Origin: Dehalogenimonas formicexedens | GTDB taxonomy: Bacteria; Chloroflexota; Dehalococcoidia; Dehalococcoidales; Dehalococcoidaceae | Length of the DNA stretch: 64,000 nt | Direction: 5' to 3' | Assembly: GCF_001953175.1 (NCBI RefSeq) | Contig: NZ_CP018258.1 | Span: forward strand, 772,210 to 836,209 | Shown: positions 1 through 64,000 of the stretch, one piece after another | Layout of the letters: each line of letters opens with the position of its first letter | Numbering within the stretch: position 1 is the stretch's first letter | Position numbers and translations under genes: made by a program | Notes under the pieces: model-generated | What the model was told of the DNA's origin: nothing | The model's database searches: none | Seen by the model: only the letters and a program-made list of their open reading frames with translations

Positions 1-553
1 CGGCGCCCGGAAGACACAAGGCTTTAAGATCTTCGTAGATGGCACGGGTCGCCGCGAAAAAAGTTCTGAGTTCCGGTTGCGGAATGTTCGGCCCCATCGT
101 CATCAACCCGGAAAGACGGAGGTTGGGAAGTCCTGAGATAAGCCGGGCTAAGGCGATAACATTTTCAGGTAAGACTCCATTCTTCTGAGGTTCCCTGCCG
201 ATATTTACCTCGATCAACAACGGTATTACCTTGTTAAAGCCGCCCGCGTGCCTGTTGATAGACTCCGCCAAAGCGGCAGAATCAACCGTCTGTATCAGAT
301 CAAAAAGCTCAACGGCTTTTTTCACCTTGTTCAACTGCAGGTGACCGATAAAATGCCACTCGCCCCGGGATGGCAGGAGAGATCTCGCGGCTTCAGTTTC
401 CTGGATGTAATTCCCGCCCAGGATGGTGATTCCGGCATCTGCAGCGGCGGCAATCTCCCCGACCGTGCGGCCTTTAACGGCGGCGAGGATCGAAACACCA
501 GATGGGATTTCAGTCCTCAGGCGGAGCACATTGTCCCGAATTTGTTGGTACAT
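1..553 (-). CDS. yggS: YggS/PROSC-family PLP homeostasis protein, 3' end cut by window edge
   Basis: The minus strand reads an open frame from ATG at 553 to the window edge (about 184 residues, C-terminus missing). It starts MYQQIRDNVLRLR and carries the PLP-lysine segment AAVKGRT near residue 30, the GHLQLNKVKKAVELFD segment, and LIEVNIGREPQKNG. These are hallmarks of the YggS/PLPBP family, a single-domain alanine-racemase-like barrel that binds pyridoxal phosphate and buffers free PLP in the cytoplasm; it has no known enzymatic turnover. It begins one base after the stop of the zinc-ribbon gene just upstream on the same strand, so the two are probably one transcript. Identification is from motifs only. 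Confidence 0.9.
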   Translation of the reverse strand, partial: MYQQIRDNVLRLRTEIPSGVSILAAVKGRTVGEIAAAADAGITILGGNYIQETEAARSLLPSRGEWHFIGHLQLNKVKKAVELFDLIQTVDSAALAESINRHAGGFNKVIPLLIEVNIGREPQKNGVLPENVIALARLISGLPNLRLSGLMTMGPNIPQPELRTFFAATRAIYEDLKALCLPGA

Positions 554-554
554 C

Positions 555-929
555 TTATGAGGTTTTTGCGCCGCAGTAAGGGCAGAATTTCATGCCGTGA
601 TCTATCGGGGAGGCGCAGGTTGAGCAGTGGAGGGGAGGCAGCATGGTCTGAGCCGCAATTTCACCCAGCGTCGTTTTCAACTGTTCCTCGGTCATAAGCC
701 GTTCGGCGACCTGTGGCTTGAGTCCGTCGGCTATCTCATACCGTTCGTTGCAGTTGAGGCAGGTCATGTACTGCTTGACCTTGTACTGGACGGTAGGCAC
801 AAAATACAGGGTGAGTTTTTCCCGGACCTGGTGCACGAAGAAGATGCGGTCCGTTTTGCATTTCTGACACCTGGTGACAATATAACCCAGCGGATCGCCA
901 TAACCTTTATTGCCAAATATGAATACCAT
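555..929 (-). CDS. zinc-ribbon protein with two Cys pairs sets
   Basis: The product is 124 residues from ATG 929. I prefer this start to the longer frame because MVFIFGNKGYG matches the usual start of small zinc-ribbon proteins of the zinc_ribbon_15 type. An N-terminal ribbon (CQKC at about residues 20-23 and CLNC at about 56-59) flanks a hydrophobic beta segment (LTLYFVPTVQYKV). A second C-terminal ribbon is CSTC...CPYCG. The function is unknown; these proteins are thought to be small metal-binding scaffolds. It directly precedes yggS on the same strand. The longer reading frame would run into the tRNA-Leu locus, another reason to choose the inner start. Confidence 0.75.
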   Translation of the reverse strand: MVFIFGNKGYGDPLGYIVTRCQKCKTDRIFFVHQVREKLTLYFVPTVQYKVKQYMTCLNCNERYEIADGLKPQVAERLMTEEQLKTTLGEIAAQTMLPPLHCSTCASPIDHGMKFCPYCGAKTS

Positions 930-1013
930 GACAAATGAATATAATCTTATCGGATCGCATGTTGTCAATATCAGGTGCGGCAGTGATGTTGCTGTGTTAG
1001 AATATCTAGCCTT

Positions 1014-1098
1014 GGGGGAGTGCCGGAATTGGCAGACGGGCATGACTTAGGATCATGTGCCGCAAGGCGTCGGGGTTCGAGTCCCCGCTTCCCCACCA
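1014..1098 (+). tRNA. tRNA-Leu (anticodon TAG)
   Basis: An 85-nt cloverleaf has acceptor stem GGGGGAG / CTTCCCC, discriminator A and encoded CCA. The anticodon loop CTTAGGA gives anticodon TAG. A long variable arm (tgccgcaaggcgtc) is typical of class II tRNA-Leu, and the T arm is GGGTTCGAGTCCC. It reads CUA and CUG leucine codons. Confidence 0.95.
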
Positions 1099-1165
1099 TT
1101 TGCCATAGATATATGAGTTTCTTATTGCTTTCCAGTATTCCTCTTCCTCGCAGGTGCCTGCGATC

Positions 1166-1921
1166 ATGACTGTTTCCAAGATCGGCGCTTATCGCGAAGA
1201 ATTGAAAAAATTGCGGCACTGGGAGCCGTATCTCCTGGCTCATTCGGGGTTACCCGGGCCGCGCGGTAACCTTGAACTAGCCCGCGCTGTTTTTGAAGAA
1301 GGGGATGAAGCCCTTTTCGATGGTTTTCTTTCATTCACTCCGGATAAAGCGCCCGCCAATTCGCCCGGAGAATTTCTGCATTTCTGCGGAGTTTATGGAT
1401 TGGGGAAATATCTTTCGAAGACTAACGATTCCATCTGGGAGCAACTGAAAACTTTTGCCAGTGATCCATGGTGGAGGACCCGGGAAGCTGTGGCTATGGC
1501 GCTCCAGAGTTATGGAGACAGAGACATTGATGATCTTACTGCCAAGGTGGAGGTTTGGGCCGGGGGGAATCGTTACCAACAACGGGCGGCGGCTGCTACT
1601 CTTTGCGAGCCGAGGTTACTTCAACGACCTGATGTCGCCGGGAAAGTAATCGACATCCTGGACACGATAACCGGCACGATGGTTACCGCCACCGACCGCC
1701 GAGAGGAGAGCTTCAAGGTCCTGAGGCAAGCACTTGGATACTGCTGGAGTGTCGCGGTGGCTGCTGTGCCCCTGCGAGGCAAGAGCGCGATGGAAAAATG
1801 GCTTGTAAAGCTTGAACCGGACATTCGACGTATAATGAAAGACAATTTGTCGAAGAATCGTTTGATCAAAATGGACGCTTGTTGGGTTGAGCGATGGCGC
1901 CGGGAGTTGAGCAAGGAATGA
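1166..1921 (+). CDS. HEAT-like alpha-helical protein, function unknown
   Basis: The protein has about 251 residues from ATG 1166, with CAGGTG nine bases upstream; a GTG at 1154 is the alternative start. It is all-helical in appearance, with repeated segments such as DPWWRTREAVAMALQSYG and GGNRYQQRAAAATLCEP, which look like HEAT-type repeats of the DNA-alkylation-repair / PBS-lyase kind. I do not recognise a catalytic motif. Its stop codon overlaps the preferred ATG of the next gene (ATGA at 1918-1921), so it is translationally linked to the QueG-like Fe-S protein and the Crp/Fnr regulator that follow. The function could be protein-protein scaffolding. Confidence 0.7.
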   Translation: MTVSKIGAYREELKKLRHWEPYLLAHSGLPGPRGNLELARAVFEEGDEALFDGFLSFTPDKAPANSPGEFLHFCGVYGLGKYLSKTNDSIWEQLKTFASDPWWRTREAVAMALQSYGDRDIDDLTAKVEVWAGGNRYQQRAAAATLCEPRLLQRPDVAGKVIDILDTITGTMVTATDRREESFKVLRQALGYCWSVAVAAVPLRGKSAMEKWLVKLEPDIRRIMKDNLSKNRLIKMDACWVERWRRELSKE

Positions 1922-2838
1922 CACCATCAACCGAAGTTATAAATAACCTGGCCGAAGCAGGGTACCGCGCTTGTATCGCTCCGATAGAGCGGTTGGCTGA
2001 CCTGGAAGCCGAATATAAAATGATTACAGCTCGGGATGTCTGGCGCCGGTCGCCGCACCTTTCGCAGCACCGCTTCGACTTCGCTCCTCCGATTGATTTC
2101 CCCGCCCGGTCGATAATCGTCATAGCCGCTCCGGTGACCCCGGTTAGATTGGGATTTATCTATCGTGGGATTCACCATTCGTTCGAAGCCCCTCCACTTT
2201 CCGGGGATTACGACCGGGTTGTCGCGCGGATCATCAAAATCATAACAGACGCTATCGGCACTCACGGTTATCGTCTTGCTGATTCAAACCTGCCGACGAA
2301 GGTCCTGGCGAGCCATACCGGTTTACTCCAAAATGGTATCAACAACATGGGGTATATCGAGGGGATGGGCAGCTTTTTCAGGTTGACGTCCTTTTTTTCC
2401 GATTTGCCGGCTGTCGACGATACCTGGGGTGAACAGCACCGGGTCGCGCCTTCGTGCCGTGAATGCGGGCTCTGCATTGAAGCTTGCCCGACACAATGTA
2501 TCAGCCAGGAAGTTTACGACGTCAGCCGCTGCCTTTCCCTATTATCCAAAGAACCATCGGATTTCCCGGATTGGGTTAAAAAAAGGTGGCATAATTCTCT
2601 CATCGGCTGCCGGGTGTGCCAGCAGGTGTGTCCGATGAACCATGACGTCATCAATAGCGCAGCCAATGTCGCCGAGTTTTCCGAAGCGGAAACACTTGCC
2701 ATCTTATCCGGGGTTGATTTAGATAAATTGAACCAATCCACCCGTGATAAACTGCGTTATTTTCATTTGGCCCCGTTCTATTCCATATTGCCGCGAAACC
2801 TCAGGCTGTTGCTGGAAAAATCGGGTGAGCCGGCCTGA
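1918..2838 (+). CDS. QueG-like double-4Fe-4S protein
   Basis: The product is about 306 residues from the ATG that overlaps the upstream stop; an in-frame ATG at 1894 would add eight residues. The C-terminal half has two four-cysteine clusters, CRECGLCIEACP and CRVCQQVCP, the second following a long insert. This is the arrangement of epoxyqueuosine reductase QueG and related cobalamin/Fe-S proteins. The N-terminal part (ARSIIVIAAPVTPVRLGF) resembles the QueG cobalamin-binding fold region, but the overall match is looser than for a housekeeping QueG. Known relatives reduce epoxyqueuosine in tRNA; a redox role under the neighbouring Crp/Fnr regulator is equally possible. Its TGA overlaps the next ATG (TGATG). 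Confidence 0.7.
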   Translation: MTPSTEVINNLAEAGYRACIAPIERLADLEAEYKMITARDVWRRSPHLSQHRFDFAPPIDFPARSIIVIAAPVTPVRLGFIYRGIHHSFEAPPLSGDYDRVVARIIKIITDAIGTHGYRLADSNLPTKVLASHTGLLQNGINNMGYIEGMGSFFRLTSFFSDLPAVDDTWGEQHRVAPSCRECGLCIEACPTQCISQEVYDVSRCLSLLSKEPSDFPDWVKKRWHNSLIGCRVCQQVCPMNHDVINSAANVAEFSEAETLAILSGVDLDKLNQSTRDKLRYFHLAPFYSILPRNLRLLLEKSGEPA

Positions 2839-3506
2839 TGGACTATCAAACGGCATCGTCTGCCCTCAAGAGCAGTTTTCTTTTCTCATCTATTTCGGAT
2901 CAAGATCTGGCGGATTTATTGGCGCGCGCTGAGGAAAAACAATTCGTCCAGGGGGAATATTTTTTCTGGGAGGGCGGCGCGCCGGACAACTTCTTTTTAC
3001 TCATTTCCGGCAGGGTGAAGGTGATCAAGCACGGGTCCCAGGGCCGGGAAACCGCAGTCGCCTTTTTTAGTCCGGGAGAAATCTTCGGCGAGGTAGCCGT
3101 TCTCGAAGATAAGCCGTATCCCGCATCAGCCGTCGCTCTCGAAACCTCGGCCGCTCTATCCATAAACCGTCAGGCATTTCGGGATTTTGTCCGGAGACAC
3201 CCGGAGGTGACACTGGCAATGATCGGCATCCTTTCCGGGCGTTTACGGGAAGCCCAGAGCCGCCTTCACGACCTGGCGGGGGAACGCGTTGAACAGAGGC
3301 TGTCGAGGACGCTTTATCGCCTGTATTCGAAACTCGGTCCGGAACTCCCGTTTACCCGGCAGGACCTGGCTGATATGTCCGGGACAACACTGGAAACGAC
3401 AGTCCGCTACTTAAGCCGGCTTAAACAAGAGGGGATAATCACATCTAAACGGGGACTGGTCGTGATCGGGGACGGACCCAAGCTTGCGGTGTTAGCTGAA
3501 GGTTGA
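2838..3506 (+). CDS. Crp/Fnr-family transcription regulator without cysteine
   Basis: The protein has 222 residues. Residues about 15-115 form a cyclic-nucleotide-binding-type beta barrel (FVQGEYFFWEGGAPDNFFLLISGRV, PGEIFGEVAVLE), followed by a long dimer helix and a C-terminal winged helix (FTRQDLADMSGTTLETTVRYLSRLKQEGII). It contains no cysteine at all, so it cannot carry the Fe-S cluster of true FNR; it belongs with the Dnr/FixK/CRP-like subgroups and must sense through a ligand or haem. In the recognition helix the Glu and the Arg four residues on are kept (ETTVR), but the residue that is Ser in FNR is Val. It is co-transcribed with the two genes before it and lies directly upstream of an FNR-like box. 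Confidence 0.92.
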   Translation: MDYQTASSALKSSFLFSSISDQDLADLLARAEEKQFVQGEYFFWEGGAPDNFFLLISGRVKVIKHGSQGRETAVAFFSPGEIFGEVAVLEDKPYPASAVALETSAALSINRQAFRDFVRRHPEVTLAMIGILSGRLREAQSRLHDLAGERVEQRLSRTLYRLYSKLGPELPFTRQDLADMSGTTLETTVRYLSRLKQEGIITSKRGLVVIGDGPKLAVLAEG

Positions 3507-3529
3507 GCTTCAGCTAAGCTCATCACACA

Positions 3530-3571
3530 TTGATATAGATCATATTCCACGCAAACGGGCACTGGTATAAT
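3530..3571 (+). promoter_or_regulatory. class II FNR/CRP-type promoter
   Basis: TTGATATAGATCAT (3530-3543) matches the FNR consensus TTGAT-N4-ATCAA except for the last base. A perfect TATAAT -10 lies at 3566-3571, giving a predicted start near 3578. The centre of the box (3536.5) is then at about -41.5, the textbook class II activator position, and there is no good -35 hexamer in between. The box drives the zinc-ribbon and ferredoxin genes and sits just behind a Crp/Fnr gene. Confidence 0.7.
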
Positions 3572-3596
3572 CATCCTAAAAGTTGAGGATACCACT

Positions 3597-3824
3597 TTGA
3601 ACGCCAGGTGCCCGGGTCAAAGTTCTCGAAAACTCACGTCGGAGATTCTGCTCTGTGCACGGTGCGGATCTGAGCTGGAAATCTTCTCCGATGAGGTTCG
3701 GGTCAAATGCAATAGATGCGGTTTTTTCACCAACCGGCGTAAGGTGCCGTCGTGTGCCGATTGGTGTTCTGCGGCAAGACAGTGCGTGGGTGAAGAAGAA
3801 TGGCAAAAAATCCAGGGTCAATAA
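3597..3824 (+). CDS. small zinc-ribbon / Cys-rich protein
   Basis: The product is 75 residues from TTG 3597, with GAGGA eight bases upstream, and a predicted transcript start only about 19 bases before the codon. CARCG (residues about 20-24) and CNRCG (about 38-42) form a zinc ribbon. A C-terminal CADWCSAARQC motif adds three more cysteines. It is the first gene behind the FNR-box promoter and is followed 16 bases later by a ferredoxin gene, so it is probably part of a small redox-responsive operon. I cannot assign a biochemical function. Confidence 0.7.
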   Translation: MNARCPGQSSRKLTSEILLCARCGSELEIFSDEVRVKCNRCGFFTNRRKVPSCADWCSAARQCVGEEEWQKIQGQ

Positions 3825-3840
3825 GGGGAGGTTACGTTAG

Positions 3841-4557
3841 ATGCCGGTCCGAAAGATAGTTAAAATCGACGAAGAGAAATGCAACGGTTGTGGCGAATGC
3901 GTCCCGTCCTGCGTCGAAGGGGCCATCCATATTATAGACGGTAAAGCCAGATTAGTTTCCGAAACCTACTGCGACGGCCTTGGAGCCTGCCTGGGCGAAT
4001 GCCCGATGGATGCCATTTCCATTGAGGAGAGAGAAGCTCCTGAGTTTGATGAGGCGGCGGCTGTCGAACACTCTGCCCGAAAAACAATGAAGCAAGCGGT
4101 GCATTCTTGCCCTTCAACCCGTATGATGTCGTTCGATCGACCGTTGGGGGCTCCCGAAAAAAGACCGGCAGAAACCCCCGATCGGTCGATGTTATCAAAT
4201 TGGCCCGTCCAATTGACCCTGGTGCCTCCTCACGCCCCTTTTTTGAAGGGCGCTGATATTTTGCTGACGGCAGACTGCGTTCCTTTTGCTTATCCCAACT
4301 TCCACCGGGATTTCCTCCAGGGCAAGAGCCTGCTGATTGCCTGCCCCAAGCTTGACGACTGCGAGGCATATCTCGATAAACTGATCCAGATATTCCGGAA
4401 TGCCCAGCCTCGAAGCGTCACCGTCTTACGCATGGAGGTTCCCTGCTGTGGCGGTTTAACACAGCTGGTGCGACAGGCATCTCTTGAGTCCGGGGTCAGT
4501 GTACCTATCCAGGAGACGACCATTGGCATCCGCGGGCAGGTTCTGGATTTAGCCTGA
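3841..4557 (+). CDS. 4Fe-4S dicluster ferredoxin-domain protein
   Basis: The protein has 238 residues and a strong GGGGAGG ribosome site. The N-terminal 60 residues are a two-cluster ferredoxin domain: CNGCGECVPSC followed by CDGLGACLGECP, the second with a widened spacing. The C-terminal 110 residues (LLIACPKLDDCEAYLDKLI, MEVPCCGGLTQLV) carry more cysteines and resemble the domain found in ferredoxin-like proteins of anaerobes whose partner is not known. It presumably passes electrons to a cytoplasmic partner. It is in the same transcript as the zinc-ribbon gene behind the FNR-type promoter, so expression is probably set by the upstream Crp/Fnr regulator (inference). Confidence 0.85.
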   Translation: MPVRKIVKIDEEKCNGCGECVPSCVEGAIHIIDGKARLVSETYCDGLGACLGECPMDAISIEEREAPEFDEAAAVEHSARKTMKQAVHSCPSTRMMSFDRPLGAPEKRPAETPDRSMLSNWPVQLTLVPPHAPFLKGADILLTADCVPFAYPNFHRDFLQGKSLLIACPKLDDCEAYLDKLIQIFRNAQPRSVTVLRMEVPCCGGLTQLVRQASLESGVSVPIQETTIGIRGQVLDLA

Positions 4558-4689
4558 TACAGACGATTGTTGATCATCACCGGTGGTAATTATGTATCGA
4601 TTGCCTCCGGTATGTATATTTGAACATTTCAACGTAATTATGATATAGTTTTCGATGGTCTTTATTTTTACCCTGGAGGTAGCTGGCAC

Positions 4690-5256
4690 ATAGTTAAAGA
4701 ACTCCGAGTCAACGAGAAAATCCTGGGCCGCGAAGTTCGGGTGCTCGGTGAGAACGCCGAACAACTGGGTGTTATGACCGTAGCGGCTGCCAAGGAACTA
4801 GCCCGTCGCAACAGCCTCGACCTGGTTGAAGTAGCCCCGACATCAATACCTCCTGTTTGCCGTCTCATGGACTACGGCAAATATCGCTACGAACAAACCA
4901 AGAAAGAGCGAGAAGCTAAAAAAGGTCAGAAGATGTCGCTTCTCAAAGAGGTTCGCCTTCGCCCCAAAATCGGCGAGCATGATTACGAGGCTAAGGTCCG
5001 CAGCATCCAGAAACAACTGGAAGCCGGGGACAAGGTAAAAGTGACCATCATGTTCCGTGGCCGGGAAATTACTCATTCGGATCTGGGTATTAAGATATTG
5101 AGGCGAATCGCCGAAGAGTTGGCGGATGTTTCGATTGTTGAAGGTCAGCCTACGCTTCTGGGTTCGAGAATTCATTTGATGCTGGTGCCTAAGCCTGGCG
5201 CCAAAGTGAAAACAAAGGAAGGTCAACCTGAAAATGCCCAAGCTAAAAACCCATAA
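4690..5256 (+). CDS. infC: translation initiation factor IF-3, non-canonical ATA start
   Basis: The protein has 188 residues if translation starts at ATA 4690; GGAGGT lies nine bases upstream at 4675-4680. The frame upstream of 4741 (IVKELRVNEKILGREVRVLGENAEQLGVM) is the conserved IF-3 N-terminus, and it contains no ATG, GTG or TTG before GTG 4741, which would delete part of the N-domain. AUU and other near-cognate starts are known for infC, where IF-3 represses its own synthesis by rejecting them; AUA here fits the same logic. The order infC-rpmI-rplT is the classical operon. The gene overlaps rpmI by 23 bases. IF-3 binds the 30S subunit and proofreads start codon and initiator tRNA. Confidence 0.93.
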   Translation: MVKELRVNEKILGREVRVLGENAEQLGVMTVAAAKELARRNSLDLVEVAPTSIPPVCRLMDYGKYRYEQTKKEREAKKGQKMSLLKEVRLRPKIGEHDYEAKVRSIQKQLEAGDKVKVTIMFRGREITHSDLGIKILRRIAEELADVSIVEGQPTLLGSRIHLMLVPKPGAKVKTKEGQPENAQAKNP

Positions 5257-5437
5257 AGGTGCACAGAACCGCTTCAAGCTTACCGGTAACGGTAAGATGA
5301 TGCGCATGAAAGGCCTGAAGAGCCACTTGCGGCGCAACAAGTCGAAAAGAGCACGGAGACAGTTCGATGAGATGATCCCGGTAGCTAAGGCTGACGTCCA
5401 GCGTCTCAGCCGTCTCATTCCTTACGGTACGCCTTAG
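5234..5437 (+). CDS. rpmI: 50S ribosomal protein bL35
   Basis: This is a 67-residue, highly basic protein beginning MPKLKTHKGAQNRFKLTGNGK with the conserved KGLKSHLRRNKSKRARR core. Length and position between infC and rplT are as in other bacteria. The start lies inside the end of infC (23-bp overlap), suggesting coupled translation. It is a component of the large ribosomal subunit. Confidence 0.97.
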   Translation: MPKLKTHKGAQNRFKLTGNGKMMRMKGLKSHLRRNKSKRARRQFDEMIPVAKADVQRLSRLIPYGTP

Positions 5438-5481
5438 TTCAATTTGTACAACTTATTTAGACTGGATTTAGGAGAAAATAC

Positions 5482-5829
5482 ATGGCACGCATCAAGGGTG
5501 GTGTAGCTACCCATAAGAGACACAAAAATATCTTGGCCTTGACTAAAGGCCATCGCGGCCAGCGCAATCATATTTGGCGCCGCGCTCATGAGAGCATGAC
5601 TCATGCCCTGGCCTATGCCTTTGCCCACCGCAGAGACCGGAAAGGTGATTTCCGGAAGTTGTGGATCGCACGGATTAACGCCGCGGCGCGTCTCAACGGG
5701 ACGACTTACGGTCGGTTGATCGACGGCTTGGCAAAGTCGGGCATTGAACTTGACCGCAAAGTCCTGGCGGATATGGCGGTGTCTCAACCGCAAGCTTTCG
5801 CCGATCTCGTCAAAACAGCAGTTAGTTAA
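5482..5829 (+). CDS. rplT: 50S ribosomal protein bL20
   Basis: The protein has 115 residues and starts [26 protein letters not shown], with the typical [21 protein letters not shown] segment. It binds 23S rRNA and is needed for assembly of the large subunit; in other bacteria it also represses its own operon. A TTAGGAGAAAATAC ribosome site precedes the ATG. A terminator follows 22 bases after the stop, closing the infC-rpmI-rplT operon. Confidence 0.97.
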
Positions 5830-5851
5830 GATACCCGTAAACGCTCGATAG

Positions 5852-5880
5852 CCCCCTGGATTAACTTCCAGGGGGTTTTA
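5852..5880 (+). terminator. Rho-independent terminator of infC-rpmI-rplT
   Basis: A perfect 9-bp stem CCCCCTGGA / TCCAGGGGG (5852-5860, 5867-5875) has a 6-base loop and is followed by TTTTA. Confidence 0.9.
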
Positions 5881-5920
5881 TACTATACAATGAAAACATC
5901 AGTCAGCGAGGTAAAATCAA

Positions 5921-6007
5921 GTGAGCTTAGGTCCTACGGAAATTGTTCTGATCCTGGTAATCATTGTCTTGGTATTTTTCATTTTTAAAGGCCGCAAAAA
6001 GAGTTAG
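5921..6007 (+). CDS. 28-residue TatA-like single-TM mini-protein
   Basis: A GTG start at 5921 has GAGG nine bases upstream and gives a 28-residue peptide: MSLGPTEI, a run of about 14 hydrophobic residues (VLILVIIVLVFFIF), then the basic tail KGRKKS. The N-terminal GPTE-plus-hydrophobic pattern is that of the TatA/TatE N-terminal helix, but the amphipathic helix and tail are absent. It may be a genuine membrane micro-protein, or a remnant of a tatA gene. It follows the rplT terminator and has no partner gene next to it. The reading depends on the GTG start and the ribosome site; no homology was checked. Confidence 0.45.
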   Translation: MSLGPTEIVLILVIIVLVFFIFKGRKKS

Positions 6008-6686
6008 TCATCGGCTTACCCGCCGCTTTATTCATTATTTCTTTCTGTAATCCTTATAAACCTCCGCCGTTCAATCTCCTTGGTTGAAGGTGCGGTATTT
6101 GCCGTAGAAAATGCGCTAAATAAACCGTTTACGGCAATTAACATAATATTTTCAGTCTTGCTAAAACAAACTGCGTACCAGCGGGCCGGGCTTCGGGATC
6201 GTCCTCGCCATACAACCGCCAATTCCAAAAATGCCGGCGTTGCCTCCAATTTCACCGCTTGCTGAGACAACCATTACCTCTTGAGCTAGTAGTGTGCTAA
6301 AAAGGCTTTAGACCTTGGGGCATAAATATATTTTCAAAATGACACCAAATGCGACATGATTCGCTTGACGACCAAAAGAACACCAGGGCTATAATAACAA
6401 GCGATATATACTGGACAGTTGCGCCTTCACCAATGCGGTATACTCCAGGATCGCAATTTCAGCATACAATTGACCGAAAATTCTCACCCGCGCGGAGTAG
6501 GTAACCGGGCATCGTCGGGGGAGGGCGAAGCCCTGGATATAATAGGGATTTGTTTTCCGCGTGTCGTTGTTTTTCCCAATGTTTTGAACGCAAAACCCGA
6601 GTTGTTTCAATGGATATTCACAGTATCTGAAATACAATTGAACACCATGAATAGAAACAGGATAGTGAGGTCAATAGGGGGAAGAG
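6008..6686. other. gene-free stretch
   Basis: I see no convincing coding frame in this stretch; the open frames present lack ribosome sites and have unlikely composition. A weak promoter-like pair, TTGACG (6365-6370) and TATAAT (6390-6395), with a 19-base spacer could start a plus-strand non-coding RNA that would run towards the tRNA-Arg, but no terminator or fold I recognise supports this. Confidence 0.4.
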
Positions 6687-6760
6687 CGTCCCAGGCGGGA
6701 TTCGAACCCACGGCCCGCTGCTTAGAAGGCAGCCGCTCTATCCAGCTGAGCTACTGGGAC
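6687..6760 (-). tRNA. tRNA-Arg (anticodon TCT)
   Basis: A 74-nt cloverleaf on the minus strand has acceptor GTCCCAG / CTGGGAC, D arm GCTCAGCTGGATAGAGC, anticodon loop CTTCTAA (anticodon TCT) and T arm GTGGGTTCGAATCCCGC. CCA is not encoded. It reads AGA arginine codons. Confidence 0.95.
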
Positions 6761-6857
6761 ATGGGCTAATAGTAGCATCGTGATTCGGAAGGGGTCAAGA
6801 ACTCGGCATGGTGGAGAAAGCAGATATTCATCAATCGTAATTTACGAATACTTTACC

Positions 6858-6886
6858 TTGACACGATAGATAGCCGCTGTTAGTAT
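6858..6886 (+). promoter_or_regulatory. sigma-70-type promoter of dxs
   Basis: TTGACA (6858-6863), a 17-base spacer and TAGTAT (6881-6886) predict a transcript start near 6893. An in-frame GTG lies at 6894, so the message could even be leaderless; ATG 6921 gives a 28-base leader without a clear ribosome site. Confidence 0.7.
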
Positions 6887-6920
6887 TAAGTCCGTGCCAA
6901 ACGACCCTGAAAAATCAACC

Positions 6921-8825
6921 ATGCCTAAAATTCTAGACAGTATTAATTCCCCAGCTGACCTCAAACCCCTGTCTTTGGCCGACCTGAACAAATTGGCGGT
7001 CGAATTACGGGAAGAGATGGTCTCCCGAGTGACCGCCAACGGCGGTCATCTTGCTTCAAGCCTGGGAGCGGTGGAATTAAGCATTGCGCTGCACCGGGTT
7101 TTCGATTGTCCAAGAGACAAGATTGTTTGGGACGTGGGGCATCAATCCTACGCCCATAAGTTGTTGACCGGCCGTAGAGAGCAATTCGCGACCCTGCGGC
7201 AATTCGGCGGGTTATCAGGGTTCACCTGCAGGGACGAGAGCCCGTACGATGCCTTTACCGCCGGTCATGCCAGTACCTCGATCTCGGCCGCGGTGGGAAT
7301 GGCGGTCGCCAGAGATTTTGCAAATGATGATTACAATGTGATAGCCGTCATCGGTGACGGCGCGATTACGGGTGGTATGGCGTTGGAAGCCCTCAACAAT
7401 GCAGGGCATCTTGGCAGGCGCCTGATTGTTATTTTAAACGATAACGGTATGTCGATTTCACCGACTGTCGGGGCGATGTCCCGCCTGCTCGGCAAAGTCC
7501 GATTCGATAAGCGCTATTACAAGACCTCTGAAAACAGTAAAAGGCTTCTTTCTAAATTTGGAATAGGCAACCGTATCTGGGAACTCGGTCAGCGAGTAAA
7601 AGGCAGCATGAAGAAAATGATCATGCCGACCACTTTATGGGAAGAGTTTGGGTTTGCTTATACCGGACCAATTGACGGCCATAATATAGCTGACCTAATG
7701 TCAGCGCTCGAACAGGCCAAGAACTATTCCCACAAGCCTGCCTTGATCCATGTGGTGACTACCAAAGGCAAGGGCTACGAACCGGCTGAAAGTGACGCGA
7801 TCAATTTCCACGGGATTTCTCCCAAAGGCAGTCCCAAAAAGAACGGTAACAGCCACAAAGTCCCATCATATAGTGAGATTTTTGCCAGGACGGTAGAAAA
7901 GATAGCCCGGGACAACCCAAGAATCGTGGTTATCACCGCTGCGATGCCGGATGGGTACAGTCTGGGTCACATGCAATCGACGATGCCTGACCGCATCTTT
8001 GACGTCGGCATTTGCGAACAACATGCGGTAACATTTGCAGCGGGAATGGCAGCACAAGGCATGACTCCGGTCGTTGCCGTTTATTCAACATTTTTACAGC
8101 GTGCTTTTGATCAGATAATCCATGACGTTGCGTTGCAAAAACTACCGGTGGTTTTTGCTCTGGACCGGGGCGGTATTGTTGGGGAAGACGGTAAAACTCA
8201 CCAGGGGATCTTCGACCTTTCATACCTGTCTCTGATTCCAGATCTTATAGTCGCCGCACCCAAAGATGAAAACGAATTGCAACATATGCTTTACACCGCT
8301 ACCAGGTGCGGCAGGCCCATGGCGGTAAGGTACCCCAGGGGTGCAGGCACCGGTGTGGAATTGGATAACGAATTTAGAGAAATTCCGATAGGTAGCGCCG
8401 AAATAGTGCGTCAGGGACACGATGTGGCTGTTTTAGCGGCCGGAGCCAGCGTTGCCGCAGCTCTGGAAGCCGCCGAACTCTTGGAAACGAAGGGGATCAA
8501 GGCGACGGTTGTCAACGTGCGGTATATCAGTCCATTGGACGATAATTTGATACTCGAGATCGCCAAAGACATCAAGAGTTTTGTCACGGTCGAAGAGAAC
8601 GTTCTCGCCGGAGGACTGGGGAGCAGGGTCGCATCCCTCCTAAAAAGAACCGACCTGAACGACGTTAGATTGAAGTCACTTGGCATCCCGGACGAATTTG
8701 TTACTCACGGCACCCAGTCAAGGCTCAGGGCTAATTATCATCTGGATGCTGAAGGCATTGCCGGGGAGGTAGCGGCATTCGCCGAAGACGCTGAATTTTC
8801 GAAGCAATTCCTGGTTTCGAGTTAG
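6921..8825 (+). CDS. dxs: 1-deoxy-D-xylulose-5-phosphate synthase
   Basis: The protein has 634 residues from ATG 6921 (643 from GTG 6894). It catalyses the thiamine-diphosphate-dependent condensation of pyruvate and glyceraldehyde 3-phosphate, the first step of the MEP isoprenoid pathway. The order is transketolase-like: N-terminal ThDP-binding part with WDVGHQSYAHKLLTGR and GDGAITGGMALEALNNAGH, the middle pyrimidine domain with DVGICEQHAVTFAAGMA and the conserved histidine/glutamate, and the C-terminal domain FVTVEENVLAGGLGS. Length is normal for the family (about 620-640). A strong promoter lies immediately upstream. The next genes are glycolytic, so the block may link glyceraldehyde-phosphate supply with isoprenoid synthesis, though a 60-base gap follows. 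Confidence 0.97.
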   Translation: MPKILDSINSPADLKPLSLADLNKLAVELREEMVSRVTANGGHLASSLGAVELSIALHRVFDCPRDKIVWDVGHQSYAHKLLTGRREQFATLRQFGGLSGFTCRDESPYDAFTAGHASTSISAAVGMAVARDFANDDYNVIAVIGDGAITGGMALEALNNAGHLGRRLIVILNDNGMSISPTVGAMSRLLGKVRFDKRYYKTSENSKRLLSKFGIGNRIWELGQRVKGSMKKMIMPTTLWEEFGFAYTGPIDGHNIADLMSALEQAKNYSHKPALIHVVTTKGKGYEPAESDAINFHGISPKGSPKKNGNSHKVPSYSEIFARTVEKIARDNPRIVVITAAMPDGYSLGHMQSTMPDRIFDVGICEQHAVTFAAGMAAQGMTPVVAVYSTFLQRAFDQIIHDVALQKLPVVFALDRGGIVGEDGKTHQGIFDLSYLSLIPDLIVAAPKDENELQHMLYTATRCGRPMAVRYPRGAGTGVELDNEFREIPIGSAEIVRQGHDVAVLAAGASVAAALEAAELLETKGIKATVVNVRYISPLDDNLILEIAKDIKSFVTVEENVLAGGLGSRVASLLKRTDLNDVRLKSLGIPDEFVTHGTQSRLRANYHLDAEGIAGEVAAFAEDAEFSKQFLVSS

Positions 8826-8885
8826 CCATTATCCCGTGCTCTTTCACGAAGCGCTCTTTTTTGTACTGACTTAGCTGGAGTTTGA

Positions 8886-10082
8886 ATGGACAGGATGACG
8901 GTACGCGACATTGATGTTAGGGACAAGAAAGTGCTTGTACGTGTCGATTTCAATGTCCCTCTCGGCCCGGACGGGCACATCACCGACGACGGGCGCATCA
9001 AAGCTGCTATTCCGACCATTGAATACCTGGTTGAGAATGGGGCTAAAGTCATCATCATGTCTCACATGGGAAGGCCTGATGGTAACGTCGTGCCTTCGTT
9101 GTCATTAAAAGTTACGGCCGAGAGGCTGGCCGAACTGATGCGCCATCCGGTTGGCTTTGTCGATGAGTGTGTCGGACCTAAGGTAGAGGAAGCGGCAGCT
9201 GGGCTTGGAGACGGTGACATTCTCGTCCTGGAGAACCTTCGTTTCCACCCCGAAGAGGAGGCAAACGATCCAGACTTTGCTGAAAAACTGGCCCGGTTGG
9301 GTGAAATCTTCGTTGATGATGCCTTCGGCACCGCGCACCGGGCTCACGCTTCTATCGTGGGGGTGACAAGGTACCTTCCTGCCGTAGCTGGTCTGCTCCT
9401 TGAGAAAGAACTGATCTCCCTAGGACATATTCTCGAAACACCGGCGCGACCTTTTTGCGTCCTTTTCGGCGGAGCGAAAATCGCTGACAAGGTCAAATTA
9501 CTGGAAAATGTCATGGATAAGGTCGATACCATCCTCGTGGGTGGTGGCATGGCGGCGACTTTTCTTAAAGCCGACAACTACGAGGTGGGCAAGTCGATTG
9601 TCGATGACAAACTCGATGTCGCCGTTAAACTCATGGCCAAAGCTAAGAAGTACAACATCAAGTTCCTACTACCAAAAGATGTCATCGTCACCGGCGATCT
9701 GACTCCGGATGCGAGAGGTATCTGCGTACCCGTGGAGAAAATCCCGCCGCTGGGTCGGGTGGTCGATATCGGGCTGCTGACGATCAATCTGTTTACCAAA
9801 GAACTTGAACGGGCCAAGACCGTTTTCTGGAACGGGCCGATGGGGATATACGAAATGCCCCAGTTTGCGGAAGGCACGAAATCCATGGCCGACGTCATCA
9901 GCCGGCTTCACGCCACCACCATTATCGGCGGCGGTTCAACCGCCGAAATAGTCGCCGAACTCAAGTTGGCCGACAAGATGAGTTTCGTTTCTACCGGAGG
10001 CGGCTCATCGATGTTATTTCTTTCGGGCGAAAAACTCCCTGGGGTAGAAGCCCTCCTAAAAAAGAGCGGGAAATCGGGTTAG
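8886..10082 (+). CDS. pgk: phosphoglycerate kinase
   Basis: The protein has 398 residues, usual for a bacterial PGK, starting MDRMTVRDIDVRDKKVLVRVDFNVPLG. The substrate-binding segment MSHMGRPDG, the hinge region FGGAKIADKVKLLENVMDKVD and the nucleotide-binding C-terminal GGGSTAEIV...STGGGSSMLFLSGEKLPGVEAL are all present. It interconverts 1,3-bisphosphoglycerate and 3-phosphoglycerate with ATP. GGAG lies six bases before the ATG. It is followed one base later by phosphoglycerate mutase and then tpiA, so a glycolysis/gluconeogenesis operon is clear. Confidence 0.97.
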   Translation: MDRMTVRDIDVRDKKVLVRVDFNVPLGPDGHITDDGRIKAAIPTIEYLVENGAKVIIMSHMGRPDGNVVPSLSLKVTAERLAELMRHPVGFVDECVGPKVEEAAAGLGDGDILVLENLRFHPEEEANDPDFAEKLARLGEIFVDDAFGTAHRAHASIVGVTRYLPAVAGLLLEKELISLGHILETPARPFCVLFGGAKIADKVKLLENVMDKVDTILVGGGMAATFLKADNYEVGKSIVDDKLDVAVKLMAKAKKYNIKFLLPKDVIVTGDLTPDARGICVPVEKIPPLGRVVDIGLLTINLFTKELERAKTVFWNGPMGIYEMPQFAEGTKSMADVISRLHATTIIGGGSTAEIVAELKLADKMSFVSTGGGSSMLFLSGEKLPGVEALLKKSGKSG

Positions 10083-10083
10083 C

Positions 10084-11286
10084 ATGGATCAGATCGGTCT
10101 AATGCGCCAGCTCTGCCTGAAAACCGAGACGAAGATCGTTTTGGTGGTACTGGATGGCCTCGGTGGTTTGCCAAACGATGCGGGTAAAACCGAGCTTGAA
10201 ACGGCACACGTTCCCAATTTAGACGCTTTAGCCTCACAGAGTATCTGCGGACTATCTGATCCTGTGTTACCCGGCATTACCCCCGGTAGTGGCCCTGGGC
10301 ACCTGGCCTTGTTTGGGTATGACCCGTTACAATGTATGATCGGTCGCGGGATTCTCGAAGCCCTCGGCATAGATTTCGACCTGAAGCCCGGGGATGTCGC
10401 AGCGAGAGGAAATCTTTGCACTCTTGACGACCAAGGAATAATTACCGATAGACGGGCAGGTAGGGTCGATACCGAAAAAAGCCGGATAATCGCTTCGCAG
10501 TTGGATGGGATCGAGATCGAGGGTGTCAGGGTGATTGTAGAAGCGGTCAAAGACCACAGGGTGGTAGTGGTATTCCGGGGAGAAGGGCTCTCCGATTCCG
10601 TGACCGATTCGGATCCTCAACGCGTTGGTCTTGCGCCCCAACCTGTTTTTGCAGGTAACGATGACTCCACCAAAATGGCCAGGATAGCCAACGTTTTTCT
10701 TACTCAGGCTTCCAAGATTCTCGCCGGTCATCACCCGGCAAACGGGTTGCTGTTGCGAGGATTTTCGCGGATGCCCCATTTTCCAGGTTTCAAGGATGTA
10801 TATAAACTTGACGCCTGCGCCATTGCTTCGTATCCGATGTATCGGGGATTGGCCAAAGTGGTCGGAATGACCGTCGTAAAGACAGGCGCAACATTGGACG
10901 ACGAGATTAAAACGCTAAAAGAGAATTTCAACAAGTACGATTTCTTCTTCTTACATGTTAAAGCCACAGATGCCGCGGGTGAGGACGGCGATTTTGGCAG
11001 GAAAGTCTCGGTTCTTGAAGATTTTGACAGGCGTTTGCCTTTGATCATCGGACTAAAACCAGATGTCATGGTCGTCACCGGAGATCACTCTACTCCCGCG
11101 ACCCTTGGCGGTCACGGCTGGCACGCGGTACCCGTAGTGGTTAACGGGAAATTCTGCAGACCTGATACCGTATCCGCTTTCAATGAAACCGCCTGCATCT
11201 CAGGCGGGCTGGGACACATACCTGCGTGTCACATTATGCCCTTGGCGATGGCCAACGCGTTGAAATTGGAAAAATACGGTGCGTGA
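10084..11286 (+). CDS. apgM: 2,3-bisphosphoglycerate-independent phosphoglycerate mutase, archaeal type
   Basis: The protein has 400 residues. It belongs to the alkaline-phosphatase-like archaeal aPGAM family: VLVVLDGLGGLPND metal-binding start, LDALASQSICGLSDPVLPGITPGSGPGHLALFGYDP with the catalytic serine region, HVKATDAAGEDGDF and VVTGDHSTPATLGGHGWHAVPVV with the metal-binding Asp/His residues. It interconverts 3- and 2-phosphoglycerate using two divalent metals and no cofactor. It sits between pgk and tpiA with almost no gap on either side, so it is part of their operon. This archaeal-type enzyme, not GpmA or GpmI, is also found in other anaerobic bacteria. The start could alternatively be the internal ATG at residue 7. 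Confidence 0.93.
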   Translation: MDQIGLMRQLCLKTETKIVLVVLDGLGGLPNDAGKTELETAHVPNLDALASQSICGLSDPVLPGITPGSGPGHLALFGYDPLQCMIGRGILEALGIDFDLKPGDVAARGNLCTLDDQGIITDRRAGRVDTEKSRIIASQLDGIEIEGVRVIVEAVKDHRVVVVFRGEGLSDSVTDSDPQRVGLAPQPVFAGNDDSTKMARIANVFLTQASKILAGHHPANGLLLRGFSRMPHFPGFKDVYKLDACAIASYPMYRGLAKVVGMTVVKTGATLDDEIKTLKENFNKYDFFFLHVKATDAAGEDGDFGRKVSVLEDFDRRLPLIIGLKPDVMVVTGDHSTPATLGGHGWHAVPVVVNGKFCRPDTVSAFNETACISGGLGHIPACHIMPLAMANALKLEKYGA

Positions 11287-11287
11287 A

Positions 11288-12052
11288 ATGGGAAACAAGA
11301 CACCAGTAATCGCCGGCAATTGGAAGATGCATACTACGCTTTCTGAGGCTGTAGATCTCGTGACTAAGATAGGGCAGGGGACGGATAAGGGGTGGCGTGT
11401 AGAAACAATTGTCTGCCCTCCGTTCATTTCCCTCGCAAAATTGAAAGAACTCACCGCCGGTACGCCGATCGAGCTAGGCGCCCAGGATGTTTTTTACGAA
11501 GAAATTGGCGCCTATACCGGTGAAATCTCACCGGGCATGCTTTCCGGCCTCTGCCGTTATGTCATTGTCGGACATTCCGAACGGCGAATGTATTTCTGCG
11601 AGACCGACGAGACCGTAAACAGGAAATTGAAGGCCTCCATCAAACACGGGCTCAGGCCGATCATGTGCGTCGGAGAAAATTTGACCGAAAACGAGAGCAG
11701 CAACGCTGAGTCGGTTATCAGCCGGCAGATCAAGGAAGGTTTAAAGGGAATCGAATCTGCCGAGTTATTGATAGCCTATGAACCCATCTGGGCGATCGGA
11801 ACTGGCAAAGCGGCCACCGCGGCCTATGCCAACAACATAATGGGCCTTATCCGGAATTTGCTCAAAGGGCTTTTCGGGAGCGAGGCTGCTTTGAATATTC
11901 CATTGCTTTATGGCGGGAGCGTCAATGCCTCAAATATCACCGAACTATTATCCCAACCGGAAGTCGATGGGGCGTTGGTTGGCGGGGCAAGCCTTAAGGC
12001 CGACCAATTCTTAAGTATTTTGAAACAGGCCGGCGAATTGAGCTGTTCCTAA
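11288..12052 (+). CDS. tpiA: triosephosphate isomerase
   Basis: The protein has about 254 residues from ATG 11288; a GTG at 11279, overlapping the upstream gene, is the alternative start. It begins MGNKTPVIAGNWKMH, with the conserved Asn/Lys pair, the catalytic histidine in IVGHSERR and the catalytic glutamate in AYEPIWAIGTGKAAT, and closes with LYGGSVNASNI and DGALVGGASLKADQF. It interconverts dihydroxyacetone phosphate and glyceraldehyde 3-phosphate. It is the third gene of the pgk-apgM-tpiA cluster, followed after 18 bases by miaA. Confidence 0.97.
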   Translation: MGNKTPVIAGNWKMHTTLSEAVDLVTKIGQGTDKGWRVETIVCPPFISLAKLKELTAGTPIELGAQDVFYEEIGAYTGEISPGMLSGLCRYVIVGHSERRMYFCETDETVNRKLKASIKHGLRPIMCVGENLTENESSNAESVISRQIKEGLKGIESAELLIAYEPIWAIGTGKAATAAYANNIMGLIRNLLKGLFGSEAALNIPLLYGGSVNASNITELLSQPEVDGALVGGASLKADQFLSILKQAGELSCS

Positions 12053-12070
12053 CCGCCCGGTGGCAACCGC

Positions 12071-13012
12071 TTGAATAAGCTCATCGCCATCGTGGGTCCG
12101 ACGGGAAGCGGCAAAAGCGATCTCGCCGTCAAACTGGCGAAAACCTTCTGCGGAGAAATCGTCAACGCAGACAGCCGCCAGCTTTTAAGATACCTGGACA
12201 TCGGGACCGCAAAACAGACACCTGAGGATCTCGCCGGAGTACCAAGTCATTTATTTGACATAATTACTCCCGAAACAGATTTCAACCTGGCTGATTTTCA
12301 AAGACTGGCGTATTCCGCCTTCGACGAGATTCAATCCAGGAAGCGTTTGCCCATATTGGTCGGGGGCAGCGGTCTGTATGTCTGGACTGTTTTGGAGGGC
12401 TGGCAGATACCCAAGATTGCCCCGGACATGAATTTACGGAAAGAACTCGAGGGCAGGGCTAAGGCCGCAGGAAATGAAGTCCTTTACAAACGGCTTAAAC
12501 TTATGGACCCTGAAGCAGCCTCCAGGATTGACCCTAAGAACACCCGACGGATAATTCGGGCTCTTGAGACCAGGATAGCAGGAACATCCAGTTCTGGCGA
12601 TCGGCCAACCAAACAGGAACCTGCGTACCGGATTCTGGTTATTGGCCTCACGGCCGACCGAGAGGAACTGTACCGGAGGATTGACGCTCGCGTCGATAAA
12701 ATGATAGAAATGGGCCTGGTTGAGGAAGTAAGAGCCCTGCTTGACAGAGGGTATGCGCCCGATGCCGCTGGGTTCAGAAGCGTAGGGTACAAAGAAGTTG
12801 TAAGCTATTTAAAGGGTGAACTTAACCTCAGAGAAACAGTTGAACGCATTAAGGTTGAAACCCATCGCCTGGTAAGACACCAATACAATTGGTTTCATCT
12901 GAACGACGAACGCATTCATTGGTTTGATATCGGGACTGAATATTTGGAAAAAGTAAAACGATTGGTCTGTGAATTTGTGAAAGAGGCTGATTCGAATTAT
13001 GGATTTTACTAA
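12071..13012 (+). CDS. miaA: tRNA dimethylallyltransferase
   Basis: The protein has 313 residues from TTG 12071 (GGTGG upstream). The P-loop IVGPTGSGKSDLAVKLA, the DSRQ motif NADSRQLLRYLDIGTAK and the LVGGSGLY segment define MiaA. It adds the isopentenyl group to A37 of tRNAs reading UNN codons, using DMAPP, so it draws on the MEP pathway begun by dxs upstream. The length is normal. The gene overlaps dapF by 14 bases. Confidence 0.96.
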   Translation: MNKLIAIVGPTGSGKSDLAVKLAKTFCGEIVNADSRQLLRYLDIGTAKQTPEDLAGVPSHLFDIITPETDFNLADFQRLAYSAFDEIQSRKRLPILVGGSGLYVWTVLEGWQIPKIAPDMNLRKELEGRAKAAGNEVLYKRLKLMDPEAASRIDPKNTRRIIRALETRIAGTSSSGDRPTKQEPAYRILVIGLTADREELYRRIDARVDKMIEMGLVEEVRALLDRGYAPDAAGFRSVGYKEVVSYLKGELNLRETVERIKVETHRLVRHQYNWFHLNDERIHWFDIGTEYLEKVKRLVCEFVKEADSNYGFY

Positions 13013-13847
13013 GGTCCAGAGCGTCGGCAATGATTTTGTGCTAATCGAGACGGCTGATACCAAGAGTGATTGGTCAATTCTTGCCGGTGCAGTCTGCAAC
13101 AGGCATTTCGGCGTCGGTGCCGACGGGCTATTGCTGCTCATGCCTTCGGACAAGGCCGATTTTCGGATGCGCATTTTCAACACCGACGGTTCAGAAGCTG
13201 AAGCCTGCGGCAACGGCTTGCGTTGCCTTGTCCATTATATAAATGCCAAGAATGTGTCAGATGCCAAAAACCTAACAATCGAGACTCTTGGCGGGGTCAG
13301 GAAAGCTGAAATCTCGGGCGATTCCGGGAAATCAAGGATTCGCATAGGAATGGGCGCCCCGATATTTGAACCGCACTCAATTCCGGTGAATACCGAATTG
13401 GGTAAAGGCGGCCTTGTTTGCGGTATGACGGTAAATTACCCATTTCAAGCCGGAAATGTACCTCTCAAACTCGGTTTTGTTTCCATGGGGAACCCGCATG
13501 CTGTTTATTTCACGGATAAACCGGTGAATGAATTTTCCCTAGCCGAGATCGGTCCGGAAGTTGAAAAGGCGCCGATTTTCCCCAGGAAGACCAACTTCGA
13601 GGTCGCACGTGTTAGGAGCAGTCGTTCCATCGAGATGAGGGTTTGGGAACGGGGCGTTGGAGAGACGCTCGCCTGCGGTTCAGGCGCCTGTGCCGTGGCT
13701 GTCGCAAGCTGGATAATGGGCTACACTGGTGATACAGTTGACATAACGTTACCCGGTGGGAAATTGACCGCCGAATGGTCCGGGCAGGGAGACGTGTTCT
13801 TGACCGGTGAGGCTGAAATTGTGTTTACCGGCGCGTGGCTTAAATAA
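12999..13847 (+). CDS. dapF: diaminopimelate epimerase
   Basis: The protein has 282 residues, starting MDFTKVQSVGNDFVLIE. The two catalytic cysteines are visible in EAEACGNGLRCLVHY and ETLACGSGACAVAVA, the paired motifs of DapF. It converts LL- to meso-diaminopimelate for lysine synthesis. Its start overlaps the end of miaA, and the DapL-type aminotransferase follows 24 bases after its stop, so the DAP-aminotransferase pathway steps are adjacent. Confidence 0.96.
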   Translation: MDFTKVQSVGNDFVLIETADTKSDWSILAGAVCNRHFGVGADGLLLLMPSDKADFRMRIFNTDGSEAEACGNGLRCLVHYINAKNVSDAKNLTIETLGGVRKAEISGDSGKSRIRIGMGAPIFEPHSIPVNTELGKGGLVCGMTVNYPFQAGNVPLKLGFVSMGNPHAVYFTDKPVNEFSLAEIGPEVEKAPIFPRKTNFEVARVRSSRSIEMRVWERGVGETLACGSGACAVAVASWIMGYTGDTVDITLPGGKLTAEWSGQGDVFLTGEAEIVFTGAWLK

Positions 13848-13871
13848 CTAAGGCTCTGAAAGGTTTAACCT

Positions 13872-15056
13872 ATGAAAATCGCCCGGAGAATTGAAAATCT
13901 GCCGCCTTATCTATTTGTTACCATAAGCAAAAAGATAGCTGAAAAACGGGCACGCGGCGAAGAGGTGATCAGCTTCGGCATCGGCGATCCCGATCTTCCA
14001 ACACCCAAAAACGTAATCGACAAACTGTGCCTGGCCGCCCATGATCCGGCGAACCATCGTTATCCAGAATCCGAGGGCATGCCGGAATTGCGAAAAGCTA
14101 TCTCAACCTGGTACCAGCGACGGTTTGATGTCACCTTAGACCCGGATTCGGAGGTTTTGCCGCTAATCGGATCAAAGGAAGGCATCGGGCACATTACCTG
14201 GTGCATGCTGGACCCCGGCGATGTGGCATTAATTCCCGATCCGGCTTACCCGGTGTACGGTATAAGCACCTCGCTGGCGGATGCCGTTCCGTATCACATG
14301 CCATTGACTGCAGCCAATAATTTTCTACTAGATTTAGATTCAATTCCACACGAGATACTTGAGAAGGCAAAACTGCTGTGGATCTGCTATCCGAACAATC
14401 CCACCGGAGCAATCGCCGATATAGGATTCTTCGATAAAGTCGTGGCATTTGCCAAGGCTCACGACATAGCGGTATGCCATGACGGTCCGTACACCGAAGT
14501 GTCTTATGACGGATACAAACCGCCAAGTTTCCTGCAGGCTGCCGGCGCCAAGGACATCGGCATCGAGTTCCATTCGTTGTCCAAAAGCTACAACATGACG
14601 GGTTGGCGCGTCGGAATGGCGGTTGGTAACGCCAAAATGATCGATGCGCTCAAAAGGTTCAAATCTAATATCGACTCCGGCGTACCCCAGGCGATACAAC
14701 TTGCGGCAATCGAAGCTCTAACAGGTCCCCAGGACGAGATTGCACGACATAATGCGATCTACCAGCGGCGGCGCGACCTGGTTGTTGAGACACTTCAGGA
14801 CATGGGACTTGAAGTGCAGACGCCGAAAGCCAGCCTGTATGTATGGGCAAAAGTACCCAGGGGTTTTACTTCAGCCAGTTTTGCCACGGAAATGCTGGAC
14901 CAGGTTGGCGTTGTTGTTACGCCGGGTACCGGTTACGGCGCCGAAGGTGAAGGCTATGTAAGGCTGTCATTAACCCTTTCTGACGCCAGTCTCGTTAAAG
15001 GTCTTTCTAAATTATCGTCCTGGAGGGGCACGGTTGGCAGGAGTAAATCCCGGTAG
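13872..15056 (+). CDS. dapL: LL-diaminopimelate aminotransferase (DapL type)
   Basis: The protein has 394 residues and is a class I/II PLP aminotransferase. The PLP-lysine lies in HSLSKSYNMTGWRVG, with the Asn-Pro motif CYPNNPTGAIAD and the substrate-side segment FGIGDPDLPTPKNVIDKL. Immediately downstream of dapF, the likely reaction is tetrahydrodipicolinate to LL-diaminopimelate with glutamate as donor, the one-step DapL route. An aspartate or other aminotransferase cannot be excluded from sequence alone. The integrated element begins about 60 bases after this stop, so the gene was not interrupted. Confidence 0.85.
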   Translation: MKIARRIENLPPYLFVTISKKIAEKRARGEEVISFGIGDPDLPTPKNVIDKLCLAAHDPANHRYPESEGMPELRKAISTWYQRRFDVTLDPDSEVLPLIGSKEGIGHITWCMLDPGDVALIPDPAYPVYGISTSLADAVPYHMPLTAANNFLLDLDSIPHEILEKAKLLWICYPNNPTGAIADIGFFDKVVAFAKAHDIAVCHDGPYTEVSYDGYKPPSFLQAAGAKDIGIEFHSLSKSYNMTGWRVGMAVGNAKMIDALKRFKSNIDSGVPQAIQLAAIEALTGPQDEIARHNAIYQRRRDLVVETLQDMGLEVQTPKASLYVWAKVPRGFTSASFATEMLDQVGVVVTPGTGYGAEGEGYVRLSLTLSDASLVKGLSKLSSWRGTVGRSKSR

Positions 15057-15119
15057 CCTTTCCTGACAAAATCCAGCTATCGTTATGTAAAGACCGTGCT
15101 CTGAGCACTCCCTAATTAC

Positions 15120-15131
15120 CATAACATATAT
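15120..15131. repeat. left copy of 12-bp direct repeat, candidate attL
   Basis: CATAACATATAT occurs here and again at 25097-25108, the two ends of the minus-strand gene block. It is exactly 12 bases, with different bases on both sides. It contains the TGTTAT word (on the minus strand) that also forms the repressor operator. Confidence 0.5.
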
Positions 15132-15141
15132 CTCCGGTATC

Positions 15142-15315
15142 CTATTTAGTACGATCGTTTGGCAGATAGGGAGCGCCGGCGGACGTTTTTAGAGTTGGAG
15201 TTAGCACGTCCGCCACATATTGAGCCGTTGATTTGCCGGCGGCGGCGGCCGCAACCTTTAGCGCTTTATGGATCGAGATCGGGATCCGGATCATTGTTGT
15301 CGTTTCGTCGCTCAT
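15142..15315 (-). CDS. ribbon-helix-helix repressor
   Basis: The protein has 57 residues from ATG 15315; an ATG at 15327 lies upstream of the predicted transcript start and is less likely. The sequence MIRIPISIHKALKVAAAAAGKSTAQYVADVL has the beta strand plus two-helix pattern of Arc/MetJ-type RHH proteins (IRI strand residues about 9-13, then helices). Such proteins bind DNA as dimers on tandem short repeats. It is the last gene of the element, separated from the late operon by a terminator and a palindrome array, and has its own promoter overlapped by a tandem TGTTATCA repeat. It is the obvious candidate for the maintenance (lysogeny) regulator. Confidence 0.8.
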   Translation of the reverse strand: MSDETTTMIRIPISIHKALKVAAAAAGKSTAQYVADVLTPTLKTSAGAPYLPNDRTK

Positions 15316-15318
15316 AAC

Positions 15319-15355
15319 TGTTATCATGTTATCACTATCTAAAAAGGCTTGTCAA
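15319..15355 (-). promoter_or_regulatory. promoter and tandem operator of the RHH gene
   Basis: On the minus strand TTGACA (15350-15355), an 18-base spacer and TAACAT (15326-15331) predict a start near 15319, only four bases before ATG 15315, so the message is nearly leaderless. On the plus strand TGTTATCA is repeated head to tail at 15319-15326 and 15327-15334, covering the -10 and start point, the usual operator layout for RHH repressors. Confidence 0.65.
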
Positions 15356-15383
15356 TACTTTTTTTAACCGGCTAATAACAAAT

Positions 15384-15467
15384 GGATCCGGCCGGATCGG
15401 TACCGGAGCCGTTGCCGGCAACGGGAGCGGTACCGATATGTTTAGATCTAAACTGATCGGTACCGAT
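15384..15467. repeat. array of palindromes with a 15-bp period
   Basis: Perfect palindromes have dyad axes exactly 15 bp apart: GGATCC (15384-15389), CGGTACCG (15398-15405), CCGTTGCCGGCAACGG (15409-15424), CGGTACCG (15428-15435), GTTTAGATCTAAAC (15440-15453) and ATCGGTACCGAT (15456-15467). The CGGTACCG core thus recurs every 30 bp, alternating with unrelated palindromes. A further palindrome GATCCGGCCGGATC (15385-15398) lies off phase. The 15356-15550 region has no convincing gene. It could be a partition, replication, recombination or operator site. Confidence 0.7.
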
Positions 15468-15550
15468 ATCGTCTCGGGTAAAATGCCAGGCGGGCGCCGG
15501 AGCGGGCCGCGTTGGGCATTGTAGCGCCTGGCTTTTTGGATCCGGACAAC

Positions 15551-15580
15551 AAAAAAGCCGCGCGGGATCTTGCGCGGCTT
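15551..15580 (-). terminator. terminator of the element's late operon
   Basis: The stem AAGCCGCGC / GCGCGGCTT (15555-15563, 15572-15580) with an 8-base loop ends in a T run on the minus strand (complement of the six A at 15551-15556). It lies 20 bases beyond the last late gene. Confidence 0.88.
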
Positions 15581-15599
15581 TTATCAATCGTATTTAGCT

Positions 15600-15926
15600 T
15601 TAGATCGTTATCAAGGTCTTTAGCGGCCGGCCAGGGTAGAGCGTGCCGGTAAGATCCGCCCGTAATTTGTCGTATAGATCCTCGCTCATTGGCGTTGGGA
15701 TCCGGCCGGCGCCCAGGACGGCGGCCTTTAGACATCGGTAACAATAGGCGCCCGTTTCAATACTGGCACACTCGCGGCGCGTGATCGGATTACGGGCCGG
15801 CGGGATCCTGGCCGTTACGATATAAACAACCTTGCCGGCGCCGGCGCCACATTTACAGCGTAGGCCGATGTTACCGGCCTCGCTCTCGATATACTCCGCG
15901 TTGTCGAGTCTAAAATCTTGTTTCAT
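15600..15926 (-). CDS. element protein, Cys-rich, unknown
   Basis: The protein has 108 residues. It carries CKCG (about residues 24-27) and a later CASIETGAYCYRC segment, which could bind zinc. I do not recognise the fold. It is the last gene of the late operon; its start overlaps the stop of the preceding membrane-protein gene by four bases, and a terminator follows. Its position after the spike gene suggests a late or lysis-related accessory role, but nothing in the sequence proves it. Confidence 0.65.
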   Translation of the reverse strand: MKQDFRLDNAEYIESEAGNIGLRCKCGAGAGKVVYIVTARIPPARNPITRRECASIETGAYCYRCLKAAVLGAGRIPTPMSEDLYDKLRADLTGTLYPGRPLKTLITI

Positions 15927-16213
15927 AGTCCGGAGATCTCCGATCTGTGATCTATTAGGTAGTCAATTAGATGGTCAATGAGCCAACAATCGGAAGCGAG
16001 CCAGGCCAGGGCATAGGGCCAGGCCGGCATAAAATGCCAGTAGGCCGCCCATTGGGCCAGGATAAACGCGGCCCAAAAAAAGGCGCCGTTCCGCCGGATA
16101 TTGCGAGCGAGTTGATAAGTAAAAGGCTCTTGCCGGCAGAGTAGATCATGCCAAAACCAGTAATAGGCGCGGCCGATCGCAACCTGGGCAATTAGCTTTA
16201 GCCTGGCGATCAT
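15923..16213 (-). CDS. element protein with aromatic-rich membrane segments
   Basis: The protein has 96 residues. After a basic N-terminus it has Trp/Tyr-rich hydrophobic stretches (AYYWFWHDLL near the start, FFWAAFILAQWAAYWHFMPAWPYALAWLA in the middle), so two or three membrane passes are likely. It starts inside the previous stop (ATGA) and ends inside the next start. Located after the spike gene in the late operon, it could be a holin-like or virion membrane protein; I cannot decide. Confidence 0.65.
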   Translation of the reverse strand: MIARLKLIAQVAIGRAYYWFWHDLLCRQEPFTYQLARNIRRNGAFFWAAFILAQWAAYWHFMPAWPYALAWLASDCWLIDHLIDYLIDHRSEISGL

Positions 16214-16482
16214 CGTAAACCGAGCCTATTAGCGATAAAATCAATCTTAGCCGCCACAGTTCCCAGGGCGGCAAACTCGGCCCGTATGTCGGTTACGACA
16301 ACGGCGGCCCGTGTAAACTTCGTTCCGTCCCAGGTTGCGCCGATCTCCGCGCCGGCGCTGTCAAACTCCGATAAAAGAGTAGTGCCGGCCGGAGCCGCCC
16401 AGGCTTTGGCCGGATCTATGGCGCATACGTTTAATACTTTGCCGGTTGCCGTTTCGATCAAGGCTCTATTTAGAATGACCAT
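16210..16482 (-). CDS. element protein, possible spike accessory
   Basis: The protein has 90 residues, beginning MVILNRALIETATGKVLNVCAID and including PAGTTLLSEFDSAGAEIGATWDG. The first half, a short beta hairpin followed by an expected-value-like segment, resembles small proteins that sit after tail-fibre or spike genes in many phages and act as capping or assembly factors; this is a resemblance only. It overlaps the spike gene by 13 bases and the next gene by four. The C-terminal 35 residues look helical. Confidence 0.6.
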   Translation of the reverse strand: MVILNRALIETATGKVLNVCAIDPAKAWAAPAGTTLLSEFDSAGAEIGATWDGTKFTRAAVVVTDIRAEFAALGTVAAKIDFIANRLGLR

Positions 16483-17738
16483 ACTCTAACCTCTCCGCGA
16501 GCGCCCTGGCCGCCGGCTCCGCTAATAGCAACTATACCCGCGCCACCACCACCACCGCCGCCGCCTGGCGCTCCGCCGGCGCCGCCTATATTCGTACCGC
16601 CGCCGCCGCCGGCGCCGCCCGTTCCACAGATACAGGCATTACCGGCCGTACCGGCTGTACCGGCGCCCGCGCCGCCCGCCGGCCCGCCGCCGTTTCCCCA
16701 ATCGCCTACGCCGCCGCCGGCTCCGCCGTTGGTGTAAGCCGGCCCGCCTGTCGCGGATCCGCCGGATCCGCCGCCGCCGGCGCCGAATACTGAACTTTGA
16801 CCATTTACGCCGGCTGCAGTTGTAGACGTTCCGCCCGCGCCGCCGCCAAACTCCGCGCCGTAGCCGGTTGCGCTTGCTATGCCACCCAGGCCGCCGGCCT
16901 GGGAGATCGCCGCCGTTTTTGTCGGTTGCGTAGTTCCTACATGGCCGCCGGCGCCGCCGACGGCTCCGCTATATCCGCCTAATCCGCCATAGCCGCCGTT
17001 AGCTCGGAGCCAGGCGCCAAAACTGGAATAGTTACCGGCCGTTCCTGGGGAGCCACTCGTCATATTTGAACTAGTTCCAGCGCCGCCGTTTGCGACTCCG
17101 CCAACTGTTACGGACTCCGTAGCGCCTAAAACGGAGATCGGGATAATCCGCCAGGCGCGAGCGCCGCCACCGCCACCACCGCCGCCGGAAGCGGGGTTCG
17201 CGTTACCACCACCGGCGCCACCGCCGCCGCCGCCGATAACTTCAACATAGGCAAGCGTTGTATTGCCTGGCTTATTCCATGTGCCGTTAGCCGTAAAGGA
17301 TTGATAATTCACTCCGGAGCTAACGATCGCCGCCCAGGCGCCGGCTTGAACTTGATATAGGTTGCCGTTGTCTGTGGCTTTGTAAAGGGATCCGGCCGGC
17401 AGATTGGCCGCCGCCGGTATTGCGGCAAAGGTTCCGGATCCGGAGTAGATCGTAATAGCAACCCAGGCGCCGCCCTGTTGCTGATATACAACGAGCCGAT
17501 CCGTGGCAAAATACACGGATCCGGCCGGCAGATCCGCCGCCGCCGGTATAGTGGCATAGGTTCCGGCGCTAGAGTAAATACTTATGGATTGCCAGGCGGA
17601 GCCGCTCCAACGATAGAGCGTTAGGCGATCCGTGGCATAACCAAAATCGCCGGCCGTTAGGCCGGCCGTGGGCAAATTGGCAAAGGTGTTATAGTACGCC
17701 TGGCGCACACTCGGAATGATTGTTACTTTATCCGTCAT
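16470..17738 (-). CDS. spike/adhesin with three repeats and glycine-rich tip
   Basis: The protein has 422 residues. Three repeats of about 43-46 residues occupy residues 21-138, each with a NLPAG / ATDR..LY / GSAW.AI pattern, a beta-structured stalk seen in phage fibres. Residues about 147-165 (SFTANGTWNKPGNTTLAYVEV) lead into a domain with many Gly-Gly and polyglycine runs to the end, finishing GEVRVWSF. This is the plan of glycine-rich tip domains of phage adhesins that bind host surface. It is the longest gene of the element and the best candidate for host recognition. It starts within the stop of the 54-residue TM protein (ATGA). The N-terminus has no signal peptide. Confidence 0.8.
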   Translation of the reverse strand: MTDKVTIIPSVRQAYYNTFANLPTAGLTAGDFGYATDRLTLYRWSGSAWQSISIYSSAGTYATIPAAADLPAGSVYFATDRLVVYQQQGGAWVAITIYSGSGTFAAIPAAANLPAGSLYKATDNGNLYQVQAGAWAAIVSSGVNYQSFTANGTWNKPGNTTLAYVEVIGGGGGGAGGGNANPASGGGGGGGGARAWRIIPISVLGATESVTVGGVANGGAGTSSNMTSGSPGTAGNYSSFGAWLRANGGYGGLGGYSGAVGGAGGHVGTTQPTKTAAISQAGGLGGIASATGYGAEFGGGAGGTSTTAAGVNGQSSVFGAGGGGSGGSATGGPAYTNGGAGGGVGDWGNGGGPAGGAGAGTAGTAGNACICGTGGAGGGGGTNIGGAGGAPGGGGGGGGAGIVAISGAGGQGARGEVRVWSF

Positions 17739-17899
17739 TTGTCCACTTCTCCAAAAACTTTACATTCTAGCCGGTTGAGCCGGCGATCGTCGTTATCAAC
17801 TTTTTGCGTTAGCTTGCCGTAAGTAAAGGCAAAGGCTAAAAGGTTCAAAAAGCCAACGATCGAGCCGCCGATGATCGCGGCTAATAGTTCTCCGCTCAA
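17735..17899 (-). CDS. 54-residue single-TM protein with TTG start
   Basis: TTG 17899 follows directly after the previous TAA, with GGGAG seven bases upstream. The frame encodes 54 residues: MSGELLAAIIGG, a hydrophobic helix to about residue 25, then a charged helix (TQKVDNDDRRLNRLECKV). Its TGA overlaps the ATG of the spike gene (ATGA), which strongly supports that it is translated. One TM helix plus a short coiled-coil-like tail is typical of holin/hemolysin-XhlA-like proteins or of a virion membrane anchor for the spike. It is easily missed because it is short and TTG-initiated. Confidence 0.75.
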   Translation of the reverse strand: MSGELLAAIIGGSIVGFLNLLAFAFTYGKLTQKVDNDDRRLNRLECKVFGEVDK

Positions 17900-18997
17900 T
17901 TAGAAACTCCCGCCGTGTGATTTTTTCCAATCGGCTACAACCTGTGCCGATTGCGTGGGCGTTAATGCGGGCGTACTAGCAATTTGACTAACATTTACGC
18001 CGCCAAAATTGAAATTGGTACCATTGGCGGCGTTATAATTGTCCATTTTTTCCTTGTTCGCTACTATCGCGTACGCCTCCGGCGTTGCCTGGGCCACGTT
18101 CCAACCCGCCGCGCGGCCGATCGTGCTTTGTAGCCAGTTGGCAGAACCATTATTCACGGCGGCGGCCGTAGCCGCGCCCTGGCGCCCGCTCCATGCCGTC
18201 ATAGCCTGGCCGGCGCTCGTATGCTCCACAAAGAGAGTGCCTAACCCGTAGCCGCCGGCAAAGGCTCCCGCGCCGGCTAATACTGTCGGTACTGTAAAGG
18301 CCGCCGGAGCGCCCAGGGCGCCGCCGGCGAGCGAGAAGCCGCGTCCCAGGTTAAGCAAACCGCGCTCGGTTGCCGTAGATAACGGACCTCGGGCCGCGCT
18401 AATTAGATCACTCGCAAAATTGCCGGTAGCTTTAATCACGGCGCCGCCTCCCGTTGCGATCGGCGGGATTAACTTAATCGCGCCGTATGTGCCGGCTATG
18501 CCTATGCCGGCGGAGATCACTCCGGAGCCGATATCTTTAGCGATCAATCCCCAATCTCGATTAACGATCGTCGTTCCGTCGTCGTTCTGTGTCGGGCCGT
18601 CGCCGCCAGGTAGTTTAATGTTAGTGACCTTATCCGTTAGGCCGGTGATTAGATCTAAAATGCCCTTGAAAGCATTATCGGTACCTTTGCCGGCGTCGGT
18701 TAGGGCCGTGTTTGTGGCGTCGGTTACGCCCTTTATGGCGTCGTCAACATAGCCGGTTAGCTGATCGAGTAAGCCATTAAGGCCGCCGCCCAGGCCGCCG
18801 GTTAAGCCGCCCAGGCCGCCGGATCCGGAGCCGCCGCCCAGGTTAAGGCCGCCGAGTAGTCCGGAGAGATCTATCATCGTCGAGCCGCCGCCCAGGCCGG
18901 AAAGCGCTTTGTCCGTTTCCTCTTTGGCCTTTGGAATAAGCATATAGGCGGCCAGGGCGCCGCCGCCGATCAATAGAATCGTCTCGCCGGTTTTCAT
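17900..18997 (-). CDS. large hydrophobic/Gly-rich late protein, probable virion membrane protein
   Basis: The protein has 365 residues. It begins MKTGETILLIGGGALAAYMLIP, an N-terminal TM anchor. A glycine/leucine-rich region (LSGLLGGLNLGGG and onwards, residues about 44-80) and an amphipathic helical part follow. Two more hydrophobic blocks come at about 155-185 (IGSGVISAGIGIAGTYGAIKLI) and 215-255 (rich in Ala/Gly/Val). The C-terminus is polar and ends KKSHGGSF. It has no recognisable enzyme motif. This looks like a structural or penetration protein of a virus with an internal membrane. It overlaps the 140-residue gene before it by four bases. Confidence 0.75.
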   Translation of the reverse strand: MKTGETILLIGGGALAAYMLIPKAKEETDKALSGLGGGSTMIDLSGLLGGLNLGGGSGSGGLGGLTGGLGGGLNGLLDQLTGYVDDAIKGVTDATNTALTDAGKGTDNAFKGILDLITGLTDKVTNIKLPGGDGPTQNDDGTTIVNRDWGLIAKDIGSGVISAGIGIAGTYGAIKLIPPIATGGGAVIKATGNFASDLISAARGPLSTATERGLLNLGRGFSLAGGALGAPAAFTVPTVLAGAGAFAGGYGLGTLFVEHTSAGQAMTAWSGRQGAATAAAVNNGSANWLQSTIGRAAGWNVAQATPEAYAIVANKEKMDNYNAANGTNFNFGGVNVSQIASTPALTPTQSAQVVADWKKSHGGSF

Positions 18998-19416
18998 AGC
19001 GCCCGCCTGGCCGCGTCGTTAGCGTCGTACGGCTTCTTTTTGAGCCGGATTACGATGTTACCGGCCGTTGTAGCAACGGCGCCATCATTCCTTACGTGGA
19101 CAGTTCCGATATACACTCCATCGTCAACGATCCGGCTAGTCCTGGCGGGGATCGGAAACGTCCGATCGGCGTAAGCGGGCCGATCATTGATCGAGACTGT
19201 AACGGGATTGGCCGCCTCGTTGTTTATAATTTCGATCGAGTCTAGCGGCTCGTATTTTCGGGCGCCTGGGAATTGTTTGTTAATATTGATCTCGACGATC
19301 GCCGCCGGATCTATGGCGCCTGGCGTGTACGTAAAATCGGGGGAGCCGCGCGTTTTAGCGCGGTACTCGCGCTCGGCTTGAGTCCTGGCGATCGAATTGC
19401 TAAAAAGCATTGTCAT
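18994..19416 (-). CDS. beta-rich late protein, candidate second capsid or cement protein
   Basis: The protein has 140 residues. After a short basic N-terminus, residues about 25-130 alternate hydrophobic and polar residues in many short strands (IVEININKQF, LDSIEIINNE, NPVTVSIND, GVYIGTVHVRND, GNIVIRLKKK), which suggests a single beta-sandwich. It is encoded right after the major-capsid candidate, separated by a strong hairpin, the position where two-capsid-protein viruses encode the second jelly-roll protein. No motif proves it; a minor capsid or cement protein is equally possible. Confidence 0.65.
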   Translation of the reverse strand: MTMLFSNSIARTQAEREYRAKTRGSPDFTYTPGAIDPAAIVEININKQFPGARKYEPLDSIEIINNEAANPVTVSINDRPAYADRTFPIPARTSRIVDDGVYIGTVHVRNDGAVATTAGNIVIRLKKKPYDANDAARRAL

Positions 19417-19443
19417 AATCTAAATTTTCCCTTAATTAAGGCT

Positions 19444-19472
19444 CCGGCGGGCCTGGGATCCAGGCCCGCCGG
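19444..19472 (-). promoter_or_regulatory. very stable RNA hairpin after the capsid candidate
   Basis: A perfect 13-bp GC-rich stem CCGGCGGGCCTGG / CCAGGCCCGCCGG has a 3-base loop. It lies 7 bases after the stop of the 192-residue gene and has no T run, so it is more likely an mRNA 3'-end protector or partial attenuator than a full terminator. Confidence 0.7.
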
Positions 19473-19478
19473 CAGTCC

Positions 19479-20057
19479 TTAGAGTGTGTAGTTGGTAACG
19501 GGGATCGAGAAGCCGGCGGAGTCCTCGGCGGCTGGCCGAGAAATGGCCGCGTACTTAATATGGATTTTTGAATCCTCGCCCACGATCGGTTTTTGAATCT
19601 GTTCGGGGAGAGCGATCATTTGGGCCATATCTGTCGGCTGTGCCGTGGTGATCGTGGTGTTTGTCGTGGTGTGCAGTCTGTTGGTGTCGTCCATTTCCTT
19701 GACGACTAAAACGTACTGCTCGGCCGCGTCCGCGATCCCAAGCCTAACGACGCCAGTTGCGAAATCCGTGGTCTTGTCGAGCAAAGCAAACCACATATAA
19801 CCTTGATTATACGGGGTTAAAGCGTTGCCGGATCCCCAACGGATACCGCGCTGTGCCAGGACGGTCTTTCGCCATATCTGGAAAAAGCCGGCGCCGGCGG
19901 CGCCCATAGCGCCATAGACTTCGGCGGCCGTATCGTACGGCAGATCGCCGTCGGTAATGACGACGTTTGCGCCGTAAGAGTTGTTAAAGCGGCTTTTCGG
20001 TGCCGCCTGGGCCTGGCCGCGTCCCATGACTGAACCTAGAAGGCTGTTTAAGTCCAT
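19479..20057 (-). CDS. beta-rich 192-residue protein, candidate major capsid protein
   Basis: The protein has 192 residues. The N-terminal about 40 residues are a basic/Ala-rich arm (MGRGQAQAAPKSRFNNSYG). The rest alternates strands and loops: NVVITDGDLPYD, MWFALLDKTTDFATGVVRLGI, AEQYVLVVKEMDDTNRLH and SKIHIKYAAIS. The size fits single-jelly-roll capsid proteins of tailless viruses such as those of the SH1/P23-77 group (about 170-290 residues). It is the second gene of the late operon, after a promoter, a terminator and the ATPase gene, and is followed by an exceptionally stable RNA hairpin as expected for an abundant product. No sequence motif identifies it; this is a position, size and composition argument. 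Confidence 0.65.
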   Translation of the reverse strand: MDLNSLLGSVMGRGQAQAAPKSRFNNSYGANVVITDGDLPYDTAAEVYGAMGAAGAGFFQIWRKTVLAQRGIRWGSGNALTPYNQGYMWFALLDKTTDFATGVVRLGIADAAEQYVLVVKEMDDTNRLHTTTNTTITTAQPTDMAQMIALPEQIQKPIVGEDSKIHIKYAAISRPAAEDSAGFSIPVTNYTL

Positions 20058-20058
20058 T

Positions 20059-20334
20059 TTAGATTACCTGTTCGGCGGGTGCGGAGCTTGCGGCCACGGC
20101 GGACGATCCGGCTATGCCGGAGAATTGGAAGAAACCGGCAGTTGTAGCGAGAGCTACACCGGCCTCGCCCTTAACAACGGATCCGGCCAGGACGGGCGCG
20201 ACGAGCGAGCCAATCAAGCCGTTACCGAATACGGAGCGGCCGAGCGAGTAAATCAACCCGCCCAGGGCGCCTACGGCATAGTTGCCAAAGGCTGATTTCA
20301 TGGTACGTACTGAAGGTACGCCAATTTTGTCCAA
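20059..20334 (-). CDS. small hydrophobic late protein with TTG start
   Basis: The protein has 91 residues from TTG 20334, with AGGAG ten bases upstream; an ATG at residue 12 lacks a ribosome site. Two hydrophobic blocks (AVGALGGLIYSLGRSVFG and LIGSLVAPVLAGSVV...GVALATTAGFFQF) indicate two membrane helices. It is the first gene of the late operon and ends one base before the capsid-candidate start region. Small hydrophobic proteins of this kind are abundant in the membranes of tailless viruses, so a virion membrane protein is the favoured guess. Confidence 0.65.
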   Translation of the reverse strand: MDKIGVPSVRTMKSAFGNYAVGALGGLIYSLGRSVFGNGLIGSLVAPVLAGSVVKGEAGVALATTAGFFQFSGIAGSSAVAASSAPAEQVI

Positions 20335-20452
20335 AGTGGTCTTGCTCCTATTTCGATTTACGCGGCGCTCCGTGGTACTCGACTAATGCCCGTCGTGATC
20401 GGCCGTATTGCCAATTAATGAGATTGGCCGCCCGATCCTTGCGCCTTTGTAT

Positions 20453-20488
20453 GATCCTAGCGTATTAGGATCCGGCCCAGGGAGTCAA
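20453..20488 (-). promoter_or_regulatory. late-operon promoter with palindromic operator
   Basis: On the minus strand TTGACT (20483-20488) is followed, after 18 bases, by a weak TACGCT -10. An inverted repeat GATCCTA / TAGGATC (20453-20459, 20466-20472) with a 6-base spacer covers the -10 zone. A weak -10 under a palindrome suggests a promoter that needs an activator or is repressed until induction. Confidence 0.55.
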
Positions 20489-20492
20489 TACT

Positions 20493-20542
20493 AAAAAAGG
20501 GCCGCCGGCTCTAATTTTCCGCGTTTACGGAGAGCCGGCGGC
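20493..20542 (-). terminator. terminator after the ATPase gene
   Basis: The 12-bp stem GCCGCCGGCTCT / AGAGCCGGCGGC (20501-20512, 20531-20542) is extended by CCG/CGG pairing in its loop and is followed on the minus strand by a T6 tract (complement of 20493-20498). It separates the early block from the late block. Confidence 0.9.
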
Positions 20543-20564
20543 AAACGTAGTTAAAAAATCTTTT

Positions 20565-21146
20565 TTAGTGGCTCGATTTGTCCGCCTTTGGTACCGGAGA
20601 CATAAGTTTATACTGGCGTGTTTGATCGCATAGGTAGAAGTAGAACGGCGGGAGCGTTTGAACCGCGTCTCCCAGGCCGGCGGAGAGATCGTTAAGGTAC
20701 TTTTGATCGTTAACTCCGGCCAGGCGGAACAAAAAGAGATAGTCCGCTTGCTCGGTTATATCTTGATGTAGCTTAACCGGCCGTTGAGTGATAAAAAGTA
20801 CCGATAGATCATATTGCTCATGTCGGCACCAGTCGTTAAGATCGCGGACGGCCAGGGGGAGCGGCGCCGGCTTTGGCGGGCAGAAACGATGTGACTCGTC
20901 AATAACGAGTAGCCGGTAGGCGCGGGAGCGCATGACGCCACGGATAACCTTTTCTAGCTCGGCCGGCGAGTTGCGATCGTTGGGCCGGTATATGTCGTAC
21001 TCGGCCTTTAGGTTGTACTCTCCCAGGCTGTCATAGATTAGCGCCTGGGCGCCGTACGTCCTCGAGATCGTATCGGCCAGGTTAGACTTTCCGGATCCTT
21101 TAAGGCCGGCGATAACTCCGGTTTTACCCTTTAGGTTGAGATCCAT
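20565..21146 (-). CDS. short FtsK/HerA-type ATPase, probable genome packaging ATPase
   Basis: The protein has 193 residues. Walker A is AGLKGSGKSNL (lysine at residue 20), Walker B LLVIDESHR (79-87), and the downstream motif VLFITQRP (116-123) precedes DITEQADYLFLFRL. This motif order and the TQRP signature are those of the HerA/FtsK superfamily. A size near 200 residues with no extra domain is typical of packaging ATPases of tailless dsDNA viruses (STIV B204, SH1/P23-77 type). It has no TM segment, unlike Zot-type ATPases of filamentous phages. The position just before the capsid-candidate operon matches the ATPase-then-capsid gene order of those viruses. It overlaps the previous gene by 23 bases and is closed by a terminator. 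Confidence 0.85.
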   Translation of the reverse strand: MDLNLKGKTGVIAGLKGSGKSNLADTISRTYGAQALIYDSLGEYNLKAEYDIYRPNDRNSPAELEKVIRGVMRSRAYRLLVIDESHRFCPPKPAPLPLAVRDLNDWCRHEQYDLSVLFITQRPVKLHQDITEQADYLFLFRLAGVNDQKYLNDLSAGLGDAVQTLPPFYFYLCDQTRQYKLMSPVPKADKSSH

Positions 21147-21591
21147 TTTTTACCTCGTTTACTAGCTCGCCTAGCGTTTTATTTTGGAGAAACGCGAGAA
21201 CCTGGCCGACAGTTAGGCCGGAGATCCCGCGCTTGTCTAGTTCCTGGGAGACTCGGCCCAGGATAGCCGGCCAGTCCAGGGCCGGTACGGCGGGCGGAGC
21301 GGGCGGCGGCGGCGGCGCCGGCAGTAGTGGGCCGGATCTCTCCGGCGGAGCCTGGGCGGGCGCCTGGGCGGGCGCTGGCGGCGCCAGGCGTCGGATAGCC
21401 GCGTCCGGCCCGATTAGCGGCATACCGGTTTTTTGGGCCAGGTTGTTAAGGTTAGTCATAAACTGATTTGCTCCGGTGATTAGGCTATTTAGGCCGCTCA
21501 TTAGATCCGAGCCGGCCGGAGCGCCGGCGCCGGCGGATCCGGCCGCCTGGCCGGCTATGTTGAGTATGTCGGCTTGTGTTTTTAGGCTCAT
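21124..21591 (-). CDS. element protein with proline-rich linker
   Basis: The protein has 155 residues: an Ala/Gly-rich N-terminal part (residues about 1-65, helical), a proline/alanine linker at about 70-102 (PAPAQAPAQAPPERSG then a run of prolines), and a compact C-terminal domain of about 50 residues (WPAILGRVSQELDKRGISGLTVGQVLAFLQ). It overlaps the ATPase start by 23 bases, so the two are probably translationally coupled and may interact. I do not recognise the family. Confidence 0.65.
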   Translation of the reverse strand: MSLKTQADILNIAGQAAGSAGAGAPAGSDLMSGLNSLITGANQFMTNLNNLAQKTGMPLIGPDAAIRRLAPPAPAQAPAQAPPERSGPLLPAPPPPPAPPAVPALDWPAILGRVSQELDKRGISGLTVGQVLAFLQNKTLGELVNEVKNGSQPKG

Positions 21592-21878
21592 TTAACGGCG
21601 CTCCAATCATGGACGGCTCCACACGTCGGACAAGTGGCGGCGCCCTTTTTGATATCCGATCCACAGTCTATGCAGTAATACGATTTGCCGGCCGGCGGTT
21701 TTGTGACGTTAAGCGGTTGGGCCGCCGGATCGGTACCGATAGCCGCCTGGGCGGGCGTGGCCGGCGGATCGGCCGGCGGATCAGCCGGCGGGCCGCCGTG
21801 GTACTTGCTAACGTGTCGATCTAACGATGCTTTGGAACTAAAGGGGCCTTTAGAACAATGCGGGCAAGGGTGAGTCAT
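21588..21878 (-). CDS. C2H2 zinc-finger plus zinc-ribbon protein
   Basis: The protein has 96 residues. An N-terminal classical C2H2 finger (CPHCSKGPFSSKASLDRHVSKYH, residues 5-27) is followed by a DPPADPPA-type linker and a C-terminal zinc ribbon (CIDCG...CPTCG). C2H2 fingers of this form are rare in bacteria and common in viruses of archaea and in mobile elements, where they act as small DNA-binding regulators. It overlaps its upstream neighbour by one base and its downstream neighbour by four. The sequence ATCGGTACCGAT, also in the palindrome array, lies within it at 21729-21740. Confidence 0.8.
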   Translation of the reverse strand: MTHPCPHCSKGPFSSKASLDRHVSKYHGGPPADPPADPPATPAQAAIGTDPAAQPLNVTKPPAGKSYYCIDCGSDIKKGAATCPTCGAVHDWSAVK

Positions 21879-22126
21879 TAGGTTACTACCTCCTCGTTAA
21901 GTTTGTGATCTCCACACCAATCGGTGTTAAAGACAACCGGATAACCGGACATGGTAGGGGCGTGGCGTCGGCAACGTCCCACGGCCTCGCGTTTTTCGAC
22001 AAACCACATACACGAAAGGCACCGCATTTTTACGCCGCGTCCGGCCCAGGGATCGGGGGCTTTTGGGATAGCCCGCCCGACGTTAGGAATTGCATTATTC
22101 GGTTTTTCATTGACAGTTTCACACAT
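21878..22126 (-). CDS. Cys/His-rich phage-type zinc protein
   Basis: The protein has 82 residues. The C-terminal half reads CLSCMWFVEK...CRRHAPTMSGYPVVFNTDWCGDHK. The C-x2-C, C-x3-H-x-P and DWCGD pattern is one I associate with small metal-binding proteins of phages and integrated elements; its function is not known. The stop and the next gene's start share a base. It belongs to the early block. Confidence 0.7.
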   Translation of the reverse strand: MCETVNEKPNNAIPNVGRAIPKAPDPWAGRGVKMRCLSCMWFVEKREAVGRCRRHAPTMSGYPVVFNTDWCGDHKLNEEVVT

Positions 22127-22158
22127 GTTAAAAAGGTTCCTTTTTTGTTATTCGGCCG

Positions 22159-22764
22159 TTAATCGTGGCCGGCTACGATTGGCGCGGGGCGATCCTTTTT
22201 ATCAAACAAAGACATTTCATAGTTTTGCCGTTTTAACCAGGTCAAACACCGGACCGGCTGCCAGGAATAGCCAGGTAAAAAGGCCCACACGCCGGCTCGG
22301 CTAAAACCTCGACAAGTTGGGCTACAATAGTCAAGGTATAAAACGTTATCGACGTGTTCGCGGAAAAAAAGCCGGATCCGATCACGGAATAACGCGTTAC
22401 CTGATAAAGCCCTCGCGTCGGCATACTCTTTTAGGTTGTCGTGGTCTTTGATCTGATATGGGGGATCGAGTAAACACCACTCGAAATGATCCGAGCAGCT
22501 CGATATATATTTTTCGACGCTCATTTTTAGAGTGGCTTCTTCGCATTCCAGGTCTACACGGATCCGGCCTATTGTCGAACGGCCCGAATAAAGGTGTAAA
22601 ACGTTATCCGAGCTGCCGATCAATTCCCTTATGATCCGTTCCGGACCGGACGCAAACGCCCCTCTATAATCGCCCGGGCGGTTTGGTGTTTTCTTGTCTC
22701 GGAATTGTTTTAGGTTGTTAACCGATCTCGGGGTAACACCTAACGGCAATACCTGGGTAATCAT
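22159..22764 (-). CDS. DNA methyltransferase-like protein (DPPY)
   Basis: The protein has 201 residues from ATG 22764, which overlaps the stop of the preceding gene (ATGA); a longer upstream frame exists but lacks that coupling. The catalytic motif DPPY is at residues 100-103, and a degenerate SAM-binding motif LYSGRSTIGRIRVDL lies at about 58-72, so the order is the beta-type/gamma-type of N6-adenine or N4-cytosine methyltransferases. The target domain is small. It may protect the element's DNA from host restriction; the element is unusually rich in short palindromes. An RNA methyltransferase or an inactive relative is possible. Confidence 0.65.
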   Translation of the reverse strand: MITQVLPLGVTPRSVNNLKQFRDKKTPNRPGDYRGAFASGPERIIRELIGSSDNVLHLYSGRSTIGRIRVDLECEEATLKMSVEKYISSCSDHFEWCLLDPPYQIKDHDNLKEYADARALSGNALFRDRIRLFFREHVDNVLYLDYCSPTCRGFSRAGVWAFLPGYSWQPVRCLTWLKRQNYEMSLFDKKDRPAPIVAGHD

Positions 22765-22943
22765 CGGCCGGCCGCCTTTGCGCCGGCGTAGATCGAACAA
22801 CGATAGATACAATAAGCCTCGCCCTGTTCGGTGATCGGCAATAGGCTATACTGGCACCGGCCCCAGGGCGGTATACCGCTTTTACAATGCCGGCAAAGTT
22901 CGGCTATGGCTTGTTTGATTCGTTCGGTACTAATTTCAGGCAT
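22761..22943 (-). CDS. small Cys-rich element protein
   Basis: The protein has 60 residues with CRHC, WGRCQY and CIYRCS, four or five cysteines arranged like a small zinc-binding domain. Function unknown. Its stop overlaps the methyltransferase start, which supports both starts. It begins one base after the stop of the previous gene. Confidence 0.65.
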   Translation of the reverse strand: MPEISTERIKQAIAELCRHCKSGIPPWGRCQYSLLPITEQGEAYCIYRCSIYAGAKAAGR

Positions 22944-22944
22944 A

Positions 22945-23172
22945 CTAAACCACTCCGGCGGCCAGTTTCGGGCCTTGTACGGGCATTGTAGGGGCCGCGT
23001 TTTTCTTAGCCGCGGCGTTTCCAGGGGCCATCAATCGCAACCGCAACGTATAGCACCGGCCGGCGTCGTCGATCCGGCCTACTTTTTCGGCCTGGGCCTG
23101 GGCGGCGGCCAGGGCGGCGGCGATCTGCTTAATTTCGCGTTCGTCTAACCTATATTGATTTGACGGGTTCAT
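22945..23172 (-). CDS. small helical element protein
   Basis: The protein has 75 residues from ATG 23172 with AAAGGAGATACT upstream; a longer in-frame start is inside the recombinase gene. A basic helical segment (RLDEREIKQIAAALAAAQAQAEKVG) and one cysteine in GRCYTLRLRL are visible. It overlaps the recombinase stop by 23 bases. No function can be assigned. Confidence 0.6.
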   Translation of the reverse strand: MNPSNQYRLDEREIKQIAAALAAAQAQAEKVGRIDDAGRCYTLRLRLMAPGNAAAKKNAAPTMPVQGPKLAAGVV

Positions 23173-23686
23173 AGTATCTCCTTTTTTTCCTTTTTTTCGT
23201 ATCGGTTGAACCTTTGGGGCGGCCCAGGGTTTTACCGCCGGCGGCCAGGCGGGCCAATCCGGCCTTTGTGCGCTCAGATCGGCGTTTACTCTCCCAATTA
23301 GCAACCCAGGCGATCAGGGCCGTAAAAACTTCGTCTAGGCCGCCAGGCATATCTAACCATTGTTCTTGATAGCTTAAAACACGAACGCCGACGGACCTAA
23401 AATCGGCAATCAGGGATAACGCCCGCGTTGGCCCCTCGCGTGTTAGGCGATCTAACGCCCATACTGCTACAATGTCCCAGGGCCGGCCGCGTCTACGGCT
23501 ATCGGCCCTTAAGCGGGCTAGTTCGGTTTGGTGGCCACTCTTGAAAGCACTCTCGCTCTCTTGATAAACGGCCGCGATCCCTAGCCCGCGTTCATTTAGC
23601 CAACGAGTCAAAGCTATTAATTGATTGTCTACTGTTTGATCGTCAGTTGATACGCGAACATAGAGCGCGGCCGCCGGTTGTTTCAT
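23150..23686 (-). CDS. small serine recombinase lacking an HTH domain
   Basis: The protein has 178 residues. The catalytic serine is S13 in YVRVSTDDQ, the DRLTR motif (79-83) carries the conserved arginines, and the E-helix region is ALIAWVANWESKRRSERTKAGLARLAAGG. After GRPKGS (156-160) resolvases normally have a helix-turn-helix of about 40 residues; here only 18 residues with the basic stretch KKRKKRRYY remain. It is the only recombinase of the element and therefore the likely integration/excision enzyme. It is encoded in the middle of the early block, not at an end as is usual for integrases. Confidence 0.9.
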   Translation of the reverse strand: MKQPAAALYVRVSTDDQTVDNQLIALTRWLNERGLGIAAVYQESESAFKSGHQTELARLRADSRRRGRPWDIVAVWALDRLTREGPTRALSLIADFRSVGVRVLSYQEQWLDMPGGLDEVFTALIAWVANWESKRRSERTKAGLARLAAGGKTLGRPKGSTDTKKRKKRRYYEPVKSI

Positions 23687-23849
23687 GCCTTTTACCTCCT
23701 AATTTAATACTCTCGTGGGCTACGTAACCGCAGAATATACAGACCTGGCAATTATCCAGATCCCGATCGAATACCAGGCGCCGGCCGCCCTGGGTACTGG
23801 CGCCACAATGCGGGCAAGTGTCAATAATGACGCGGCGCCATTGTTTCAC
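23643..23849 (-). CDS. zinc-ribbon protein
   Basis: The protein has 68 residues with CPHCG (about residues 12-16) and CIFCG (about 37-41), a classical zinc ribbon. It overlaps the preceding gene by four bases (ATGA) and the recombinase start by 44 bases. It is one of at least five small metal-binding proteins in this early block; a transcription or DNA-binding role is plausible. Confidence 0.65.
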   Translation of the reverse strand: MKQWRRVIIDTCPHCGASTQGGRRLVFDRDLDNCQVCIFCGYVAHESIKLGGKRHETTGGRALCSRIN

Positions 23850-24541
23850 TCGCCGGCCTCGTTAAATAGCTTTTCGTCAAAGCATGGGCCGTCAATGTCG
23901 TATGGATCGGCGGCCGGATCTATGCCGAGATCTCCGGCCAGGTTGTCGAGTTCGGCTAAGACTTCCTCACAGCGGGCGGCGAGCGTCCAGTTAGGGCCAC
24001 GGGCTATAGTCCGTTCGGCAATTTCGAGCGCGAGATCATAGGCCGCGCCTTTAACGGCAGTCCAGGAATGAAGGTGGAAGGCGTAGGCGAGTTTTTGAAG
24101 GGCCGAACACTCGTGTCCGTCCGCCTGGCCGCACGTTGACAAGATATTGTCCAGGTTGGCATTAAAGGCGGCACGATCCGCTTTAGCCATCGCCTGGCCT
24201 AAGATGATATCGGCCTTTTTCGAGTCTGATTTACCGCCCTGGGCGACAACCTGGGCCGGCGTCCGGCGGGGTTTTTTGGCGGGTTTGGCCGGCAGAACTA
24301 ACGCGCCTAGTTCGATATCGGCCCACATCATATCCGCTGTAAGTTCGGGGCTAAGGCGGGTTTTGTCCAGGTAGGCGTTAACAACTTCGTCCGCTTCGGA
24401 GAGAGCGATTTCGATTACCGGCTTTTTGGCGTCGCAACATTTAGTAGCCGCGTGGCGACCCATAGGGCCGGAGTAGGGGCGGTCGCATACCAGGCATTGG
24501 TATACGTCTTTAGAGAGTTTGCGGTAGTACTTAGACGACAC
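23846..24541 (-). CDS. element protein with N-terminal zinc finger
   Basis: The protein has 231 residues from GTG 24541 with GGAGG four bases upstream. An N-terminal CLVCDRPY...HAATKCCD segment looks like a C2HC finger (about residues 17-37). A charged linker with KPAKKPRRTPAQ follows, then a helical C-terminal domain (about 110-215) ending in an acidic tail. I do not recognise the family. As the first sizeable gene of the early block it could be the element's replication or transcription factor, but the sequence shows no polymerase, helicase or Rep motif. Confidence 0.65.
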   Translation of the reverse strand: MSSKYYRKLSKDVYQCLVCDRPYSGPMGRHAATKCCDAKKPVIEIALSEADEVVNAYLDKTRLSPELTADMMWADIELGALVLPAKPAKKPRRTPAQVVAQGGKSDSKKADIILGQAMAKADRAAFNANLDNILSTCGQADGHECSALQKLAYAFHLHSWTAVKGAAYDLALEIAERTIARGPNWTLAARCEEVLAELDNLAGDLGIDPAADPYDIDGPCFDEKLFNEAGE

Positions 24542-24651
24542 AGGCCCTCCGAACGGATAAAATAATACCGGCGCGATAGCCGGCGGCGTGTTTTTTACGC
24601 CGGCGTAGCCGCCGGCTAAGTTCTCCCAGGGATTTATCGGTACCGATCGGG

Positions 24652-24921
24652 TTATAATAGGCGTTTTTCGGTGGGTATTGAGAGATCGCCCAGGTCAACG
24701 GGGCGGGTAACACGGCTTCGCCCGCCGTATTCAAGCCGGTATCTAAGTGTGTGGAGATCATCGGCCCGTTGTTTATAGGGGCTATCGTATTCGTGATAGT
24801 GGGCGTGGTTGGCGTTTTCAGCTTCGGCGGCAAGTTCCGCTCTCCTGAGTAAGCCCAGAATGATCGCCAGTTCGTACGGGTTAAGCTTCGGGCGGGCGTC
24901 AACTTCAAAGTTGATTGACAT
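24652..24921 (-). CDS. small element protein, first gene of the early block
   Basis: The protein has 89 residues from ATG 24921, with AGAGGTAG five bases upstream; a start 9 codons earlier lacks a ribosome site. The sequence MSINFEVDARPKLNPYELAIILGLL, then an acidic/His-rich helix (AENANHAHYHEYDS) is ordinary globular composition without a motif I know. It is followed by 110 bases without a gene that contain ATCGGTACCGAT (24636-24647). A second frame on the same strand (24531-25058) fully overlaps it and is discussed in the findings. Confidence 0.6.
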   Translation of the reverse strand: MSINFEVDARPKLNPYELAIILGLLRRAELAAEAENANHAHYHEYDSPYKQRADDLHTLRYRLEYGGRSRVTRPVDLGDLSIPTEKRLL

Positions 24922-25058
24922 TTTTCTACCTCTTTTTTCGGTTCGCATATGCGAGTTACGGTTAACTTAGAGTGTTCTCTTTTTAGAACGGGCGGCAAAG
25001 CTAAGCATTTAGCTTCAAGCGGTACCGATCCTTTTATGATTACTTTATGTAAAAGCAT

Positions 25059-25116
25059 TTCGCACCTATTATGTTAAGTGTTATATCTCTATATAACATA
25101 ACATATATAGTGCGAA
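25059..25116. promoter_or_regulatory. right-end imperfect inverted repeat, early promoter/operator zone
   Basis: TTCGCAC (25059-25065) and GTGCGAA (25110-25116) are the outer arms of an imperfect inverted repeat that continues inward with AT-rich TATGTTA-type words to a centre near 25088. It contains -10-like TATAAC/TATATA words for minus-strand transcription and the right copy of the 12-bp direct repeat. It is the natural place for the early promoter and its control. Confidence 0.5.
25097..25108. repeat. right copy of 12-bp direct repeat, candidate attR
   Basis: CATAACATATAT, identical to 15120-15131. Recombination between the copies would release a 9,977-bp circle. Confidence 0.5.
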
Positions 25117-25248
25117 CCATATAAACGTGAAATAACCCAGTCCCCATTTAGCAAAAGCCAATTATCTTTGAGGTCGCGGATCTCCGCCGCCCGGATTATG
25201 GATAAAGCATTCACCGTTTCGAGTCTCGAGCGCTATCTTTTGAGTTTG

Positions 25249-26376
25249 TCAGGTTTGAAAACCGAACGTCGAGTTGCCAGGTACCAGCTGCCCGATTCCT
25301 AGTGAAAGGTCCTTAAGTCCCCACCGGTTGGTCGCCGAGGTGAACACAGTACATGCTGGCTCAACGCCGCGTTCTTTCAAACCGCTCAGCGCTTCTGTTT
25401 CGTTTTTAGCGTTTACCAGGCCTGGTAACAAGTCTATCTTGTTAAACACAGTGATCCGTGGTTTTTCGTCGATTTCAAGTTCCTTAAGGATAGTCTCAAC
25501 AGTCTGACACTGCCCTACCGCATTTCTCGATGTTATGTCAATTACATGGATCAATATGGAAGCCTCGGAGAGTTCCTCGAGAGTGGCCCGGAAGGCTTTC
25601 ACGATCGTCGGCGGCAGCTTTTTAATAAACCCGACCGTGTCTGTTATCAGGATTTGCCGTTTGTCGGGCAGCGTCATTCGCCTGGTCGTCGGATCCAGGG
25701 TGGCAAACAATTTGTCTTCTACAAAAACATCAGCTTTGGTCATAGCCCGCATAAGGCTGCTTTTGCCGCTATTGGTATATCCCACCAGGGCAGCTACCGG
25801 AATCCCTTCTCTTTTCCTCTTTTGCCTGTACAGGTCTCGTTGGCGGCTCACATCGTCAAGTTTGGATTCCAGGACGACAATTTTGCGCTGCAATATGCGC
25901 TTGTCAGTCTCTAGCTGGGATTCGCCGGGACCTCTGGTACCAATGCCGCCCCCGAGACGCTCCAGGTGACTCCATTGTCCGGCAAGGCGGGGCAGCAGGT
26001 ATTGTAACTGCGCCAGTTCAACTTGAAGTTTTCCTTCCCTGGTGTGTGCGTGCCGGGCGAAGATGTCGAGGATAAGAGCTACCCTGTCGATCACCTTGAC
26101 CTTCAGGGCTTCTTCAAGAGTTCGCTGCTGCAACGGAGTTAGTTCGTCGTCGAAAACCGCGGTGTCATAGTTGATTTGGGCTCGGGACTCGATTAGTTCG
26201 TCGAGCTTCCCTTTCCCCAGATAGGTCACCTTTTGGGGTTGGGGCAACCGCTGCGTCAGGCGCCCCACCACAACGCCCCCTGCGGTTTTGACCAGTTCAG
26301 CCAGCTCCGTAAGCGATTCGTCGGCAGTCCACTCAGACTGAGCCTTGGGATTGCCGGTATTGATGGCGACCAGCAT
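25249..26376 (-). CDS. hflX: ribosome-associated GTPase HflX
   Basis: The protein has 375 residues from ATG 26376. The N-terminal HflX domain (VGRLTQRLPQPQKVTYLGKGKLDEL) and the signature RLGGGIGTRGPGESQLETD are followed by a GTPase with G1 VGYTNSGKSSL, G3 ITDTVGFI and G4 VFNKIDLL. HflX splits stalled 70S ribosomes. The ATG falls in the middle of the conserved EPERVMLVAIN segment, and the open frame extends about 20 codons upstream without a standard start codon, so the true start may be a near-cognate codon (see findings). It is immediately next to the right end of the element; its transcription runs towards the element. Confidence 0.95.
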   Translation of the reverse strand: MLVAINTGNPKAQSEWTADESLTELAELVKTAGGVVVGRLTQRLPQPQKVTYLGKGKLDELIESRAQINYDTAVFDDELTPLQQRTLEEALKVKVIDRVALILDIFARHAHTREGKLQVELAQLQYLLPRLAGQWSHLERLGGGIGTRGPGESQLETDKRILQRKIVVLESKLDDVSRQRDLYRQKRKREGIPVAALVGYTNSGKSSLMRAMTKADVFVEDKLFATLDPTTRRMTLPDKRQILITDTVGFIKKLPPTIVKAFRATLEELSEASILIHVIDITSRNAVGQCQTVETILKELEIDEKPRITVFNKIDLLPGLVNAKNETEALSGLKERGVEPACTVFTSATNRWGLKDLSLGIGQLVPGNSTFGFQT

Positions 26377-26445
26377 TACCCGTTCAGGTTCAATTGAGGT
26401 ATTGATAATCGATTTCGGGATGAATTTGCCTCTATTTTACAGGTT

Positions 26446-26477
26446 AAAAAAACCGGGGGACTTCACATGTCCCCCGG
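26446..26477 (-). terminator. terminator downstream of the CAT-anticodon tRNA
   Basis: A perfect 9-bp stem CCGGGGGAC / GTCCCCCGG (26453-26461, 26469-26477) with a 7-base loop is followed on the minus strand by seven T (complement of 26446-26452). Confidence 0.9.
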
Positions 26478-26493
26478 AATCAAGCTCTTAATA

Positions 26494-26569
26494 TGGTGGG
26501 CTCGGCAGGTTTCGAACCTGCGACCAAGCGGTTATGAGCCGCCCGCTCTGACCACTGAGCTACGAGCCC
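26494..26569 (-). tRNA. tRNA with CAT anticodon, probably tRNA-Ile2
   Basis: A 76-nt cloverleaf on the minus strand has acceptor GGGCTCG / CGAGCCC, encoded CCA and anticodon loop CTCATAA. The anticodon-arm and variable-loop region (GGCTCATAACCGCTTGGTCGCAGG) resembles bacterial tRNA-Ile2, whose C34 is converted to lysidine so it reads AUA, more than elongator tRNA-Met. The elongator-Met alternative cannot be excluded without comparison. Confidence 0.85.
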
Positions 26570-26577
26570 GGTGGCGG

Positions 26578-27252
26578 TTATAGGTATTGTTCGCCCTCGG
26601 GTATCTCGTCTTCGGACTCTTCGTCACGTTCCACTTTTTTGCGTTCGAAACGGCTTTCTTTCTTTTGTCCTGTGGGTTTAATGACCGGCGGATAATCAAA
26701 AACGGGCTTTTCTTCTTCCCAGGTTTCAGTATCCGGATTCCATTTCATTTTTTCCTGAAGAGCCTGTTTTTCAGCCTCCATTTTCTGGAGTTCGCCCAAC
26801 GCCCAATAACGTTCTTTTTCTTTTGGATCTACCGTTGTGGATTTCCTAGCCCAATTTGCGTAGTCCTTTTCCGCCGTTTCCTTCATATTCTGCTCGTCTT
26901 TTTCTTTTTCCTGTTTGACGAGCTCTTCTTTAGCCCACTCCACCCAAGCTTCAGGACCGCGGCCGCAGGCTTCCTGACGTTCCTCACGCCACCGTTTTAA
27001 TGGATCCGGGTTTTTGATCTTGTCATCATCAGCCCGCCGTTGTGACTGCCACATCTTTTCCTTGGCTTTGTCTTGAGTGATCAAATAGCTATCGGGCGGC
27101 GTAGACATTACTTGAGAAAATGCCGCTGAAAGAATCCGGTCGCATTCCGCATTACAATTTGGACAATTTGTGATGGCGTCACATTCACTGAACGGTCTTC
27201 TGAGTTCAAATGTTTTGCGGCACTGCGGGCAAATATATTCGTAAATTGGCAT
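26578..27252 (-). CDS. FmdB-type zinc-ribbon protein with long charged tail
   Basis: The protein has 224 residues from ATG 27252. The first 45 residues are an FmdB/Zn-ribbon_8 domain: MPIYEYICPQCRKTFELRRPFS...CPNCNAECDRI. The rest is a very charged, Trp-containing helical tail (WREERQEACGRGPEAWVEWAKEELVKQEKEKDEQ, then a coiled-coil-like part) ending in acidic residues. FmdB domains are small regulators or nucleic-acid-binding modules; the long tail is unusual for the family, which is mostly 70-120 residues. The function is not known. Confidence 0.75.
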   Translation of the reverse strand: MPIYEYICPQCRKTFELRRPFSECDAITNCPNCNAECDRILSAAFSQVMSTPPDSYLITQDKAKEKMWQSQRRADDDKIKNPDPLKRWREERQEACGRGPEAWVEWAKEELVKQEKEKDEQNMKETAEKDYANWARKSTTVDPKEKERYWALGELQKMEAEKQALQEKMKWNPDTETWEEEKPVFDYPPVIKPTGQKKESRFERKKVERDEESEDEIPEGEQYL

Positions 27253-27320
27253 GAGCAACCCCCACAAGAATTCGATTACTTTACGTTAAATTGTATCACT
27301 TCCAAACCTTTTTCATCAAG

Positions 27321-29069
27321 TTACAAGGCTAAATTTGTAGCCCGTTCTCTCACCGCTGCGTTTAGACCCTCCAACAATTTGCCTGGGGTGACACCGAACT
27401 TCTGTTCGCCGGTTCTTAACCTGACGGACACGGTGCCGGATTCAATCTCCTTGTCTCCTATGACAAGCATACATGGAATCTTATCCAATTGGGCTTGCCT
27501 GATCTTCTGATTAATGGTTTCGGAGCGATCATCCAAGTTCACCCTGTAGCCTGCTGCCTTGAGTTCGCGGGTCAGGTTACCAGCGTACTCCAGGTGTCGA
27601 TCTGATATCGGAAGAACGGCTACCTGGACCGGGTGGAGCCACACCGGAAACGCCCCGGCATAATGCTCTATCAACAGACCGAAGAAGCGTTCCCATGATC
27701 CCAGTAACGCTCTGTGAACCATGTACGGCCGATGCTCCTGGCCATCCGCACCAACATAAACCATGTTGAACCGTTCCGGCAGGTTGAAATCGAACTGGAT
27801 GGTCGTCATCTGCCATTCGCGGCCTAAGGCATCCTTGACTTTAAGGTCTATTTTCGGCCCGTAGAAGGCGCCGCCGCCTTCATCGATCTTGTACTTCAAT
27901 CCCTGGGCGTCCATCACCTTCCGCAACACGTCCGCGGCTTTTTGCCATTGCTCTTCGGTACCGATAGCCTTCTCAGGGCGAGTAGCCAGGTAAAGCTGGT
28001 AGTCCTTGAAGCCGAACGTCTGCCAAATATGGAATGAGAACCGGATTACCTCGGCGATCTCGCTCTCCATTTGTTCGGGAGTGCAGAAAATGTGGGCGTC
28101 ATCCTGAGTGAAGCCGCGGACCCGAAGCAGGCCAGTCAAGACGCCGCTGCGTTCGTAACGGTAGACGGTGCCAAGCTCGCACCATCTCAACGGCAGGTCA
28201 CGGTAAGACCTGGTCTGCGACTTGTAATACAGTATGTGGAAGGGGCAGTTCATGGGTTTGACGTAATAGTCCTGCCCATCTATATCCATGGGAGAGTACA
28301 TAATATCCTTGTAGTTCGCGAGGTGGCCTGATGTCTCCCATAATGTGCCGCGACCTATATGCGGGCTGTACAGTATTTCATAGCCGGCGTCATAATGTTC
28401 TCGGCGCCAGAATTCCTCGACCGTTGTTCTTATACGGCCAGCTTTGGGTCCGTAGATAATCAACCCTCCGCCCAATTCTTCAGGTGTGGCGAAGAGATCG
28501 AGTTGTTTGTTGAGCTTGCGGTGGTCCCTGGCTTCGAGCTCTTCGAGCTTTTTCAAGTATTCTTCAAGTTCAGCCTTGGTCGGAAAGGCCGTCCCGTAAA
28601 TTCGCTGTAGCATCGGACGTTTCTCATCACCACGCCAATACGCGCCGGCGATTGATAATAATTTGAAGGCCTTGATACGGGCGGTATGAGATACGTGAGG
28701 CCCGCGGCACAGGTCAACAAAGTCACCGTCGCGGTAAATGGTGATATCCTCGCCTTCAGGTAGATCGGCGAGAACTTCAAGTTTATAGGGTTGGCCAGCG
28801 AAAATTTTCTCCACCTCCGCCCTGGAAACCGTTTCTTTTACGAACGGCAGGTTCTGTTTAACAATCTCTGCCATTTTCGCTTCTATCAATGGCAGATCTT
28901 CAGGAACCAACGCTCGCGGCAACTCGAAATCATAATAGAAACCAGTTTCTATCGACGGACCAATCCCCAGTTTGGTACCCGGAAACAGAGCGGTCACGGC
29001 ATGTGCCAACACATGAGCTGCCGAATGGCGCATCATCGCCAGTTGTTGATCGATCGGTTCGTTCGCCAA
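27321..29069 (-). CDS. thrS: threonyl-tRNA synthetase without TGS domain
   Basis: The protein has 582 residues, about 60 shorter than the usual 640 because it starts directly at the editing domain: MRHSAAHVLAHAV carries the zinc/editing HxxxH motif. Class II motif 2 (RYERSGVLTGLLRVRGFTQDDAHIFC) and the C-terminal anticodon-binding domain (WLHPVQVAVLPISDRHLEYA) are present, as is the PMNCPFHILYYKS zinc-site segment. It charges tRNA-Thr and clears mis-charged Ser-tRNA. Loss of the N-terminal TGS domain is seen in some archaeal and bacterial ThrRS and is not a truncation of the gene, since an upstream non-coding region with its own promoter signals follows. Confidence 0.95.
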   Translation of the reverse strand: MANEPIDQQLAMMRHSAAHVLAHAVTALFPGTKLGIGPSIETGFYYDFELPRALVPEDLPLIEAKMAEIVKQNLPFVKETVSRAEVEKIFAGQPYKLEVLADLPEGEDITIYRDGDFVDLCRGPHVSHTARIKAFKLLSIAGAYWRGDEKRPMLQRIYGTAFPTKAELEEYLKKLEELEARDHRKLNKQLDLFATPEELGGGLIIYGPKAGRIRTTVEEFWRREHYDAGYEILYSPHIGRGTLWETSGHLANYKDIMYSPMDIDGQDYYVKPMNCPFHILYYKSQTRSYRDLPLRWCELGTVYRYERSGVLTGLLRVRGFTQDDAHIFCTPEQMESEIAEVIRFSFHIWQTFGFKDYQLYLATRPEKAIGTEEQWQKAADVLRKVMDAQGLKYKIDEGGGAFYGPKIDLKVKDALGREWQMTTIQFDFNLPERFNMVYVGADGQEHRPYMVHRALLGSWERFFGLLIEHYAGAFPVWLHPVQVAVLPISDRHLEYAGNLTRELKAAGYRVNLDDRSETINQKIRQAQLDKIPCMLVIGDKEIESGTVSVRLRTGEQKFGVTPGKLLEGLNAAVRERATNLAL

Positions 29070-29170
29070 ATCTTCACCTCGTCCTTATGAGTTTGTTTTC
29101 CAACATTAAACTCACCGAATCGGGCAATTATAACGCCACCGGTATACCAAGGCAAAATCCTGGCATTTCC

Positions 29171-29199
29171 TTGACATGAATTTTAGCTCAACCTAAAAT
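29171..29199 (+). promoter_or_regulatory. sigma-70-type promoter
   Basis: TTGACA (29171-29176), a 17-base spacer and TAAAAT (29194-29199) lie 30 bases before the start of the 109-residue gene. Confidence 0.75.
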
Positions 29200-29229
29200 G
29201 GCTTCGACCCCTGGCTTAAAGGATCTTAT

Positions 29230-29559
29230 ATGAAATTTCTGGTAAACGGACAACAAACCTCGACCACTTCCGAACACAGATCTCAGCTTAACTATCTGGA
29301 ATCATGCAAAGAATGGGTCAAGGAACTGACGGAGTCAAAAAAACTTGATGGCGCATACAGTTTTACCGACGGTGGCGGCTTATTTATTATTGATGCAGCC
29401 TCACACGAAGAATTGACCAGAATTCTCCTGAGTTTCCCGTTAAGCCATATCAGCAAATTCACTATCCAGCCCCTGGCTAACTTTGACGCCACAGCCGATG
29501 CCATAATCGAAGCCATGAGCGGCGTCACAGACATGCGCCACCACATATTCTGCCCGTAA
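29230..29559 (+). CDS. small protein, possible muconolactone-isomerase-like fold
   Basis: The protein has 109 residues, starting MKFLVNGQQTSTTSEHRSQL. The pattern of strand, two helices, DGAYSFTDGGGLFIIDAASHEELTRILLSFPLSHISKFTIQPL is like ferredoxin-like alpha/beta proteins of the muconolactone isomerase / YCII kind (about 90-110 residues). No catalytic residues can be named. It stands alone with its own promoter, between thrS (opposite strand) and tRNA-Ser. Confidence 0.65.
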   Translation: MKFLVNGQQTSTTSEHRSQLNYLESCKEWVKELTESKKLDGAYSFTDGGGLFIIDAASHEELTRILLSFPLSHISKFTIQPLANFDATADAIIEAMSGVTDMRHHIFCP

Positions 29560-29641
29560 CTCACTGCAAGGCCGCAAGTTCATCCAGTCTCATCTGGATG
29601 CAAACCACGTGGAAGTAATGCTAAAATAGCCGGCGCATCGC

Positions 29642-29731
29642 GGAGGGTTGTCCGAGCGGCCTATGGTGACGGTCTTGAAAACCGTTGTCCGCGCAAGCGG
29701 ACCGTGGGTTCGAATCCCACACCCTCCGCCA
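29642..29731 (+). tRNA. tRNA-Ser (anticodon TGA)
   Basis: A 90-nt class II tRNA has acceptor GGAGGGT / ACCCTCC, discriminator G and encoded CCA. The anticodon loop CTTGAAA gives anticodon TGA, with a long variable arm (TTGTCCGCGCAAGCGGACC) and T arm GTGGGTTCGAATCCCAC. It reads UCA. Confidence 0.95.
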
Positions 29732-29755
29732 TTTTATTTTCTTTTTCGCGAGCTT

Positions 29756-30851
29756 CTAACCGGCCGCCTGCGATCTCAGGTAGGCATCAATAAAAGGCGC
29801 GAGCTCGCCCTGTTCGAGAACAGCCGTGGTATTGCCCGTTTCATAATCCGTGCGATGGTCTTTGACCATCTTGTACGGATGTAAGACGTAACTTCGGATC
29901 TGACTGCCCCATTCGGCAGAGATCCGTTCACCTTTAAGCCTGGCACGTTCGATTTCCTGTTCAGCGATCTTGAACTTTAAAAGCCGGGCTTTCAGCAGGC
30001 TCATCGCTATTTCGCGGTTCTGATATTGAGAGCGTTCTGTTTGTGCGGTGACGACAGTGCCGGTCGGAACATGGGTCAGGCGCACGGCGCTGGACACTTT
30101 CTGGACGTTCTGCCCCCCGGCGCCGCTTGACCGGTAGGCTTCCATTTTTATGTCTTCAGGGTTGATCTCGACATCGGCGTCCGCTTCAGCTTCGGGCATA
30201 ACCTCCACCAACGCGAATGAGGTGTGCCTGGCGTGATCGGAATCGAAAGGCGAAAGCCTGATCAGACGATGCACGCCATGTTCACTCCGCAGGTTGCCAT
30301 AGGCGTACCGTCCGCGAAATATTACGGTGACACTTTTTATGCCGGCTTCATCGCCCGCAGACACGTCGAGCACTTCAGCGTCATAATCATGTTTCTCCGC
30401 CCAACGGAGATACATATTTAATAACATCTCCGCCCAATCCTGGCTTTCCACCCCACCGGCTCCGGCGTGGATCGAAAGGATTGCGCTGCGCTCATCGTAG
30501 GGACCGGAGTAAGCCAGTTCGAATTCCAGCTTGTCAAGCTCAGCGGTCAAGGTATCCAGGTCTTTCTGGATTTCAGTAAACAATGCCGGATCACCCTCGA
30601 TGAGTTTGCTTAACTCATTCAGGTCGGAAAGCCGGTTTTCGAGGCTGCGCCATTGTTCCGCAGTCTTTTTTAACTCATTAAGCCTGCGCATGGTAACTTG
30701 CGCCTTCTGAGAATCCTGCCAAAATTCAGCGTTTCCGGTAATATGCTCCAGTTCTGCGATTTCTTTTTCTTTAGCAGGGATGTCAAAGACGCTCCAAGTC
30801 GTTAATTATCCGTTCAGACAGAGCGCTTAAGGGCGATGCAAATTCTGACAT
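29756..30851 (-). CDS. prfB: peptide chain release factor 2, programmed +1 frameshift
   Basis: The gene reads 22 codons from ATG 30851 to CTT at 30788-30786, then in-frame TGA (30785-30783). A +1 shift at CTT TGA C moves into the main frame (GAC at 30784-30782) and gives 364 residues, the normal RF2 length. GGAG lies three bases before the CTT, the classical stimulator of this autoregulation: when RF2 is scarce, UGA is read slowly and the ribosome shifts. The main frame holds SPF (RLSPFDSD, stop-codon specificity for UAA/UGA) and the catalytic GGQ (SSGAGGQNVQKV). The ATG overlaps the stop of nfi (TAATG). Confidence 0.96.
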
Positions 30852-31561
30852 TATCTCTCCAATATCTTACTGCGGGAATGATTACCATAAACCCCAGCTG
30901 TTTTACGACCGGCAGCAAGGTGAGCTTGCCGAACGGGTTCGGGAAGCCTGTATCCTATATTCAATTTAAGCACCCAATCGACAGCAGTTTCAAGGCTGAT
31001 CATATGGCCTACCGAGACAAATATTGGTTTAGTGCCTGCTCGGGTGCGAAGCACGCGTCCGATGATCTCTTTTCTGTCGGTTAGGGCGCACCCGTTGCCG
31101 ATGTCTGGGCCGAGCTCCTGGTGCTCCCCGCACAGGCGGGATTTGGCACAGCCGATGGAGGGTTTACCCACAATCAACCCGAGGTGAGATGCGATACCCA
31201 ACCGCCTGGGATGTGCTATCCCTTGTCCGTCGACCATAAAAAGGTCCGGTTCAACGTCTAATTTTTCAAGCGCCGGAAGGATCAAAGGCAATTCCCGGAA
31301 CGATAATAAACCGGGGATATAAGGCATTGTCGCTGTGCCTTCGTGGATTGATTCGGCGACGATTTCGAGGGAGGGATAACTCATTACGACCACAGCGGAC
31401 CTGCCAGTACTCCCCTGCCGGCCTACCGACACGTCAATCCCCGCAATAAGCTTGACTTCGACCGGTGTATCGGCACATACGATAGAAGAAGCCAAATCAG
31501 TCTGGAGCTTCACCGCTGAGGAATACGACAATTCAAACGGATGTAATTCGCTGATCATCAC
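30851..31561 (-). CDS. nfi: endonuclease V (deoxyinosine repair)
   Basis: The protein has 236 residues. The metal-binding aspartate lies in LIAGIDVSVGR, with YIPGLLSFRELPLILPAL and the VDGQGIAHPRRLGIASHLGL signature, all typical of Nfi. It nicks DNA at the second phosphodiester 3' to deoxyinosine. It is directly upstream of prfB on the same strand with a one-base overlap. The C-terminal about 20 residues are basic. Confidence 0.95.
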   Translation of the reverse strand: MMISELHPFELSYSSAVKLQTDLASSIVCADTPVEVKLIAGIDVSVGRQGSTGRSAVVVMSYPSLEIVAESIHEGTATMPYIPGLLSFRELPLILPALEKLDVEPDLFMVDGQGIAHPRRLGIASHLGLIVGKPSIGCAKSRLCGEHQELGPDIGNGCALTDRKEIIGRVLRTRAGTKPIFVSVGHMISLETAVDWVLKLNIGYRLPEPVRQAHLAAGRKTAGVYGNHSRSKILER

Positions 31562-31646
31562 TTTATGTAATTATACCCGGTATGCAATTTACCTTCCATA
31601 CTAAGCTGAGCTAACCGGGAGTATGATATTCCGAATCTGTTTGTAT

Positions 31647-31675
31647 TTGACACTACTATCAGCATATTGGATAAT
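31647..31675 (+). promoter_or_regulatory. sigma-70-type promoter of rpsP
   Basis: TTGACA (31647-31652), a 17-base spacer and GATAAT (31670-31675) predict a start near 31682, about 29 bases before rpsP. Confidence 0.75.
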
Positions 31676-31710
31676 ACCCTAAAAAGAGAGAGAGAGTATT
31701 CCATAGCAGC

Positions 31711-31950
31711 ATGCTTAAGATCAAACTTCGCAGAATGGGCGCCCCCAAAAGGCCAAGCTACAGAATGGTCGTTGCCGATTCCAAAACCTCCCGCGGCGGC
31801 GCTTTTCTTGAGATTGTCGGTCAATATGATCCGATGACAAATCCCGAAACCATCAAAGTCGAAGCGGAAAAAGCCAAGAGTTGGATCGGTAAGGGAGCCC
31901 AACCCACCGAGACGGTCAGCAGACTGTTGAAAAAAGCCGGGGTCCTGTAG
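31711..31950 (+). CDS. rpsP: 30S ribosomal protein bS16
   Basis: The protein has 79 residues, starting MLKIKLRRMGAPKRPSYRMVVADSKTSR, the bS16 signature; the length is normal. It is a small-subunit assembly protein. It is followed after 27 bases by khpA, as in many bacteria where rpsP and the KH-domain gene are adjacent. Confidence 0.97.
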   Translation: MLKIKLRRMGAPKRPSYRMVVADSKTSRGGAFLEIVGQYDPMTNPETIKVEAEKAKSWIGKGAQPTETVSRLLKKAGVL

Positions 31951-31977
31951 GTCTCGATCCGTTAGCAAGGAGCCACC

Positions 31978-32205
31978 ATGAAAGAGCTAGTGGAGTACAT
32001 CGCCAAATCCCTGGCAGACAAACCTGAAGCGGTGATAGTCACTGAAGAACAGGAAGAGGAAGGCTTGAAGCTGACCCTCAAGGTAGATGACGGCGATAAG
32101 GGCCGTATCATCGGCAAACAGGGCCGGATCGCTCAGGCCATGCGGACGCTTATAAGGGTGAAAGCCGCAAAAGCCGGCACCAAAGCCAGGCTTGAAATTC
32201 TCTAA
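31978..32205 (+). CDS. khpA: KH-domain RNA-binding protein KhpA
   Basis: The protein has 75 residues: a single KH domain of the KhpA/YlqC type with the GxxG-type loop GRIIGKQGRIAQAMR at about residues 41-55. It is a cytoplasmic small RNA chaperone that partners with KhpB in other bacteria. It is in one operon with rpsP, and a strong terminator follows. Confidence 0.95.
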   Translation: MKELVEYIAKSLADKPEAVIVTEEQEEEGLKLTLKVDDGDKGRIIGKQGRIAQAMRTLIRVKAAKAGTKARLEIL

Positions 32206-32234
32206 AATTAAGAACCATTTCAGATATTAAGAAT

Positions 32235-32272
32235 GGGGGATGCGCCAACCGGTGCATCCCCCTTTCTTTTTT
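32235..32272 (+). terminator. terminator of rpsP-khpA
   Basis: The stem GGGGGATGC / GCATCCCCC (32235-32243, 32254-32262) is followed by TTTCTTTTTT. Confidence 0.92.
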
Positions 32273-32520
32273 GCGACTGAGGACCTATCGTTTTGATATC
32301 AATTTACCTTCTTTATCACGCATCCCCCCGGAAAAGGTAAAGATAAAATCGACCCGAGTCCAGGTTCCGAGGCTATGAAGGGATTTCAAGACGAACAAAA
32401 CCGTGCATACTTTTCCAAGGTACCATTGATAAGTGCGGAATTACCAAAGAATGAATACAAATAACCACGGCTCAACGCGATTTATCCGAGATCAGGGACT
32501 CGGGAATGAACTGTGTAAAA
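32273..32520. other. gene-free intergenic stretch
   Basis: Nothing convincing is seen between the khpA terminator and the terminator of the convergent atp operon; short open frames here lack ribosome sites. Confidence 0.5.
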
Positions 32521-32546
32521 AAAGAGTCCTATTTTCAGGACTCTTT
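32521..32546 (-). terminator. terminator of the atp operon
   Basis: The stem AAAGAGTCCT / AGGACTCTTT (32521-32530, 32537-32546) with loop ATTTTC has A/T runs on both sides, so it can work in both directions. It lies 16 bases after the atpC stop on the minus strand. Confidence 0.92.
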
Positions 32547-32561
32547 TTAGAATCGGGTTTA

Positions 32562-33005
32562 TCAAGTCGAAGGAGGTGGTCGGAGGGAACCCTTACGGTG
32601 CTTCGCTTTTTCGGCGATTGCCAGACGCGCCATAGCCCGATGGAGGGCAGCTTCGCTTTCGGCGGCATCGAAACCGGGTTCGTATTTCTCCGACATTCGC
32701 TGTTCAGCCCGTTTGCGAGCTTCCTCTGCCCGAGCCAGATCGATCTCCTCGGCCCGTTCGCAGGTATCGGCAAGAACGATCACACGGTCCGGCCTGACTT
32801 CCAAGAATCCACCGGCAACGCAGAGCGAAAATTCCTCTGATCCTTTACGGGCTCGGAGTTCACCAGTTTTCAGGGCGGTCATCAATGGCGAGTGCTTGGG
32901 CAGGATGCCAAGTTCACCTTCAATACCGGGGGCGACTACGATATCGACGTCGTCGGAAAAGACGCTCCGTTCCGGCGTCACCACTTCTAATCTTATCGTT
33001 GCCAA
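32562..33005 (-). CDS. atpC: F1-ATPase epsilon subunit
   Basis: The protein has 147 residues from TTG 33005 with GGAG eight bases upstream. The N-terminal beta-barrel ([42 protein letters not shown]) and the C-terminal helical hairpin ([18 protein letters not shown]) are typical. The subunit sits on the rotor and regulates ATP hydrolysis. It is the last gene of the atp operon, followed by a terminator. Confidence 0.96.
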
Positions 33006-33059
33006 ATTTCCGACTCCGATACCATATCTAGTATTGTACCTTTAAAAACTCAATTGTTG

Positions 33060-34460
<1,401 letters not shown>

Positions 34461-34466
34461 CTAGAG

Positions 34467-35324
34467 TTATGCCAGCGCCGCCACGCCGCCGACGATGTCG
34501 AGCAGTTCCGAAGTAATAGACTCCTGGCGCGCCTTGTTGTATTCAAGCGTCAATTCACCCACCAGTTCGTTGGCGTTCTGGGTGGCGTTTCTCATGGCCA
34601 CCATGCGCGCCGATTGTTCACTGGCGATCGATTCCAGTATCAAATGGTAGACTTTCATTTCGATGTATCGGGGCAATAGAGAACCTAAAACACCGGCGGC
34701 ATCCGGTTCAAATATGTATTCGACATTCTGCTGGGGCGGTACTTGCGCAGGTTCTACCGGCAGTAGTTTCACGACCTCAGGTTTCTGAACCAAAGTTGAC
34801 ACGAACTGGCTGTAAGCCACATAGACCTCGTCGACGGCGCCGGACTTGAAGTCATCCATAATTACCCGCGAAATGGGCAGGGTATCCATCAGAGTGGGTT
34901 TATCTCCAAGCCCAGTAAATTCAGCAACAATGTTTCGTTGCGAACGCCTCATGAAATCGAGCCCCTTTTTACCGACCACGATCATGTTCAGAGGTAGCTC
35001 TTTATGATCAATGGCAAAGGCCAGCGTCGCCCGGTTTATGTTTCCAACGAGCCCGCCTGAAAGACCACGGTCCGGGGTGATATGAAGGATGGCGACCTTC
35101 TTCACCGGACGTTGCTCTAAAAGGGGATGCCCAGCTTTGCCCTCGGACCTGGCCGAGAGAGCGGCGATGACAGCGGTTATTTTCTGGCTGTAAGGGCGCC
35201 CCGCCAAACCGCGATCCTGGGCTTTGCGCATCTTGGAGGCGGCGATCATCTCCATGGCACGCGTGATCTTGGCGATGTTCTTAACGCCGCGAATCCGCAG
35301 CCGTATGGCTCTTAGGTTAGCCAT
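34467..35324 (-). CDS. atpG: F1-ATPase gamma subunit
   Basis: The protein has 285 residues. N-terminal MANLRAIRLRIRGVKNIAKITRAMEMIAASKMRKAQ and C-terminal VAMRNATQNANELVGELTLEYNKARQESITSELLDIVGG are the two helices of the central rotor shaft. The middle (HITPDRGLSGGLVGNINR) is conserved. The length is normal. It lies 15 bases before atpD. Confidence 0.97.
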   Translation of the reverse strand: MANLRAIRLRIRGVKNIAKITRAMEMIAASKMRKAQDRGLAGRPYSQKITAVIAALSARSEGKAGHPLLEQRPVKKVAILHITPDRGLSGGLVGNINRATLAFAIDHKELPLNMIVVGKKGLDFMRRSQRNIVAEFTGLGDKPTLMDTLPISRVIMDDFKSGAVDEVYVAYSQFVSTLVQKPEVVKLLPVEPAQVPPQQNVEYIFEPDAAGVLGSLLPRYIEMKVYHLILESIASEQSARMVAMRNATQNANELVGELTLEYNKARQESITSELLDIVGGVAALA

Positions 35325-35342
35325 TTATCGTATGATCCTTCC

Positions 35343-36854
35343 CTAGGCTATAAAACTTTTCTTGAATTCGACCAGTGCGCCTTTGAGGGCCGTCTCGGTC
35401 TCGGGGCTAAAGACCTTGGTGTCGGCGATCCCTTTGGCAATCTGGGGGTAATTAGCCGACAAGAATTGGTAAAGGCTTGTTTCAAACCGTGACACATCGG
35501 AGACGGCGACATCGTCGAGGAACCCGTTGAGAAGGGCAAAGAAAATAATGACCTGATTTTCCACGGCAACGGGTTTGTATTGGAGTTGTTTCAGGACTTC
35601 AGTAATCCGTTGACCGCGCTCGATTTGTGCTCTAGTCGCCTTGTCGAGTTCAGACGTACCGAATTGAGCGAAAGCAGCCAAAGCCTGATATTGGCTCATT
35701 TCCAACTTAAGGCGGCCGGCAACCTTTCTCATAGCCTTGGTTTGGGCGGCCGAACCAACGCGAGACACGGAAATACCGACGTTCAGGGCAGGCCGAATGC
35801 CGGCGTTGAACAGATCAGGCTCAAGGTAGATCTGGCCGTCGGTAATCGAAATTACGTTGGTCGGAATATAAGCCGAAACGTCTTGGGCTTGAGTTTCAAT
35901 AATCGGTAACGCGGTCAGGGAGCCACCGCCGTTTTCTTTGTTCAATTTGGCAGCGCGTTCCAGAAGTCGTGAGTGTAAATAGAAGACGTCGCCGGGATAG
36001 GCTTCTCGGCCCGGCGGGCGGCGAAGCAAAAGGGACAATTGGCGGTAGGCCCAAGCGTGTTTTGTCAGGTCGTCATAGACGATCAAAGCCTCTTTGCCGG
36101 TATCCATGAACTCTTCTCCCATGGCGCAACCGGAAAACGGAGCCAGGTACTGGAAAGCGGCCGGATCTGAGGCAGAGGCGGCTACAACAATGGTATGAGC
36201 CATGGCGCCGTATTTTTCAAGCGTACCGACAATCTGGGCGATCTTTGACGTCTTCAAACCGATAGCGACGTAGATGCAGATTAGATCGCCGCCCTTCTGA
36301 TTGATAATGGTGTCCAGGGCGACGGCTGTTTTACCAGTGGAACGATCGCCGATAATGAGTTCCCGTTGACCACGGCCAATCGGAATCATTGAGTCGATTG
36401 CCTTGATACCGGTTTGAACCGGGGTATCGACGCCTTTTCGGGTGACGACGTTAGGCGCCACACGCTCGACGGCACGTCGCTTTGAGGTTTTTATTGGTCC
36501 TTTGCCATCGATGGGTTGGCCCAGAGGATTGACGACACGGCCGATCATTTCCATCCCGACGGGTACCTCGACCACGCGGTTGGTGCGCCTGACTTCATCG
36601 CCTTCTTTGATCAGGGTATCTTCTCCCAGTAGCACTGCGGCGACAGAGTCCTCTTCGAGGTTTAGGGCAATACCCATAACGCCGTTAGGGAACTCAAGCA
36701 GTTCGTTGTATTCCGCCGATGCCAGGCCGTGGATACGGGCGATACCATCGCCGACCTCGATCACCGTGCCGACGTCGGTAACGGTAACCTCTGCACCGAA
36801 GTTTTCGATCTGCTCTTTGATTACGGCAACTATGTCCAAACCTTTTTGCGCCAT
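35343..36854 (-). CDS. atpA: F1-ATPase alpha subunit
   Basis: The protein has 503 residues from ATG 36854 (GGAG eight bases upstream). It has the P-loop [19 protein letters not shown], the [52 protein letters not shown] region and the [17 protein letters not shown]-terminal signature. It forms the non-catalytic nucleotide-binding alpha subunit of the F1 hexamer. Confidence 0.98.
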
Positions 36855-36882
36855 GTTCAAAACTCCTTTTGGAGTGGCCGAG

Positions 36883-37428
36883 TTATAATCTGGCCTGGTT
36901 AATTTCTCGTTTCAAATTTTCCAGACGGCGTGAGACACTGCCGTCGATAACTTTGTCACCTACCCTGGCTACGATTCCCCCCAGGAGAGACGGGTTTACC
37001 TTGGTTGTTATGTCAACCTGCTTACCGAACATAAGCGACAACTTTTGCTTGATTTCCACCGTCTCGGCTTCGGACAGGGGAACCGCGGCACTGACATTAG
37101 CGTGGGCTATTCCGTGCAGTTCGTCCAATCGGCGCTGATAATCGGTAAAAATATCAGGCATCAGTGCCAGACCACCGCGCTCGACAAGTAGGTACAGCAA
37201 GTTGACCGCCAGCGGATTGACGCCTTTCAATTTCGGTTCGAGCGCTTCTCTTTTTGCGGCTACTGACACGCGGGGATTCTCGAGGAAAAAGAGTACATCC
37301 CGGTCTTGCACCATGCGGACCAACGTTTCAAGGTTGTCCCGCCATGTGTTGAAGTTCTGGTGCTTGGCGGCAATTTCAAAAATCGCCTGTCCATACCGCA
37401 TGGCTTGGGCGTAGGCACTTTTTCCCAA
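36883..37428 (-). CDS. atpH: F-ATPase delta subunit
   Basis: The protein has 181 residues from TTG 37428; the ribosome site GAGGG overlaps the end of atpF, so translation is coupled. The N-terminal helical bundle ([31 protein letters not shown]) and C-terminal [32 protein letters not shown] are typical. It links the peripheral stalk to the top of F1. Confidence 0.95.
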
Positions 37429-37437
37429 AGTAACCCT

Positions 37438-37938
37438 CTAGTTCTTTCTCAACGCGGCGCTCTCTTCGAGCACCTGGTCAATCATTTCGCGATGGGCTGC
37501 TTTATCGAGAGATTTTCCGATAACCCTGCCGGCCGCAAGAATGGTCAGATCGGCGAATTCTTTACGCAACTCATCGATCACTTCATCGCGCTCACGGCGG
37601 ATGTCAGCCTTGGCTCGTTGCAACAGAGCTTCCGCCTCAGCTTGGGCTTCCACCTTGGCTTTTTCCCTGATCTCTTCGCCGGTCTTGGCCGCCCGTTCAA
37701 TCACCTGTTGACCTTGTTTGGAGGCTTCGGCGATCTGCTGTTTGAAGTCCTCTTGCGCTTTCTCGGCCTGCGCCTTCATCACCTCTGCCTGTTCCAGGCT
37801 TTCTTTGATGCGCCGGCTCCGTTCGTCCATCATTTTTAGGATGGGTTTGTAAGCCAAGACCGATAAAAGCAGGAACAGAATCCCGAAATTTACCAGTTGC
37901 GCAATAAATGAAGGCAGGTTAATGCCTAGTGCTCCCAT
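37438..37938 (-). CDS. atpF: F-ATPase b subunit
   Basis: The protein has 166 residues: an N-terminal TM helix (FIAQLVNFGILFLLLSVLAYKPI) followed by one long charged coiled coil (about residues 40-150), the peripheral stalk. The length is normal and only one b-type gene is present in the operon. Confidence 0.96.
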   Translation of the reverse strand: MGALGINLPSFIAQLVNFGILFLLLSVLAYKPILKMMDERSRRIKESLEQAEVMKAQAEKAQEDFKQQIAEASKQGQQVIERAAKTGEEIREKAKVEAQAEAEALLQRAKADIRRERDEVIDELRKEFADLTILAAGRVIGKSLDKAAHREMIDQVLEESAALRKN

Positions 37939-37959
37939 GGTCTTATCCTCCTTGGTAGT

Positions 37960-38190
37960 CTAGGCGACAAAGATCAAAATGATAGCGACAACCAGGGCAT
38001 AGATCGCGACGGCTTCAGTCAAAGCCAGGGCGAAAAGGAAGTTGGTAAAGATGGTGCCCCGCGCTTCGGGATTACGGCTGACCGCGTTAACCGCGCCCAT
38101 GCCCAGAATGCCAAGACCTACGCCAGGGCCGATGGCGCCCAAGCCCATTGCCAAACCTGCTGCTAAGAGTCGTACCGCTGCTTCGTCCAT
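37960..38190 (-). CDS. atpE: F-ATPase c subunit, proton type
   Basis: The protein has 76 residues: two TM helices joined by the RNPEARG loop. The ion-carrying glutamate is in LALTEAVAIYALVVA. Helix 1 lacks the Gln and helix 2 lacks the Glu-Ser/Thr pair needed for sodium binding, so proton specificity is predicted. It forms the rotating c ring in the membrane. Confidence 0.97.
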   Translation of the reverse strand: MDEAAVRLLAAGLAMGLGAIGPGVGLGILGMGAVNAVSRNPEARGTIFTNFLFALALTEAVAIYALVVAIILIFVA

Positions 38191-38228
38191 TGATTGATCC
38201 CCTTTCTTGAACTTCTCGTTATATTTCC

Positions 38229-39248
38229 CTAGTGAGATGCGGCCTCAGCGATTGCTGCTCCGCCGTGTTCCGAGCTGTGGGATTCACCCTCAGCTTCATG
38301 GGAAGACACGGCCATGAAAGCGAAGACCAGGGTAAGCCCGGCGAAAATGAGCGCCTGAATATACCCCACGAACAATTCCAGTACGTAGAACGGGATGGCC
38401 ACGATGAAAGGCGCAAGGAACAACATAGAGATAAGTAAGATTTCGCCGCCGGTCATGTTGCCGAAAAGACGGAAGGTAAAAGAGAGAAGTCGGATGAACT
38501 CAGAAAGCAGTTCGATTAAACCGATGAAGATATCGATGGCGCCCATAAAAATGTCCATGACGCCATCTTTTAGTTTGCCGGTGAATAATTCCTTCCATCC
38601 GCGGATAAATTTCTTAAAATTGAAGAACTTGCTCAGGTAATGAAATACACCCAGCGTCCGCAAGCCCCAGTATTCGACCATGACGAATGAAACAACCGCT
38701 AACACCAGGGGGAAATTGATATCGGTATTGGCGCCGCGAAACAAGATGACGGCGCCTTCGTGGGTGTCGATGAGGATGGATCCGTAACCGGGGATGAGGT
38801 TCATCCAGGCATTGGTAATGACGAAAAGGAAGATGGTTGCCATCAGCGGGAAGAACTTACGGCCGTTCTTCTCTCCGGCGATGTCCGTGCAGAAGGAGAA
38901 GAGGTGATCGATGATGGATTCGGCAACTGCCTGTAGTCTGCCAGGCACCAGTTTCATTCTTCGGGTGGCAAGGAAAAAGAAAACGGCTAAAACGACTATG
39001 CTTATCCAGGCGGTCAACATGGTGTTGGTAATTGCGATGCCGCCGATGTGGGCAATGGCTTCAGCGGGCAGTTCCGGTCTGGGTTGATCGACGATGATCC
39101 AACTGGGCAAACTGACATTTTTGATAATGGATCGGCCGATAGCGCCTGCCAGGAGGCTGACAATAGACAGAGCCAGAACGATAATTAAAGAGGCAATAAA
39201 GACCGGTTTTGACAGCCCGATTATTTTCTTTTGAGGCGCTTTTGGCAC
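38229..39248 (-). CDS. atpB: F-ATPase a subunit with His-rich C-terminal tail
   Basis: The protein has 339 residues, longer than the usual 240-290. It contains several TM helices; the essential arginine lies in SFTFRLFGNMTGGEILLISM. The extra length is a cytoplasmic N-terminal stretch and first TM, an insert at about 180-230 (FFNFKKFIRGWKELFTGKLKDG), and a hydrophilic tail ending SSEHGGAAIAEAASH with several His and Glu. The essential proton half-channels are intact. Confidence 0.95.
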   Translation of the reverse strand: MPKAPQKKIIGLSKPVFIASLIIVLALSIVSLLAGAIGRSIIKNVSLPSWIIVDQPRPELPAEAIAHIGGIAITNTMLTAWISIVVLAVFFFLATRRMKLVPGRLQAVAESIIDHLFSFCTDIAGEKNGRKFFPLMATIFLFVITNAWMNLIPGYGSILIDTHEGAVILFRGANTDINFPLVLAVVSFVMVEYWGLRTLGVFHYLSKFFNFKKFIRGWKELFTGKLKDGVMDIFMGAIDIFIGLIELLSEFIRLLSFTFRLFGNMTGGEILLISMLFLAPFIVAIPFYVLELFVGYIQALIFAGLTLVFAFMAVSSHEAEGESHSSEHGGAAIAEAASH

Positions 39249-39264
39249 TATCGATTATCCTTGT

Positions 39265-39477
39265 CTATTCGTTGCTATTATCCGGCGGCTTCGGCATCAT
39301 CCGGTAAGCGCCGTAAAACGCGACTACCAAACCCAGGAAAAGCCCGACTATCAACAGCAGAGGTCCGGTGTTAAGCTTGGAATCCAGCCATCGACCCAGG
39401 AGAATCCCTCCCAGGATCATCAGGCTGATATACCAGCCGATCCCGATGAACTGCAGGCCGGTTCGCCATCGGTTCAT
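39265..39477 (-). CDS. AtpZ/AtpI-like ATP synthase accessory membrane protein
   Basis: The protein has 70 residues: two TM helices (FIGIGWYISLMILGGILLGRWLD and GPLLLIVGLFLGLVVAFYGAY) and a short polar tail. Position as first gene of the atp operon and size match the AtpZ/AtpI family, which helps c-ring assembly or Mg/Ca transport. Which of the two subfamilies it belongs to is not decided here. A strong promoter lies 24 bases upstream. Confidence 0.85.
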   Translation of the reverse strand: MNRWRTGLQFIGIGWYISLMILGGILLGRWLDSKLNTGPLLLIVGLFLGLVVAFYGAYRMMPKPPDNSNE

Positions 39478-39500
39478 CCCTGCCTCAAAAAACCCGACAA

Positions 39501-39529
39501 AGCATATCAGAAGCGCCCATTGGGGTCAA
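39501..39529 (-). promoter_or_regulatory. atp operon promoter
   Basis: On the minus strand TTGACC (39524-39529), a 17-base spacer and TATGCT (39501-39506) lie just before the first gene of the atp operon. Confidence 0.78.
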
Positions 39530-39583
39530 GTCCTAATACTGATAAAACAATTGTCTAAAAACGGGAACAAATGGCCAATCCAT

Positions 39584-39612
39584 TTGACTAGCCAACGACC
39601 CCAAACTATACT
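39584..39612 (+). promoter_or_regulatory. fhs operon promoter
   Basis: TTGACT (39584-39589), a 17-base spacer and TATACT (39607-39612) predict a start near 39619 with a 53-base leader to fhs. It is divergent from the atp promoter. Confidence 0.78.
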
Positions 39613-39671
39613 GGACTATTCTATGATTTTTCTCCCGGCGGCATCGTTGTTCGCATTGGAAGATTACTAAG

Positions 39672-41432
39672 ATGTTAGATCCAACAAAACTTCAGGACTG
39701 GCAGATAGCGGAAGAATCCGAAAAGTCGATGAGACCGGTATCCCGGCTGGCGGCTGAATGGGGCATTCTGGAAAATGAACTCTTGCCCTACGGACATTAT
39801 TTGGGCAAAGTGGATTACGCCCAAGTACTGGAACGTCTCAAAAATGAGTCCGATGGCATGTACATCGACGTCACCGCAATCACCCCTACCCCGCTCGGCG
39901 AAGGCAAAAGCACCACAACGATCGGACTTGTTCAAGGGTTAGCCAAGAGAAAAGGCAACGTTTCGGGGGCAATCCGCCAACCGTCCGGCGGGCCGACTTT
40001 CAATATTAAGGGATCGGCGGCCGGAGGCGGGCTTTCTCAATGTATTCCTCTGACTCCTTTTTCGCTCGGTTTAACCGGTGACATCGATTGCGTCACTAAC
40101 GCGCACAATCTCGCTATGGTAGCTTTGACTGCCCGATTACAGCACGAAGCCAACAACACCGACGAATTTTTGGCAAAACGCAAGCTACCCAGGCTGAATA
40201 TCGATCCCAATAATATTCCAATGCGATGGGCCATGGATTTCTGCGCTCAATCATTGCGGGATATCATCATCGGGCTCGGCGGCAAAACCGATGGTTACAT
40301 GATGCGCTCGGGCTTTGCCATATCGGTAAGTTCGGAGGTCATGGCTATTTTGGCGGTGTTCACCAGCCTTCGTGACCTGCGCGAGCGCATCGGACGCATC
40401 GTCGTCGCCTATGATCGGCAGGGCAATCCGGTCACTACCCACGACCTTGAAGTCGATGGAGCGATGACTGCCTGGCTGGTCCGGGCTTCAAATCCGAATC
40501 TTCTCCAGACAATTGAAGGACAACCCGTGATGGTCCACGCCGGGCCGTTCGCCAACATCGCCGTCGGCCAGTCTTCTATCGTCGCCGACAGAGTCGCCCT
40601 GAAATTATCTGATTACCATGTAACTGAAAGTGGCTTTGGCGCCGACATAGGCTTTGAAAAATTCTGGAACATCAAGTGCCGGGTCAGTGGATTGAAACCT
40701 AATTGCGCCGTAATTGTTGCCACGGTGCGCGCCCTGAAGATGCACGGAGGCGGTCCGACTGTTAAACCGGGTAAACCGCTGGACGCAGCGTACACCCAGC
40801 CTAACCCGGTTCTCGTTGAGCAGGGGGCGGCAAACCTCGTCGCCCACATTGAAACGGTGAAACAGTCAAGTATTATCCCGGTGGTTTGTATCAATCATTT
40901 CTCAACGGATTCCGAAGAAGAAATCTCCATCGTCAAAAGAGAAGCTGAACGCGCCGGAGCCAGGGTCGCCGTCTCGCGCCATTGGCTCCTGGGCGGTGAA
41001 GGCGCCCTCGAGCTGGCGGACGCGGTTATCGATGCCTGCCAAGAGAAAAATGACTTCAAGTTGTTATACGAAAGCTCCTTGCCCCTGACCTCCCGCATCG
41101 AGAAGATCGCAAGGCAGGTGTACGGTGCCGATGGGGTATCCTACACGCCGGAAGCCAAAGCTAAAGCCGAAGCCATCGAAGCTGACGCTTCCAAATCGGA
41201 TTTTGCTACCTGCATGGTTAAGACCCACCTGAGTTTGTCTCACGATCCCAACTTGAAAGGCCGGCCTTCCGGGTGGGTTCTTCCTATACGGGATATCCTT
41301 ACATATAATGGCGCCAGATTTGTTGTCCCGGTGGCCGGAGATATTAAATTGATGCCGGGGACGTCTTCCGACCCTGCATTCCGCCGCATCGATGTCGATG
41401 TCGAAACAGGCAAAGTCAAAGGCCTGTTTTAG
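39672..41432 (+). CDS. fhs: formate-tetrahydrofolate ligase
   Basis: The protein has 586 residues. The ATP-binding motif [34 protein letters not shown] and the [33 protein letters not shown] region are typical of Fhs. It makes 10-formyl-THF from formate, ATP and THF, the entry of the methyl branch of the Wood-Ljungdahl pathway. It is the first gene of a C1 operon that continues with folD and the acetyl-CoA synthase genes. In Dehalococcoidia, which lack a full pathway, this branch is thought to serve C1 supply for biosynthesis. Confidence 0.97.
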
Positions 41433-41443
41433 GTTTGAACACC

Positions 41444-43360
41444 ATGAATAAGCCGATCACCGTCCGTTTCGAGCCCCAGGGCATCTCAGCTCCCGCACAC
41501 GAAGGTGACAACCTGCTGGAAATCGCCAGGAGCGTGGGTGTCGGCATCGCTGCCTCGTGCGGTGGCGATGGGGTTTGCGGCACTTGCAGGGTATCCATTA
41601 AAAAGGGTGACGTAGAAACATCTCCGGGTTCGATCCTTTGCAACGAAGATGTTGCTAACGGCGTGCGGCTGGCGTGCCAGACCCGGATTTTGACAGACCT
41701 GATCGTGTACGTATTACCCGAAGCCCAAGCGCCTGCTTCAAGCGGGCACCTTCGTTCGCTGGTCACTCGAGAAGAAGTCATGGCGGCATCCGGTTGGCGG
41801 TTCGCCCCGCCGGTCTTCAAACTTTTTATAGCGCTACCCCCGCCGAATTTGCGGGATAATTCAAGCGATCTTACCCGCCTGGCCCGGGCTCTCGAATCTC
41901 ACGGCATTGAGAATCCTTCGATTGCGCTTGCTTTTTTGAAAAAATTGCCCGGCGCAGTTAGAGAATGCAATTGGAAAATCACTCTCACGGCGCTGAAAGA
42001 ACAACATGGACTGCGGTTGATCGACGTGGAAGGAGGCGACACCAGAGACCGGAATTACGGGATCGCCTTCGACATCGGGACCACCGGCATCCGCGGGGAA
42101 CTTCTGGACCTGAACGAAGGCAAGGTCCTGGCCCAGGGGGTTGAGTACAATGGTCAACGCGCCTACGGCGACGATGTGATCAGCCGGATCAATTACTCCG
42201 GAAAAAGGGACGGCCTGACCCAACTGCAACGGGCGGTGGTCTCGACCATGAACAAGATCGCATCGGACATGGCTTCCCGTGCCAGCGTCAATACGTCGCA
42301 GATAGCCCATGTCATGGTTGCTGCGAACACTACCATGGTCCAATTGATGACGGGAGTGGAGCCAAAATATCTGAGACTCGAGCCTTACGTGCCAACTGCT
42401 TCTGTCTTTCCTGTTGTTTCCGCAGGAGAAATCGGTCTTGACCTGGGGTACGACGTGCCCGTCTCGACGATTCCATCGGTCGCCAGCTACATTGGCGGCG
42501 ATATCGTGTCCGGTCTCGTGGGAACCGGAATATTCCAGCGTTCCGACACGGTGCTGTATATCGATATAGGCACAAACGGAGAAATCGTGGTCGGCAACCG
42601 GGAATGGATGGTGTCCGCTTCTTGCTCAGCTGGCCCGGCTTTCGAAGGCGGTGGCATCCGACATGGCATGCTGGCGACAGCAGGAGCGATCGAATCGTTC
42701 AGGATTGGCGCCGACGGGAGCCCGAACATCACCACAATCGGCGGAGACAAACCCCGCGGCATTTGCGGCGCCGGCTTGATTAGCGCGATATCGGCTCTGT
42801 ATTTAAACGGAATCATCAACCAAAGAGGCAAATTTAATATCGAGGCTTCAAAACACGTTCGGGATGGAGAGGACGGCCCGGAATACCTGCTTGTTCAGGC
42901 GGGTGAGACGTCGATCGGTAAAGATATAGTCTTGACTGAAATCGATGTTGAAAACCTGATTCGCGCCAAGGGGGCGATGTACGCCGGCTATCAAACACTT
43001 CTGGCAAGCGTGGACCTCACCTTCGATGGTTTAGTAAACGTTATCGTGGCCGGTACCTTCGGCAGCCATCTCGATATCGAAGATGCAATTACCATCGGGT
43101 TATTGCCGGACATCGACCGCGGTAAATTCGTGTTTGTCGGGAACGGCTCTCTTCTCGGCGCACGCCTGTCCAGTTTTTCAACTGAACTTATTGAAGCCGG
43201 CAGGAAGGTCGCCGGGCTTATAACCAACATTGAGCTTTCGGAAAATGTTTCATTTATGGAAAATTACACGGCTTCCATGTTTTTACCCCACACCGATGCA
43301 AGCCTCTTCCCTTCAGTCAGCCACGGCGTGATCAAATCGGGGGGTACACAGTCGACATGA
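41444..43360 (+). CDS. RACo-type reductive activator of the corrinoid Fe-S protein
   Basis: The protein has about 638 residues from ATG 41444; a TTG at 41435 is an alternative start. An N-terminal [2Fe-2S] ferredoxin domain (CGGDGVCGTC...ACQ, residues about 35-75) is joined to an ASKHA ATPase part (IAFDIGTTGIRGELLDL, YIDIGTNGEIVVG, VIVAGTFGSHLDIEDAI). This is the architecture of RACo (AcsV/DUF4445), which uses ATP and an electron donor to bring the Co(II) cofactor of CoFeSP back to Co(I). Its presence supports that the AcsC/AcsD cobamide is used catalytically. The stop overlaps the next ATG (ATGA). Confidence 0.93.
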   Translation: MNKPITVRFEPQGISAPAHEGDNLLEIARSVGVGIAASCGGDGVCGTCRVSIKKGDVETSPGSILCNEDVANGVRLACQTRILTDLIVYVLPEAQAPASSGHLRSLVTREEVMAASGWRFAPPVFKLFIALPPPNLRDNSSDLTRLARALESHGIENPSIALAFLKKLPGAVRECNWKITLTALKEQHGLRLIDVEGGDTRDRNYGIAFDIGTTGIRGELLDLNEGKVLAQGVEYNGQRAYGDDVISRINYSGKRDGLTQLQRAVVSTMNKIASDMASRASVNTSQIAHVMVAANTTMVQLMTGVEPKYLRLEPYVPTASVFPVVSAGEIGLDLGYDVPVSTIPSVASYIGGDIVSGLVGTGIFQRSDTVLYIDIGTNGEIVVGNREWMVSASCSAGPAFEGGGIRHGMLATAGAIESFRIGADGSPNITTIGGDKPRGICGAGLISAISALYLNGIINQRGKFNIEASKHVRDGEDGPEYLLVQAGETSIGKDIVLTEIDVENLIRAKGAMYAGYQTLLASVDLTFDGLVNVIVAGTFGSHLDIEDAITIGLLPDIDRGKFVFVGNGSLLGARLSSFSTELIEAGRKVAGLITNIELSENVSFMENYTASMFLPHTDASLFPSVSHGVIKSGGTQST

Positions 43361-44136
43361 CCATTTCCATTGCCATGGCGGGCAAGGGGGGTACCGGCAA
43401 AACCTCCATTGCTTGCCTGATCGTCCGTTATCTCATAAAACAGCGTAGGGTCCCTGTCCTGGCAGTCGATGCCGACCCTGCAGCAAATCTTGACCTTGGC
43501 CTGGGTGTGAATGTTGAAAAAACCATTGGCTCCATTTTGGCTGGTTACAACGAGAATAAACTTGTTATTCCACCGGGTATGTCCAAGGAAGCTCTACTGG
43601 ACTTGAAACTGAACGAGTCGATATTTGAAAGCCAGGATTTTGACTTAATAACCATGGGCCGGGGAGAAGGAGCGGGCTGCTATTGTTTTCCGAACAATGT
43701 CCTGAAATCCTTCATCGACAAACTTTTGCCAAACTATAAGTTCATGGTTATGGATAACGAAGCCGGACTTGAGCATCTAAGCCGCGGCACAACCGAGTCT
43801 ATCGACCATCTGCTGCTCGTCTCAAACCATTCAGTAAAGGGCGTACGTACCGTCGGTACGATAATCCAATTGGTAAAAGAACTGAGACTTAACATCAAAC
43901 ATCGGTGGGTCATCTTGAACCAGGCTCCCGAGACAATCGATCCACTTGTTGAAGCGGAATTCGGCAGGCTGGGCATCTCGATAGGAGCCGCGATACCGGA
44001 AGACCGTCTAATAATGGAATACGACTGGCACCAGCGGTCGCTGCTGGATATGCCCGGAGACTCGGCGTCGGTCCAGGCAATCGATAAAATGATGAACCAG
44101 ATTCTTTCAAAGAATCCGAGTGAGGTTAATTCATGA
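43357..44136 (+). CDS. CooC/AcsF-type nickel-insertion ATPase
   Basis: The protein has 259 residues. It has a deviant Walker A KGGTGKTS, the DADPAANLDLGLGV segment and the cysteine-containing metal-binding motif GAGCYC, as in the CooC/AcsF/CooJ family of MinD-like ATPases. These load Ni into CO dehydrogenase (CooC) or acetyl-CoA synthase (AcsF). With acsB but no CODH gene nearby, an AcsF role for the A-cluster is the better call. It overlaps its neighbours by four bases on both sides. Confidence 0.88.
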   Translation: MTISIAMAGKGGTGKTSIACLIVRYLIKQRRVPVLAVDADPAANLDLGLGVNVEKTIGSILAGYNENKLVIPPGMSKEALLDLKLNESIFESQDFDLITMGRGEGAGCYCFPNNVLKSFIDKLLPNYKFMVMDNEAGLEHLSRGTTESIDHLLLVSNHSVKGVRTVGTIIQLVKELRLNIKHRWVILNQAPETIDPLVEAEFGRLGISIGAAIPEDRLIMEYDWHQRSLLDMPGDSASVQAIDKMMNQILSKNPSEVNS

Positions 44137-45020
44137 CGGCCAGGATTATAAGCGGTACCGAAATTTCTAAGCAGATTCGCGAAGAACTTAAAAATGAAAT
44201 TGAGATGCTTCGCGCCCGCCACCATGTCATACCCGGTCTGGCCACCGTCATCGTGGGCAATGATCCGGCGTCCCAAACCTATGTCGGTTCCAAGGTCAGA
44301 GCCTGCCAGGAGTTGGGGATATTCTCGGCCAATTATCCATTGCCGGAAGAAACGTCCGAGAAGGAATTGCTCTACCTCATCAAAACTTTGAATGACGATC
44401 CGAGGATCAACGGCATCCTGGTGCAGGTGCCGCTGCCGAAACATATCGATGAAAACAGGGTTCTGACGGCGATCTCGCCCGACAAAGACGTGGACGGGTT
44501 CCATCCCATCAACATCGGGCGTTTGGTTATCGGCGAAAAATCCCTGCTGCCGTGTACCCCTGCCGGCATCCAGCAGATGCTGATCCGAAGCAATGTCGAT
44601 ACCGAAGGTGCGGAAGTGGTAGTCGTGGGGCGGTCAAACATCGTGGGCAAGCCAATAGCCAACATACTGTTGCAGAAGGCCGCCGGAGCCAACGCCACGG
44701 TGACCGTCTGCCATTCTGCTACACATGATATGGCCAACCATACCCGAAGGGCTGACATCCTCATCGCGGCCATTGGTAAACCACGGTTTATCACCGCCGA
44801 TATGGTGAAACCGGGCGCCACGGTCATAGATGTGGGAACCAATGAGATCGGCAAAACTCCAGCCGGCAAGAGAATCTTGTGTGGAGACGTCGATTTTGAT
44901 AATGTTAAGGCCGTCGCAAGCGCCATCACGCCGGTTCCGGGGGGCGTCGGCCCGATGACAATCGTTATGCTGATGGCAAACACAGTCAAAGCCGCCAAGA
45001 TGGCTCACGGCTTGAAATAG
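44133..45020 (+). CDS. folD: bifunctional methylene-THF dehydrogenase / methenyl-THF cyclohydrolase
   Basis: The protein has 295 residues. Typical motifs: substrate-binding YVGSKVRACQELGI, VQVPLPKHID, DKDVDGFHPINIGRL, the NADP-binding VVVGRSNIVGKPIANILLQ and PVPGGVGPMTIVMLMANT. It converts 5,10-methylene-THF to 10-formyl-THF and back. It fills the middle of the methyl branch, between fhs and the acetyl-CoA synthase genes. Its start overlaps the CooC stop. Confidence 0.97.
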   Translation: MTARIISGTEISKQIREELKNEIEMLRARHHVIPGLATVIVGNDPASQTYVGSKVRACQELGIFSANYPLPEETSEKELLYLIKTLNDDPRINGILVQVPLPKHIDENRVLTAISPDKDVDGFHPINIGRLVIGEKSLLPCTPAGIQQMLIRSNVDTEGAEVVVVGRSNIVGKPIANILLQKAAGANATVTVCHSATHDMANHTRRADILIAAIGKPRFITADMVKPGATVIDVGTNEIGKTPAGKRILCGDVDFDNVKAVASAITPVPGGVGPMTIVMLMANTVKAAKMAHGLK

Positions 45021-45056
45021 CCGAGATTATTCCACCTCCAGACGAGAGGAACTTTT

Positions 45057-45997
45057 ATGGCTGTAGATATTCCCAGGATCAATTATTCCGGTAGTATACG
45101 TTCAATCAGTCTCGGTGATAGACAGCAAGTCATGGTCGGCGGCGAACAGAGATATTCATTTTACGGTTTTGAAGGATCTTCACCGAATCCGCCCCGTATC
45201 GCCATGGAAGTTTATGATGAAGCTCCATTAGATTGGCCCGAGGCGGCACAGGCGCCCTTCGCCGGTGAGATGAACGATCCGGTCGCATGGGCAAGAAAGT
45301 GCGTCGAGGTGTACGGGGCAGAGATGATCTGCCTGCAACTCCAGAGCACCGACCCGAACGGAACCAACCGGGATGCAGACGCAGCAGCCAGGGTGGTTTC
45401 CCAAGTAGCCCACTCAATCGATGTGCCTTTGATTGTCTGGGGTACGGCCAACCATGAAAAAGATACCGAGGTGCTGCGGGCTGTGGCGGAAGCGGTACAG
45501 GACCGGCGCCTTGTCCTTGGTCCTGTGGAAAAAGGTGATTACAAAAAGATAGCGGCAGCGGCAATGGCATACAAGCATACCGTCATTGCGTCCAGCCCTA
45601 TCGATATCAACCTTGCCAAGCAGTTAAATATCCTGATGGCTAACCTGGGAGTCAATCCCAACGAGATGATAATGGATCCAACGGTGAGTTCTATCGGCTA
45701 CGGCATCGAATACGCATATTCTGTGATGGAACGTATCCGGATGGCGGCGCTCACGCAACAGGATGAAAAGCTCCAATTCCCGCTCATCTGTAATATCGCC
45801 CGGGAAACCTGGAAATCCAAAGAAGCCAAAATCGCAGAATCCGAAGACCCCAGGCTGGGAGATGCCGAAAAAACGCGGGCATTACCCTGGAAGCCATGAG
45901 CGCCACGTTACTGCTTTTGGCTGGCGCCGATATACTGGTGATGCGGCATCCTGAGGCTATTAGACTGGTTAAGGATATGATCGACGATCTTAGCTGA
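45057..45997 (+). CDS. acsD: corrinoid Fe-S protein small subunit (AcsD), with two +1 indels in this sequence
   Basis: The uninterrupted frame ends at 45899, but the last 30 residues ([23 protein letters not shown] onwards) are encoded in another frame to TGA 45995-45997. Removing one A from the A6 run at 45868-45873 and one G from GGG at 45877-45879 gives a continuous 312-residue protein with ...GDAEKRGITLEAM..., the expected AcsD sequence and length. AcsD/AcsC carry the methyl-cobamide that is transferred to acetyl-CoA synthase. It lies between folD and acsB. Both changes are homopolymer extensions, so they are probably consensus errors. Confidence 0.93.
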
Positions 45998-46029
45998 TCT
46001 CGATATTTAGCGATTCCGAGGTTAACATT

Positions 46030-48215
46030 ATGTCAACGATTATTGCCACTGCTGCCATAAACGGCGCTCACCAGTTGGTAGACCGGGGCTGAATCTGCCT
46101 GGCGGAACGCTCTGGTAACCAAAGGTAGCGGCCAACCAGTCGGTTTTCCCAAATACGGCTTACTTCCTTCCGGTAATTTACGGCGTAACCGGTCAAAAAG
46201 TAGAGACCCTCGGCGATGTGGCACACGCAATAGCCAAATGCCGCGAGATGCTGCCTCCGGTCATGAAACCTGAGGACGCTCTCTTATCACTGGATCCGGT
46301 GCTCAATGCCGGCATGGCGGCTCTGTTCGCCGAAGAGATCATTGAGGCGATCCGATACCTGGAACAGCCTGATTATTACACCAAGACCGAGGATCCGATT
46401 GACGACAATATCTGGCTTGGCGCCGCCGATGACGTCATCCTGAGAAAAAGGGGCGTCGAGTTCGTTGACGGGACCGCCCCTGGTTTTGCTGCTATTCTTG
46501 GCGCGGCGCCCTCCGATGAAATCGCCGTAAAAATTGCGACTGAACTGCAGCAGAAAAACCTCTATACCTTTATGAGCGCGGCCAGCGGCGACCAACTATT
46601 AGCGCGGCAGTTACTGCGTTCTGGCATCCAGGTCGGCTGGCCGACCCGGCTGGTGCCCTTCGGTCCGGACACCTCGTCGACCGTTTTCGGGATCGGCTTT
46701 GCCGTGCGAGTCGCCCTCTCTTTTGGCAACGTCATTCCGGGGCAGGCGAAGAGCTTGTTTGAATACTGCAAAAACAGGGTTTACGCCTTTGTGATGGCTC
46801 TTGGCGAAGTGAGCGAAGAATGGGCGGCTACCGCGGCGGGTGCTCTCAACTTCGGCTTTCCGGTTATTGCCGATTCTGCCATTCCCGAAATTCCAAATGC
46901 CATCGTATCGAATGTTTCTCAAGATAAAATCGTCAACCGGGCGATCGATGTCCGTGGGCTCAAGATCGTGATCAACGAAGTCCCGGTCCCGGTGGCTTAC
47001 GGCCCTGCTTACGAAGGTGAGCGTGTCAGGGGTGAAGACATCTACCTTGAATGCGGTGGCGGGCGCACGCCGATGGTAGAGTGGGTAACTTCAAGGCCGA
47101 TCGACGAAGTCACTGACGGTGCGGTTGAAGTCAGTGGACCTGAATTAGATGAGGTTCCCGCCGGCAGCAAACTGCCGTTGGCCATCGTTGTCGAAGTCGC
47201 CGGAAGGCAAATGCAGGACGATTACGAGCCCATTCTGGAAAGGCAGATCCATCACCTCATCAATTACGCCCAGGGTGTCATGCACATCGGCCAGAGGGAT
47301 ATTGCATGGTTAAGGGTGAGCAAAGGGGCGGTTGAAAAAGGGTTCAGGCTGAGTCATATCGGAAAATTGCTCCACGCCAAGTTGCACCAGGATTTCGGCC
47401 GCATCTTCGATAAAATGCAGGTAACCCTTTACACCCGCACCGAGGACGTGCTGGCGATCGTTGCCAAAGCCAAAGAGGCCTACGCCGCTCGTGATGCCCG
47501 CATCGAGGGAATGACCGATGAATCTGTGGAGACCTTTTATTCCTGCCTGTTGTGCCAGTCCTTCGCCCCGTCCCATGTATGCGTGATCAGTCCGGAACGG
47601 ACCGGGCTCTGCGGGTCCTACAACTGGATGGATTGCAAGGCATCCTTTGACATCAACCCCATCGGTCCCAACCAGCCAGTATCCAAAGGCCAGACTCTCG
47701 ACCCGCGCCTGGGCCAGTGGAAAGGCGTTAACGAATATGTTTTCAAAGCGTCGCGGGGTAACGTGGACCATTATAATTTTTACAGCATCATATCGGATCC
47801 TATGACCGCCTGCGGCTGTATGGAATGCATTTCCGCCATACTCCCCTTGTGCAACGGAGTTATGACGGTCAACCGAGAATACACCGATATGACGCCCTGC
47901 GGTATGAAATTCACCACGCTGGCCGGGACCATCGGCGGCGGCGTTACTACACCCGGTTTCGTGGGGCATTCCAAGTACAATATCACCCAACGGAAATTCC
48001 TGGCCGCCGAAGAGGGGATTAAGCGGCTGGTCTGGATGCCCCGTTCCCTTAAAGAAGAGATCGCCGATCTTTTTAACGAGCGGGCAAACGAGATTGGCAT
48101 CCCGGATCTATTGAACCGGGTTGCCGACGAGACCGTTGGTACGACGGAAGAGGCCATTCTTTCCTTCCTGACCGAGATGAATCACCCGGCGCTCTCGTTA
48201 GATCCGCTGTTATAA
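46030..48215 (+). CDS. acsB: acetyl-CoA synthase (AcsB), with two +1 indels near the 5' end
   Basis: Starting at ATG 46030 (MSTIIATAAINGAHQLVDR) the frame is broken by an extra G in GGGG at 46085-46088 and an extra A in AAA at 46151-46153. Removing both gives 727 residues, the normal AcsB length, with the conserved GFPNTAYFLPVIYGVTGQKVETLG. The A-cluster ligands are visible: CLLCQSFAPSHVC, GLCG and TACGCMECIS. The enzyme condenses a methyl group, CO and CoA. No CO dehydrogenase gene accompanies it, as in Dehalococcoides, where the enzyme is thought to cleave acetyl-CoA. The corrections are in homopolymers, so they are likely sequencing or assembly errors. Confidence 0.95.
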
Positions 48216-48228
48216 CAAAGGAGACACC

Positions 48229-49575
48229 ATGGCCCTTTCAGGGATTGAAATTTTCAAATATCTACCGAGAACAAATTGTGGTAAATGCGGCGTGCCCACC
48301 TGCCTGGCTTTCGCCATGAGTCTGGCTGCCGGTAAGGCCGAGTTGAGCGCCTGCCCTTTTGTAACCGCCGAGTCAAAGGCAAAACTTGAGGAAGCTTCTG
48401 CGCCGCCCATCCGCCCCATAACGATAAGCACTGGAAACAAGACGCTCAAAGTCGGTGGAGAGACGGTTTTATTCCGGCATGAGAAAAGGTTTGAGAATCC
48501 CCCGGGACTGGCGATTACGATCAGCGATACCATGCCTGAAGCTGAAATCGATCGCCGTTTGAAAGCTTTGAAGTTCTACACTTATAACCGCGTTGGAGCG
48601 ACCCTCCGTCCGGAACTGGTGGCTCTGAAATATGAGTCCGGCAACCCGGAAACTTACGCATCTTTGGCAAGCCGAGCCAAAGCCGAAACCGACGCAGGCA
48701 TCATCCTGCTGTGCAAAGCCGTCGATGGTATAGTAGCTGCGGCTAATGCCTGCTCAGAAAGAAAACCAGTTCTTTGCGCTATCACAGAATCAAACCTTGA
48801 CCTGCTGGCTCCAATTGCGGTCGATTACAAGCTGCCAGTTGTAGCGCGAAGCGAAAGCCTGGATGGGTTGGCCGAATTGACCGACCGGTTGGTCAAACTT
48901 GGCATCAAGGACATAATCCTGGATTCCGGAGCCCGAAACATCAAAAGCGCCCTGGCGGATCAAGTTGCCCTACGCAGGTTGGCTTTGCTAAAGAAGTTCC
49001 GGTTATTGGGTTATCCGACGATCGCCTTTCCTGGCGAAATGACGGATAACCCCCTGAAAGAAGCGCTGATTGCTTCGATCATGGTAGCGAAATACGCGGG
49101 GATAATCGTCTTGTCGGATTTTCGGGGAGAGACCCTTTTCCCGCTCCTGGTAGCACGGATGAACCTTTTCAGCGACCCCCAGAGGCCCCAGGCTACCGCC
49201 GAGGGCATCTATGAGATAAACGGACCCGATGAGAACTCTCCTGTTGCCATCACCTGCAATTTCTCGCTGACTTATTTCATCGTCTCCGGCGAGATCGAGA
49301 ACACCCGGATGCCTGCCCACCTCTTGATCAAGGACACTGAAGGGCTTTCCGTGATGACTGCCTGGGCCGCCGGAAAGTTCGGCGCCGATAACATCGGCGG
49401 ATTCGTCAAAAAGAGCGGTATTGCCGACCGGATCAAGCACCGCAAGATTATTATCCCTGGATACATTGCCCAGGAAAGCGGCGGCCTCGAAGAACAGCTA
49501 CCTGGTTGGGAGATTATGGTAGGACCCCGGGAAGCGGCTCACCTCCTGTCATATCTAAAATCGAACTGGAAATAG
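48229..49575 (+). CDS. acsC: corrinoid Fe-S protein large subunit (AcsC)
   Basis: The protein has 448 residues. The N-terminal [4Fe-4S] domain TNCGKCGVPTCLAFAMSLAAGKAELSACP has the C-x2-C-x4-C-x16-C spacing; the TIM barrel and the C-terminal corrinoid-binding part (AHLLIKDTEGLSVMTAWAAGKF) follow. It pairs with AcsD to carry methyl groups from methyl-THF to AcsB. Reduction of its cobalt is supplied by RACo earlier in the operon. An AAAGGAGA ribosome site precedes the ATG. The reading frame is intact. Confidence 0.97.
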   Translation: MALSGIEIFKYLPRTNCGKCGVPTCLAFAMSLAAGKAELSACPFVTAESKAKLEEASAPPIRPITISTGNKTLKVGGETVLFRHEKRFENPPGLAITISDTMPEAEIDRRLKALKFYTYNRVGATLRPELVALKYESGNPETYASLASRAKAETDAGIILLCKAVDGIVAAANACSERKPVLCAITESNLDLLAPIAVDYKLPVVARSESLDGLAELTDRLVKLGIKDIILDSGARNIKSALADQVALRRLALLKKFRLLGYPTIAFPGEMTDNPLKEALIASIMVAKYAGIIVLSDFRGETLFPLLVARMNLFSDPQRPQATAEGIYEINGPDENSPVAITCNFSLTYFIVSGEIENTRMPAHLLIKDTEGLSVMTAWAAGKFGADNIGGFVKKSGIADRIKHRKIIIPGYIAQESGGLEEQLPGWEIMVGPREAAHLLSYLKSNWK

Positions 49576-49576
49576 A

Positions 49577-50215
49577 TTGAAGCCGAACGAACAGAAGCCG
49601 AAGCTACCTTCGCCTCCGGGATACGACCAGGCGTACGGCCAATCCTATGAATTGGCTTTTGATCGACTCACCGAGGTTGATCCGACGATATTGGGAATGC
49701 GCAGCGGCGCCTCGCTTGGGCCGGGCCAGGGTATAAAGCTAGATTTTTTGAATTTTCCGGTCATCGTCGACATCAGACAGCGCAGCGTGACCGCAGCAGG
49801 GTTTCCTCTACTTTCGATTTCAGATAAACTGGTTATCCTGCACTACCTTGTCACGGCCGGGGGCAAACCGGCTTCGGGCAAATTGATTTCGTTCAAAGAC
49901 CTCCCCGAGGGTTCGGGTTATTTCCCAACGTTCTACAAAAGGGCGATCGCTCCGATTGTCAATATATTCAACAAGTCCGTTGGTGATCTAATCGGCGCGG
50001 CAAAAAATATTGGTGGAACCCAAATCGCTATGGGCGATCTGGGTTTATCGATCCCTGTCTTTGCCAGGGTCACCTTGAACTGGGTATTCTGGCGCGGCGA
50101 TGACCTTTTGCCACCCGAGGGTTCGATTTTGTTCGATGCCAGCATCACGGATTATCTCCCTGTCGAAGATGTTGCCGTTTTATGCCATTCGGTTGCCAAC
50201 CGGTTAGCCGCCTGA
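49577..50215 (+). CDS. DUF3786-type protein of the acetyl-CoA synthase operon
   Basis: The protein has 212 residues from TTG 49577, one base after the acsC stop. The sequence (YDQAYGQSYELAFDRL, LDFLNFPVIVDIRQRSV, ISDKLVILHYLVTAGG, PVFARVTLNWVFWRGDDLLPPEGSILFDASITDYLPVEDVAVLC) matches my memory of the DUF3786 family, found next to Wood-Ljungdahl genes in anaerobes. The molecular role is not known; the gene context suggests help in CoFeSP or acetyl-CoA synthase function. Confidence 0.75.
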   Translation: MKPNEQKPKLPSPPGYDQAYGQSYELAFDRLTEVDPTILGMRSGASLGPGQGIKLDFLNFPVIVDIRQRSVTAAGFPLLSISDKLVILHYLVTAGGKPASGKLISFKDLPEGSGYFPTFYKRAIAPIVNIFNKSVGDLIGAAKNIGGTQIAMGDLGLSIPVFARVTLNWVFWRGDDLLPPEGSILFDASITDYLPVEDVAVLCHSVANRLAA

Positions 50216-50276
50216 AAAATGCCAAATCATAGACAGCCTGACCCTGCTGGAATATAATAATTTAGATATAAACTTT

Positions 50277-50951
50277 ATGGAAAGTACCGAAAAGATCAAG
50301 GTCCTCCTTGCCGACGATCACGTTATCGTTCGTGAGGGCACAAAAGAACTGGTTCAGCGACAACCGGATATGCAGGTCGTGGCTGAAGCCAGCGATGGTG
50401 TCGAAGCGGTGGAATTGGCGCGCGTCTATAGACCTGACGTCATTGTAATGGATATCGCAATGCCGAACATGAACGGTATCGAAGCGACCAAGCAAATCAA
50501 GAAGATCCAGCCTTCTACCGCTGTCTTGATACTGACTGCCTATGATAGCGACCAATACATCATGGCTTTGCTAGAGGCCGGAGCCGCGGGGTACCTGCTA
50601 AAAAACGTTCGCGGCAATCAACTCATAGACGCCATTAGAGCGGTATATTCCGGAGAGTCGATTCTCCAACCCTCCACTACTCGCCGTGTTATCGATCATC
50701 TCAAGGTAAAGGCAGTTAAAACTGATGATGACACCTCTTCCAACACTCTTACCGAAAGGGAGATGGAAGTGCTAAAACTGGCAGCTAGAGGCGTAAGTAA
50801 CAGGGATATCGCCGAGCAGCTTTTTGTAAGCACCAGGACGGTACAAACCCATCTTTCAAACATATTCAAAAAATTAGATGTCGCTTCGCGTACCGAAGCG
50901 ATTTTGTATGATCTGAAGCGGGGCTGGTTCTATATGGAGGAATTGCCATAG
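50277..50951 (+). CDS. NarL/FixJ-type response regulator
   Basis: The protein has 224 residues. The receiver domain (KVLLADDHVIVREGTKELV, the phospho-acceptor Asp in DVIVMDIAMPNMNG, TAYDSDQY with the switch Thr) is followed by a LuxR-type HTH (LTEREMEVLKLAARGVSNRDIAEQLFVSTRTVQTHLSNIFKKL). It is paired with the histidine kinase that begins inside its stop codon. Targets are unknown; the adjacent hdrCB promoter has a palindrome and is a candidate. Confidence 0.95.
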   Translation: MESTEKIKVLLADDHVIVREGTKELVQRQPDMQVVAEASDGVEAVELARVYRPDVIVMDIAMPNMNGIEATKQIKKIQPSTAVLILTAYDSDQYIMALLEAGAAGYLLKNVRGNQLIDAIRAVYSGESILQPSTTRRVIDHLKVKAVKTDDDTSSNTLTEREMEVLKLAARGVSNRDIAEQLFVSTRTVQTHLSNIFKKLDVASRTEAILYDLKRGWFYMEELP

Positions 50952-52114
50952 GCGCGGTTAGTGCCAGTACTGCACCCTCCGGTCCCAAAACACCAAAAAC
51001 GCGGCGGTGGCCTCGTTTCCTACTTAATTTCCATTTCTGGCTGCTGGTTCTCTTATTTGTGGGAGGATTTTTCCTGCAATATCCCCACCTGATTCCATTT
51101 ATCAACACAGTCGACCCTAATTCGTTTTTATCGCTTACCCGGCACTCTTTCGGACGGCTGATTATGTTACTGCCGGTCACCTACGCCGCGCTCGTTTTCG
51201 GGATGCGTTTCGGCTTACTCGCTTTATTGATCGCCATCGGTATCATAATGCCCAACTTGTTTCTTTCGCAGTCCGGACCGACCCAGGATGACATCATTGA
51301 AATTATCGGTATTGTTATCATCGGTTTGGTGGTTAATCTCTGGCTTGAGAGTTATGAAACTGACAAAAGACACCGCCAGGTAGCGTATTTGAGATTAGAG
51401 AATGCTCAACGTGAACTGCAGCGCATGCAACAAAATCTCAGGTTCTATTTGAAACAGATTACTATCGCTCAGGAAGAGGAGCGACGGCGGATCGCCCAAG
51501 AACTTCACGATGAAACGGCGCAGGACCTGATCGCTTTATCACGCAAAGTTGATGGTTTCATGACCCTGCATCCGGCTTTGCCTTCAACCGATGAAAGCTA
51601 TCTTGAGGATATGCATCAGCATATTAACCGCACTTTAAGTGGCGTCCGTCGATTCAGTCAGGACCTTCGCCCTTCGGTACTGGACGACCTTGGTTTAATT
51701 CCGGCTTTAGATTGGTTAATCCCGGAATTGTCCAAGCACTACAAAATAAAAATCGAACTGAAGATCAATGGAGAGGCTAAGCGGTTTCCGCCTGAGGCGG
51801 AACTCGTTCTTTTTCGGATAGTTCAGGAGTCTCTCCGCAACGTCGGGAAGCATGCTATGGCGACAGAGGTTTTGGTTACCGTGGACTTCGAACCTGAGAC
51901 AACCGTTTTTACCGTTAGGGATAACGGCCGGGGTTTCCATCCTCCGGACCGGATAGGTGATCTGGCAGTCAGCGGGAAATTGGGTCTGACCGGTATGCAG
52001 GAACGGGCCCAATTGATCGGAGCAAAACTGTCGATAAAATCAGTTTCAGGCGAGGGCACGACTGTAAAGGTCGAACTCCCCAACCCATCCGAGCACACTG
52101 AACACCCCTACTAA
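50948..52114 (+). CDS. membrane histidine kinase (NarX-like), probable ATA start
   Basis: The protein has 388 residues if it starts at ATA 50948, which overlaps the TAG stop of the response regulator and follows GGAGG by seven bases. There is no ATG, GTG or TTG in frame before GTG 51059, and starting there would cut off the first TM helix (LLNFHFWLLVLLFVGGFFLQ). The rest has TM helices in the first about 130 residues, a HisKA_3 dimer domain with the phospho-His in QELHDETAQDLIALSRKV, and an ATPase with NVGKHA, DNGRGF and GLTGMQERAQLIGA. It senses a membrane or periplasmic signal and phosphorylates the adjacent regulator. Confidence 0.9.
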   Translation: MGAVSASTAPSGPKTPKTRRWPRFLLNFHFWLLVLLFVGGFFLQYPHLIPFINTVDPNSFLSLTRHSFGRLIMLLPVTYAALVFGMRFGLLALLIAIGIIMPNLFLSQSGPTQDDIIEIIGIVIIGLVVNLWLESYETDKRHRQVAYLRLENAQRELQRMQQNLRFYLKQITIAQEEERRRIAQELHDETAQDLIALSRKVDGFMTLHPALPSTDESYLEDMHQHINRTLSGVRRFSQDLRPSVLDDLGLIPALDWLIPELSKHYKIKIELKINGEAKRFPPEAELVLFRIVQESLRNVGKHAMATEVLVTVDFEPETTVFTVRDNGRGFHPPDRIGDLAVSGKLGLTGMQERAQLIGAKLSIKSVSGEGTTVKVELPNPSEHTEHPY

Positions 52115-52115
52115 A

Positions 52116-52178
52116 TTGGTACGGATCTTGACCCTATGTTATAATCCCGCTCAATAATGTTGAATGATCGTTCAACAT
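52116..52178 (+). promoter_or_regulatory. hdrCB promoter with palindromic operator
   Basis: TTGGTA (52116-52121), an 18-base spacer and TATAAT (52140-52145) predict a start near 52152. An inverted repeat ATGTTGAA / TTCAACAT (52157-52164, 52171-52178) with a 6-base centre lies just downstream of that start, the usual place for a repressor site. A ribosome site GAGGTG precedes ATG 52190. Confidence 0.65.
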
Positions 52179-52189
52179 CAGTGAGGTGA

Positions 52190-53338
52190 ATGTTGGGGAC
52201 CAAATCACCCTTCCAAGAAGTCGCAGATCTCATCATCGAAAGCGGCGGCGATGCTTTAAAACAATGCTATCAATGTGGCACTTGCACCGCCACTTGTCCC
52301 TGGAGAGACTATACCTCGTTTTTGCCGCGTCGTATGTTCCAGGAAGCCTGGCTCGGCCTGACCGATTTTGAATCGGAATCTTTGTGGCGATGTGTTACAT
52401 GCAACAAATGCGTCGAGCGTTGTCCCCGAGGGGTGCCGATCATCGATCTGATGCGGGCACTGCGGCGATCGGTTATTGGAATGGGCATAGCCGAAGCCCC
52501 GTCTGCCCTGGCCGGCGCTTTACGCAACCTGTCTGCCGTGGGTAACCCCATGGGCGAACCCACCGGAAACCGAAACGCCTGGGCTGCTGATTTAGATATC
52601 AAACGGTTCGATCAAAACACACACTACCTTTACTTCCCTTGTTGCGTCACGTCCTACGACCCGAACTTGAAAAGTGTAGCCAGAGCTACAACACGGATTC
52701 TTACGCATGCTGGAATCGATTTTGGCATACTTGAAGGTGCAGTCTGCTGCGGTGAAAGCGCGCGTAAAGCCGGCGATGAAGCCTTGTTTCAACAGCTGGT
52801 CGGCACAAACAGCAGTCTTTTTGAAACCAACGGGGTTAAAAAGATTATTGTAAATTCACCACATTGTTTCGATACCTTCGCACGTGAATACCCTGAAATC
52901 GGAGCACGCTTCGAAATAATTCACACCTCGCAATTGTTTTCGGAACTAACCCGTCAAGGGCGCCTCAAACCCGGAAAAAACACTCAGCGCAAGGTCACGT
53001 ATCATGACCCCTGTTACCTGGGCCGCCACAACGGGGTTTACGACGATCCTAGACAACTGATCAAAGAAATAACCGGGGTTGATTTCATCGAAATTGAACC
53101 CAATAAGGCCGAAAGCCTTTGCTGCGGCGGCGGGGGTGGCCGTATCTGGATGGACACCCCCCGAGACGAACGCTTCTGTGAGGACAGGTTGAAACAAGCG
53201 TTGATAACCGGCGCCAATACACTGGTAACCGCGTGCCCTTACTGTTTATCGAATTTTAAAGACAGTTCTCTGAATCAGTCTGCCTCGGAAACCATCGACA
53301 TCATGGATATCAGCGAACTACTCGCCGAGGCCCTGTAA
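52190..53338 (+). CDS. heterodisulfide-reductase-like HdrCB fusion (HdrD type)
   Basis: The protein has 382 residues. Two [4Fe-4S] motifs in the N-terminal HdrC-like part (CYQCGTCTATCP, CVTCNKCVERCP) are followed by two CCG domains as in HdrB/HdrD (YFPCCVTSYD...GAVCCGES, and DPCYLGRHNGVYDDPR...ESLCCGGGGG). Fused HdrC and HdrB parts, with hdrA next, suggest a soluble Hdr-like electron-transfer complex in a non-methanogen. The true substrate is not coenzyme M/B heterodisulfide; a ferredoxin, thiol or pyridine-nucleotide partner is more likely. Confidence 0.88.
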   Translation: MLGTKSPFQEVADLIIESGGDALKQCYQCGTCTATCPWRDYTSFLPRRMFQEAWLGLTDFESESLWRCVTCNKCVERCPRGVPIIDLMRALRRSVIGMGIAEAPSALAGALRNLSAVGNPMGEPTGNRNAWAADLDIKRFDQNTHYLYFPCCVTSYDPNLKSVARATTRILTHAGIDFGILEGAVCCGESARKAGDEALFQQLVGTNSSLFETNGVKKIIVNSPHCFDTFAREYPEIGARFEIIHTSQLFSELTRQGRLKPGKNTQRKVTYHDPCYLGRHNGVYDDPRQLIKEITGVDFIEIEPNKAESLCCGGGGGRIWMDTPRDERFCEDRLKQALITGANTLVTACPYCLSNFKDSSLNQSASETIDIMDISELLAEAL

Positions 53339-53357
53339 ATTTTGCTGGAGGCTTCTT

Positions 53358-56300
53358 GTGTCTGAGGAAATCAGGATCGGGGTTTATGTCTGCCATTGCG
53401 GTATCAATATCGCTAGCGTTGTCGATGTGGCCTCAGTCGCCGAATACGCCGGTACACTTCCAGGTGTGGTAATCGCCCGGGCGAACAAATACACCTGCTC
53501 CGATCCCGGGCAAGAACTTATCAAGGCAGATATTTCGAAATTCGAACTGAATCGTGTGGTGGTCGCCGCTTGTTCGCCCACAATGCACGAGAAAACCTAC
53601 CGCCGGGTGCTGCAAACCACCGGCCTTAACCCGTATCTGCTTGAGATGGCTAACATCAGGGAACACTGCGCCTGGGTTAACCGTGAAAACCCGGTGGCGG
53701 CAACCAAAAAGGCTAAGGACGCGGTCAGAGCCGCAGTAATGAGGGTAGCTCTCCAAAAGCCCCTCGAACCCCACACTATCGAAGTTAATAAAGATACTCT
53801 AGTAGTCGGCGGCGGTATCGCAGGGATCACCACCTCCCTCGAAATCGCAGATGCCGGGCACAAGGTCTTCCTCGTCGAAAAAAAACCCAGCATCGGTGGG
53901 CACATGGCCCAATTGGACAAAACCTTTCCGACCCTCGACTGTGCCGCCTGTATTTCCACGCCCAAGATGAGCCAGGCCGGCCAGCACCCCAATATCGAAC
54001 TGTTATCGTACAGCGAGGTTGCCTCAGTTTCCGGGCACGCCGGAAACTTCATAATTACAGTCAACCGGAAACCGCGTTATATACGTGAAAAGGACTGCAA
54101 GGGTTGCGGTGATTGTGCTGTCGCCTGCCCTGTCGAGATTTCCTCCGAGTTCGATCAGGGACTCTCAGTTCGTAAAGCCGCCTACCGGCCGTTCCCACAA
54201 TCCGTTCCCAACACCTATACCATAGACCGGCGTGGTACCCCGCCCTGCCGCGCCGCTTGCCCGGCTGGCGTGAACGTCCAGGGCTATACGGCTTTGATCT
54301 CCAAAGGCAAATTTGGTGAAGCTCTTGAAGTCGTGCGCCGAACCATGCCATTCGCCTCCGTATGCGGACGCGTGTGCACCCATCCATGCGAAAACGCCTG
54401 CAGTCGAAAAGATGTCGATGAAAGCGTTTCAATTCGGGCTCTTAAACGTTTTATCGCTGATTATGAATTGACTCGCGGACGTGACCCCGTGGTTCGGAAC
54501 ATCAAGCGGTCGGAAAAAATCGCCGTCGTCGGCTCGGGTCCCGCTGGTCTGGCATGTGCGTATGACCTCCTTAAACTTGGCTATCCGGTGACCATCTATG
54601 AGGCCGATGAAAAACCAGGTGGTATGCTCCGTTACGGCATTCCGGCTTATCGCCTGCCAGAAGCCTCCCTGGATAATGACATCAAGTATATCGAGGAACT
54701 CGGCGCCGAAATAAAAACCGGGATCAAGGTCGATTCTCTTGCCGGTCTCGACGACCATGGCTTCGCTGCCGTGTTCGTCGCCTGCGGCGCCTGGAAGAGC
54801 CAGGAACTTGGTATACCAGGTGAGTCAGCCAACGGCGTCCTTAACGCCCTCGAGTTTCTAAAGCGGGTAAGAAAAGGCCAGGCGCCCAAACTCGGCGACA
54901 GGGTTGCTGTAATCGGCGGCGGTAATGCCGCGATCGACTCCGCCCGCACCGCGGTTCGTCTCGGAGCCACCGAGGTGACTGTCATCTACCGCCGTTCAAG
55001 GGTTGAGATGCCGGCAATTCCCGAGGAAGTAGCCGCTGCCGAAGCTGAAGGCGTGCGGTTCATGATGCTTGCTGCCCCGGTTGAAATCCTTTCCTCTGAA
55101 GGCACTCTGAGCGCTTTGCGCTGTGTCCGCATGGAACTCGGAGAGCCTGATGCAAGCAACCGTCGCCGCCCGGTACCCGTGTCCGGAAGCGAATTTGAAG
55201 TACCGGTCAACAGTGTCATTATCGCTGCCGGCCAATCGGTTGACCGCGCTGAATTCGGGGAGCTCGAACGCAATACCAATGGAACCGTAACAGCCGATCC
55301 GGTGACTCTGGAAACAAATCTAAAAGGCGTCTTCGCCGGCGGTGACGCCATCACCGGAGCGGCAACGGTTATCGAAGCCATCGGCGCAGGCAAGCAGGCG
55401 GCCGTTTCTATCGACCGCTTTCTCAACGGGGTAGATCTCGCCGCTAACCGTAAACCTCAATCAGATATCGTGCACCCTTCTCTTGACGGGATTATCCGGA
55501 CAAACCGGGCAAAAACATCTCACGCTCCGTTCGATAATTCATTTACCGAATCCGAACTTACCCTGACTGAAGCGCAGGCTGTGGCAGAATCCGCCCGTTG
55601 TCTCAACTGCGCCGGTTGTTCCGACTGCGAGCAGTGTGTCGATGCGTGTGAAGCCAGGTGCATCGATTTCGACCAGAAGACCGAAGCTATCGATTTGGAA
55701 ATCGGCAACATTGTTGTCGCCACCGGTTTCGATACTTTCGATCCCGCTGCGATTTCCCGCTATGGTTACGGAAAATTTTCGAATGTCATAACCAGCCTTG
55801 AATTTGAACGCCTGGCTAATGCTTCCGGTCCCACCAGCGGTGATATCAGGTTAAAGGATGGACGCAAGCCAGAATCGGTTGCCATCGTTCACTGTGTGGG
55901 CAGTCGGGACAAAAATCATCATGAATACTGCTCCCAGATCTGCTGCATGTATTCACTTAAACAGGCTCACCTGATCCGGGAGCGCACCGGTGCCGGGGTC
56001 TACCAGATGTACATCGATCTTCGGTGCGCGGGCAAAGGTTATGAAGAATTCTCGAACCGGATTGCTGAAGATGGTGTCAATTTTGTCCGCGGTAAAGTCG
56101 CTGAGATCACCGACAAAACGATCGGTGATGAACAGAGCGGCAAACTCATCGTTATTGTTGAAGATACGCTACTGGGCACCGTCCTGAGGGTACCGGTTGA
56201 CATGGTGGTTCTCGCGGTGGCTGTCGAACCCCAACCGGACGCCGAAGCCGTCGGGCGTCTTTTTGGCCTGTCCCGTAGTGCTGACGGCTTTTTCCTCGAG

Positions 56301-56799
56301 AGGCACCCCAAACTGGACCCGATCGCGACAATGAACGAGGGCGTCTTTATCGCCGGTTGCGCCCAGGGACCGAAAGATATTCCCCAAACGGTTGCCCAAG
56401 CCCAGGCCGCGGCTGCCCGGGTCCTGGCTACCATCGCCAAAGGCAAGATCGAACTTGAGCCCCGGGTGTCCGAAGTCATAGAGGAAAATTGCGATGGTTT
56501 GCCGCTTATTGTATCGACCCCTGCCCGTATAAGGCAATCACATTGATCGAGTATGAAAATTCCGGCGTTATCAAAAAAATAGTTGAGACTGACCCGATCA
56601 AGTGCCGTGGGTGCGGCGTCTGCATGGCTACCTCCCAAAGGCTGGCATTGTGGTCAAAGGGTTTACGCCCGATCAGTTACGTGCCATGGTAGACGCTTTT
56701 GTGAGCCCTTTAAATATTACCGTTTTCGATTTCGTAACCAGCTACGATCCGATAATTATCCGGCGCGGCAGGACCGCGTTGTTCCAACTATTGACCTAG
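53358..56799 (+). CDS. HdrA with inserted GltD/NfnB-type NAD(P)H domain, 3' end with indels
   Basis: The uninterrupted frame has 1,062 residues (GTG 53358, GGAGG six bases upstream). An HdrA FAD domain (TLVVGGGIAGITTSLEIADAGHKVFLVEKKPSIGGHMA) and a 4Fe-4S motif (CKGCGDCAVACP) are interrupted by a glutamate-synthase-small-subunit-like domain (about residues 285-690; CRAACPAGVNVQGY, KIAVVGSGPAGLACAYDLLKLGY, VAVIGGGNAAIDSARTAVRLGA). The HdrA second half then continues. After DGxx the frame shifts: correcting TTT and CC at 56498-56503 and a missing base near 56633 adds the expected CAYCIDPCP and CRGCGVCMATCP ferredoxin tail up to about 56,700; the exact stop is uncertain. An NAD(P)H-linked electron-confurcating HdrA is the likely role. 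Confidence 0.88.
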
Positions 56800-56850
56800 T
56801 TAAGCCCCGAAACGTTACTATTGTAGATAGTCTATAAAGAGAGGTGAACA

Positions 56851-57171
56851 ATGCCGCTGGAAGTTACCGATGATACATTTGATGCCGAGGTGATGAAATC
56901 CAAGCTGCCGGTCCTGGTGGATTTTTGGGCTCCGTGGTGCGGTCCGTGCAGGATGGTAGCCCCGATTGTTGATAAAACTTGAAGAAAAGCACAAGGAAAA
57001 GTTCAAATTCTGCAAAATTAACGTTGACAATAACCAAAAAACCGGCCGGTGAGTACAGGGTGATGTCCATCCCTACCCTTATGTTCTTTAAAGATGGTAA
57101 GGTTGCCGATACCGTTGTTGGCGCCGTTCCGGGAGAGCGCCCTTCAGTCCAAGATCGATAAATTGATCTAG
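56851..57171 (+). CDS. trxA: thioredoxin, with three +1 indels in this sequence
   Basis: The gene starts at ATG 56851 (AGAGGTGAACA upstream). The frame runs through [22 protein letters not shown] with the redox motif WCGPC, then shifts. Removing one A from AAAA (56974-56977), one G from GG at 57044-57045 and one C from CCC at 57140-57142 gives a continuous protein of 105 residues with [25 protein letters not shown] and the usual cis-Pro, ending at TAG 57169-57171. All three are +1 in short runs, so they are almost surely consensus errors. A terminator follows. It may supply thiol electrons for the Hdr genes. Confidence 0.88.
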
Positions 57172-57191
57172 GGTGACACCAGATTATGTAA

Positions 57192-57223
57192 AGAGGCGGC
57201 TCGATTCGAGCCGCCTCTCTTTT
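57192..57223 (+). terminator. terminator after trxA
   Basis: The stem AGAGGCGGCTC / GAGCCGCCTCT (57192-57202, 57208-57218) with a 5-base loop is followed by CTTTTTG. Confidence 0.92.
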
Positions 57224-57249
57224 TGATTTCTCGTTTGTAACGGGAATCG

Positions 57250-57813
57250 CTAGTTCTGGGGTTTTACCTTCAGCGGTATTCCCGCGACCATCAGATAGAC
57301 CTCATCCACCGCTTTTGCCAGCATTTGGTTCGCCCTGCCCAGAACATCTCGATAAATTCGCGTCGACGCCCCGAGCGGGATGATGCCCTCACCTACCTCA
57401 TTCGTCACCATGATATATGTGGCCAGACTTTGAACCATGCATGCGATGATCGAGTTGATCTCGGTTTTGATGTCAGCCTCCACGGCTTTTTCGTCAACGT
57501 CCTCGCCTGAGACTGCCATATGCTGGCACAGGACGTTGTTTACCAGCAGGGTAACGCAGTCCAGCACCACAACGTCGAGTATCCGGTTATCTTTGGAGAT
57601 GCAATCGCCAACCTTGCATGGTGCTTCAAGCGTATGCCAGTGCGCCGGACGCGATTTCTTGTGCACCTCAATCCGCCGTCGCATTTCTTCATCGCGGGCT
57701 TCGGCAGTAGCCACAAATAAGACCTCGCCGCCGATCTCACGGGCTAATTCTTCAGCGTAACTGCTCTTGCCGCTCCGCGCTCCCCCAATGAGGAGAATGG
57801 TTCTCTTTTTCAT
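57250..57813 (-). CDS. cobU: adenosylcobinamide kinase / guanylyltransferase
   Basis: The protein has 187 residues. P-loop LIGGARSGKSSYAEEL, VATAEARDEEMRRRIEVHKKSRP and VTNEVGEGIIP are the CobU/CobP signatures. It activates adenosylcobinamide to GDP-cobinamide for attachment of the lower ligand. It is the last gene of the cobT-cobS-cobC-cobU run. Confidence 0.96.
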   Translation of the reverse strand: MKKRTILLIGGARSGKSSYAEELAREIGGEVLFVATAEARDEEMRRRIEVHKKSRPAHWHTLEAPCKVGDCISKDNRILDVVVLDCVTLLVNNVLCQHMAVSGEDVDEKAVEADIKTEINSIIACMVQSLATYIMVTNEVGEGIIPLGASTRIYRDVLGRANQMLAKAVDEVYLMVAGIPLKVKPQN

Positions 57814-57814
57814 A

Positions 57815-58444
57815 TTAATCCCTTGTCAGATGTGACGTGTCGCTTAATTTTCCCAGCATTGCCCCGGTGGGGTAAATATCTATTATGCTTACCGAAGCCA
57901 TATCAAATTTGAATTGCCAATAATGATCGATAGGCAGGCCGAGGAGTTTACACAGGAGCACCTTGTAGGGTCCGCCATGGCCTACGACCATGACCGTATC
58001 ATCGTCTTTATGGCTCTTCAATTTCTCTGTGAACGCGCTGACCCTTTCGACAAAATCCAAGAACCGTTCTCCAAGCGGGAAGCAAATACTGGTGCTGCCA
58101 CAGCGCCATAATTCGGTTACCTCGGGAAAGAGCCCGCAGGCTTCTTCGAAGGTTATGCCCTCGATCTGGCCGAAATTCACTTCATTAAGTTCGGGAGCGC
58201 TATATATCTTGATATTATGAGGAGCAGCGATGTGTTTAGCTGTCTCGATCCCTCGGCGGAGTGTGCTGGCATATATGGCGTCTATTTTCTGATGCCTGAA
58301 TCGCTCGGCAAGGCGGTGGGCCTGCCGGTACCCTTCTTCCGAAAGGTCGATGTCGGTAGAACCGTGGCATTTTTCCGGATTATCGGTAGCCGTTTTGCCG
58401 TGTCGTACCAGGATAAGTCGCAATCGTTTGTCCTCTAAAGCCAA
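57815..58444 (-). CDS. cobC: alpha-ribazole phosphatase / histidine phosphatase
   Basis: The protein has 209 residues. The catalytic LVRHGKTATDN motif and the later VVGHGGPYKVLLCKLLG define the phosphoglycerate-mutase-like phosphatase family. The gene context between cobS and cobU makes the alpha-ribazole-5'-phosphate phosphatase role (CobC) most likely. Its start overlaps the end of cobS by 10 bases. Confidence 0.88.
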   Translation of the reverse strand: MALEDKRLRLILVRHGKTATDNPEKCHGSTDIDLSEEGYRQAHRLAERFRHQKIDAIYASTLRRGIETAKHIAAPHNIKIYSAPELNEVNFGQIEGITFEEACGLFPEVTELWRCGSTSICFPLGERFLDFVERVSAFTEKLKSHKDDDTVMVVGHGGPYKVLLCKLLGLPIDHYWQFKFDMASVSIIDIYPTGAMLGKLSDTSHLTRD

Positions 58445-59199
58445 TTATTGAAGGTGAAGAGAACCACCAGCAATAAGGTGGTAAATTCGCTGATTTCGTT
58501 GAGCGCTCCGTAAGTGTCCCCGGTAAGGCCCCCGAACTTGCCTTTGAAGAACGCTGACAGCATAACGGTTAACCCCCAGGTTCCCGCCATGACAATTATT
58601 CCCAGCCAACTGCCGGTAACGCCGACGATAATTGCGGCGACAATACTGGCAACCGGCATGACCCAGCCGCTTGAGCCGCTTTTCAATTCTTTGCCCATCC
58701 CCGTATCCCGGGCGTAAGGATAATTGAAGACAGCGTAAGCCATGGCCCACCGGGAAAGCACCGTCATCAGGACGAGCGCCAGGTACACATGGTCCTGGGG
58801 CACGCTGGCCAGTGCGGCGAATTCCAACAGCAACAGGACCACGCCGGCTACCACCCCCATCGCGCCGACGTCCGGGGTCTTCATGATCTGCAGCCGGCGC
58901 TCGGGAGACCGGTGCCCCCCGGCCAATCCGTCGAAGGTATCGATCAAGCCGTCCAGGTGCAATCCACCAGTCAGGTAAGCCAGGACTCCTATGGCCATCG
59001 CATCGGCAAGCAGCGGAGGCAATAATCTGGAGAATATCCAGTACAGCCCGCACAGCACTCCCCCGAGGATCAGTCCTACCAACGGGTAAAAGACCAGTGA
59101 CCTGGCGAACTGCTGCTGGGTCAACGGCCTGTCCCACTCCTCCCGTTTGAAAGGAATCGGTATGCTGGTCAAAAAACGTAGAGCTGCCAGGAAAGACAT
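58435..59199 (-). CDS. cobS: adenosylcobinamide-GDP ribazoletransferase (cobalamin synthase)
   Basis: The protein has 254 residues and is a polytopic membrane protein. The metal-binding DGLIDTFDGLAGG with acidic residues and the GLTGDTYGALNEISE segment are the CobS hallmarks. It joins GDP-cobinamide with alpha-ribazole in the cytoplasmic membrane. It lies between cobT and cobC. Confidence 0.96.
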   Translation of the reverse strand: MSFLAALRFLTSIPIPFKREEWDRPLTQQQFARSLVFYPLVGLILGGVLCGLYWIFSRLLPPLLADAMAIGVLAYLTGGLHLDGLIDTFDGLAGGHRSPERRLQIMKTPDVGAMGVVAGVVLLLLEFAALASVPQDHVYLALVLMTVLSRWAMAYAVFNYPYARDTGMGKELKSGSSGWVMPVASIVAAIIVGVTGSWLGIIVMAGTWGLTVMLSAFFKGKFGGLTGDTYGALNEISEFTTLLLVVLFTFNNWL

Positions 59200-59258
59200 C
59201 GTTCTATCGCCTTCCGGGTAACCTCTAAACGATCGCGGGTGGAGATTTCGACCTTTGC

Positions 59259-60320
59259 CTATTCTTCCTTCTCGGAGACTCCCGCTTCGCCGAAGGTTGC
59301 CATTTCGGCCAGTATTTTAGCAGAGGTCTCCGCGATAAAGATACCTATCGCCGCGCCCGTGCCTTCACCCAAGCGCAGGTCCAGTGTAACTATCGGCTTG
59401 AGCTCCAGTTTGTCAGCCATGATCTTGTGGCCGGGTTCCACTGAGAGGTGTCCCAGGAACATGTACTCACGTGACTGGGGGGCTATCGCTTCGGCGATCA
59501 GAGCGCCGGCGCCGGAAATGAAGCCGTCGACAACCACCGGTACCCCGCGGGCAGCGGCGCCCAGAATGACGCCGGCGATACCGCCTATTTCAAATCCGCC
59601 CAACTTGGCCAGAACGTCAAGTCCATTCTTCGGGTCAGGCCTGTTAACCGAGATGGCTTCTTCGATAACTTCGATTTTGTGTTGCAGTTGATCGTCCGTA
59701 AGACCGGTGCCGCGGCCGGTAACCTTAACTACCGATTGGCCGGTCATCACGGCACAGATGGCGGCGGAAGGCGTGGTATTCCCGATGCCCATGTCTCCGG
59801 TGCCCACGATATCGAGGCCTTTATCGATCTCGGCGTTAACCACCTGGATGCCGGCTTCGATGGCCTGGACCGCTTGCGCTTCGGTCATCGCAGGCCCTTT
59901 GGCGATGTTCCTGGTGCCCCTGGCGACAAGCTTGTTGACCACCGGGATGTCGGCCGGCAGGTCACCCGCCACACCCATGTTAACTACAACGACGCGGGCT
60001 CCTACCTGGCGCGAGATCACATTAATCGCCGCGCCACCATGTACGAAGTTCAATACCATTTGCGGGGTAACTTCTTGGGGATAATTGCCGACTTTTTCTG
60101 CGACAACTCCATGGTCTCCGGCCATGGTGATGATTGCCTTGTTTTTTATTACCGGAATTGGCTTGCCTTGGATGCCGGCGAGCCTGATCGATATTTCTTC
60201 CAATCTACCGAGAGCGCCTTGGGGCTTGGTTAGCATGTCCTGCCGCGCCGCAGCCCTGGCCATAGCGTCCTTGTCCAGCGGTTTGATCGCCGCGATTGTC
60301 TTGTTCAATAAATCTCCCAT
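59259..60320 (-). CDS. cobT: nicotinate-nucleotide-dimethylbenzimidazole phosphoribosyltransferase
   Basis: The protein has 353 residues. The conserved MAGDHGVVAEKVGNYPQEVTPQMVLNFVHGGAAINVISRQ, DMGIGNTTPSAAI and GFISGAGALIAEAIAPQSREYMFLGHLSVEPGH segments define CobT. It makes alpha-ribazole 5'-phosphate and so fixes the lower ligand of the cobamide. GGAGA lies six bases before ATG 60320. It is the first gene behind the cobalamin riboswitch and its terminator. Confidence 0.97.
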   Translation of the reverse strand: MGDLLNKTIAAIKPLDKDAMARAAARQDMLTKPQGALGRLEEISIRLAGIQGKPIPVIKNKAIITMAGDHGVVAEKVGNYPQEVTPQMVLNFVHGGAAINVISRQVGARVVVVNMGVAGDLPADIPVVNKLVARGTRNIAKGPAMTEAQAVQAIEAGIQVVNAEIDKGLDIVGTGDMGIGNTTPSAAICAVMTGQSVVKVTGRGTGLTDDQLQHKIEVIEEAISVNRPDPKNGLDVLAKLGGFEIGGIAGVILGAAARGVPVVVDGFISGAGALIAEAIAPQSREYMFLGHLSVEPGHKIMADKLELKPIVTLDLRLGEGTGAAIGIFIAETSAKILAEMATFGEAGVSEKEE

Positions 60321-60366
60321 GGTCGTCTCCTTACCTTTTGTTATTTAGTATATTCTGAAAATAAAA

Positions 60367-60400
60367 AAATCCCTGTACGCCTTTTCAGGTCCAGGGATTT
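60367..60400 (-). terminator. riboswitch expression-platform terminator
   Basis: On the minus strand AAATCCCTG / CAGGGATTT (arms 60392-60400 and 60367-60375) with a 16-base loop ends in a T7 run. It lies between the cobalamin aptamer and cobT. Confidence 0.88.
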
Positions 60401-60424
60401 ACCATCTCCCGAACCCTTCCTCGA

Positions 60425-60598
60425 GGGTTACGCTGTACGGCAGGTCTTCTGGCTCCTGGCTCAACCTATTCCCGGCGCCTTCCCATTCTCTTTTAAAGAA
60501 CAGTGGCGTGATGCCGGTTTCGTCACCAGTCACAGCGGCGGGACCGCATCCGACTTGCGCGGAACTTCCCAATTAAGCTCTTGCGAGCGCCGTAAACC
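60425..60598 (-). ncRNA. cobalamin riboswitch controlling cobT-S-C-U
   Basis: Conserved aptamer blocks on the minus strand are visible: P1 GGGTTTACG pairing with CGTAACCC, the GGATGCGGTCCCGCCGCTGTGA segment, ACGCCACTG, GGGAAGGCGCCGG and the B12-box-type GCCAGGAGCC...AGACCTGCC. With the terminator that follows, binding of adenosylcobalamin would stop transcription of cobT-cobS-cobC-cobU when the cofactor is plentiful. Confidence 0.93.
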
Positions 60599-60620
60599 CG
60601 ATATTCAATTGTTGCTAATA

Positions 60621-61724
60621 TTAACGTCGGCAAAATGTAGTGTCAAGCCGCCATTTTAGGCCTTTGACTGCTCTCACCAACTCCCTGCATTCCGGCATTG
60701 TCCTTGGAGCTATCCTGACGTACTCGGGGAGGCCGAACGAAGTGCAATCCCTGACGACGATTCGATCACGCAAAAGAGCTGAACGGAACTCTCCGGCCTT
60801 GCCGACCTTCATCAGGAAGAAGTTGGTGCTGGTGGGCACGATTTTGAACCCCAGTGGGATAAACTCATTCATCAGGTAATCTCGATTTTTCTTTACAAGC
60901 CGTTCGCTTCGACGCAGGTAGGCTCCATCCCTTGTCGCCTGCAATCCGGCTTTTTGCGCGACGGCATTGACGTTCCACGGCGGTTTCACCTTGTTCAGGT
61001 TTTCGATAATGTCCGCGGACGCCAGGCAATAACCCAGGCGCAATCCGGCCAATGCAAAATCCTTGGTCATACTCCGAAGAATTATCAGATTACCGTATGA
61101 AAGAAGGTCGACTGAATTCCACGGATTGTCGGTAAACGCAAGATAGGCTTCATCGAGCACCACCAGCCCATGGTCTGCCGCAACCAGGAGTTCTTCGATC
61201 GCCTTCCTGGAAACGTGCCGGCCGGTGGGGTTGTTGGGGTTGCAGATAAAGATTGCTTTTGGTTTCAGGTGTTTGACAGCCTGGACCGCGCGCTCGATAT
61301 TGAGACAAAAACCGGCAGCTTCCTGAGCCCAAAACTCCACCACCTCCGCTCCGGCGACCAAACAGGCAGTCTCGTATTCGCCAAAGGTCGGTTTAACGAT
61401 GATTACTTCATCGCCGCGGCTGAAATAGGCTTGAGCAATAAGCCTTATTATCTCCATGCTCCCAGCCCCTACGACGATGTTATCAAGGCCAACCTGGTTT
61501 TGAGCTGCAAGCGCCCGGCGCAATTCCGTCGAATCGGAATCGGGATAATGGTCGATAATTACATCATCTAGTTTAAAATCAAGGTTGAAGGGATAAGGGT
61601 TGGAGTTTGAACTGAAATCGATGGCATCCTTTGGGTCAATTCCCAGCCGAGCGAATTCGGTGTAATTCGGCCCGCCATGATAACAGCTTGAGAGTGCCGC
61701 AATTTCAGGCCTTGGCGAGGGCAT
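60621..61724 (-). CDS. cobD: threonine-phosphate decarboxylase (CobD of Salmonella)
   Basis: The protein has 367 residues from ATG 61724 with GGAGG eight bases upstream; a start seven codons earlier is less likely. It is a PLP aminotransferase-fold enzyme: DFSSNSNPYPF, YPDSDSTELRRALA, ICNPNNPTGRHVSRKAIEELL and the PLP-lysine in ILRSMTKDFALAGLRLGY. In this locus it is best read as L-threonine-O-3-phosphate decarboxylase, which makes aminopropanol phosphate for CbiB. Histidinol-phosphate aminotransferase is the sequence-related alternative. It overlaps cbiB by 20 bases. Confidence 0.85.
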   Translation of the reverse strand: MPSPRPEIAALSSCYHGGPNYTEFARLGIDPKDAIDFSSNSNPYPFNLDFKLDDVIIDHYPDSDSTELRRALAAQNQVGLDNIVVGAGSMEIIRLIAQAYFSRGDEVIIVKPTFGEYETACLVAGAEVVEFWAQEAAGFCLNIERAVQAVKHLKPKAIFICNPNNPTGRHVSRKAIEELLVAADHGLVVLDEAYLAFTDNPWNSVDLLSYGNLIILRSMTKDFALAGLRLGYCLASADIIENLNKVKPPWNVNAVAQKAGLQATRDGAYLRRSERLVKKNRDYLMNEFIPLGFKIVPTSTNFFLMKVGKAGEFRSALLRDRIVVRDCTSFGLPEYVRIAPRTMPECRELVRAVKGLKWRLDTTFCRR

Positions 61725-62661
61725 AGAGCAGTCCTCCCGCGGCAAAACAGATGATGAACCACACCCAGGTGGCGCTGTTGATAAGTCTCAATGAATCGTC
61801 GACTACCTCAGGCGTCATCGGACGATCAGCTCTCCCCAGGCGGTAATGATCAATTTTCTCAAATTGAACACGTAACGCCGCTGCTGCGGCAGCCATCGGC
61901 CATCCGGCATTGGGGCTTTCGGTCTTAAGGTGATCTACCCGGGCGATGCTCCAGGTGCGCCGGGCACCCATCCTGGTAATCCCGGCGGCGACAACGACCA
62001 GGAGAGCCGAGATCCGGGCCGGAAGATAATTCAGCACGTCATCAAGCCGTGCAGGAAATTTACTCAGGTATTCGTATTTACCGTGATAACCGATCATGCT
62101 GTCGAAGGTGGAAACCACCCGGAACCCAAACGCCGCAGCGATCCCATATGGTCCGAACAAGCTGAAAACGACGAAAAAGAACAGGGGTGAAACCAGGCTA
62201 TCGCACAGGCTTTCGGAGACCGATTCGACGGTGGCGGAAACGAGGTATGGCCGTGTCAGTTTCGAAGTGTTCCGGCTTACCAATGCCCTTAGTTCGAAAC
62301 GAGCCTTGTCTAACGTTTCGTCGTTCTCGATCAAGTGTTTGATGTGCAACGCCGTCTTTCGAAGGTATACAAAACTGAACGTCATCTTAAGCAAAACGCC
62401 GGCGACGATCACATAGAGCACATAGTTGATATCCTTAAGCCAGGAGACGATGAAAAGCGAGGCGGTTATCACAACCGCAGTCAGCCCGAGGGTGGCAACG
62501 GCGCCGTAAACGAACTGATAGGTCTTCCCGCCGATGAATCCCAAACGTTCGAGGGAGGAAATAGCCTTGCCTATCCAGGCAACGGGGTGTACCACGTTCG
62601 GAGGGTCACCCAAGGTGAACTCAACGGCCAGGGCGACCAGGAGTATCAGGACAATATCCAA
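61705..62661 (-). CDS. cbiB: adenosylcobinamide-phosphate synthase
   Basis: The protein has 318 residues, with several TM helices. The N-terminal EFTLGDPPNVVHPVAWIGKAIS, SRNTSKLTRPYLVSATVESVSESLCDSLVSPLFFF and NAGWPMAAAAAALRVQFEKIDHYRLG segments are the CbiB/CobD signature. It attaches aminopropanol phosphate to adenosylcobyric acid. It lies between cobD and cbiZ. Confidence 0.96.
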   Translation of the reverse strand: MDIVLILLVALAVEFTLGDPPNVVHPVAWIGKAISSLERLGFIGGKTYQFVYGAVATLGLTAVVITASLFIVSWLKDINYVLYVIVAGVLLKMTFSFVYLRKTALHIKHLIENDETLDKARFELRALVSRNTSKLTRPYLVSATVESVSESLCDSLVSPLFFFVVFSLFGPYGIAAAFGFRVVSTFDSMIGYHGKYEYLSKFPARLDDVLNYLPARISALLVVVAAGITRMGARRTWSIARVDHLKTESPNAGWPMAAAAAALRVQFEKIDHYRLGRADRPMTPEVVDDSLRLINSATWVWFIICFAAGGLLYALAKA

Positions 62662-62669
62662 CGGGACTC

Positions 62670-63416
62670 CTAACTGTTAAGGGCTTTACGCCTTTTGGTG
62701 ATGGCTTCCTTAGTGGCCGCGGTAACCGCCCGCGCCATCAGCGCGCCTATTTTAGTATGTCCGCTGACGTAAGTACATTTTTCGCCTTTACCCGAAACGA
62801 TGACAATCTGATCGGTGCCTGTTCCCGTGGCTTGCAGCGCCGGGTTGTAGGAGCTTTTTATTCCGAGATCTTCCAGGGCAACCACCTTGGCTTCTGTCAG
62901 GGTTATAAAAGAGGCTGCCATCGCCGCCTGAGTCAGTTCGACCGATGTGAATACAACCGTGTTTATGGTACCAACGGGGTTATGGTGGCGGCCGGTATCT
63001 ACTCCGACCCGCAGGGCATTGCCTTCGACACCGGCGGTTACAAAGGCTATAGCCCAAAGATGGCAGTCGGTTTCTTCGCGATAAGCCAGTTCAGGCATCG
63101 GGACGCCAGTGGAAAGCATGGTGGCATTGTCCAATGAAAGTACCTTGCCGAAAGAATTCGCCTTCAAGATACGCCGGTAATAATCGCGCCAATCCACCGC
63201 CGGGTCATGAAGTTTCATCCATAGCGGTTGGGGAATGTGACAGTTGGCGACCACGCTGACGCGCCGGTATCCCTGGAGGCCGGAGAGTGTCCTCTGGGGC
63301 TCGGGCAGGTGCAACAACAACGCGTTCGAAGGTACGTTCCATATGCGGTGAAAAACCACTTCGGCGGTTATGCCGTGGAAACATCCGAGTATCTCCGAAT
63401 GAATATCCTGGGCCAT
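62670..63416 (-). CDS. cbiZ: adenosylcobinamide amidohydrolase
   Basis: The protein has 248 residues. The segments LSTGVPMPELAYREE, AFVTAGVEGNALRVGVD and GTINTVVFTSVELTQAAMAASFITLTEAK, then GTGTDQIVIVSGKG are the CbiZ family core. It cuts the aminopropanol side chain from adenosylcobinamide to adenosylcobyric acid, so foreign corrinoids can be remodelled. It is next to the corrinoid ABC transporter gene, consistent with uptake and remodelling of scavenged corrinoids, which are needed by reductive dehalogenases. Confidence 0.95.
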   Translation of the reverse strand: MAQDIHSEILGCFHGITAEVVFHRIWNVPSNALLLHLPEPQRTLSGLQGYRRVSVVANCHIPQPLWMKLHDPAVDWRDYYRRILKANSFGKVLSLDNATMLSTGVPMPELAYREETDCHLWAIAFVTAGVEGNALRVGVDTGRHHNPVGTINTVVFTSVELTQAAMAASFITLTEAKVVALEDLGIKSSYNPALQATGTGTDQIVIVSGKGEKCTYVSGHTKIGALMARAVTAATKEAITKRRKALNS

Positions 63417-63417
63417 T

Positions 63418-64000
63418 TTACGCTCCGTGAACGATGCAAGGTTCGATATCTTTAATGTTGCTGACTTTGGGTAAAACCGCGGGCAGACCGCTTAATGGGT
63501 GAGTGTGGACATAGCTGCCGGGGCCGTAAACGTTGCAAATGTTTTCGGAGGTTATTACCTCTCGGGGGCTACCAAAAGCATACAGTTCACCATTTTTGAT
63601 CAAAACCAGTTTTTCGCAGTAATGTGCCGCCAGGTTCAGGTCGTGAATAGCCGCGATGATCGTAAGATGCCTGTTGGTGCACTCTTCTTTTAATAGATCG
63701 AGAACTTCTATCTGGCGCCCGATGTCCAAATTAGCCGTTGGCTCATCGAGCAATATCCCTTCTGTTTCCTGGGCCAGGGCTCTGGCGATGACCACGCTCT
63801 GAATTTCACCGCCGGACAATTCCGAAATATGCCTGTCGGCGAATTGTTGCACTCCGCAACGTTCCATTGCCCCCCAGGCAATGTCTATGTCATTTTTACT
63901 CTCATATTGGAACATGCCGAGATGTGGATTGCGACCCATGAGAACAATTTCGAAAGCCGTAAAAGCACTGGGCAACACGGGAGTCTGCGGCACCACGCTA
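63418..64000 (-). CDS. btuD: corrinoid/heme-type ABC transporter ATPase, 5' end cut by window edge
   Basis: About 194 residues of the C-terminal part are present. The ABC signature ELSGGEIQSVVIARALAQETEGILLDEPTANLDIGRQ and the switch His in IIAAIHDLNLAAHYCEK are visible; the Walker A lies beyond the edge. It resembles FecCD/BtuCD-type ATPases. It ends one base before cbiZ. Corrinoid uptake is the likely cargo from context. Confidence 0.9.
   Translation of the reverse strand, partial: SVVPQTPVLPSAFTAFEIVLMGRNPHLGMFQYESKNDIDIAWGAMERCGVQQFADRHISELSGGEIQSVVIARALAQETEGILLDEPTANLDIGRQIEVLDLLKEECTNRHLTIIAAIHDLNLAAHYCEKLVLIKNGELYAFGSPREVITSENICNVYGPGSYVHTHPLSGLPAVLPKVSNIKDIEPCIVHGA

Follow-up and report, generated by a model that had tools for sequence, protein, structure and literature searches.

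The repressors MetJ, Arc and CopG are RHH proteins that act at tandem operators, and the met boxes bound by MetJ follow one another with 8 bp between centres. Spacings of 8-12 bp, rather than 15 or 30 bp, are usual for the sites of RHH proteins. In the intergenic region of the filamentous phage f1, hairpins of differing sequence are clustered.

The nearest known parallel in life style to the element described here is NO16 ('Asemoviridae'), a 10.6-kb non-tailed temperate vibriophage that has a packaging ATPase and integrates at dif by way of the host XerCD (PMC9966536). The small DNA-binding proteins of NO16 have been proposed as lysis/lysogeny repressors (PMC9966536). No mention of palindromes was found in the text of that paper (PMC9966536).

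Here we describe an array of palindromes in a provirus-like element of Dehalogenimonas formicexedens. The window is the whole stretch of DNA that was analysed (64,000 nucleotides). It belongs to a 2.09 Mb genome in a single contig, which together with its relatives falls in a genus of eight genomes. The arrangement is true and unusual; its most probable role is that of operators in the provirus control region, with a symmetric filling that is unexplained. The features are collected in Table 1.

A provirus-like element at the chromosomal dif site

Between dapL and hflX, the sister genome G200 (L127) has a short gap with an empty dif site (GGTTCGCACTATATATATTATGGTAAT), which is an Xer dif by form. 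This site or a close relative of it occurs once in most other members of the genus and is found in many members of the order. The same gap measures about 10 kb in the window and carries the core CATAACATATAT at both ends (15120-15131 and 25098-25109). The element is thus integrated at dif of the chromosome.

On the right side of the element (25048-25115) dif is followed by an inverted dif-like site whose hairpin is strong (z -6.1). This is the geometry seen in CTXphi attachment, except that the XerC arm on the left side (15116-15140) is not paired with the inverted site. In another genome (G124, L133:1040-1515), dif and dapL are separated by about 500 bp of additional sequence, which matches residues 19-67 of the protein encoded at 23846-24541 in the window at 37% and is perhaps what is left of a related element inserted at this dif. 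The element contains more GATC than expected (128 against 77) and its flanks do not, and this GATC-rich element also carries a DPPY methyltransferase-like gene (22159-22785).

The product of the RHH gene matches Pfam HicB (4.1e-5, above the cut-off) and an Arc-like PHROG (0.0026), and its sequence comparison with solved RHH structures gave no match. The small packaging ATPase matches PHROG 2666 (phrog_2666, 3.1e-16), B204 (PDB 4kfr, 0.0013) and HerA (2e-4) and, judged from these matches, is of the type found in tailless double-stranded-DNA viruses. In the small serine recombinase no DNA-binding domain was recognised, and its C-terminal DNA-binding domain seems to have been replaced by a short basic tail (GRPKGSTDTKKRKKRR). 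Relatives with 50-55% identity in two genomes of the order have similar C-terminal ends. The structure model of a putative capsid candidate (19479-20057) reached a pLDDT of 35, too poor for a jelly-roll call; it was one of two protein models whose quality was too low for use. By its sequence the element looks like a non-tailed provirus without a close relative in the collections searched.

Viral contigs, phage and plasmid records, 393 genomes of the class and pattern scans yielded no relative with the array. With the packaging ATPase, the 393 genomes yielded one weak partial match (a 542-aa frame with unrelated chromosomal neighbours) and no array, and the viral contigs, phages and plasmids no array-bearing relative. 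Searches with the putative capsid proteins, the protein of gene 23846-24541 and the RHH protein likewise gave no relative with the array. The two genomes with related serine recombinases share no other genes with the element and have no array. The methyltransferase-like gene is common only to different prophage-like regions of a related genus, again with no array. Genome G098 contains three near-identical prophage-like regions (L138, L140 and L141) with a resolvase and a methyltransferase-like gene related to those of the window. A blastn comparison of the intergenic region with phages and plasmids gave nothing useful, and an Rfam search gave no match.

Table 1. Features of the element and of its palindrome array (coordinates are those of the window)
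Feature	Position	Strand	Sequence	Centre	Remarks
Provirus-like element	15121..25109 (about)				all genes on - strand; integrated at chromosomal dif
RHH (HicB/Arc-like) gene	15142..15327	-			61 aa or shorter, start uncertain; adjoins array
RHH gene promoter-like site	15326..15355	-	TTGACA-18-TAACAT		preceded by an A-tract
Off-phase palindrome beside array	15385..15398		GATCCGGCCGGATC	15391.5	14 bp, perfect; contains most of GGATCC
R1	15398..15405		CGGTACCG	15401.5	8 bp
P1	15409..15424		CCGTTGCCGGCAACGG	15416.5	16 bp, perfect; singleton in element
R2	15428..15435		CGGTACCG	15431.5	8 bp
P2	15440..15453		GTTTAGATCTAAAC	15446.5	14 bp, perfect; singleton in element
R3	15456..15467		ATCGGTACCGAT	15461.5	12 bp
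Late-operon intrinsic terminator	15553..15582	-			11-bp stem, T tail
Small genome-packaging ATPase (STIV B204-like)	20565..21146	-			
R copy	21729..21740		ATCGGTACCGAT		inside zinc-ribbon gene 21588-21878
Small serine recombinase	23150..23686	-			Pfam Resolvase 6.2e-27
Isolated R copy	24636..24647		ATCGGTACCGAT		intergenic; ~100 bp upstream of start of gene 23846-24541
Isolated R copy	25020..25027		CGGTACCG (agCGGTACCGAT)		intergenic; ~100 bp upstream of likely start (24921) of first gene

Palindromes at 15-bp steps

The array stretch (15384-15467) was re-read and every perfect palindrome in it was catalogued. Five of them, of 8, 16, 8, 14 and 12 bp, are centred exactly 15 bp apart, the first at 15401.5 and the last at 15461.5. 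The initial annotation had counted six; the sixth, GGATCC (15386.5), is weak. It is only 6 bp long, in an element with about 25 palindromes of 6 bp per kb, and it overlaps the stronger 14-bp GATCCGGCCGGATC, which lies 5 bp away and off phase and had been passed over. An 8-bp palindrome centred at 15467.5 (CGATATCG) is off phase as well. The odd members do have a common sequence at exact 30-bp steps, as had been described: CGGTACCG at the first two centres and the core of ATCGGTACCGAT at the third. The alternating members P1 and P2 are indeed unrelated palindromes of 16 and 14 bp. The description of the dyads as non-conserved in sequence holds for these two and fails for R, which is a recurrent site of the element. 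Successive centres had been said to face opposite sides of the DNA, which is true only approximately, as 15 bp makes 1.43 turns for a helix of 10.5 bp per turn. The reading that suits the array best is that of three R copies (ATCGGTACCGAT) placed 30 bp apart, with two symmetric spacers.

This phasing is beyond chance. When periods of 8 to 60 were allowed, one of 15,203 order-3 Markov copies of the element contained five palindromes of 8 bp or longer in a chain; in a smaller run of the same test none of 150 did. In 1.34 Mb of other DNA, all chains of at least four had at most two different cores and were simple tandem repeats. The regularity is partly geometric because a 14- or 16-bp palindrome nearly fills a 22-bp spacer and has few placements within it; by geometry both would be centred with a probability of about 1/63. 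The probability that a 22-mer contains a palindrome of at least 14 bp is about 0.26% (0.0026) for each spacer. The phasing is real, and the surprise is that two long perfect palindromes occupy both spacers.

The element had been described as palindrome-rich. Perfect palindromes of 4-10 bp are not unusually frequent after composition correction, and those of at least 12 bp number 16 against 9.9 +/- 3.5 expected. Enrichment of palindromes throughout the element was rejected as the cause on these composition-corrected counts. Local alignment of the array with coding segments of the element did not rise above background, and an origin by copying from such a segment was also rejected.

It is unlikely that chance and mutation account for most of the array and that nothing in it but one R site has a function today. 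Perfect hairpins of arbitrary sequence can be created by template switching (PMC8794818), the centring is partly geometric, and part of the pattern was at first picked by eye. However, the single success among 15,203 simulations, the enrichment of R and its intergenic clustering all argue against this explanation.

Every other stretch of the element differs from P1 and from P2 by at least two mismatches. Each of the two lies in the middle of a 30-bp imperfect dyad (12/15 and 13/15 pairs), and a single 38-nt hairpin forms from R1-P1-R2 and another from R2-P2-R3. The symmetry of the spacers is incomplete since mismatches (GAG/GAG and AT/TG) remain beside R. Elsewhere, paired R sites were found in 85 stretches of viral contigs, and the longest midpoint palindrome in the 80 examined was 10 bp. 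Triple R sites in genome contigs gave 39 matches; almost all of these were repetitive, and no palindrome at a midpoint exceeded 10 bp. A 166-kb viral contig (L100:3501-4841) contains a dense cluster of CGGTACCG repeats, with a pair of 30-bp dyads 31 bp apart; this cluster looks like a repetitive tract.

These folds bear on the idea that the array is a cis-acting site of replication or packaging, in which adjacent hairpins or cruciforms are formed and palindromy matters rather than sequence. The unrelated spacer palindromes fit this idea, as does the place of the array in a main noncoding stretch between a terminator and a promoter. Both strands also fold far better than shuffles (z -5.5 and -5.3), and the dif-like attachment region is another strong hairpin, as in CTXphi with its integrating ssDNA. 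Yet any perfect palindrome lowers the folding energy, single R copies stand elsewhere without hairpin partners, and the packaging ATPase is of a tailless double-stranded-DNA-virus type. The search for a replication initiator gave no Rep-type match in Pfam (20 genes scanned) or PHROGs (10 scanned). On balance we regard a role in replication or packaging as somewhat unlikely.

The same two dyads could be read as a site of the serine recombinase, consisting of two abutting 30-bp imperfect palindromes with tips ACCG...CGGT and serving in circular-dimer resolution. Resolvase sites are 28-30 bp in size, so that these tandem dyads are of a matching size, and the element encodes such a recombinase. 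The dyads are rare in the element, and 1.42 Mb held one further close pair. This suggestion of the initial annotation is weakened by the isolated copies of R, which stand as perfect 12-bp palindromes where no 30-bp unit exists. In addition, 7.7 kb separate the array from the recombinase gene (about 1.7 kb on the circle), no such dyad pair occurs at the loci of related recombinases (G312 and G393), and insertion at dif means that Xer explains integration. We consider a recombination site quite unlikely, and it is just as doubtful that CGGTACCG is the mere junction of two 30-bp units.

The spacer palindromes may be sites of a second regulator, signals by their symmetry, or relics of fold-back template switching. 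Very unlikely in our estimation is a new type of cis-element, in which R sites would alternate with symmetry-only sites at a 15-bp pitch and a viral protein would read hairpins or cruciforms.

R sites and the control region

The genome contains 76 copies of CGGTACCG, six of which are within the 10 kb element of this 2,093 kb chromosome, where the density outside it predicts about 0.34. Of the four genomic copies of the 12-bp form ATCGGTACCGAT, three are in the element. Outside the array two copies of ATCGGTACCGAT were seen against 0.002-0.03 expected from the composition of the element, and three of CGGTACCG against 0.4-1.3. The 12-mer bears most of the weight in this enrichment since the 8-mer alone makes a weaker case against composition. 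The copies on the host chromosome that were checked against genes all lie inside ordinary coding genes. The one host copy of ATCGGTACCGAT was rejected as a second functional site, as it sits in a tyrA-like coding gene.

Five of the six R copies in the element are intergenic, in an element whose intergenic share is 10.5%; the three array copies are not mutually independent, and the fair count is three of four places. All five fall within an 808-bp arc of the 9,989-bp circle, which spans the gene 24652-24948, att, the RHH gene and the array. R therefore recurs in several intergenic stretches of the element, as an operator of a control region would, and of all readings such an operator suits its distribution best. 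No promoter above chance level emerged from scans near the first operon, so that it is distance that links R to this operon.

As the initial annotation had it, the array lies between the repressor gene and the late operon terminator, more exactly between the terminator stem (15582-15553) and the promoter of the RHH gene. Because of this place between a terminator and a good promoter, the array probably acts as DNA rather than as mRNA. Counted from the point where RHH transcription is expected to begin, R1, R2 and R3 lie about 80, 110 and 140 bp upstream, too far for simple occlusion, which makes activation, silencing or bridging likelier. A direct repeat (TGATAACATGATAACA) covers the -10 of the RHH promoter (15310-15335), and is a candidate operator of the RHH protein separate from the array.

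We tentatively favour the array as an operator or upstream activating array for a dimeric regulator encoded by the element, a reading to which we give slightly less than even weight. It is favoured because R is enriched, mostly intergenic and clustered around att, the RHH gene and the first operon. The RHH protein is the first candidate since its RHH/Arc/HicB-type gene adjoins the array and its promoter is just downstream. From the sites, their statistics, their clustering and their neighbours we infer that R (consensus ATCGGTACCGAT) would be the target of a dimeric DNA-binding protein of the element, most simply the RHH protein. The suggestion of the initial annotation that RHH protein binds the array may thus hold. 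With three copies in the array and single ones upstream of the first two genes, the bound protein would act as an upstream activator or silencer; alternatively, it might bridge both ends of the circular form. The regulator on R would thereby set the balance between lysis and lysogeny. P1 and P2 would be sites of a second regulator or a by-product. In the latter case a pair of R sites, being an inverted repeat, could promote fold-back template switching during replication and leave in the spacer a perfect palindrome, arbitrary in sequence and with its centre exactly midway.

Several observations count against this operator reading. R does not overlap the core promoter, and its copies are 30 bp apart (15 bp with the spacer dyads), whereas RHH sites are usually 8-12 bp apart. 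The direct repeat at the -10 could be the true RHH operator. Binding to R would by itself leave the spacer palindromes unexplained, one R is intragenic, and no relative with the array was found.

An RHH protein might also coat every slot of the array as a centromere-like partition site or nucleoprotein array. RHH proteins are the centromere-binding proteins of several plasmids, and the array is regularly phased. However, the slots differ in sequence, the spacing is unlike that of known RHH centromeres, and an integrated element needs no partition. Pfam and PHROG scans recognised no ParA/ParM/TubZ-type partition motor among the element proteins. With neither a ParA-/ParM-type gene nor a replication initiator recognised in the element, the earlier suggestion of a partition or replication site loses ground, and a partition role in particular appears highly improbable.

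Significance and comparison with known systems

If R is an operator, it marks the control hub of a non-tailed virus integrated at dif and names a protein-DNA pair that is open to testing. To our knowledge, non-tailed viruses of this sort are little known in the anaerobic bacterial group of the host. Should the spacers have arisen by fold-back copying from one palindromic operator to the next, the array would let one see how sets of binding sites breed new palindromes. A signal of a new kind would be at hand if it is the symmetry that is read.

The element resembles NO16 in its size of about 10 kb, its integration at dif and its tailless-type packaging ATPase. It differs in its host, a member of the Dehalococcoidia, and no match to an element protein was found in the phage collection. 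With CTXphi, VGJphi and TLCphi (IMEX, PMC4246890) the element shares insertion at dif and an inverted dif-like site at the right end, as in attP1/attP2 of CTXphi; in contrast, its ATPase is of the small B204 type and the XerC arm of its left end is unpaired with the inverted site.

The array itself is comparable to two systems. Like the f1 intergenic region, it brings together neighbouring palindromes that differ in sequence, within a main noncoding stretch that follows a terminator. Unlike f1, the element has no recognised rolling-circle initiator, R recurs singly, and the virus is likely to have double-stranded DNA. The operators of MetJ, Arc and CopG are similar in that short, perfect palindromic boxes stand in tandem next to an RHH gene, but the boxes of the array are 30 bp apart, with unrelated palindromes between them.
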